Shown here piece by piece: positions 1-32,809 of a stretch of 32,809 nt of DNA. Location: assembly GCA_030428385.1 (NCBI GenBank), contig JAUIDY010000068.1:1-32809 (forward strand), read 5' to 3'. Each line of letters starts with the position of its first letter. Positions within the stretch are counted from its first letter, which is position 1. Source of the stretch: Rhodothermia bacterium. GTDB taxonomy: Bacteria > Bacteroidota > Rhodothermia > Rhodothermales > JAAAOL01. The notes below the pieces were generated by a model. The model worked only from the letters and a program-made list of their open reading frames with translations, was not told where the DNA came from and made no database searches. The translations under genes were made by a program, and so were the position numbers.

Positions 1-3000
1 AATGGCACCGGTAAGCCAGCCCGTGTTGTCGGCCCAGTTATCGCCGTTGGTCGCATTGTAGAAGGCGACGAGCGCTTCGCATTCGGCCACGGGCACCTCG
101 GCTTGTCCCGCGCAGTCATAGCTGCCCCCGCCGCCACCGCCCGTGGTACACGTCTCGCCGGTACCCACCACGGTGGTCACGCCCGTCAGCCATGTCTGAA
201 ACGCTGCATCGTCGGGCTCACACAGGGTGGTGGCATCGAAGAAAAAAGTGGTCAGGCTCGTCAGATTGGTGAAGCTGAGCGGCAGTGGCCCCTCGATTGC
301 ATTATTGGACAGCAGCAAAAACTCCAGATTGGTAAGGTTGCCCAACGCCGAAGGCACCATCCCCGAAAGCTGGTTGTCGGACACATTCAGCGCCTCCAAG
401 GCGAGCAGTTGCCCCAGTTCAGTTGGGAGAGAACCGGTCAGTTGGTTTTGGTCGAGGCGAAGAGATTGAAGCACGGCCAGTTGGCCTAATTCCGCCGGGA
501 TGCTTCCGCTGAGCTGGTTGTCGTTGAGCAGCAGCGCTTGTAGCGCCGTTAACCCATTCAGCGCTGCGGGGAGCGAGCCCATCAGCCCGTTGTCGGGCAG
601 GTTCACACCCACCACACGTCCGCCTGCCACCGACACGCCAACCCAGGCATTCACCGATCCGGTGAGCCAGTTGGTGTTATCGGTCCAGTTGGCACCATTG
701 GTAGCGTTATACAAGGCCACCAGCGCCAGCGAGTCTTGCGCCGTCACGGTGGCCCCACAAACCAGGTTTGTGCGTTGCAGATTATTGATGGTGCCAAGCC
801 ACGCAAAGAAACCCGCATCGTTGGGTTCGCAGAGGTCCGTGTCGTTGAAGTGAAACAGCGAAAGGGCAGCCAGATTGGTGTAGGACACGGGAATGCTTCC
901 GGTGAAGGCATTCCCGGCCAGGGCCAGCACCCGGAGGTTGGCTACCTGACTGAGTTCATCCGGCAGTGTCCCGCTCATGTTGTTGCCCGAAAGATACAGA
1001 TCCCGCAAACTGGCGATCTGGCTGAGTTCGGCAGGGATAGGCCCGGTGAGTTGGTTACCGGTAAAATCCAAACTTTGCACAAGCGGAAGCTGCCCCAACT
1101 CAGGCGGGAGAGGACCCGCGAGTTGGTTATTGTCGAAGCGTGCAGCTTGCAGGTTGCCCAGATTGCCGAACGACGCCGGAAGGGGACCCGTCAGTTGGTT
1201 GTTCTGCAACGAAAGCTGCCCCAGGTTGGCCATTTGTCCCAACTCTTCGGGGATAGGTCCGGTGAGTTGGTTGTCATTGAGGTACAGAATCTCCAAATTG
1301 ACAAGGTTGCCCATTTCGGGCGGCAGGGTGCCGTTCATGTTCCGGTCGCCCAGCGAAAGCAATTCCACGCCCCCGAGGTGCGTTCCCACACCTTGCCACA
1401 TGTCAATATCTTCTTCAATGAGCCAGTTGTCGTTGAAGGTCCAGTTCGGACCATCAGTGGCGTTGTAGAGCGCCACGAGTGCTTCACATTCGCTCACGGA
1501 CACCGAGGCCTGTGCCACGCAGTCGAAGCTGCCTCCCCCACCCCCGCCAGCGGCACAGGTTTCGCCCGTGCTGACCACACTGGCGACGCCATCCAGCCAT
1601 GCCTGAAAGGCCACGTCGTCCGGCTCACACAGGTCGGTACCACTGAAAAAGAAGAGAGAGAGGGCACCGAGGTTGGTGTAGGAAAGTGGGATAGAACCGG
1701 TGAGGTTTGTATCGTTAACGAACAGTTGCTCCAGGCTAACGAGTTCACTGAGTTCGTCCGGAAGCGTCCCCGACAGGTTATTGGTTCCGAGAAACAAGAA
1801 ACGCAGATTGCTAAGATTCCTCAGTTGGGGTGGGATGGTACCAGAGAGTTGGTTTTCGTGCAACTGCAGATCCGTAAGTTTGGCAAGCTGCCCCAATTCT
1901 GCCGGAATCGCCCCGCCAAGCTGATTCTGCCAAAAATTTATTTCTTCCAGGTTGCTTAGATCGCCAAGTTCTGACGGAATCGATCCGCTCAGGCTGTTGT
2001 TAAAGAGATAAAGGCGTTGCAAATTTGCAAGCTGCCCCAGTTCCGTCGGAATCGCCCCACCAAGATTGTTGCTGCCAAGATCAAGGCTCTGCAAATTCGA
2101 TATCTGGCTCAACTCCGGCGGAATGGATCCGCTGAGTTGGTTCTGCCAAAAATTTATTTCCTGCACGCTGCTTAAATCGCCAAGCTCTGAAGGAATCGTG
2201 CCGACAAGATTATTGTTAGCAAGCACGAGCACGGTCACCACCCCTCCGTTGACCGTAACCCCCGTCCACGAACTGGGGGATCCCGCTAACCATCCGGTGT
2301 TGTCCGTCCAGTTGTCGCCGTCGGTGGCATCGTAAAGCGCCAAGAGCGCTTCGCACTCTGTCTGCGGGACTTCCGCCTGCGCCGTGCAGTCGTAGGCCCC
2401 ACCGCCTGCGCTACAGGACACCCCGGTGCTATTCACAGTGACCACCCCGTCCAGCCACGCCTGAAAACCCGGATCATCGGGCTCACACAGGTCGGTGTTA
2501 TTGAAGCGGAAGTTGGTGAGGTTGGACAGATTCGTCAGGTTGAGGGGCAACGCGCCGGTCAAGCCGGGGTTGTTGTCCACGTCCAGTTGTATCAAGTTCG
2601 CCAAGTCTCCCAGCGTCCCCGGCACATTCCCCGACAACTGGTTTTGGGAGAGTTGAAATTGGATGAGGTTCGTCAGATCGCCCAGTTCCGGCGGCAGGCT
2701 TCCCGTCAGTTGGTTATTGCGCAGTTGCAAGTTTTGGAGGTTGGCGAGGTTGCCCAGTTCTGGCGGTATGGGTCCCGTGAGTTGATTAAACCCAAGGAAA
2801 AGAAACTGGAGGTTGGTGAGTTGACCGAGCGTGCTGGGAATGGGGCCGGTCAATTGGTTTTCATCCAGCCCCAAAATTTGCAACCCAACCAGGTCCCCCA
2901 ACTCTGCCGGAATGACTCCTGCCAGATCCCTTCCATCCAGCGACAAGTCCGTTACCTGCCCGGCATCGACCGTGACACCCGACCACGTGCTGATATTGCC

Positions 3001-3234
3001 AGTGCGCCAGTTGGTGTTGTCCGTCCAGTTCGGACCGTCGGTGGCATCGTAAAGCGCCAGGAGCGCTTCGCACTCTGCCTGGGGTACCTCGGCTTGGGCG
3101 GCGCAGTCGTAGGGCTGAGCCTTGGCCCCACGCACCAGAGCAAAACAAGCCACGCACAGGATGCATGCCTGCTTCGCCAATGCCAGCCATCGAGCAGGCG
3201 TCCTCCTATCTGTATCACGCATTACACCAGCCAT
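1..3234 (-). CDS. Large secreted modular leucine-rich-repeat protein (3' end beyond window)
   Basis: The frame is open from the ATG at 3234 to base 1 (1078 codons, no stop), so the C-terminus is missing. Residues 1-39 look like a signal peptide (basic start, hydrophobic 16-34, cleavage after AKA). The mature part repeats one macro-module: a cap with Cys and the motif LYDATDGPNWTDNTNW, then 24-residue plant/bacterial-type LRRs (LxxNQLxGxIPxELGxLxxL), then a closing cap (DLCEPDDxxFQAWLDGV). I count four complete modules with about 6, 8, 7 and 5 LRRs and the start of a fifth. Modules begin near 3111, 2394, 1527, 760 and 120. Hexaglycine linkers precede the modules at 1527 and 120. Such LRRs usually bind proteins or glycans at the cell surface; the ligand is unknown. 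The start is supported by GGGAGGG eight bases upstream. It lies one base after the lipoprotein gene, so the two are probably translationally coupled. Confidence 0.93.
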   Translation of the reverse strand, partial: MAGVMRDTDRRTPARWLALAKQACILCVACFALVRGAKAQPYDCAAQAEVPQAECEALLALYDATDGPNWTDNTNWRTGNISTWSGVTVDAGQVTDLSLDGRDLAGVIPAELGDLVGLQILGLDENQLTGPIPSTLGQLTNLQFLFLGFNQLTGPIPPELGNLANLQNLQLRNNQLTGSLPPELGDLTNLIQFQLSQNQLSGNVPGTLGDLANLIQLDVDNNPGLTGALPLNLTNLSNLTNFRFNNTDLCEPDDPGFQAWLDGVVTVNSTGVSCSAGGGAYDCTAQAEVPQTECEALLALYDATDGDNWTDNTGWLAGSPSSWTGVTVNGGVVTVLVLANNNLVGTIPSELGDLSSVQEINFWQNQLSGSIPPELSQISNLQSLDLGSNNLGGAIPTELGQLANLQRLYLFNNSLSGSIPSELGDLSNLEEINFWQNQLGGAIPAELGQLAKLTDLQLHENQLSGTIPPQLRNLSNLRFLFLGTNNLSGTLPDELSELVSLEQLFVNDTNLTGSIPLSYTNLGALSLFFFSGTDLCEPDDVAFQAWLDGVASVVSTGETCAAGGGGGGSFDCVAQASVSVSECEALVALYNATDGPNWTFNDNWLIEEDIDMWQGVGTHLGGVELLSLGDRNMNGTLPPEMGNLVNLEILYLNDNQLTGPIPEELGQMANLGQLSLQNNQLTGPLPASFGNLGNLQAARFDNNQLAGPLPPELGQLPLVQSLDFTGNQLTGPIPAELSQIASLRDLYLSGNNMSGTLPDELSQVANLRVLALAGNAFTGSIPVSYTNLAALSLFHFNDTDLCEPNDAGFFAWLGTINNLQRTNLVCGATVTAQDSLALVALYNATNGANWTDNTNWLTGSVNAWVGVSVAGGRVVGVNLPDNGLMGSLPAALNGLTALQALLLNDNQLSGSIPAELGQLAVLQSLRLDQNQLTGSLPTELGQLLALEALNVSDNQLSGMVPSALGNLTNLEFLLLSNNAIEGPLPLSFTNLTSLTTFFFDATTLCEPDDAAFQTWLTGVTTVVGTGETCTTGGGGGGSYDCAGQAEVPVAECEALVAFYNATNGDNWADNTGWLTGAI
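1925..2199 (-). repeat. Internal duplication inside the LRR gene, 216-base offset
   Basis: The stretch 1925-1983 closely matches 2141-2199, including a perfect 20-base match at 1925-1944 and 2141-2160. The offset of 216 bases equals three 24-residue LRRs. Both copies encode the unusual repeat start INFWQNQL preceded by PSELGDLS. A second related pair (near 1883 and 2027) is offset by 144 bases, or two LRRs. This block is AT-richer than the rest of the gene. Confidence 0.75.
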
Positions 3235-3235
3235 G

Positions 3236-4552
3236 TCAGTTTCCCTCCCGTGATGGTGGCGGCAGCGGCGTAGGCAGGGCATCCGGGTCGGCGGCTCCGG
3301 CGTCGGCGGCCTCAGCAGCAGGGCGGCGGTGGTCTTCGCCGGGCACGTAGGTACGCCCCACCGTGTTGTTCAGGTTTTGATTACGGGCGTGCACCAGATC
3401 GGGGGGGCCTCCTGCCCCCGGTCCACGGCCACCAGGACGACGCGGCCCCAGTTGCTGCTCGGGTTGGCCACCCGGACCCGTAGCAGTCGCCTCGGCCTGC
3501 TGCCCGGCCTGCGAAAAGCTGGGATCCAAGGTTTGTGCCTGCTGAAAGAACGAGGCGGCCTGTTCGAACTGGCCGTTGTCTTCGGCCTCCAGGCCACGGC
3601 TGTAGGCCAGAAACGCTTGCAGGTTGCGCGTGGGCACTTCGTCTATCGCCTCCCGCTCTTCGCGGGTCAGTGTAATGCCCAGTTCGTCGATGATCCCGAA
3701 GACGAGGTCTTTTTGAAGCGTGAACAAGTTGTCTAATACATCATCGCGGGTGTCGAGTCCTACTGGCTCGGCCTCTACCGAAAACACTGCCGCATTGAGC
3801 CGCAACCGTTCGCCGTCCGGTACATCGAACGTGCCGCTGACGAGTTGCTGCGCGCCCAGCAGCCGCCCGGCACGCGGGGCTGTCGCCGGATCAATCGCAC
3901 CATCGGTTTGCCGCGCCAGGTCGATTTCGTCGAGGAGTACCTGCACCCGCAAGCGTTCGACCACCGTGAGTGCCTGCACCTGCGTCAGGTCGTTCGTCAT
4001 CATCTCGGCCAACCCGCGGCCCAGCGGTGCAAACCGGTTGTCGGTGCCCTGATATGCAAAGGGAAAGACCCCGATGGTGCCCGGCGGTGCGTTAGAAAAT
4101 GCCGTCTCGTCAGCGAGGCGCGCCTGGATGTCCTGGCGAATCAGTTCACGGTTGAGCCAGCGGTAGCGCCCCGCCATCCGCGCCCGGTACGGCGACACAC
4201 GCGCCACGTCGGTATAGCGAGCATAGAGCGCCAGTGCTTCGTCCGGCTGGTTGTTGAGTTCCAACGCCAGCGCATAATGAAACAGCGTCTCTGCCTCGTC
4301 GGGGCGCTGCGCATAGGCCGACTCCAGCCGTTCCTGAGCCGCCGTATAACGCGCCGTCCGTAGGTAGATGATGCCCAGGTCACGCAGGGCCTCAGCGTCG
4401 TCGGGATTGGCCTCAAGGTGGGCCAGCAGGGCAGCGGCTTCTTCGCGGTAGTCCTCGGGGTCTTCCTGCAGCGAAACCGAGGCGCAACCTGCGGCCAGCA
4501 GCATCAGGCTTCCGCCTATGACCAAACCCTTGAATAAACCAAACAAATGCAT
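3236..4552 (-). CDS. TPR and CsgG-domain outer-membrane lipoprotein
   Basis: The product is 438 residues. The N-terminus is a lipoprotein signal with lipobox LAAGC (Cys23), followed by Ala-Ser, which favours the outer membrane. TPR helices occupy about 32-115. A CsgG-like domain follows at about 157-275 (GTIGVFPF, LGRGLAEMMTNDL, VVERLRVQVLLDEI, AGRLLGAQQLVSGTF). One more TPR lies at about 311-345, then a Gly/Pro-rich tail. In other proteins CsgG domains form outer-membrane pores or act as periplasmic accessory modules; the role here is not known. I chose the ATG at 4552 because it directly precedes the hydrophobic signal segment. A GTG at 4603 is in frame but would add an unlikely Cys-rich leader. 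The stop is one base from the start of the LRR gene, so the two probably act together at the cell surface. Confidence 0.85.
   Translation of the reverse strand: MHLFGLFKGLVIGGSLMLLAAGCASVSLQEDPEDYREEAAALLAHLEANPDDAEALRDLGIIYLRTARYTAAQERLESAYAQRPDEAETLFHYALALELNNQPDEALALYARYTDVARVSPYRARMAGRYRWLNRELIRQDIQARLADETAFSNAPPGTIGVFPFAYQGTDNRFAPLGRGLAEMMTNDLTQVQALTVVERLRVQVLLDEIDLARQTDGAIDPATAPRAGRLLGAQQLVSGTFDVPDGERLRLNAAVFSVEAEPVGLDTRDDVLDNLFTLQKDLVFGIIDELGITLTREEREAIDEVPTRNLQAFLAYSRGLEAEDNGQFEQAASFFQQAQTLDPSFSQAGQQAEATATGPGGQPEQQLGPRRPGGRGPGAGGPPDLVHARNQNLNNTVGRTYVPGEDHRRPAAEAADAGAADPDALPTPLPPPSREGN
3243..3249 (-). promoter_or_regulatory. Shine-Dalgarno site of the LRR gene
   Basis: Reading the minus strand, GGGAGGG lies eight bases before the ATG at 3234 and inside the last codons of the upstream lipoprotein gene. 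It fixes the start of the LRR gene and stands out because most genes in this window show no such site. Confidence 0.6.
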
Positions 4553-5242
4553 CGAATCATCGATCAAGCATGACAAACAAAAGCAGGCATCTGCCTTAAT
4601 CACAAAAAAAATGACGGCATGGGCTCAAGAAAACCCAAGGGGGCATGGAGCAAAGCCGATCTAAACGCATGAGATACAAGGCGAAGCCGATTGACGAAAG
4701 CACCTCTCATGCTTGAAATAGCACAAACGGGGAAGATTTACTGGCATCAGTCGGGCTGCGTCCTCGTGTCTCCACCCGATGGTTGTCGAGATGACAAGAA
4801 AAAACGTTTTGCCATCTACACACGGCTTACATATTTAAAAGCCATATAAATGCAACATAAGATCCTGTCATAAACAAACAAGCACCAAGCGAATGTTTTT
4901 CTAAGCGAAACCTGCGAGCCGCACAGGTCACGGTGGTTGTTTTTCTTTCCTGTTCGGCAGGGCAAACATGGAAACAGGGGCGATTCCCTTTTTCGCTTCG
5001 CGTTTGAAACCTTTCCATATTTCAAGCATAAACTTTTATAATTTATTAATTTACAAAAATCACCTATTTCGACTTATACCCCCCTGCCGCCCAACATTTG
5101 CATACAGCCGCCTCTGCATTGTATCTTGGTACCGCTTCCATCCCCGCTCTTTCTCTATAGATTTCCCACCATTTCCGGCACGTTCTTTTTCTGCATGTCC
5201 CTTCGCTACTTCCAGTAGACCTCGTTTATTCTTTCTACCGAC
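4553..5242. other. Divergent AT-rich intergenic region
   Basis: This 690-base stretch lies between the minus-strand lipoprotein gene and the plus-strand barrel gene. It becomes strongly AT-rich from about 4800 to 5080. It must hold the promoters of both flanking genes. I see no RNA gene, no convincing protein gene and no heptad repeat in it. Confidence 0.6.
5097..5129 (+). promoter_or_regulatory. Weak candidate Bacteroidota-type promoter
   Basis: TTTG at 5097-5100 and TATCTTGG at 5122-5129 resemble the Bacteroidota consensus TTTG / TAnnTTTG. The gap is 21 bases rather than the usual 19, and one base of the second box differs. It lies about 114 bases before the barrel gene. Chance occurrence is quite possible. 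Confidence 0.2.
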
Positions 5243-5872
5243 ATGACACGCTGGCTTGCGGCAGGCATTGGATGCCTGCTGGTTTGTGTATGCTTCACCC
5301 CCACGCGGCTTTGTGGACAATCGTTCACGACCATGGTGCGCTCGTCAAGTGCATCGACCGGGCTGTCGGTGTCGAAGGCGTTGCAGGTGGAGGTGCCGCT
5401 TAGCAGCCGACAGGCTATTTTTGTACGCGGCGAATACCTGCGGACCAGTTCCTTTCCCAGCGCCCTCACCAAAGACCTCACCGGCAAGCAGTCGTGGCGA
5501 CTCAAGGCGGTGCCCATCACCATAGGCTACACCCGCTACCTTGCCGACCCGGACCGCCGGATCGTTCCGGTGCTCGGTTTCGGCGCGTCGTACTATTTCT
5601 GCCGCATCAAAAAGGTAAGCGGTGCGGAAGGCCCCGTCTTTAACGCCGCCGCCCTGCCCTTATCCACGTCCATTCCCTACCAGGAACGCTATGGCATGGG
5701 CTACGGCGCCGAAGCCACCCTCGGCCTCAACATCGACCTGAACCGCTACATGTTCGCCTCGGTGCAGGGCCGCAGCCGCTACGTGCATGGCCTCGCGTTC
5801 GTCGAAGGCGACGACCTCGACTCCCGCTTCACCAACTTCGACTTCTCCGTCGGCTTCGGGTTTAAGTTTTAG
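5243..5872 (+). CDS. Small outer-membrane beta-barrel protein
   Basis: The product is 209 residues. Residues 1-26 are signal-like (Arg3, hydrophobic core, ending near LCGQ). The mature part alternates short polar turns with amphipathic strands rich in Tyr, Phe and Gly (for example VPVLGFGASYYF, MGYGAEATLGLNIDL, FDFSVGFGFKF). It ends in Phe after FGFK, a typical outer-membrane barrel terminus. The length fits an 8-stranded OmpA-N/OmpW-size barrel. The start ATG is the only one before the signal peptide; no Shine-Dalgarno is visible. It is followed by a 273-base gap, so it need not be cotranscribed with the permease array. The specific function is not recognisable. Confidence 0.8.
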   Translation: MTRWLAAGIGCLLVCVCFTPTRLCGQSFTTMVRSSSASTGLSVSKALQVEVPLSSRQAIFVRGEYLRTSSFPSALTKDLTGKQSWRLKAVPITIGYTRYLADPDRRIVPVLGFGASYYFCRIKKVSGAEGPVFNAAALPLSTSIPYQERYGMGYGAEATLGLNIDLNRYMFASVQGRSRYVHGLAFVEGDDLDSRFTNFDFSVGFGFKF

Positions 5873-6055
5873 GTCGGGTCGCGGGTCATTCAGGTGGGGG
5901 TTGTTTCCGGGCACGCGACGCGCCACGGCACGTCGCTACGGGTGCCCTTGGCGAAACGTCCGTTCTCCCTATTCTCCCTCTGTCAAAGCCCTTCTCCAAA
6001 CTGTTCGCCACCGAACACCCCTGTACCGCCAGCGGACAACTTCGGACTCCCAGAT

Positions 6056-6080
6056 CCCCCTTTCCCCTTCCCCCTTCCCC
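6056..6080. repeat. Pyrimidine heptad repeat upstream of the array
   Basis: Three consecutive 7-base words of the form CCCCCTT (the second is TCCCCTT) followed by CCCC lie 66 bases before the first permease. They share the 7-base period of the spacers further right but have no inverted partner. The rest of 5873-6145 holds nothing else recognisable except the inverted repeat at the start codon. Confidence 0.6.
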
Positions 6081-6113
6081 TAAACACCACTCCGGCACTG
6101 GTTTTGTCCTAGC

Positions 6114-6149
6114 GCATCGCGACGCTCATCACTTCTTGTCGCGCGATGC
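6114..6149 (+). promoter_or_regulatory. Possible hairpin over the start codon of permease 1
   Basis: GCATCGCGAC at 6114-6123 can pair with GTCGCGCGATGC at 6138-6149 if two bases bulge. The right arm contains the ATG at 6146. If formed in the mRNA, it would cover the start of the first permease. Confidence 0.3.
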
Positions 6150-8584
6150 TAAAAAACTACCTGCTCATCACCTTCCGGTCGCTGCGTAAGCACCCGGCCT
6201 ACACCGTCATCAACGTCTTCGGTCTTGCAATTGGGCTGGCGTGTTGCCTGATGATTCTGCTGTACATGCAGGACGAACTGACCGCCGACGATTTTCACCA
6301 CGACGCCAACCGAACCTACCGCCTTGTGGAGACCCATGCTTCGCCTACCGAAGGCGAGGTGCGGTTTGCCGCTACGGCGGGGCCTGTTGGGCCTGCTTTA
6401 AAAGAAGCCTTCCCCGAAGTCGAAGAGACCGTGCGCGTGCTGAACCTGTTTCGCCCCTCCATCCGGCGTGGCAACCAGGGCTTTTACGAAGCCGAATACC
6501 TGATCACCGAGCCGAGTTTCTTTGATGTGTTCGACTTCGAAGTGGTGCAGGGCGACCCCGTGGCGGCGCTCACCAACCCCGGCTTTGTGATCCTGACCGA
6601 GTCGGCGGTGCAGAAATATTTTGGCCAAGAAGACCCGATGGGGCAGACCCTCACCGTGTCCGCGATGGGTGAGATGGAGGTTGCCGCCATCATGAAGGAC
6701 CCGCCACGCAACTCCCATCTGGTGTTCAACATGCTCTTCTCCAACGCCACCCTGAACGAGGCGTTTGGCGAAAACTGGGACACCTACGTGGCCAACTGGC
6801 ACCCCAACAGCCGCTCGTTTTCGACCTACCTGAAACTACAAGCAGGCGTGTCGGGAGAAACGCTGGAAGCCAAACTCCCGGCCTTCTTCGCGCCGCATCA
6901 AGATGCCGAAAACCCGGAGCCCCAGCACGCCGCCTTGCAACCGCTCGCCGAGGTGTACCTGGATTCTGCCGACATCAACACCGACTTCTTCGTGCGCGGG
7001 GGTGAACGGGCGTACCTCTACATTTTCTCCGCGATTGCGTTGTTTATCATCCTCATCGCCTGCATCAACTACATGAACCTCGCCACGGCGCGGTCGATGC
7101 GAAGAGCGAAGGAGGTAGGGCTGCGCAAGACCATCGGAGCACACCGCACGCAGTTGATCCGTCAGTTCCTGAGCGAAGCGGTAGTAACCGCACTGGTGGC
7201 GATGGTGCTGGCCCTCGGGTTGGTGCAGGTGGCCCTGCCGATGTTTAACAGCCTCGCCAACAAAGCCCTGTCACTCAACCTACTGGAAAACGGACCGATG
7301 GTGCTGGCGCTGGTGGGGCTGGTGCTGGTGGTGGGTGTGGCGGCGGGCAGCTACCCCGCGTTTTTCCTGGCGCGGTTCCGTCCGGCGCAGGTGCTCAAAG
7401 GAACCGTGCAGACCAGCCACCAAGCGTCTCTGCTGCGGCGTGGTCTGGTGGTGGCGCAGTTTACGCTGTCTATCAGCATGATCATCGGCACCCTCATTGC
7501 TGCCGACCAACTGGACTACGTGCGCACCAAACATCTCGGATTTAACGAGGCTCAAAAGCTGGTTTTTGACATCAACAGCGGCGCGGTGCGCAATAATGCC
7601 GAGGCCATCAAAGCGTCGTTCCTGCAACACACGGCGGTGCAGGACGTGAGCATCACCTCGCGGGTGCCGGGCGACTGGAAGCAGATCACCGACATCGACG
7701 TGGTGCCGAAGGGAACGACCGACTTCCTCAACGCCACCTTCATCGCCACCGACGCCGATTTCCTCGATACGTTCGAGATCACGCTGGCGGACGGGCGAGG
7801 CTTTGAGGAAGGCCGCGCCGCCGACAGCGCCGCTGTGCTCCTCAACGTAGCCGCCGCGCAGGCGCTAGGATGGGAAGATCCCGTGGGTCAACGTATTCAG
7901 GTGCCCCAAGATGCCACCGGCGGTGCCCCGTTCGACGTGCTGTTCGAGGCGACGGTAATCGGCGTGGTTGATGATTTCCACTTCCGCTCGCTGCACGAGC
8001 CCATTCGTCCGCTGGTGCTGGGCTGGATCAACAACCCGATCCGGGGCTCCGACTACATCACCGCCTCGGTCACCAGCACCGATCTGCCCGCGACGATTGC
8101 CACGCTGAGCCAGATCGTCCACGACGTTGACCCTGAAAGTCCGGTCGAATATAATTTCCTCGACCAGCGCATGCAGGAGTTTTATACACAGGACGAACAC
8201 GTGGGGCGCATCTTCAACAGCGCCGCCGGGCTCGCCATTCTGGTCGCGTGCCTCGGCCTGTTCGGCCTTGCCGCCTTCACTGCCGAGCGGCGTACCAAAG
8301 AGATTGGTGTGCGCAAAGTAATGGGGGCGTCCGTCGGCGGCATCATCACGCTGCTCTCCAAGGAATTCCTCAAGTTGGTGGCGGTATCCTTCGTGCTGGC
8401 GACGCCGCTGGCCTATTTCGCCATGCAGCGTTGGCTGAACGATTTCGCCTATCGCACCGACCTGCACCTGTCCACCTTCCTGCTCGCGGGCCTGCTCGCC
8501 GTTGGCATTGCCCTGCTTTCGGTCAGCTACCAGTCCATCAAAGCTGCCCTCGCCGACCCGGTGAAAAGCCTTAGGTATGAATAG
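6146..8584 (+). CDS. Duplicated FtsX/MacB-type permease, array gene 1
   Basis: The product is 812 residues. The layout is two fused MacB-like halves: TM1 at about 18-41, periplasmic MacB-type domain to about 245, FtsX domain with three membrane segments (about 288-309, 344-365, 385-408), TM5 at about 433-452, a second periplasmic domain to about 650, and a second FtsX domain (about 688-805). The cytoplasmic coupling segments are intact: RRAKEVGLRKTIGA near 319 and ERRTKEIGVRKVMGA near 714. In MacB/LolCDE/FtsX systems these contact an ATPase, but none is encoded here. The double fusion without an ATPase resembles the acidobacterial orphan permeases (ADOP), whose function is unknown. As first gene of the array, its start may be masked by a hairpin. 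No Shine-Dalgarno is visible. Confidence 0.95.
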   Translation: MLKNYLLITFRSLRKHPAYTVINVFGLAIGLACCLMILLYMQDELTADDFHHDANRTYRLVETHASPTEGEVRFAATAGPVGPALKEAFPEVEETVRVLNLFRPSIRRGNQGFYEAEYLITEPSFFDVFDFEVVQGDPVAALTNPGFVILTESAVQKYFGQEDPMGQTLTVSAMGEMEVAAIMKDPPRNSHLVFNMLFSNATLNEAFGENWDTYVANWHPNSRSFSTYLKLQAGVSGETLEAKLPAFFAPHQDAENPEPQHAALQPLAEVYLDSADINTDFFVRGGERAYLYIFSAIALFIILIACINYMNLATARSMRRAKEVGLRKTIGAHRTQLIRQFLSEAVVTALVAMVLALGLVQVALPMFNSLANKALSLNLLENGPMVLALVGLVLVVGVAAGSYPAFFLARFRPAQVLKGTVQTSHQASLLRRGLVVAQFTLSISMIIGTLIAADQLDYVRTKHLGFNEAQKLVFDINSGAVRNNAEAIKASFLQHTAVQDVSITSRVPGDWKQITDIDVVPKGTTDFLNATFIATDADFLDTFEITLADGRGFEEGRAADSAAVLLNVAAAQALGWEDPVGQRIQVPQDATGGAPFDVLFEATVIGVVDDFHFRSLHEPIRPLVLGWINNPIRGSDYITASVTSTDLPATIATLSQIVHDVDPESPVEYNFLDQRMQEFYTQDEHVGRIFNSAAGLAILVACLGLFGLAAFTAERRTKEIGVRKVMGASVGGIITLLSKEFLKLVAVSFVLATPLAYFAMQRWLNDFAYRTDLHLSTFLLAGLLAVGIALLSVSYQSIKAALADPVKSLRYE

Positions 8585-8669
8585 GGCTATCGGCTGTCGG
8601 CTATCAGCTTTCGGCTCTCAAGAGCAAGGCTGATAGCCAACAGCCGACAGCTGACAGCCCCAAAAACCC
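8585..8669. repeat. Heptad-repeat hairpin spacer, GGCTATC family, copy 1
   Basis: The 85 bases run exactly from the stop of gene 1 to the start of gene 2. The left arm is five 7-base words (RGCTNTC type, for example GGCTATC and GGCTGTC). A central small hairpin follows (GCTC 8614-8617, loop TCAA, GAGC 8622-8625). The right arm is four words of the reverse-complement type (GCTGATA, GCCAACA and similar). The tail is GCCCCAAAAACCC directly before ATG. The arms pair over about 24 bases with three mismatches. Confidence 0.9.
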
Positions 8670-11105
8670 ATGCTGAAAAACTACCTCAAGATTACGCTAC
8701 GCAATCTGCGCCGGAGCAAGGGCTATGCGGTGATTAACATCCTGGGTCTGGCGGTGGGCATGGCATGCTGCCTGCTGATTGCGCGGTACCTGCAGCACGA
8801 GCAAAGCTACGACCAGCACCATGCAAACGCCGACCGGGTGGTGCGCGTGGCGCTCGATGCCACCCTGGGCGAACAGAATGTGCAGTCGGCGATGTCGGCG
8901 ATCCCGCTGGCACGGGCCATGGCCGAAGAAATCCCCGAGGTAGCGCAGGCCACGCGGCTGTGGCACGACCGTGCCGGGGCGATGACGGTATACGCCGACG
9001 ACGCACAGTTTCTTGAAAACAACGTCGTGTTCGCTGACCCAAATGTGTTCGACGTGTTCACGTTTCCGCTCCAAGACGGCGACCCGGCAACAGCCCTCGC
9101 GGAGCCGTACACGGTGGTGCTGACGGAGTCGATGGCGCAGAAGTATTTCGGTGATGCAAACCCGGTGGGCCAGACGCTCAACTTCCGGGAGCCGTCGGAC
9201 CGCGACGTATTTACGTACACGGTGACGGGTGTGATGGCGGATTTGCCGGCCACGTCGCACCTAAAAATTGACTTCCTGGCGTCGTACGTCACCCAGCGGT
9301 GGAGCGAGGCGCAGGCGTGGATGGGATTTGGTGTGTACACCTACGCTTTGCTGCAAGAAGGAACTTCAGCGCGGGTGGTCGAAAACAAACTCGCGCAGGT
9401 CATCGAGCGGCACGCGGGTCCGCAGGTGATGGAGCGGTTCGGGATTTCATACGACGCCTTCCTCGCCACCGGGCAGGGTTATCGCTATTTCACACAGCCC
9501 ATCACCGACATTCACTTAAAATCGTCCCTGGAGGATGAATTCGGCCCCAACGGTAGCCAGACGTACGTGTGGGTGTTCAGCCTCGTCGCGGTATTTATCC
9601 TGCTGATTGCCTGCATCAACTTTATGAACCTCGCTACGGCGCGGTCGGCCGAGCGGGCCAAAGAGGTGGGCGTGCGCAAAGTCCTCGGGGCGGTGCGTTC
9701 GCGGCTGGTGGCGCAGTTCCTCGCCGAGTCGGTGCTGCTGAGCGTGCTGGCGCTGGTGGTAGCGGGTGCGCTGATTAGCGTCGCGCTACCCCTGTTTAAC
9801 GCGCTAACGGGTCTTTCGCTGACGCTGGACACAGGCGCGGTGCCACTCATTACAACGTTGGTGGTGCTGGGGCTGGGCGTGGGGCTGCTGGCGGGCTGCT
9901 ACCCGGCGTTTTACCTCTCGCGGTTCCGTCCGGCGCTGGTGCTTAAACAGACAACCCGCACGGGCCCGGGTGCTTCGCTGTTTCGCAACGTGCTGGTCGT
10001 CTTCCAGTTTGCCATCTCCATCGTCCTGATTGCAGGCACGGTCGTGGTGTATCAGCAAATGGGCTTTCTACAAGCCAAAAACCTCGGCTTCGACACGGAG
10101 GAGGTGGTAGTGCTGGAAGGCGCAGAGATGATGGGGCCGCAGGCCGAAGCCTTCCGCGGGGCGCTGCGCGACCTGCCGGGCATCGAGCGCGTGACCAACA
10201 GCGAACTGGTGCCGGGCCGTCCGTTCAGCGGCTCGCTCTTTCGCATGGAAGGCGCGCCCGAAGACGAAGTCACGGCGCTCGACTTCACGTACGCCAGTTT
10301 CGACTTTGTGGAAACACTCGGCCTCGAACTCGTCGCCGGACGCTCGCTGGACCGCAACCGCCCCGCCGACTCGCTGGCCGTGATCCTGAACGAAGCCGCC
10401 ATTGCCAAACTGGGACTGACCGACCCCATTGGCAAAAACCTCGTGTGGGGCGGCGAATCGACGTATACCATCGTCGGCGTGGTGCGCGACTTCCACATCG
10501 CCTCCCTCCATCATCCCATCACTGGCGTCGCGCTCCTCGGCCCCGACCCGCGCAACACCAACCGCCCCAATTTGCTCGTCTCCGCACGCGTCGAAACCGA
10601 CAACCTGCCCCAAACGCTCGCCGAAATCGAAGCAACGTGGCAGGAATTCGCGCCCGAGCAGCCGTTTGTTTACACCTTCCTCGACCAGGACTTCGCGGCG
10701 ATGTACCAGTCGGAGCAGGCGACCGGGCGGCTCGTGGCCGTCTTTGCCTTTCTGGCCCTGCTGATCGCGTGCATCGGCCTGTTTGGCCTCGCTGCCTTCA
10801 CCGCCGAGCGCCGCACCAAAGAAATCGGCGTGCGCAAAGTCCTCGGCGCGACGGTGCCGCAGTTGGTGGGGCTGCTTTCGCAAGACTTCGTCAAGCTCGT
10901 GGCGGTTGGCTTCGTCGTGGCCGTGCCGGTCATCTATTTCGCGATGCAGCAGTGGCTGCAAGCCTTCGCCTACCGGATGGAGTTGGGCGTTGCGCCGTTC
11001 CTGCTTGGCGGCCTGCTTACCCTCGCCATCGCCCTCGTCACCGTCAGCTACCAGTCGATCAAAGCCGCCCTGAGAGACCCGGTCAAAAGCTTGAGATATG
11101 AATAA
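8670..11105 (+). CDS. Duplicated FtsX/MacB-type permease, array gene 2
   Basis: The product is 811 residues with the same two-half layout as its neighbour. TM1 carries GLAVGMACCLLIARY (about 26-40). The first coupling segment is ERAKEVGVRKVLGA near residue 326 and the second is ERRTKEIGVRKVLGA near 713, both close to family consensus. The periplasmic motifs PNVFDVFTFPL and VVRDFHIASLHHPI match those of the other members. The last 61 coding bases before the final codons (11020-11080) are identical to the end of array gene 7 (23450-23510), and the spacer after it is of the same subtype. This suggests exchange between the two genes. The ATG at 8670 abuts the spacer tail; no Shine-Dalgarno is seen. 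Confidence 0.95.
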   Translation: MLKNYLKITLRNLRRSKGYAVINILGLAVGMACCLLIARYLQHEQSYDQHHANADRVVRVALDATLGEQNVQSAMSAIPLARAMAEEIPEVAQATRLWHDRAGAMTVYADDAQFLENNVVFADPNVFDVFTFPLQDGDPATALAEPYTVVLTESMAQKYFGDANPVGQTLNFREPSDRDVFTYTVTGVMADLPATSHLKIDFLASYVTQRWSEAQAWMGFGVYTYALLQEGTSARVVENKLAQVIERHAGPQVMERFGISYDAFLATGQGYRYFTQPITDIHLKSSLEDEFGPNGSQTYVWVFSLVAVFILLIACINFMNLATARSAERAKEVGVRKVLGAVRSRLVAQFLAESVLLSVLALVVAGALISVALPLFNALTGLSLTLDTGAVPLITTLVVLGLGVGLLAGCYPAFYLSRFRPALVLKQTTRTGPGASLFRNVLVVFQFAISIVLIAGTVVVYQQMGFLQAKNLGFDTEEVVVLEGAEMMGPQAEAFRGALRDLPGIERVTNSELVPGRPFSGSLFRMEGAPEDEVTALDFTYASFDFVETLGLELVAGRSLDRNRPADSLAVILNEAAIAKLGLTDPIGKNLVWGGESTYTIVGVVRDFHIASLHHPITGVALLGPDPRNTNRPNLLVSARVETDNLPQTLAEIEATWQEFAPEQPFVYTFLDQDFAAMYQSEQATGRLVAVFAFLALLIACIGLFGLAAFTAERRTKEIGVRKVLGATVPQLVGLLSQDFVKLVAVGFVVAVPVIYFAMQQWLQAFAYRMELGVAPFLLGGLLTLAIALVTVSYQSIKAALRDPVKSLRYE

Positions 11106-11189
11106 GGCTATCGGCTTTCAGCTATCAGCCCTCGGCTCTTTGGAGCAACGCTGATAGCCGAGGGCCGACAGCCGACAGCCTCAAAACCT
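11106..11189. repeat. Heptad-repeat hairpin spacer, GGCTATC family, copy 2
   Basis: The 84 bases run from stop to start. There are five left words, a core hairpin (GCTC 11135-11138, loop TTTG, GAGC 11143-11146), four right words and the tail GCCTCAAAACCT. The left word AGCCCTC is matched by GCCGAGG/GCCGACA on the right, so both arms differ from copy 1 while keeping much of the pairing. It shares this subtype with copy 5. Confidence 0.9.
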
Positions 11190-13601
11190 ATGCTCAAAAA
11201 CTACCTCTTGCTCGCCCTCCGCAACCAGCGCCGCCACGCGGGCTATGCGCTGCTGAACCTTACCGGGCTGGCGTTGGGCATGGCGTGTTGCCTGCTCATT
11301 GCGCTGTATGTGCGCGACGAGTTGACCTTCGACCGCTTCCACGAAAACGCCGACCGCATCCACCGGCTGGCAATGGGCTCGGCAACCTCGGGCTACGGCG
11401 GCGACACCGAAGGCATTGCAAAAGTGCCTGCGCCGTGGGGACCGCACATCGTGGAGAACGTGCCCGCTGTGGAAACGATGACGCGCTTTGTGTTCTACGG
11501 GCAGGCGCTGGTGGAGAGCGAACAGCAGCAGGCGTTTCAATCGGGCGGGATGCTGGCCGATCCGTCGGTGTTCGACGTGTTCAGCTTTGAGATGCTACGC
11601 GGCGACCCCGCCACCGCGCTGACCGAGCCCAACACCATCGTGATTACCCAGACGATGGCCGAGGCGTTCTTCGGCGACGCGGATCCCATCGGGGAAACGC
11701 TGCTCTTCGACAACGAACTCTCGTACACCGTTACGGGCGTCCTCGCCGATGTGCCCGCGAATTCGCACATTCGGTTTCGCTTCCTCGTCACGCTGGCAGG
11801 CGACCCGCCGGGGCTGTACGACCTTCAGCGGGATGTGCCGGTGAAAGAAGACTGGCGGCAGAACCAGTTCTACACCTACCTGCTCCTCCGTCCCGACGCG
11901 GACCCAAGCACCATCGCCTCCGCGTTTTTGGCTACGTTGGGCGACGTGTACTCCCCCGAGCAACTCGCAGGCAACTTTTCCCCTTTTACCCAGGCGCTCC
12001 CCGACATCTACCTCACCTCCAACCTGTTCCGCGAAATCGGGCCGCTGGGTAATGCCACGTACGTGTACCTTTTCGGGGCACTGGCGCTGTTTATCCTGCT
12101 GATCGCGTGCATCAACTATATGAACCTCGCCACGGCACGGTCGGCACAGCGGGCCAAAGAGGTAGGCGTGCGCAAGGTCAACGGCGCAAGCCGGGGCATG
12201 CTGATGAGGCAGTTTTTGACCGAGGCGGTGCTGCAAAGTATGGCGGCCCTGACGCTGGGTGTGGCGCTTGCCAGCCTGCTGCTGCCCGTCTTCAACGACC
12301 TCGCCGGAAAAGACCTGGTGCTGAATCTCTGGCAGGAGTGGCCGCTGCTGGCAGGCATCGTGGGGCTTGGCCTCGTGGTGGGTCTGCTGACGGGCAGCTA
12401 TCCGGCGTTGGTGCTGTCAGCCTTCCGCCCTGTTAAGGTGCTCAAAGGAAATACCATCCTCACCAGCGGCGCCACGCTTCGGCGGGGCCTTGTGGTGTTT
12501 CAGTTTGCCATCTCGGCGTTTTTGCTCATCGCTACAGGCGTCATTGGTAGTCAGCTACGCTATATCCAAGACAAAAACCTCGGCTTCGACAAGGAGCAGA
12601 TCGTCACGCTTCAAATCCGCGACACCGCCCTCACCGAGCGCCTGCCCACCATCAAAGCCGCGCTGCGCGACCACCCCGGCGTCATCGCGGTGGCGGCGTC
12701 GGGCAACCTGCCGGGCGGCGGCGATTGGGGCATCCCGTACGAAGCCGATGGCGTCGACCCGGACAACCGTCCCTCCATGCGCATCCTTGCCGTGGACCAC
12801 GACTTCATGGACGTGTATGGCATGAACATCGCTGCCGGACGTGGCTTTTCGGAGGCACTCGCCTCCGACTCAGCGGGCGCGTACATCGTGAGCGAGACCG
12901 CTGCGGCGCGGTTCGAATGGGCCGACCCGCTGACAAAAACGATGGACCTCATCCCGCCGCAGATTCAGCGTGGCCCCGTCGTGGGCGTGGTGGAAGACTT
13001 CCATTTCCGCTCGCTCCACGAAGCCGTCGAGCCGATTATGCTCTTCATTCCGCCCAACAATTGGTTCGGCATTATCTCCATCAAGATCAGCCCCGATCGT
13101 ATGGACGAGACACTCGCGTTTATTGAGCGCACGTGGACCACGTTCCAGCCGGATTACCCGTATACCTTTGCGTTTTTCGATGAAGGCTACGACGCCTTGT
13201 ATCGCGGCGAACAGCGGGTGCAGACCCTGTTCAACGTCTTCACCGCCCTCGCCATCCTGATCGCCTGCCTCGGCCTGTTTGGCCTTGCCGCCTTCACCGC
13301 CGAGCGCCGCACCAAAGAGATTGGCGTGCGCAAAGTCCTCGGCGCGTCCGTCGGCGGCATCGTGGCGCTGCTCACCAAAGACTTCGCCCGCCTCGTGCTC
13401 ATCGCCTTCGTCGTGGCGATCCCGCTGGCGTATTTCGCGGCGCAGCGCTGGCTCGACGGCTTCGCCTACCACACCGACCTCACCGCTGGCATCTTCCTGC
13501 TAGCTGGGGGCCTGATCCTGGGCATCGCCGTGCTCACCATCAGCTACCAGGCCCTCCGGGCGGCGCTTACGGATCCCGTGAAGAGTTTACGCTACGAATA
13601 A
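11190..13601 (+). CDS. Duplicated FtsX/MacB-type permease, array gene 3
   Basis: The product is 803 residues. TM1 region GLALGMACCLLIALYV lies near 26-41. The coupling segments are QRAKEVGVRKVNGA near 318 and ERRTKEIGVRKVLGA near 705. The periplasmic halves show PSVFDVFSFEMLRGDPATAL and VVEDFHFRSLHEAVEPI. The second FtsX domain shares a 38-base identical run (13377-13414) with array gene 4 (15874-15911), a sign of recent common descent or conversion of the 3' end. The C-terminus is DPVKSLRYE, the array consensus. As with the others, the substrate is unknown; related proteins move or extract lipoproteins, peptides or antibiotics, or act as mechanotransmitters. Confidence 0.95.
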   Translation: MLKNYLLLALRNQRRHAGYALLNLTGLALGMACCLLIALYVRDELTFDRFHENADRIHRLAMGSATSGYGGDTEGIAKVPAPWGPHIVENVPAVETMTRFVFYGQALVESEQQQAFQSGGMLADPSVFDVFSFEMLRGDPATALTEPNTIVITQTMAEAFFGDADPIGETLLFDNELSYTVTGVLADVPANSHIRFRFLVTLAGDPPGLYDLQRDVPVKEDWRQNQFYTYLLLRPDADPSTIASAFLATLGDVYSPEQLAGNFSPFTQALPDIYLTSNLFREIGPLGNATYVYLFGALALFILLIACINYMNLATARSAQRAKEVGVRKVNGASRGMLMRQFLTEAVLQSMAALTLGVALASLLLPVFNDLAGKDLVLNLWQEWPLLAGIVGLGLVVGLLTGSYPALVLSAFRPVKVLKGNTILTSGATLRRGLVVFQFAISAFLLIATGVIGSQLRYIQDKNLGFDKEQIVTLQIRDTALTERLPTIKAALRDHPGVIAVAASGNLPGGGDWGIPYEADGVDPDNRPSMRILAVDHDFMDVYGMNIAAGRGFSEALASDSAGAYIVSETAAARFEWADPLTKTMDLIPPQIQRGPVVGVVEDFHFRSLHEAVEPIMLFIPPNNWFGIISIKISPDRMDETLAFIERTWTTFQPDYPYTFAFFDEGYDALYRGEQRVQTLFNVFTALAILIACLGLFGLAAFTAERRTKEIGVRKVLGASVGGIVALLTKDFARLVLIAFVVAIPLAYFAAQRWLDGFAYHTDLTAGIFLLAGGLILGIAVLTISYQALRAALTDPVKSLRYE

Positions 13602-13686
13602 CGGCTATCGGCTGTCAGCTATCAGCTTTCGGCTCTCCAGAGCAAGGCTGATAGCCAACAGCCGATAGCTGACAGCCCCAAAACCC
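13602..13686. repeat. Heptad-repeat hairpin spacer, GGCTATC family, copy 3
   Basis: The 85 bases run from stop to start. It differs from copy 1 by only three substitutions, one extra leading C and one fewer A in the tail. The core hairpin is GCTC 13632-13635, loop TCCA, GAGC 13640-13643. The tail is GCCCCAAAACCC directly before ATG. Confidence 0.9.
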
Positions 13687-16098
13687 ATGCTTAAGAATTA
13701 CCTCACCATCGCCCTTCGGAACGTCCGGAAGCACAAAGGCCACGCCGCCATCAACGTCGGCGGACTGGCCATTGGGATGGCGTGCTGCCTGCTGATCTTC
13801 CTGTTTGTGCGCGACGAACTGTCGTACGACCGCTTCCACGAAAACAAGGACCGTGTCTACCGGCTGGTGAATGAACGTACGGCGCTGGACAACAACGCCT
13901 CCGCGCTGCGTGCCGCGACGCCGCCGGGCCTCGGCCCTACGATGGAAGCCGAGTTTCCCGAAGTAGAAGCCGCGACCCGCTGGTACGCGCTGGGCCGCAC
14001 GCTCGTGACCCGCGACGAGCAGCAGTTCTTCGAGCCCGACGTGTACATCGTCGATCCGAGCGTCTTCGACGTGTTCACGATTCCCTTGCTAAGTGGCGAT
14101 CCGGCGACAGCACTCGTGGAACCGAACGCCCTGGTGATCACCGAAACCCTTGCAGAGAAATACTTCGGCGACGAGGATCCCGTGGGCCAGACGCTGACGC
14201 TAAGCACCAGTTGGACGTTCACCGTCACAGGCGTGATGCAGGACTGGCCGGACCAGTCGCACCTGCACCCGACCATGCTGGCTTCGTTTGCGACGATGCT
14301 AGACTTCACCTCCGAGGAGCGGCTCCAAAACTGGATCTGGCAGCAGTTCTACACCTACGTGCTGCTCCGCGAGGACGCCGACGCTGGTGTCCTACAAGCC
14401 AAGCTCCCCGCCTTCGCTGCCCGTTTTGCCGACCCGGAGGGCGCACCGCGTGGCTTTCAGTTGCGCTTCCACCTGCAACCGCTCCCCGAGGTGTACCTGC
14501 ACTCCGCCGACCTGCTGTTCGATGACGGCGACACGGGCAACATTGCCTATGTGTACGGCTTCGGGCTGGTGGCGCTGTTCATCTTGCTCATCGCCTGCTT
14601 CAACTTCATGAACCTGTCCACTGCCCGGTCGATGCAACGCGCACGCGAAGTGGGGATGCGCAAGGTGATCGGGGCACGGCGGCGTCAACTCATCGCCCAG
14701 TTCATCGGCGAGTCGGTGCTGCTGGCGGTGGTGGGCACCGTGTTCGCGTTGGCGATCTTGCAACTCGTGCTGCCCGCCTTTAACGCCTTCGCAGGCAAGG
14801 CACTCGCCAACCTGTTCCTCACCGACATCCGGTTCGCGGCGGGGCTGCTGGGGGCGACGCTGTTCGTGGGCCTGCTGGCAGGCAGTTATCCCGCGTTCTT
14901 CCTGTCGTCGTTCCAGCCGATCCGCGTGCTGAAAGGCCACGGCTCTATCCGCACCTCCGGGGCAGCGCTTCTGCGCAAAGGGCTGGTGGTGACGCAGTTC
15001 GCCATCTCCATCGCGCTCATCATTGGCACCAGCGTGGTGCTGAGACAGATGCAGTACATCCAGGAGAAAAACCTGGGCTTCAATGACGAGCAGGTGGTAA
15101 CCATGCCGCTGCGGGGCGACATGGACGAGACCACCGAGACCATCAAGGCCGAGTTGCTGCGGCATCCCGGCGTGGTGAGCGCCGCGGCGTCGTACGGGCT
15201 CCCCGGCGAATTCGTGGCGGGCGACGACATCCTCCTGCCCGGTCAGGAAGGCTCGACGCCGATGAACCACATGATCGTGGACGTCGACTACCTCGCGCTG
15301 ATGGACATGCAGATGACCGCAGGCCGCGCCTTCTCCCGCGATTTCCCGTCGGACAGCAGTGCGTTTATTATCAACGAAGCGGCGGTCGCCGGGCTCGGCT
15401 ACGGTACGGCCGAAAATGCCCTCGGGCAGGAATTGCACTGGAATCCATGGACGCGGGATGACCTAAAACGCGGCACGGTTGTCGGGGTGGTGCAGGACTT
15501 TCATTATGTCTCGCTGCACCAGCAAGTAGCCCCACTCGTGATGCACATCGAGCCCGAGGTGCTGTCGCACCTGTCCGTTCGCATCCGACCCGAAAACGTA
15601 TCTGAGACGATGGCCCACCTCGACGCCGTGTGGCAGCAGTTCGCCCCGCCGCGTCCGTTCGAGTACGAATTCCTCGACGAAGAACTCAACGAGCAATACC
15701 TCACGGAGGCCAAGCTGAGCCGCCTGTTTGGCACGTTTGCGCTGCTCGCCATCTTTGTCGCCTGCCTGGGCTTGTTCGGGCTGGCGTCGTTCACCGCCGA
15801 GCGTCGCACGAAAGAAGTGGGCGTACGCAAAGTCCTCGGCGCGTCGGTGTCGGGCCTCGTCGTGCTGCTGACGAAAGACTTCGCCCGCCTCGTGCTCATC
15901 GCCTTCGTCGTCGCTGCGCCCATCGCCTATTTCGTCATGCGGTCGTGGCTCGCCGACTTCGCCTACCACACCACCCTCAGCCCCGTGACCTTTGCGCTGG
16001 CAGGCGGGGCCGCGCTGCTCGTCGCCGTCCTCACCGTCAGCTACCAGTCGATCAAAGCCGCCGTGTCTGACCCGGTGAAAAGCCTCAGGTATGAATAG
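13687..16098 (+). CDS. Duplicated FtsX/MacB-type permease, array gene 4
   Basis: The product is 803 residues. TM1 is GLAIGMACCLLIFLFV, near 26-41. The first coupling segment reads QRAREVGMRKVIGA near 314; the second reads ERRTKEVGVRKVLGA near 705. The periplasmic motifs PSVFDVFTIPLLSGDPATAL and VVQDFHYVSLHQQVAPL are conserved. The first FtsX domain has FNFMNLS in place of the usual INYMNLA. It shares a 38-base identical block with array gene 3. It starts with ATG immediately after spacer copy 3 and ends with TAG immediately before spacer copy 4, consistent with one polycistronic unit. Confidence 0.95.
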   Translation: MLKNYLTIALRNVRKHKGHAAINVGGLAIGMACCLLIFLFVRDELSYDRFHENKDRVYRLVNERTALDNNASALRAATPPGLGPTMEAEFPEVEAATRWYALGRTLVTRDEQQFFEPDVYIVDPSVFDVFTIPLLSGDPATALVEPNALVITETLAEKYFGDEDPVGQTLTLSTSWTFTVTGVMQDWPDQSHLHPTMLASFATMLDFTSEERLQNWIWQQFYTYVLLREDADAGVLQAKLPAFAARFADPEGAPRGFQLRFHLQPLPEVYLHSADLLFDDGDTGNIAYVYGFGLVALFILLIACFNFMNLSTARSMQRAREVGMRKVIGARRRQLIAQFIGESVLLAVVGTVFALAILQLVLPAFNAFAGKALANLFLTDIRFAAGLLGATLFVGLLAGSYPAFFLSSFQPIRVLKGHGSIRTSGAALLRKGLVVTQFAISIALIIGTSVVLRQMQYIQEKNLGFNDEQVVTMPLRGDMDETTETIKAELLRHPGVVSAAASYGLPGEFVAGDDILLPGQEGSTPMNHMIVDVDYLALMDMQMTAGRAFSRDFPSDSSAFIINEAAVAGLGYGTAENALGQELHWNPWTRDDLKRGTVVGVVQDFHYVSLHQQVAPLVMHIEPEVLSHLSVRIRPENVSETMAHLDAVWQQFAPPRPFEYEFLDEELNEQYLTEAKLSRLFGTFALLAIFVACLGLFGLASFTAERRTKEVGVRKVLGASVSGLVVLLTKDFARLVLIAFVVAAPIAYFVMRSWLADFAYHTTLSPVTFALAGGAALLVAVLTVSYQSIKAAVSDPVKSLRYE

Positions 16099-16183
16099 AG
16101 CTATCGGCTTTCAGCTATCAGCTTTCGGCCCTTACAGGCGAAACTGACAGCCAACAGCCGATAGCCGACAGCCCCAAATCCCC
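16099..16183. repeat. Heptad-repeat hairpin spacer, GGCTATC family, copy 4
   Basis: The 85 bases run from stop to start. The core is GCCC 16128-16131, loop TTAC, AGGC 16136-16139. Relative to the other copies one T-A pair has become C-G (a compensated change) while the closing pair is lost. The right-arm words are ACTGACA-, GCCAACA-, GCCGATA- and GCCGACA-like. The tail is GCCCCAAATCCCC before ATG. Confidence 0.88.
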
Positions 16184-18556
16184 ATGCTCAAAAACTACCT
16201 CACCATCACGCTGCGCAACCTGCGGAAGCATCCGGGTTATGCGTTTATCAACCTGTTCGGACTAGCGCTGGGACTGGTGTGCTGCCTGTTGATTTTCTTG
16301 TTCGTGCGCGATGAGTTGTCGTACGACCGCTTCCATGAGAAGGCCGACCGAACGTACCGCATCGTGCGGCAGTTCGAGGCCCTGCCGCCGAGCGTGGCCC
16401 CGCCGCCGCCGCTGGCTCCAGCGCTGATGGCCGACTATCCCGAGGTGGAGCATGCCACCCGCATGTTTCGCTACTGGTTCACGCCGATGGTGAGCCGGGG
16501 CGATCAGGCGTTCAACGAGGAAGACTTCCTGTTCACCGACCCGCAGTTCTTCGAGGTCTTCGACTTCCCGTTCCTTCAGGGCAACCCCGCCACCGCGCTC
16601 AACGAACCCGGCTCGCTGATCCTCACTGCATCGATGGCCGCCAAATATTTCGGCGACGAAGACCCGATGGGGCAGACGCTGCAAGTCAACGTCTCCAATA
16701 CCTTCACCGTGACGGGCGTGATGGCGGATACGCCCAGCAATTCCCATTTCCGCTTCGATTTCCTGACGACGCTCGAAAGCGCCACCGACATCATGGGCTG
16801 GGAAAACGTGCTGGACCAGTGGGGCCTCGGCGCGTTTCCGACATACGTGGTCCTGCCCGACGGCTACGATCCCGCGCAACTGGAAGCCAAACTGCCCGGG
16901 TTTGTGGATCGGCATTTCGAGGCAGATACGCCCATTTCGTTTACGCTGCAACCCCTCACCAACATCCACCTGCACTCGAACTACACCGGCGAGTGGGAAG
17001 CCAACAGCGACATGCGCTACGTGTACCTGCTCGTGGGCATCGCGCTGATCATCCTGCTGCTGGCGTGCATCAACTACACCAACCTCGCCACGGCGCGGTT
17101 TGCGCGGCGGGCCAAAGAGGTCGGCATCCGCAAGACGGTGGGGGCGCAGCGGCAACAACTCATCCTGCAATTCCTCGGCGAGTCGGTGTTGCTCGCGGGC
17201 ACGGCGCTTGTGATCGCCCTGGCTGTGCTCAACGTGGTACTGCCCGCGTTTAATCAGTTGGTGGGGCGGTCGCTGGACTTCAACCTGCTCGCCGAGCCGC
17301 TGCTGCTGGCGGGGCTTGTTGTTGGAGCGCTGCTGACCGGACTCATCGCCGGAAGTTATCCCGCGCTGTACCTTTCGCACTTCCGCCCGAGCGTAGTGCT
17401 TAAAACCGCCAAAGCGCCGAGCCGCCGCGTGCCGCTGCGCACCGCGCTGGTGGTGGCGCAGTACACCATCGCCACCGTGTTTATCATCGGCACCGTCGTC
17501 ATCTACCAGCAACTCGACTATATCCAGACGAAGAAGCTGGGCTTTGAGCAGGAGCAGGTGGTACTCATCCCCGTGCGCGACGAGCCGTTGCAGCTACAGC
17601 CGGAGGTTGTCAAAAACACGTTCCGCAACCTGCCAACCGTGGAGCATGTCTCGGCATCCACCTCCCTCCCCGGCCTCGAAGCCGCAGGCACCTCGATGGA
17701 TCCCGTGGGGCCGCTGCGCGAGGGCACGTTTCGGCTGTCGGTCTTCTGGATCGACGACACCTACACCGACGCGATGGATGTCAACCTCGTGACGGGGCGC
17801 ACCTTCGCCGCCGCGCCGTCGCCCGACACCGACGATGCGCTTTTGCTGAATGAGTCAGCCGTCACCGCGTTTGGCTGGGCTTCGCCCGAAGAAGCGATGG
17901 GCGAAACGATTCGGATCTGGGGAGAAAGCCGCACCGTGATTGGGGTGGTGGAAGACTTCCACTTTGAGTCGCTGCGCGAGCCGATCCAGCCGCTGCTGTT
18001 TCTGCCCGAATTCGGCACCGTCGGCGGCCTCGTCGTGCGCGTGCGGGGCGACAATTTTCAGGAAAGCCTCGCCCAACTGGCACAGGGCTGGGAGCAACTG
18101 AACACCGCGCAGCCGTTCACCTACACCTTCCTCGACCAAGACCTCGCGGAACTGTACGACGCCGAGCGGCGGTGGGGTCGCATCATCGGCGCGGCGGCGA
18201 TGCTCGCGATTTTAATCGCGTGCCTGGGCCTCTTTGGCCTTGCCGCCTACGCCGCCGAGCAGCGTACCAAAGAAATCGGCGTGCGCAAAGTGCTCGGCGC
18301 GTCCGTCGGCGGCCTCGTGGCACTGCTCACCAAAGACTTCGCCCGCCTCGTGCTTGTCGCCTTTGTCGTGGCGGTACCGCTGGCCTACTACGCCGCGCAG
18401 CGCTGGCTCGACAGCTTTGCGTACCGCATGGAACTCGGCGCAGGTATCTTCCTCCTCGCCGGTGGCCTGATTCTGTGCATCGCCCTCTTCACCGTCAGCT
18501 ACCAAGCCATCCGCGCCGCGCTTACCGATCCCGTGAAAAGTTTGAGGTATGAATGA
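16184..18556 (+). CDS. Duplicated FtsX/MacB-type permease, array gene 5
   Basis: The product is 790 residues, the shortest of the array. TM1 is GLALGLVCCLLIFLFV, near 26-41, with Val in place of the usual Ala before the Cys pair. The coupling segments are RRAKEVGIRKTVGA near 306 and EQRTKEIGVRKVLGA near 691. The periplasmic motifs PQFFEVFDFPFLQGNPATAL and VVEDFHFESLREPIQPL are present. The membrane segment before the first coupling region has INYTNLA rather than INYMNLA. Its 3' flank is the only gap with a GAAACGT-word hairpin, so the regular GGCTATC series is interrupted after this gene. Confidence 0.95.
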   Translation: MLKNYLTITLRNLRKHPGYAFINLFGLALGLVCCLLIFLFVRDELSYDRFHEKADRTYRIVRQFEALPPSVAPPPPLAPALMADYPEVEHATRMFRYWFTPMVSRGDQAFNEEDFLFTDPQFFEVFDFPFLQGNPATALNEPGSLILTASMAAKYFGDEDPMGQTLQVNVSNTFTVTGVMADTPSNSHFRFDFLTTLESATDIMGWENVLDQWGLGAFPTYVVLPDGYDPAQLEAKLPGFVDRHFEADTPISFTLQPLTNIHLHSNYTGEWEANSDMRYVYLLVGIALIILLLACINYTNLATARFARRAKEVGIRKTVGAQRQQLILQFLGESVLLAGTALVIALAVLNVVLPAFNQLVGRSLDFNLLAEPLLLAGLVVGALLTGLIAGSYPALYLSHFRPSVVLKTAKAPSRRVPLRTALVVAQYTIATVFIIGTVVIYQQLDYIQTKKLGFEQEQVVLIPVRDEPLQLQPEVVKNTFRNLPTVEHVSASTSLPGLEAAGTSMDPVGPLREGTFRLSVFWIDDTYTDAMDVNLVTGRTFAAAPSPDTDDALLLNESAVTAFGWASPEEAMGETIRIWGESRTVIGVVEDFHFESLREPIQPLLFLPEFGTVGGLVVRVRGDNFQESLAQLAQGWEQLNTAQPFTYTFLDQDLAELYDAERRWGRIIGAAAMLAILIACLGLFGLAAYAAEQRTKEIGVRKVLGASVGGLVALLTKDFARLVLVAFVVAVPLAYYAAQRWLDSFAYRMELGAGIFLLAGGLILCIALFTVSYQAIRAALTDPVKSLRYE

Positions 18557-18689
18557 CACGCTATTCGCTTGAAACGTGAAACGTAAAACGTGAGGGTGCC
18601 GAGCACCATCGCTTGGAAAGCAGTTCACGTTTTACGTTTCACGCATCAGGCTACCAAGCTCCACGCTCAAAACGCACCGCCCAAGGTCC
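18557..18689. repeat. Heptad-repeat hairpin spacer, GAAACGT family
   Basis: In the 133-base gap, CGTGAAACGTAAAACGTGA at 18575-18593 is perfectly inverted at 18625-18643 (19 bases each). The left arm, from 18571, is made of 7-base words (GAAACGT twice, then AAAACGT). A small inner hairpin GGTGC (18595-18599), loop CGA, GCACC (18603-18607) sits between the arms. The design, heptad arms around a small hairpin, is that of the GGCTATC spacers, but the sequence is unrelated. About 46 further bases without structure precede the next ATG. Confidence 0.9.
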
Positions 18690-21077
18690 ATGCTCAAAAA
18701 CTACATCAACACGGCGCTCCGCCACATGCGCAAGCACCGTCTCAACACATTCATCAACCTGCTGGGGTTGGCGACGGGGCTGGCGTGCTGCCTCGTGGTC
18801 TGGCTGTTTGTGCAGCAAGAGCGTTCGTTCGACCGCTTCCACGAAAATCTCGACGAGATTTACTGGGTGGATGGGCACCTTGGCGACCGGCAGATGTCGT
18901 CCACGCCGATCTTGATGCTTCCCGCGCTGGTAGACGAAGTACCGGAGGTGGAACATGGCACGCGCTTGTTTACCACCTCGCTCGTCACCGCCCGCGACCA
19001 GATGGTACAGAGCGCCCGGGCGGCGTTCGTCGATCCGGCCTTTTTTGACATGTTCTCGTTTCCGCTGATGGCGGGCACGGCAGATATGGAAGCACTGCAA
19101 AGCGTCGTCCTGACCGCCGAGCAGGCTGCGCTGTTCTTCCCCAACGCCGACCCCGTCGGTCAGTCACTGACGCTTTTTCTGAACGACACGCCGTACGACT
19201 TCACAGTTACGGGCATTGCCGCCTCCCTACCCGCCACCAGCAGCCTGCAATTCGACCTCGTGCTGCCCTACCAGAGCACGGCGCTGCTGGAAAACGCTTC
19301 GCTGGAGCCCACCTGGGACGATTTTATGATCACCAGCTTTGTGCAGTTGGCCCCGCACGCCACGCCCGAAGCCCTCGATGCCACCTTTTCTGCCCTGATC
19401 GGCACCCACATGCGGCCCTCACTGGAAGACGCGGGCCATGAGGTGTCCGAGGTCAGCTTTTCGCTGTCGGCGCTGCGGACGTACCGCTTCAGCGAGCGCT
19501 CGGTGAGTGGCTTGCAGGCAGGCACCGATCCGTCGTATCTCTACCTGCTGTCCGTCATCGCCGGGCTCATTCTGCTGATCGCGTGTTTCAACTTCACCAG
19601 CCTCGCCATTGGGCAGGCCAGCAGCCGCCTGCAAGAGATCGGGATGCGCAAGACGCTGGGGGCACACCGGGGCCAACTCATCCGGCAGTTCTGCGTCGAG
19701 GCACTGGCCTTCAGCACCCTCGCGCTGGGTGCGGGCTTGCTGCTGGCCCAGTTGCTGGTGCCCGTGTTTAACAACGTGGCGGGCACGACTCTTTCGCTGG
19801 AGCAAGTGCCGTTTGGCTCCCTGCTGTTGGTGAGCGCCGCGCTCCTCCTCACAACGGGACTGCTGGCGGGCAGCTACCCCGCGCTGGTACTGGCCCGCGT
19901 GCCCAACATCCAGGCGCTTTCCGGACGGCTCTCGATGACGCGCAACCCATGGATGACACGCGGGCTCGTGGTGGCCCAGTTTGGCATTTCCATCGGGCTA
20001 CTGGCGGCGACGGTGATCATGTACCAGCAGCAGACATTTATCCAGGACTACGACCTCGGCTACGACACCGAGCAGGTGGTGGTCATTCCCACGCAGGTGG
20101 CCGGTATCCGCGACGCTCGCGGCGATGAGACGCTGGCGCATTTCCGGCAGGTGCTGGGCAGTCAGTCTGGCGTGCGACACCTCAGCGGTTCCTCGGGTTC
20201 GTTCGCGCGCGGCGGCTTCGGCACCCGCGCCGAGTTGGAAGACGGCACCACGCACATGATCGCGCACTACCGCGTCGATCCCGACTACCTCGAAACGCTC
20301 GGCATCACGCTGGCGCAGGGACGCAACTTCTCGCCCGATAGGGCGCAGGATGCCACGGGCTCGGTCATCGTGAACGAGACATTCGCCCGCACCTTCGACA
20401 CGCCTGTGGGCACCGTCCTCACCGAGCATTACGGTCAGCTTAGCAACTTGCAAATCATCGGCATCACGGACGACTATCACTTCTTCGACCTGCGCCAGTC
20501 GATCATCCCCGCTGCGTTGCACATGAACGACATGTTCAGCACGCGCTTTATGCTGGTCAAGATTGCCCCCGACCGCATGCCCGAAACACTCGCCGCCCTC
20601 GAAACGGCGTGGCAGGAAATCCGCCCGAATGTGCCGTTCGATTACCATTTTCTCGACGACGACCTCGACCGCCAATACCGCAGCGAGACGCTGTGGCGAC
20701 GCGCCATCAACTACGCCTCGGCGATTGCGGTGCTGCTGGCCGCCCTCGGGCTGTTCGGGCTGACCACACTTTCGACGACGCGACGCACCAAAGAAATCGG
20801 CATCCGCAAGATCTTGGGTGCGTCGGTGCCGGGGCTGTTTTACCTGATCGTCCGCGAGTTCGTGCTGCTAATTCTCGTCGCCGCCGTTCTCGTCACGCCC
20901 ATCGTCTACTTCTTCATGGACGAATGGCTCAGCAACTTTGCGTACCATGTGACCCTCACGCCGCTGCCGTTTGTGGTGGCGGGTGTGCTGGCCTTCGCCG
21001 TAGCACTTTTCACCACCAGCTCCCAATCGTTCCGCATCGCCCAGACCAACCCGGTCGAAAGCCTACGATACGAATGA
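18690..21077 (+). CDS. Duplicated FtsX/MacB-type permease, array gene 6 (divergent)
   Basis: The product is 795 residues, with the same layout but the least typical of the eight. TM1 is GLATGLACCLVVWLFV, near 26-41. The first coupling segment is changed to SRLQEIGMRKTLGA near 310, lacking the usual ARS-xRAKE lead. The second, TRRTKEIGIRKILGA near 697, follows GLFGLTTLST instead of GLFGLAAFTA. The periplasmic region has PAFFDMFSFPLMAG and an otherwise poorly conserved first half. The C-terminus is NPVESLRYE. Both flanking spacers belong to families different from those around the other genes, so this gene may have joined the array separately. The start follows from the family N-terminus MLKNY. 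Confidence 0.93.
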   Translation: MLKNYINTALRHMRKHRLNTFINLLGLATGLACCLVVWLFVQQERSFDRFHENLDEIYWVDGHLGDRQMSSTPILMLPALVDEVPEVEHGTRLFTTSLVTARDQMVQSARAAFVDPAFFDMFSFPLMAGTADMEALQSVVLTAEQAALFFPNADPVGQSLTLFLNDTPYDFTVTGIAASLPATSSLQFDLVLPYQSTALLENASLEPTWDDFMITSFVQLAPHATPEALDATFSALIGTHMRPSLEDAGHEVSEVSFSLSALRTYRFSERSVSGLQAGTDPSYLYLLSVIAGLILLIACFNFTSLAIGQASSRLQEIGMRKTLGAHRGQLIRQFCVEALAFSTLALGAGLLLAQLLVPVFNNVAGTTLSLEQVPFGSLLLVSAALLLTTGLLAGSYPALVLARVPNIQALSGRLSMTRNPWMTRGLVVAQFGISIGLLAATVIMYQQQTFIQDYDLGYDTEQVVVIPTQVAGIRDARGDETLAHFRQVLGSQSGVRHLSGSSGSFARGGFGTRAELEDGTTHMIAHYRVDPDYLETLGITLAQGRNFSPDRAQDATGSVIVNETFARTFDTPVGTVLTEHYGQLSNLQIIGITDDYHFFDLRQSIIPAALHMNDMFSTRFMLVKIAPDRMPETLAALETAWQEIRPNVPFDYHFLDDDLDRQYRSETLWRRAINYASAIAVLLAALGLFGLTTLSTTRRTKEIGIRKILGASVPGLFYLIVREFVLLILVAAVLVTPIVYFFMDEWLSNFAYHVTLTPLPFVVAGVLAFAVALFTTSSQSFRIAQTNPVESLRYE

Positions 21078-21114
21078 GTAATTACTCATTGTTAATCACT
21101 AATCGCTAATCGGA
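21074..21114. repeat. Half heptad spacer with palindrome over a stop codon
   Basis: ATGAGTAATTACTCAT at 21074-21089 is a perfect 16-base palindrome that includes the TGA stop of gene 6. It is followed by 7-base words (TTGTTAA, TCACTAA, TCGCTAA). The palindrome would be the centre of a symmetrical element whose left arm is absent, so this looks like the right half of a third spacer type. The gap is only 37 bases. Confidence 0.7.
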
Positions 21115-23535
21115 ATGTTAAAAAACTACATCAAAACCGCGTTTCGGACGCTCTGGAAGGACAAGGTGCACACCGCGATTAACGCGGGTGGGCTGGCCGT
21201 GGGGCTGGCATGCTGCCTGCTGATCCTGCTTTTTATCCAGCACGAGTGGAGCTTCGATCGCTTTCATGCGAAGACGGACCAGATCTACCGCGCGTGGGTG
21301 CTGGAAGACTATGGCGAAGACGAGCAGTTCTTCAACAGCGTGACACCCGTTATTCTCGGCCCAACGATGGAAGCCACCTTCCCGGAAGTCGAAGCCATCG
21401 TGCGCGTGGACTTCTTCGGCACGCAGGTACGGCGCGGCAACGAGACCTTCGATGAAACGGTGTCGTTTGCCGACCCCACGTTTTTTGACGTGTTCGACTT
21501 CGCCCTTGAACGCGGCGAGCGCGCTGCGCAACTCGCCGACCCAAACGGGATCGTCATTACGCCCGCCATTGTGGCGCGTTATTTTGGTAGCGAAGACCCA
21601 ATAGGGCAAACGCTGTCGGTCCGCGTGAATGATGCGTTCGAAGATCTGGTGGTGACCGGCATCGCTGCGCCAACGCCTGCCAACTCCAGCATCCAGTTCG
21701 ACCTGCTGGTGTCGATGGAATTTGCCGAGCAGATCTACAGCGAAGGCACGAAGCGCAGTTGGACGAACGTCTCGCCCGAAACGTATGTGCTACTGCGCGA
21801 CGACGTAACCGGCCCCGCACTCGAAGCCAAGCTGCCGACGATGATCCAGCAGGTGTTCGGCAATCGTTATGTGGAAGGCGAATTCAGCGTGGGCCTTCAG
21901 CCCATCACCGACATTCACCTCAATCCCGACATTCCAGCGGGTGCCATCGCTCCGAGCGATCCGGCGTATTCGTACATCCTTGGCGCGGTGGCGCTGTTTA
22001 TTCTGCTTATCGCCTGCATCAATTTCATGACGCTCTCCATCGGCCGTTCGATGGACCGGGCGCTGGAGGTGGGCGTGCGCAAAGCCATCGGCGCGGGGCG
22101 GCGGCAACTGATGGTGCAGTTCTGGGGCGAAGCCGTGCTGATGACCGTACTGGCGCTCGGACTCGGCATCGCGCTGGCGCTTACGTTTTTGCCGCTGTTT
22201 AATGCGCTTTCCGGTCGCGAGTTGGTCTTTGCGCTTGATGCCGGGATGATGGTTTCGATTGTCGTGCTGGCACTGCTCATCAGTTTCGTCGCCGGGAGTT
22301 ATCCCGCCGCCGTGCTGTCGGGCTTCCGCCCGGTGGAGGTGCTCAAAGGCAAGATCCGGGTGCGCGGCGACCGCAGCCTCGTGCGTCAGGGGCTCGTGGT
22401 GGTGCAGTTTGCGCTGTCGATTTTCCTCATCGCCAGCACCATCATCATGCAGCAACAACTGACGTTCCTCCAAGACAAAAACCTGGGGTTCGATAAAGAG
22501 CAGGTGGTGATTATTCCCACGGGTCTGCCCACCGCAGAAGGCTACGACCTCGCCGAGCGCTTTCGCAATGAAGTCGCCGACTACGACGCCGTGGTCAGCC
22601 TGTCGGCGTCGGCCTTTACGCTGAACGATGGCTGGGCGGAAGTGGGCTACACCGACGACCAAGACCGGTACCGCGAGTTTAACATTAACCGGGTGGACCA
22701 CAACTACCTCGCGACGATGGGGATGGAATTGGTCGCAGGCCGCGACTTCTCGCGCACCATCACCTCCGACGAACGGCAGGCGGTGATCGTCAACGAGGCG
22801 TTTGTGCAGGAATATGGCTGGGACAATGCCATCGGGCAGCGGCTGCCGGGCGCCAACTTCGAGGACCACGCCGTGGTGGGTGTCGTACGCGACTTCCACT
22901 ACCAGTCGCTCCGCGAGGCCGTGGCCCCGGCGATGCTTGTGCTCACCACCGACGCCATCTTCCAGGGTATCGAAAATGCAGGGTTCCGTTCGTCGCCCCG
23001 CCCCGACCTTTCCGTCCGCCTCAAGCCCGGCGACCTCCCCGGCACGCTGGCGCTACTCGAAGCGACCTGGGCACGGACCGCGCCGGACCGCTCGTTCGAC
23101 TTCTATTTCCTCGACGACGCCGTGAACACGCAGTACCAGGCCGAGATGCAGTTGGGCCGCATCGTCCGCATCGCCTCCCTGCTGGCGATCCTGATCGCGT
23201 GCCTCGGGTTATTCGGACTGGCGGCGCTGGCAGCGGCGCGGCGCACCAAAGAGATCGGCGTGCGCAAGGTGCTAGGCGCCTCGGTGGGCGGCATCGTCGG
23301 CCTGCTCTCCCGCGACTTCGTGCGCCTCGTGGTCATCGGCTTTGTGCTGGCCGTGCCGCTCACGTATTTTGCCATGACCCGCTGGCTCGCCGACTTTGCC
23401 TACCACATCGAGCCCGGCGTGGGCGTGTTTGTCTTGGCGGGCCTCCTCGCCCTCGCCATCGCCCTCGTCACCGTCAGCTACCAGTCGATCAAAGCCGCCC
23501 TGAGAGACCCCGTGAAAAGCCTACGTTATGAATAA
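21115..23535 (+). CDS. Duplicated FtsX/MacB-type permease, array gene 7
   Basis: The product is 806 residues. TM1 is GLAVGLACCLLILLFI, near 26-41. The coupling segments are DRALEVGVRKAIGA near 311 (ALEV in place of AKEV) and ARRTKEIGVRKVLGA near 707. The first FtsX domain has INFMTLSIGRS in place of INYMNLATARS, recalling gene 6 (FNFTSLAIGQA), its upstream neighbour. Periplasmic motifs are PTFFDVFDFALERG and VVRDFHYQSLREAVAPA. Its 3' end shares 61 identical bases with array gene 2, and its downstream spacer is of gene 2's subtype. The ATG at 21115 is preceded by TAATCGGA, with no Shine-Dalgarno. Confidence 0.95.
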   Translation: MLKNYIKTAFRTLWKDKVHTAINAGGLAVGLACCLLILLFIQHEWSFDRFHAKTDQIYRAWVLEDYGEDEQFFNSVTPVILGPTMEATFPEVEAIVRVDFFGTQVRRGNETFDETVSFADPTFFDVFDFALERGERAAQLADPNGIVITPAIVARYFGSEDPIGQTLSVRVNDAFEDLVVTGIAAPTPANSSIQFDLLVSMEFAEQIYSEGTKRSWTNVSPETYVLLRDDVTGPALEAKLPTMIQQVFGNRYVEGEFSVGLQPITDIHLNPDIPAGAIAPSDPAYSYILGAVALFILLIACINFMTLSIGRSMDRALEVGVRKAIGAGRRQLMVQFWGEAVLMTVLALGLGIALALTFLPLFNALSGRELVFALDAGMMVSIVVLALLISFVAGSYPAAVLSGFRPVEVLKGKIRVRGDRSLVRQGLVVVQFALSIFLIASTIIMQQQLTFLQDKNLGFDKEQVVIIPTGLPTAEGYDLAERFRNEVADYDAVVSLSASAFTLNDGWAEVGYTDDQDRYREFNINRVDHNYLATMGMELVAGRDFSRTITSDERQAVIVNEAFVQEYGWDNAIGQRLPGANFEDHAVVGVVRDFHYQSLREAVAPAMLVLTTDAIFQGIENAGFRSSPRPDLSVRLKPGDLPGTLALLEATWARTAPDRSFDFYFLDDAVNTQYQAEMQLGRIVRIASLLAILIACLGLFGLAALAAARRTKEIGVRKVLGASVGGIVGLLSRDFVRLVVIGFVLAVPLTYFAMTRWLADFAYHIEPGVGVFVLAGLLALAIALVTVSYQSIKAALRDPVKSLRYE

Positions 23536-23618
23536 GGCTATCGGCTGTCAGCTATCAGCCCTCGGCTCTTTGGAGCAATGCTGATAGCTGATGGCCGACA
23601 GCCAACAGCCCCAAAGCC
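23536..23618. repeat. Heptad-repeat hairpin spacer, GGCTATC family, copy 5
   Basis: The 83 bases run from stop to start. There are five left words, a core hairpin (GCTC 23565-23568, loop TTTG, GAGC 23573-23576), four right words and the tail GCCCCAAAGCC before ATG. It is the same subtype as copy 2 (AGCCCTC word and TTTG loop), 12 kb away. Confidence 0.9.
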
Positions 23619-26021
23619 ATGCTCCATCTTCGTCCAGCCCTGCGCAGCCTGCGCAAGCACCAAGGCATCACCTTTATCAACGTCGTTGGCCTCGCAGTGG
23701 GGCTGGCCTGCTGCCTGCTCATTGCGCGGTATGTGCTGCACGAGCGCAGCTACGACCGTTTTCACGCACACGGCGAACGGGTTTACCGCCTCTCGCCGGA
23801 CGTGACGATGCCGAGCGGCACGCAGTCGTGGACGGCCACGCAAGGCCCCCTCGCGCCTGCTCTCATGGAGGTGTTTCCCGAAGTGGAAACCGCCGTGCGT
23901 CTCTACAACGGCGAGGCCGTAATCCAGCATGACGCCGTGCGCCATGTGGAAGAAAACCTGCAGTATGCCGACGCCGCGTTTCTGGACGTATTCAGCTTTC
24001 CGCTGCTGCAAGGCGATGCCGCCACCGCCCTGCAAGCCCCCTCGTCCATCGTGTTGACCGCATCGATGGCGCGCAAATACTTCGGCACCGAAAGTGTGCT
24101 GGGCGAGACGCTGGTGCTCGATGGCACGCGCACCCACACCATCACGGGCGTCCTCGCCGACTTGCCCTCCAACACCCGCTTCGACTTCGATGTCCTGCTC
24201 CCCATCGAAACCCTCAAAGAGACGGGGCCGGAATGGCTGTTTGAAAGCTGGGGCGACTTTTTCTTTACGACCTATGTGCAGTTGGCGGAAGGCCAACGCC
24301 CGCAGGACTTTATCGCCAAGCTAGACCGCTTCATCGACGAAAACGTGCCGTTCCTCCGCGAAGGCATGTCGCCGTCGTACGTCCTCGAAGCCGTGCCCGA
24401 CCTGTACCTGTACTCCGACCGGGGGGCCGACAGCGGGGCGCAGCGGCGGGCGTCGTTGTATCTGTTCGCCATTGTGGCGCTGTTTATCCTCGGCATTGCG
24501 TGTATCAACTTTATGAACCTCGCCACCGCCCGCAGCGCCGAACGAGCCACCGAAGTGGGCGTGCGCAAAACCGTGGGGGCGGGGCGCGGGAGTCTGGTGG
24601 CGCAGTTCCTCACCGAGTCGATGCTGGTGGCCATCCTTGCTGGCGTCCTTGCGGTCGGGCTTGCCTCGCTGGCGTACCCGGCGTTTGTGGCGCTGACCGG
24701 CAAAGCGATGCCGACCAGCATTTTCGCTGAGCCATTGCTTCTGGGGTTGCTGGCGGCGGCGGTGTTGGTGGTGGGACTGGCGGCGGGGAGTTATCCGGCG
24801 TTGGTGCTTTCAGGTTTTCGCCCGGCTGCGGTGCTCAAAGGCGCGTTCCGGCATTCGGCGCAGGGCGTGTGGCTGCGCAAAGGGCTGGTGGTGCTTCAGT
24901 TTGGCATCTCCGTCGTGCTCATCGTTGGCACGGGTGTCGTCTACAGCCAGCTCAGCTATCTGAACAACCAGGACCTCGGCTTTGACAAAGAACAATTGCT
25001 GGTGCTGGAGTTCGACGCCGCGCAACTGACGGGCGCGGAAGCAGACGCCGAGCCGCCCATCGAGACGATCAAGGAAAGCCTGGCGCAGCAGACATCCGTG
25101 GAAGGCGTGAGCGCGTCGCGGGCTGTGCCCGGCACCCGCACCGTCAGCGCCCTGACGACGTTGCAAACCGCCGACCGCTCCGACTGGCAAAACACGCTCA
25201 CCACCTACCTCGTCGACGACGACTTCCTGGCGACCTACGAACTCGACCTCGCCGCCGGGCGCTTCTTCACGCCGCAGTTCGCCTCTGACGCCGAAGAAGC
25301 CATCATTATCAACGAGACGATGGCTCGCACGCTGGGCTTCACCCAGCCGCAGGATGCCCTCGGCACGACGTTTCAGCAATGGGGCAACGAGGGTACCGTG
25401 GTGGGCGTGGTGCAGGACTTCAACTTCGCCTCGCTGCACGCGCCGATCCTGCCGATGTCGATGCGGCTGGCCTCGGCGGCCCAGACACAATACCTGACGC
25501 TGCGCGTGGCGACGAACGACCTGCCCAACACGCTTTCCGACATTCGGGCGTCGTGGGAGACCCTCGTCCCGCAGTACCCGTTCACCTACCGCTTCCTCGA
25601 CGAGTCATTCGACGAAGCCTACCGCGCCGAGCAGCAGTTTGGGCGGTTGTTTGGAACGTTCGCCGCGCTCGCCATCCTCATCGCCTGCCTCGGACTGTTT
25701 GGGCTAGCGGCGTATGCGATCCAGCAGCGCATCAAGGAGATCGGCGTGCGCAAGGTGCTGGGTGCGTCGGTGCCCAGCCTCATCGGGCTGCTGTCGAAGG
25801 ACTTTTTGCAGCTCATCGGCGTCGCGTTTGTCATCGCCGCGCCGCTGGCGTATTTCGGGGCGCAGCGCTGGCTGGACGGCTTTGCGTATCACACTGACCC
25901 CAGCCTCGTGCTGTTTGCGCTGTCGGGCGTGCTCGTCGCCGCGATTGCGCTCGTCACCGTCAGCTACGAAGCCCTGCGCGTCGCGTCCATCAACCCGACG
26001 GAGTGTTTGCGGAGTGAGTAG
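23619..26021 (+). CDS. Duplicated FtsX/MacB-type permease, array gene 8
   Basis: The product is 800 residues. It begins MLHLRPALRSLRKH rather than with the MLKNY of genes 1-7, though TM1 (GLAVGLACCLLIARYV) is canonical. The coupling segments are ERATEVGVRKTVGA near 305 and QQRIKEIGVRKVLGA near 701. Periplasmic motifs are AAFLDVFSFPLLQGDAATAL and VVQDFNFASLHAPILPM. The C-terminus has drifted to NPTECLRSE, ending the run of SLRYE endings. This is the last contiguous gene; beyond its stop the spacer is of a fourth word family and the next gene is unrelated, so it probably ends the array transcript or its conserved part. Confidence 0.95.
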   Translation: MLHLRPALRSLRKHQGITFINVVGLAVGLACCLLIARYVLHERSYDRFHAHGERVYRLSPDVTMPSGTQSWTATQGPLAPALMEVFPEVETAVRLYNGEAVIQHDAVRHVEENLQYADAAFLDVFSFPLLQGDAATALQAPSSIVLTASMARKYFGTESVLGETLVLDGTRTHTITGVLADLPSNTRFDFDVLLPIETLKETGPEWLFESWGDFFFTTYVQLAEGQRPQDFIAKLDRFIDENVPFLREGMSPSYVLEAVPDLYLYSDRGADSGAQRRASLYLFAIVALFILGIACINFMNLATARSAERATEVGVRKTVGAGRGSLVAQFLTESMLVAILAGVLAVGLASLAYPAFVALTGKAMPTSIFAEPLLLGLLAAAVLVVGLAAGSYPALVLSGFRPAAVLKGAFRHSAQGVWLRKGLVVLQFGISVVLIVGTGVVYSQLSYLNNQDLGFDKEQLLVLEFDAAQLTGAEADAEPPIETIKESLAQQTSVEGVSASRAVPGTRTVSALTTLQTADRSDWQNTLTTYLVDDDFLATYELDLAAGRFFTPQFASDAEEAIIINETMARTLGFTQPQDALGTTFQQWGNEGTVVGVVQDFNFASLHAPILPMSMRLASAAQTQYLTLRVATNDLPNTLSDIRASWETLVPQYPFTYRFLDESFDEAYRAEQQFGRLFGTFAALAILIACLGLFGLAAYAIQQRIKEIGVRKVLGASVPSLIGLLSKDFLQLIGVAFVIAAPLAYFGAQRWLDGFAYHTDPSLVLFALSGVLVAAIALVTVSYEALRVASINPTECLRSE

Positions 26022-26070
26022 GGGGTTGGGGTGCGGGGAGTAGGGAATGGGGTATGGCAAATGGGGAGGT
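26022..26070. repeat. G-rich heptad repeat after the last array gene
   Basis: Seven consecutive 7-base words begin right after the stop codon: GGGGTTG, GGGTGCG, GGGAGTA, GGGAATG, GGGTATG, GCAAATG and GGGAGGT. The consensus is about GGGNRTG. There is no inverted arm, unlike the spacers inside the array. Bases 26071-26129 hold nothing recognisable. Confidence 0.7.
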
Positions 26071-26129
26071 TTGGCTGCGGTTAAAGTGGTATCATAGCCT
26101 CATCCCAACAGCCTTCCTGTGCCTACGCC

Positions 26130-26975
26130 GTGCGACATCGGCTTTTCTTCCTTGGCATGGGCCCGAGCAATACCTCTCAGGCGCAGATACGCTACGGTGA
26201 GACTTTTTTCTTGCCAACATATGGAGAAGATCCGTCCGGGTACCCGTTGAGCGGAGCCCTAACTCTCCTTTTAAATGGGCAACTCAGTATCGATGATGTA
26301 TGGAACACCTTACTTCAAGCTGCGAACTCCCAGGATAGCACGCTGGCTCCCCTTCTTAAGGATATTGCCTACGCATACCAGGATAACCTTCCCGAGGCTA
26401 CTCATTTGGCCCTGTATGCACTCTGGCGGCTCGGTGAACCCACGAGCTATTTTGTAGATCTGGCGCAAAACTACCAAGGCAACATTTTTCTGGCAGAGCG
26501 TGCTATCATGGTAATCGCTGCCCGCCCCCATTCCAGTACTCTTTCTGTCATTCAGCCCTTAAGACAAGCCAGCGGAAATGGTTTCATACAGGGAGCAGTG
26601 AACTTTTATGAGGCCGTCCTGCATTTAGAAACCTCCTATGAGACGTACACGCCTGAAGAGCAAAGCTGGTTGTTAATGAACTTGGTGAAACGACCGTTTT
26701 GGCTTCCCTCCTCCAACTGCAATCATTGTTATGGAGGTATTCTTAAAGGAGATACTGAAGGTGAGCTAAAAGCACATATAATCTGGGCGCACGAGAAGTT
26801 GCTAGCATTTGTTGCTGCATACCCCCACTTGATTCAGCAGCGCATTCATGAAATAGGCGAAGCAAGAACGGAGGAATTGCCTGCCTCTCAGCAGGCCGAG
26901 TGGCGTGCCTATCTTGAAGCCTACCTGACCGAAGTGGCTTTTCCCAACGGGGTGCCTCCTTCCACCGAACACTAG
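26130..26975 (+). CDS. Hypothetical protein, AT-richer than neighbours
   Basis: I do not recognise this 281-residue product. It is mostly predicted-helical in character (for example LPEATHLALYALWRLGE, LLAFVAAYPHLIQQRIHEIG) with a single Cys cluster NCNHCYGG near residue 196, which could bind a metal or form a disulfide. The first in-frame start is a GTG at 26130; an ATG ten codons in (26157) is the alternative. No clear signal peptide and no Shine-Dalgarno are visible. Upstream the frame stays open to a stop at 26082 without a better start, so an N-terminal loss is possible. Base composition is clearly lower in GC than that of the permeases and kinase, suggesting separate acquisition. Confidence 0.6.
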   Translation: MRHRLFFLGMGPSNTSQAQIRYGETFFLPTYGEDPSGYPLSGALTLLLNGQLSIDDVWNTLLQAANSQDSTLAPLLKDIAYAYQDNLPEATHLALYALWRLGEPTSYFVDLAQNYQGNIFLAERAIMVIAARPHSSTLSVIQPLRQASGNGFIQGAVNFYEAVLHLETSYETYTPEEQSWLLMNLVKRPFWLPSSNCNHCYGGILKGDTEGELKAHIIWAHEKLLAFVAAYPHLIQQRIHEIGEARTEELPASQQAEWRAYLEAYLTEVAFPNGVPPSTEH

Positions 26976-27080
26976 CGGGACGCTATCACTTGGCGACGTG
27001 GGTGCGGAGCGCATCAAAACCGATTGTGCAACCCCAACATCAACCTCTCCGATTCCTTCTTCACCTGCGTTCAGCAGGAA

Positions 27081-27112
27081 TCTGTCTCTCCTATGTCTTT
27101 AGGAGAGACAGA
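27081..27112. terminator. Perfect 13-base hairpin between convergent genes
   Basis: TCTGTCTCTCCTA at 27081-27093 is perfectly inverted at 27100-27112 around the loop TGTCTT. It lies about 105 bases after the stop of the hypothetical gene and 88 bases after the stop of the sensor kinase on the other strand. Position favours a two-way terminator, but neither side has a T run. The rest of 26976-27199 holds nothing recognisable. Confidence 0.4.
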
Positions 27113-27199
27113 CAACAAAGCGAGGGAGGCGAAGCCGGATCGAGCGTGTTGTCAGAGAGGAAAGTAAGGGAGAATGCTCAGCCCTTTTGAAGAAGCGCG

Positions 27200-28600
27200 C
27201 TACACATCCACCTTTGGAAACCGCATCGTAAACACACTGCCCTGCCCCGGCCCGTCGCTGTGGGCGGTGACGGTGCCGCCGTACGTCTGCACGATGGTCT
27301 GCACAATCGCCAGCCCGAGGCCACTGCCTGCCTGCGCCTGCACCTCCGGCGTGTCGGGGCGGTAGAAACGGTTGAACAGATGCGGGGCGGTGTCTGCGTC
27401 GAAGCCAATGCCGGTGTCGCGCACTTCTAGCACGGCTTCGTCGGGTGTCTTGCGCACAAAAATCGTGACCGATCCGCCCGGTGGCGTGTATTTGACCGCA
27501 TTGTCGAGCAGGTTGTCGAGCGCCGTGCCCAGATGATCAGCGTAGGCAATGAGGGTTACATCGGCTTCGGTGGACAGCGTGAGGTGGAGGTTGTGCTTTT
27601 CAGCGCGGCGCTGCCACATCTGTGCGCGTTCCTCGCACAATGCGCCCAGGTTGACGGGTTCGGCGGCGGGTGCAGCTTCGGTGTCGAGGCGGGCGATCAG
27701 GAGCAGTTGCTCGACCATCGTGCCGAGGCGGGTGGCGTCTTCGCGGATGGCAGCAAGGGCTTGCTGATACGCTGCGGGCGTGCGTTCCTGCCGCAGCCCC
27801 ACCTCAGCCTCATTGCGGATGGCGGCGAGCGGATTCAGCAGTTCGTGTGCCGCATTGGCGGTGAAGCGGCGCTCGCGGTTAAACGCGGTCTCCAGCCGTT
27901 CGAGCATCGTGTTAAACGTTGCCGCGAGGTCTGTTAGTTCGTCGCGCAGCCGGTCCGGCATCGGCAGGCGTATGCTGAGGTCGGAGGCGGTGAGGGCATC
28001 GGCGGCCTGGGTGAGCCGTGCCACCGGACGCAGCGCCCGCCGCGCCAGCACATAGCCGCCGCCCAGCGCCACAAGCACGGTCAGCAAAATCGATAGCAAC
28101 AGCGACGCGCCCGGCACATGCTGGTGGATATCCCACGCGAAAGCGCTCGCCTCTAGCCAGCCCACCAGCGTCTCGCCATCCATCAGGGGCACATACATCG
28201 ACCGCACCGCCGCGCCTTGCCAGTGATGTTCGATCTCGGTGAGGGCTTCTTGCTCCGGCACAACGGGTGTCAGCGGCGCGGCGCCTGCAAAGTTGGGGGT
28301 CTGGTCCCAGATGCTTCCTGTGGGCGAGAGCACGCGCACGTACATCCCAAAATTCCCGGCCTGCCGAAACGCCTCACTCCGGGCTGACAACGGAGGCGAA
28401 AGCTGTGGAACGCCGTCCACGAATTGCACGTGTGGGACAAGTTCGCTCTGGGCCTGAAACAACCGCTGGTGTAATAGCAAATGCTGGCTCCAGTGAAAGC
28501 TCGTCACCATGAGCACCAGAAACAGCCCCAACAAAAACACCATGCTGAGACCGTACCACAGCGTCAGCCGCACGGAAATAGGCAGGCGGAGGCGAGTCAT
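27200..28600 (-). CDS. Membrane sensor histidine kinase (CusS-like layout)
   Basis: The product is 466 residues. TM1 is about 12-34, a periplasmic sensor region about 36-162, TM2 about 164-186, and HAMP about 187-240. The dimerisation/phosphoacceptor segment has His252 in AAHELLNPLAAIRNEAEV. ATPase motifs are N box NLLDNAVKYTP (363-373), G1 DTGIGF (395-400), F box FNRFYRP (409-415) and G2 GSGLGLAIV (425-433). The H box differs from the usual HELRTPL. The chosen ATG at 28600 overlaps the regulator's stop (ATGA), with GAGG upstream on the minus strand, so the pair is coupled. In this family the kinase phosphorylates the partner regulator after an envelope signal. The sensor region resembles no specific domain I can name. 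Confidence 0.93.
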   Translation of the reverse strand: MTRLRLPISVRLTLWYGLSMVFLLGLFLVLMVTSFHWSQHLLLHQRLFQAQSELVPHVQFVDGVPQLSPPLSARSEAFRQAGNFGMYVRVLSPTGSIWDQTPNFAGAAPLTPVVPEQEALTEIEHHWQGAAVRSMYVPLMDGETLVGWLEASAFAWDIHQHVPGASLLLSILLTVLVALGGGYVLARRALRPVARLTQAADALTASDLSIRLPMPDRLRDELTDLAATFNTMLERLETAFNRERRFTANAAHELLNPLAAIRNEAEVGLRQERTPAAYQQALAAIREDATRLGTMVEQLLLIARLDTEAAPAAEPVNLGALCEERAQMWQRRAEKHNLHLTLSTEADVTLIAYADHLGTALDNLLDNAVKYTPPGGSVTIFVRKTPDEAVLEVRDTGIGFDADTAPHLFNRFYRPDTPEVQAQAGSGLGLAIVQTIVQTYGGTVTAHSDGPGQGSVFTMRFPKVDV

Positions 28601-29307
28601 GGCCGCGCCTCGGGTTCGGTCGTCAGCCGGTATCCCACGCCCCACAGCGTCTGGATTGCGATGGCATCCTCTTCCAACCCAACTTGCGTAAGCCCGTGGG
28701 CGAGTTTTTGGCGCAGCCCCGAGATGGTTACGTCGATGACGTTGTCACGCACGTTAAAGGCATCGCCCCACGCCCGCTCGGCGAGGCGTGTCCGCGAAAC
28801 CGCCTGCCCCGGCTGCCGCATCAACACCTCCAGCACGGCGTATTCCTTGGGCCGCAGCCAGCAGCGGTGCCCCTGGATGGTCACTTCGCGTCGCCCTGCA
28901 TCCAGGCACAACGGCCCGACCTGCACCCACGGATCAGTTGCCATGGGCCGCACCCGACGGGTACACGCCCGCAGCCTCGCCAGCAGTTCCTCGAAGGCAA
29001 ACGGCTTGGTGAGGTAATCGTCGGCCCCGGCATCCAGTCCTTGCACCCGGTGCTCAATGTCGCCCAGGGCGGTCAGCATCAGCACAGGCATGTCGCGGCC
29101 TGCGGCGCGGAGTTCGGTCACCACCGTACGTCCATCTTTGCGTGGCAACCGCCAGTCCACCACCAGCACGTCGTAGTCGTTCGCCAGCGCCTGCGCGTAG
29201 CCCTCCGCTCCCTCGTGCGCCACGTCCACGGTGTAGCCCTCCTCCTCCAACCCGCGCCGGAGCGAGTCGGCCAACCGCCGTTCGTCTTCGATCAACAACA
29301 ACCACAT
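28597..29307 (-). CDS. OmpR/PhoB-family response regulator
   Basis: The product is 236 residues. The receiver domain (1-118) has the acidic pair Glu7-Asp8, phosphoacceptor Asp51 (VLVVDWRLP), Thr79 and Lys101 (LTKPF). The DNA-binding winged helix (about 125-230) has the typical RPKEYAVLEVLMRQPGQAVSR and GVGYRL motifs. The gene is first in the pair; its stop overlaps the kinase start. There is no Shine-Dalgarno; instead its leader is a run of heptad repeats. It is divergent from the secreted protein/permease pair at 29469, whose expression it may control, an inference from position. Confidence 0.95.
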   Translation of the reverse strand: MWLLLIEDERRLADSLRRGLEEEGYTVDVAHEGAEGYAQALANDYDVLVVDWRLPRKDGRTVVTELRAAGRDMPVLMLTALGDIEHRVQGLDAGADDYLTKPFAFEELLARLRACTRRVRPMATDPWVQVGPLCLDAGRREVTIQGHRCWLRPKEYAVLEVLMRQPGQAVSRTRLAERAWGDAFNVRDNVIDVTISGLRQKLAHGLTQVGLEEDAIAIQTLWGVGYRLTTEPEARP

Positions 29308-29313
29308 GGGTTT

Positions 29314-29348
29314 GGGATGAGAGATGAGAGATGAGAGATGAGAGAAAA
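29314..29348. repeat. GAGATGA heptad repeat in the regulator leader
   Basis: Five 7-base words lie in tandem: GGGATGA, GAGATGA three times, then GAGAAAA. They begin seven bases upstream of the response regulator's start codon and occupy the place of its ribosome-binding site; on the minus strand they read as a pyrimidine-rich CTCTCAT tract. The three exact copies could vary in number by slippage. The rest of 29308-29468 has no recognisable feature. Confidence 0.8.
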
Positions 29349-29468
29349 GTACGGGCGGCGGGGGCGTTCGGCAAAAGTCTTAACGCTTTTTAAGGATTGG
29401 TTCAGGAGGGTTTCAGGGGATGTGGGCGAGCTTGGGTTCATCGTGAACCTTTCTCTTCTACTGAACCC

Positions 29469-29867
29469 ATGAAATACCTGCTTCTCGCCTTGCTGCTGCT
29501 GCCGTCCGTCGCGGTGGCCCAATCCAACGCCCCCACTGCCGACATTGAAGGCTCGTGGATGTTTAAGATGGAAACGCCCGGTGGGCACACCATGAACAAC
29601 GACTTGCAAGCCCATCAGGGCGATGACAAGCTGCACCTCTCGCTGGTAACGGCAAACGGCGTCAGCTTGTCGTTGTCCGACGCCTCGTTTGAGGCCCACC
29701 GGCTTCATTTCGTGATCCCAACCGACCATGCCCTCATCACCTGCGACTTGTACCAACAGGAAGACGCTACCTTTTCTGGCGTCTGCGCAGGTCCTGCGGG
29801 CGAGTTTCCCGCGTCCATGAGCCGTGCGGAAGCATCCGGGTCTGAACATCCGAACGAGCATCGGTAG
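29469..29867 (+). CDS. Small secreted protein preceding permease 9
   Basis: The product is 132 residues. Residues 1-17 form a clear signal peptide (Lys2, poly-Leu core, SVAVA before Gln18). The mature part begins ADIEGSWMFKMETPGG and looks like a small beta-rich domain of the kind seen in lipocalin-like or extracellular fold proteins, with two Cys (92 and 106) that could form a disulfide. The tail is hydrophilic. I do not recognise a family. An in-frame start at 29397 is less likely because it would bury the signal peptide. The stop is two bases before the next start, so it is almost certainly co-translated with the permease, perhaps as a periplasmic partner (inference). Confidence 0.8.
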   Translation: MKYLLLALLLLPSVAVAQSNAPTADIEGSWMFKMETPGGHTMNNDLQAHQGDDKLHLSLVTANGVSLSLSDASFEAHRLHFVIPTDHALITCDLYQQEDATFSGVCAGPAGEFPASMSRAEASGSEHPNEHR

Positions 29868-29869
29868 TT

Positions 29870-32284
29870 ATGCTCAACCATTACCTGACCGTTGCGTTTC
29901 GGCACTGGAGGCGGTACAAAACCTACACGCTGCTCAACCTCGTGGGGCTGGCGGTGGGCATGGCGGCAGCCGTTGTTATTCTGCTCTACGTGCGGGTCGA
30001 GTTGACCTACGACACCTTCCACGACCACGCGGACCAGTTCTACCGGGTCGTGGACGATCAACACGCCATCACCGCTGGACCTGTCGGGCCACGCCTTGTG
30101 GAGACCGTCCCCGGCGTGGCGGCGTACGCCCGCATCCTCCCCACCCTCGGCGACGTGCTGATCCGGCAGGGCGAGACGCAGCGGTTTTATGAAAGCCGCT
30201 TCTACTGGGCCGATTCCTCCACGCTCGACCTGCTCACGTATCCGCTCGTGCAGGGCAACCCCGCCACCGCGCTTGCCGAGCTAAACGGCCTCGTCATCAC
30301 GGAATCGATGGCGCAGAAGTATTTCGGCGACGCGGACCCGATGGGGCAGACCATGATCTTCGATGTGGGCATGGAAGCCGAACTGACGGTGACGGGCGTG
30401 ATGGCTGATCCGCCGCCCAATGCCCACTTCCGGCCCGACTTCCTCGCGGCGATGGTGACGTTCGACAACTTCGGCTTCATCAACTTCCGCGACTGGTCGA
30501 CCCGCCTGTTTCACACCTACGTGCGCCTTGTTGATAACACGTCGCCTGCCGCTATCGAAGCCCAGCTTCCGACCTTCTTCGAGCAGCAAATCGGCACCGC
30601 CCGCTCCGACGTTTCGCTCCAACCCATCACCGACATCCACCTGCACTCGCGGTTGTACGGCGAGTTGGAACCGCCAGGCGAGGTCATGTACGTCTACATC
30701 TTCGCCCTCATCGCCGCGCTGATCCTGGGGATGGCGTGTATCAACTTCATGAACCTGACCACGGCGCGGTCGGCGCACCGGGCGCGGGAGGTGAGCATGC
30801 GCAAGGTGTGTGGCGCGAGCCGGGCGCTGCTGGCGCGGCAATTCCTCGGCGAGTCGCTGCTGATGGCGCTGTTCGCCCTCTTGCTCGCACTTCCGCTGAT
30901 CTACGCCGCCCTGCCCTTTTTCAGCGACATTATCGGCAACGACCTTGTGCTGTACCGGAGCGATCTGCCATGGTTGGGCGCAACACTGGTGCTGCTGACG
31001 GTGGTGGTGGGCACGCTGGCGGGTAGCTATCCGGCGTTTTTCCTGTCCAGCTTCCTCCCGTTGAAGGTGCTGAAGGGCAACCTTGGTGGCAGCGACGGCA
31101 AGCCGTGGGTGCGGCAGGTGCTGGTGGTTGCGCAGTTCACCATCGGCCTCACGCTGATGATTGGCGTGCTGGTGATGCACCGGCAGATGGCGTATTTGCA
31201 GGAGAAAAACCTCGGCTTCAACACCGAACAGACGCTGGTGCTGTCGGCGCGGACGTACGGGCACGCCACCCAGCCGCTCCCCTTCGAGGCGATGCTTGAG
31301 AAAATCCGCATGCTGTCGCAGGTAACCTCGGCGGCAGCCACAGGCAACGTGCCGGGCATGAACCCGCGCCAGGGTTATTTCCTGCCCGAGGGCCTCACCG
31401 ACCGCGACCAGATGGAAACGACCAACTGGAACCTGTACGAAGTAGACGACGGCTTCATCGAGACGCTGGGGCTGGACCTCGCCGCCGGGCGCAGCTTCGA
31501 CCGCGCCATCCCCACCGACGCCATCGACGCGTATGTGATCAACGAAACAGCGGCGCAGGCTATGCAGGCGCTCCTCGGTGCCGACGCCGATAACCCGGTG
31601 GGCAACCAACTGGATCGGTACGTGCGGACGCAGGCGGGGTGGGCGCTGGCGCGTCCGGGCCGCATCATTGGCGTGGTGCGCGACTTTCACTACCAGTCGT
31701 TGCATCATCCCGTGGAGCCGCTTGTGTTGCAGGTAAACCGCCCGTTCCGCGACCACGTGCTGGTGCGCCTCGCCCCCGGCAACCCCGCCGCCACGCTCGC
31801 CGAACTGGAAACGTTGTGGAAGCAATTTCTCCCCGAGCGCCCGTTCGAGTATTATTTCCTCGACGAAGGCTTCGACGGGCTTTACCGCGCCGAGCAGCGT
31901 GTCACCCGGCTGGTGGATGTGTTCAGCGTGCTGAGCCTGCTCGTTTGCTGCCTTGGGCTGTTCGGCCTCGCCACGTTTACGGTGGAGCGGCGCACCAAAG
32001 AGGTCGGCATCCGCAAGGTGATGGGCGCGACCGTGCCCGGCCTCGTCACGCTGCTGGCCCGCGACTTCACCCGCCTCGTGCTGATTGCCTTCGCCGTGGC
32101 GGCTCCGGTGGCGTATGTGGCGCTGCGGTTCTGGCTGGCGGGGTTTGCGTACCGCACCTCGCTGGGCCTTGGCGTCTTTGTGCTGGCAGGCGGACTCGCC
32201 CTCGGCCTTGCCCTACTCACCGTGAGCTACCAGTCCGTGTGGGCCGCCCTCAGCGATCCGGTGCACAGCCTGCGGCAGGAGTGA
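29870..32284 (+). CDS. Duplicated FtsX/MacB-type permease, separate gene 9
   Basis: The product is 804 residues with the double MacB/FtsX layout of the array genes, but it lies apart from them. TM1 is GLAVGMAAAVVILLYV: the Cys pair present in all eight array members is missing. The coupling segments are HRAREVSMRKVCGA near 301 (Ser for the usual Gly) and ERRTKEVGIRKVMGA near 705. Periplasmic motifs include STLDLLTYPLVQGNPATAL and VVRDFHYQSLHHPVEPL. The C-terminus is DPVHSLRQE. It sits two bases after the small secreted protein gene and divergent from a two-component pair, a setting recalling permeases that take part in sensing (for example BceB with BceRS), though BceB is not a double fusion. 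No ATPase is adjacent. Confidence 0.93.
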   Translation: MLNHYLTVAFRHWRRYKTYTLLNLVGLAVGMAAAVVILLYVRVELTYDTFHDHADQFYRVVDDQHAITAGPVGPRLVETVPGVAAYARILPTLGDVLIRQGETQRFYESRFYWADSSTLDLLTYPLVQGNPATALAELNGLVITESMAQKYFGDADPMGQTMIFDVGMEAELTVTGVMADPPPNAHFRPDFLAAMVTFDNFGFINFRDWSTRLFHTYVRLVDNTSPAAIEAQLPTFFEQQIGTARSDVSLQPITDIHLHSRLYGELEPPGEVMYVYIFALIAALILGMACINFMNLTTARSAHRAREVSMRKVCGASRALLARQFLGESLLMALFALLLALPLIYAALPFFSDIIGNDLVLYRSDLPWLGATLVLLTVVVGTLAGSYPAFFLSSFLPLKVLKGNLGGSDGKPWVRQVLVVAQFTIGLTLMIGVLVMHRQMAYLQEKNLGFNTEQTLVLSARTYGHATQPLPFEAMLEKIRMLSQVTSAAATGNVPGMNPRQGYFLPEGLTDRDQMETTNWNLYEVDDGFIETLGLDLAAGRSFDRAIPTDAIDAYVINETAAQAMQALLGADADNPVGNQLDRYVRTQAGWALARPGRIIGVVRDFHYQSLHHPVEPLVLQVNRPFRDHVLVRLAPGNPAATLAELETLWKQFLPERPFEYYFLDEGFDGLYRAEQRVTRLVDVFSVLSLLVCCLGLFGLATFTVERRTKEVGIRKVMGATVPGLVTLLARDFTRLVLIAFAVAAPVAYVALRFWLAGFAYRTSLGLGVFVLAGGLALGLALLTVSYQSVWAALSDPVHSLRQE

Positions 32285-32302
32285 AATGTTGCAAAACCTT
32301 CC

Positions 32303-32809
32303 TCAGTTTACCCAGCGAATTGGTATTTCTGATTCAGAAAAAATGACATTTCGCCCCAGATCATATTTCATTGCCAAGTAGCGCATGGATACGTGCGCTT
32401 GGCGAGCATCAACTCCTGGACCTGCCATCATTCGAACTATTGGAAAAACTTCCTGCTTGCCGTCATTAAGGGCGAATTTCGTAACCTGATGAGGACGAAA
32501 TGCCGGTCCAACAGGCAGTAAATCAAAGCTCTCTGGTTGTTGAAGATGCTCTGCGGCAACGCGCAATAATCTCCACTCCTTTTCATGCTCAAAGGCAGAA
32601 TCCTTAAAACAAAGCACCATTTCAATCAGAGCGTTAGAAAAACCATAGGGTACACCCGTCCATCCTAGCTCCGTAAGGTCTACATTGTTTTGACGCATAC
32701 AGGACAAGGCCATCTGGTAAAATGAGCCAAGTAACTGCTTTTGCTTCATGGGATCATAAATAACCTTTCTAAAAACTGGCCTATACCACCCCGAACTGGA
32801 AGCATGAAT
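32303..32809 (-). CDS. DUF2971-like protein (5' end beyond window)
   Basis: The frame is open from the right edge to the TGA at 32303 (168 codons visible). The motif FEHEKEWRLL and the preceding VIYDPMKQKQLL match the pattern of DUF2971 proteins, a cytoplasmic family of unknown function sometimes found near defence genes. An ATG at 32749 is in frame but the coding sense clearly continues upstream (WYRPVFRKVIYDP), so it is not the true start. Base composition is AT-richer than the adjacent permease. Its stop is 18 bases from the permease stop, a convergent arrangement. Confidence 0.7.
   Translation of the reverse strand: MHASSSGWYRPVFRKVIYDPMKQKQLLGSFYQMALSCMRQNNVDLTELGWTGVPYGFSNALIEMVLCFKDSAFEHEKEWRLLRVAAEHLQQPESFDLLPVGPAFRPHQVTKFALNDGKQEVFPIVRMMAGPGVDARQAHVSMRYLAMKYDLGRNVIFSESEIPIRWVN

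Follow-up and report, generated by a model that had tools for sequence, protein, structure and literature searches.

Intergenic repeats built of 7-bp units have been described in several bacterial groups, among them the cyanobacterial STRRs, GGGAATC in Xanthomonas, GGGGAYT in Nostoc, TAACTGA in Beggiatoaceae, cyanobacteria and Bacteroidetes, and GGGACCG in Geobacter (PMC4692102; PMC4679880; PMC2700814). The reason for the period of 7 in such repeats is a long-noted puzzle. An earlier survey found that, among long simple repeats, heptanucleotides were the commonest category in most of its genomes, and a 7-nt polymerase contact was proposed (reported in PMC4679880). Inverted arrangements are also on record: the GGGAATC repeats of Xanthomonas form inverted pairs, with 70-75 cases per genome (PMC4692102), and the heptads of P6b in the Nostoc tRNA-Leu(UAA) intron fold into a hairpin (PMC3488679). 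Inverted heptad arms are thus not without precedent, as an earlier note on this DNA had supposed them to be.

The elements described here resemble the known heptameric repeats in that they consist of tandem units of period 7, lie mainly between genes, and repeat a few words in many copies across a genome in which one word dominates; as in Xanthomonas, they also form inverted pairs. Unlike in those repeats, short-loop inverted arms are common here across many words, the unit is divided into five fixed and two free positions (5+2), and one word takes the place of another at orthologous gaps of a single genus. In the Nostoc P6b, degenerate heptads on both sides likewise pair into a hairpin and vary in copy number, but P6b is a single intron site, whereas the present elements form a dispersed intergenic family. 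As far as shown here, three points are new relative to the literature consulted: the occurrence of such repeats with unrelated words across the order, a 5+2 unit whose free positions do not match between the arms, and the replacement of words at orthologous gaps.

Two further systems share parts of this architecture. REPINs and REP sequences are short extragenic inverted pairs that form hairpins and spread within one genome (PMC3116915), and the present elements do the same; their arms, however, are period-7 arrays, and the RAYT genes here have no adjacent F1, the hairpin family described below. Both the F1 model and its core were absent from 7 of 7 loci with a Y1_Tnp gene in the window's genome and four relatives, the Y1_Tnp gene of the window's genome being cut off by the contig end. 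Spread of the RAYT/REPIN kind, in which elements flank their cognate RAYT, was rejected, as the Y1 transposase genes have no F1 nearby. The WATCACW operators of the pSM19035 omega (ParB) protein are alike in architecture only: contiguous 7-bp units with a 5-bp core, in direct or inverted order, are read by a small protein (PMC9499535). The omega operators are the plasmid centromere and promoter sites of that one protein.

Heptad elements in the window and its genome

The window, meaning the whole stretch of 32,809 nt analysed here, is one contig (C42) of a 6.19-Mb genome in 245 contigs. It consists mostly of a one-strand array of genes for ~800-aa MacB/FtsX permeases, and the heptads sit chiefly in the short gaps separating these genes. 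Lag 7 was the best of lags 4-11 in all ten heptad-bearing gaps tested. When its significance was judged per gap against dinucleotide shuffles, it was reached in 0 of 400-1000 shuffles for the gaps at 6056, 8585, 11106, 16099, 18557 and 29308, with P of 0.001 at both 21078 and 23536 and 0.003 at 13602. The gap at 26022 is the weakest case and marginal, its P rising from 0.01 to 0.06 when any lag from 4 to 11 is counted. The period of 7 reported by the earlier note for five gaps (6056, 18557, 21078, 26022 and 29314) is confirmed.

The most elaborate of these elements, F1, lies on the + strand at 18566-18655 and occupies most of the gap separating two MacB-type permease genes. Its left (18575-18593) and right (18625-18643) arms, built of GTRAAAC heptads, pair over 19 bp with 0 mismatches, and an inner hairpin, GGTGC-CGA-GCACC, is found at 18595-18607 (stems 18595-18599 and 18603-18607), exactly as had been described; the element as a whole folds with z = -8.05. 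Rfam gave 0 matches at the gathering score to known structured RNA families in the window. Roughly 40 related loci in the window's genome share these arms and a ~30-bp core, and a longer form of ~145 bp carries ~55 nt of extra variable loop within the GGTGC/GCACC hairpin. A bigger repeat enclosing F1 (TAGCGTTGGTC...GGGTACTGC) was dropped, as it occurs at just a handful of places. When GTRAAAC was searched in three or more copies in 394 genomes of the phylum, the window's genome was the sole match, under a criterion that is too strict.

A second hairpin family, F2, with RGCTNTC words, was left out of the earlier gap list and fills five gaps of the window on the + strand, at 8585-8662 (immediately past the stop codon), 11106-11183, 13602-13681, 16099-16177 and 23536-23613. 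In the permease arrays of this contig and of contig C47, F2 begins at most a base or two after the stop codon. Its copies in the window are 84-96% identical, and the permeases that flank them are so diverged that their tree is mostly unresolved. In both arrays F2 has diverged much less than the proteins beside it, so that it either postdates the gene duplications or has undergone homogenisation. The remaining arrays of the + strand are direct only. AATCRCT heptads at 21092-21113 follow a perfect 16-bp palindrome, ATGAGTAATTACTCAT, at 21074-21089 (no strand assigned), which lies across the stop codon of the preceding gene and confirms the palindrome noted beside these words. Degenerate G-rich, GGGNRTG-like heptads, again the weakest case, are found at 26022-26064, GAGATGA heptads in 4.3 copies at 29313-29349, with divergent genes on either side, and pyrimidine CCCCCTT heptads at 6055-6081. 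Of the single design proposed for the five gaps, only the period of 7 is therefore shared, inverted arms being confined to 18557. Furthermore, since the words of 18557 and of F2 each belong to a family dispersed genome-wide, the gaps of the window are not independent draws.

The wider scan of the window's genome covered 1.16 Mb of contigs (72 kb of it N; 194 kb intergenic and 893 kb coding), a non-random sample partly picked around contigs with F1 or F2 matches. Near-perfect tracts, defined as 14 of 15 matching at a given lag, numbered 18 at lag 7 in intergenic DNA against 0 in coding DNA, with only 0-1 tracts at each of lags 4-6 and 8-11, so that in this sample the excess of period 7 is strong, lag-specific and purely intergenic. 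Likewise, 12 of 24 long intergenic inverted repeats had lag-7 arms, and any other period from 3 to 12 was seen in 0 of 24. Most of this signal is made up of the two dispersed hairpin families. After masking of the F1 and F2 words, 12 lag-7 tracts were left against 6 at lag 6 and 5 at lag 8, and at a laxer threshold 26 against 32 and 29, so that the remaining words of the window show just a weak period-7 excess. Because the excess drops in this way, the window alone is no proof of a generator that is independent of sequence.

Words, units and orthologous gaps

Across the order, 19 of the 114 genomes, from 10 of the 49 genera, carry the F1 core accompanied by CGTGANN heptads, and 0 carry the reversed pattern. 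Other words form inverted heptad arms in other genomes of the order: GCTGANN, with 733 overlapping matches in G007, 41 in G006 and 28 in G433 against 0 in the window's genome; GGTTYGN in G021; and TNCGTNN alongside CGTGANN in the genus of G013. ACGTTGA-like heptads occur in G011. The CGTGANN and TNCGTNN words, to judge from their letters, could be linked through TGCGTGA. A degenerate 17-base pattern run over the whole genome collection returned mostly chance matches, as expected, and these were kept as a mixed panel; cyanobacterial loci retrieved by chance have inverted arms with yet further words.

In the pooled count, an inverted partner within 110 nt was found for 66 of 151 lag-7 tracts, a number that fell to 1 when the same tracts were given shuffled flanks; at lag 6 the proportion was 9 of 103, and at lag 8 it was 8 of 75. 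When the window's genome was left out, the proportions were 31 of 75 at lag 7, 5 of 70 at lag 6 and 6 of 45 at lag 8. The panel loci had been retrieved with a CGTGA-type pattern; two of them, L109 and L121, contain F1 elements, and two cyanobacterial loci give most of the remainder. The claim of many word families was thus borne out for the order and for cyanobacteria, where unrelated words carry inverted arms, but not for the window's genome, which is dominated by two families. Furthermore, one word may dominate a genome, as the GCTGANN counts illustrate, and arrays conserve five of the seven positions of their unit, which indicates that sequence matters in trans; the notion of a process with no fixed sequence fails locally on the same two grounds. 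The dominant word would seem to be a property of the whole genome that can change between lineages, and the reading of a common generating process is, overall, partly supported.

The unit itself is not uniform. With the consensus of the individual array as reference, departures in the CGTGANN arrays of other genomes than the window's numbered 107 of 1251 at positions 1-5 and 144 of 475 at positions 6-7, and the GCTGANN arrays of G007, together with locus L121, gave the same 5+2 pattern. The pattern is clear in these two words and differs or is weaker in others (T-N-CGT-NN, GGTTYGN). A global test for clustering of departures in adjacent phases was marginal (P 0.014), the version by word family being the informative one. 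Free bases were compared between paired units in 19 distinct hairpins, each counted on both strands; 8 of 42 comparisons gave agreement, and 7.2 would be expected from shuffling. The 5-mer is kept in both arms, the two free bases are unmatched, and the arms are not mutual copies.

Orthologous gaps were compared among 13 species genomes of the G013 genus. One gene is followed by a gap that carries TNCGTNN in G013, G023, G033 and G437, CGTGANN in G441 and G440, and no recognisable heptads in G434. In a neighbouring gap the word is of the TNCGTNN type in G013 and of the CGTGANN type in G023, and the adjoining query DNA is 95% identical; in another gap these two species have the word in common, and their right arms differ by about two units. 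At a different locus, a heptad hairpin directly follows the same gene in 9 of 11 species, with CGTGANN in seven of them and TNCGTNN in two (G435, G340). A divergent gap at this locus, which carries a direct array, is 54 nt long in both G023 and G437 but 68 nt long in G441, which is a step of 14 nt or two units. Words have therefore been swapped wholesale, in both arms, within one genus, the outcome for which the earlier note had proposed such a comparison; sites are gained, lost or reworded, and lengths at some of them change by whole 7-nt units. Neither a clean empty site nor a target-site duplication was seen in the orthologous gaps of this genus, nor was a transposase found for the heptad elements, and a replaced word may stem either from a new insertion or from a conversion.

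Explanations for the arrays

Several explanations could account for parts of these observations. Replication slippage, in which the polymerase slips by ~7 nt and heptads of any word arise and survive where frameshifts are harmless (an earlier survey's proposal, summarised in PMC4679880), fits a lag-specific period confined to intergenic DNA, the numerous words across genomes and orthologous gaps that differ by 14 nt in length. However, departures pile up at 2 of 7 positions, F1 copies have a non-repeated core in common, and a single word dominates a genome, its sharing by many unrelated sites being unexpected from a local process; in addition, inverted arms are not produced by slippage alone, and we regard this explanation as unlikely. 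Fold-back (template-switch) copying would make each arm from the other, with heptads as a by-product, and could explain arms that are complementary in the 5-mer and words that change jointly in both. It founders on the 2 free bases of paired units, which match at chance level (8 of 42 against 7.2); for the CGTGANN family it is effectively refuted, and in general we give it hardly any credence. The 5+2 units with unmatched free bases thus argue against both pure slippage and fold-back copying, and in favour of a repeated 5-mer being recognised in trans, together with spread by copying.

Those same features, together with the mixture of direct and inverted arrangement, would be expected of operator or binding arrays for a putative chromosomal heptad-binding protein, either omega/parS-like or an RNA-binding analogue, in which case the sites would have a function and little mobility. 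The omega heptad WATCACW likewise has a 5-bp core and degenerate ends and is bound in direct and inverted arrays (PMC9499535), and most species of the G013 genus keep an array in the same gap. Yet presence and absence vary among species, the same gap can carry either of two words, and there is no promoter bias, the heptad tracts of the window's genome being distributed over tandem, divergent and convergent gaps as 21:6:1 against a background of 362:106:48, so that we consider this role possible, if rather doubtful. That distribution gives no support for a terminator role either, and is compatible with tolerated passengers. Transcription terminators or mRNA 3'-end hairpins downstream of stop codons could explain why several elements begin 0-20 nt past a stop codon and fold strongly, but in the gap sequences inspected by eye no T-run follows the hairpins, elements are not enriched between convergent genes, and direct arrays with no hairpin exist too; an intrinsic terminator was rejected on the first two of these points. 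The F1 arms, moreover, lack compensatory change in the window's genome (3 pairs against 3.1 shuffled). This gives no covariation excess from which an RNA function could be argued, a result to be expected if the copies are decaying remnants of a single element, and we find the terminator explanation very improbable.

We favour, at a probability of roughly one half, the view that these are dispersed intergenic non-coding repeats of 7-bp units, often laid out as two arrays head to head with a short loop between them, that they spread by copying, that slippage acts on them by whole units, and that their repeated 5-mer is recognised in trans. One and the same element recurs at dispersed sites of the window's genome, and a bias to convergent gaps is absent. 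Local slippage cannot account for words specific to a genome, for the core that F1 copies have in common, for the 5+2 pattern or for the inverted arms. New sites would be seeded by copying of an existing element in trans, after which the arrays could lengthen or shorten in 7-bp steps through slippage or unequal exchange. The 5-mer would be retained because a putative protein recognises it in repeated form and on either strand, and this reader may be the element-copying machinery or a regulator. Against this view, the heptad hairpin kept at the same gap in 9 of 11 species is more readily explained by a maintained site function than by random insertion.

Testable predictions that separate slippage, fold-back, mobile spread and protein recognition follow from the 5+2 unit, from the free bases that do not match between the arms and from the replacement of words, and the 13 species genomes of the G013 genus offer a tractable lineage for such tests. 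More tentatively, and with odds that we put well below even, Rhodothermales-like bacteria may possess a putative trans-acting system that recognises a 5-mer recurring at 7-bp intervals in either orientation, seeds or maintains the arrays and can be re-set to another word. If so, lineages would swap their word genome-wide and at orthologous sites, the 7-bp architecture staying in place.

Elements in and around the permease arrays

Downstream of the permease array in the window, histidine kinase and response regulator genes occupy 27200-29307 in the opposite reading direction. Another MacB-permease array lies in the same genome on contig C47 (locus L081, 333-12854), and its gaps hold F2 (the hairpin element with RGCTNTC heptads), F1 (the dispersed hairpin element with GTRAAAC heptad arms) and AATCRCT-type heptads; in the gap at 7805-7845, a single F2 arm is left.

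Variants of F1 and a hairpin beside a transposase fragment

A long form of F1, of about 145 bp, was observed at L213-L216, L060 (7163-7309) and L065 (15155-15302), in which the arms are the same as usual and the GGTGC/GCACC hairpin contains an additional variable loop of about 55 nt. Near position 470 of L216, an F1 element starts immediately after what resembles a tRNA gene's 3' terminus (GGTTCGATTCCCGCCAGGTGCTCC).

The GGGGCAACC...GGTTGCCCC hairpin of L102 (contig C203 of the same genome, near 1450-1500), which adjoins the genome's only Y1 (RAYT-type) transposase fragment and has AAAACGTGGGTGCC/ACGTTTT on the surrounding DNA, is likely a true REP; it resembles F1 only loosely.

Other heptad words

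At L094 (7837-7904), AATCRCT-type words form an inverted pair, so the word present in the window gap at 21078 can have arms as well. In genome G001, ACGCATC/ACGAAAC heptads are arranged in a higher-order repeat with the spacer CCAGCAGCGCATCC (L288, 1457-1615). When genomes were searched with heptad-word patterns, the reversed control patterns gave several matches in G187 and in G425 and G010; these are apparently real heptad arrays built from other words (ARTGCAA-like and AGTCGNN-like, respectively).
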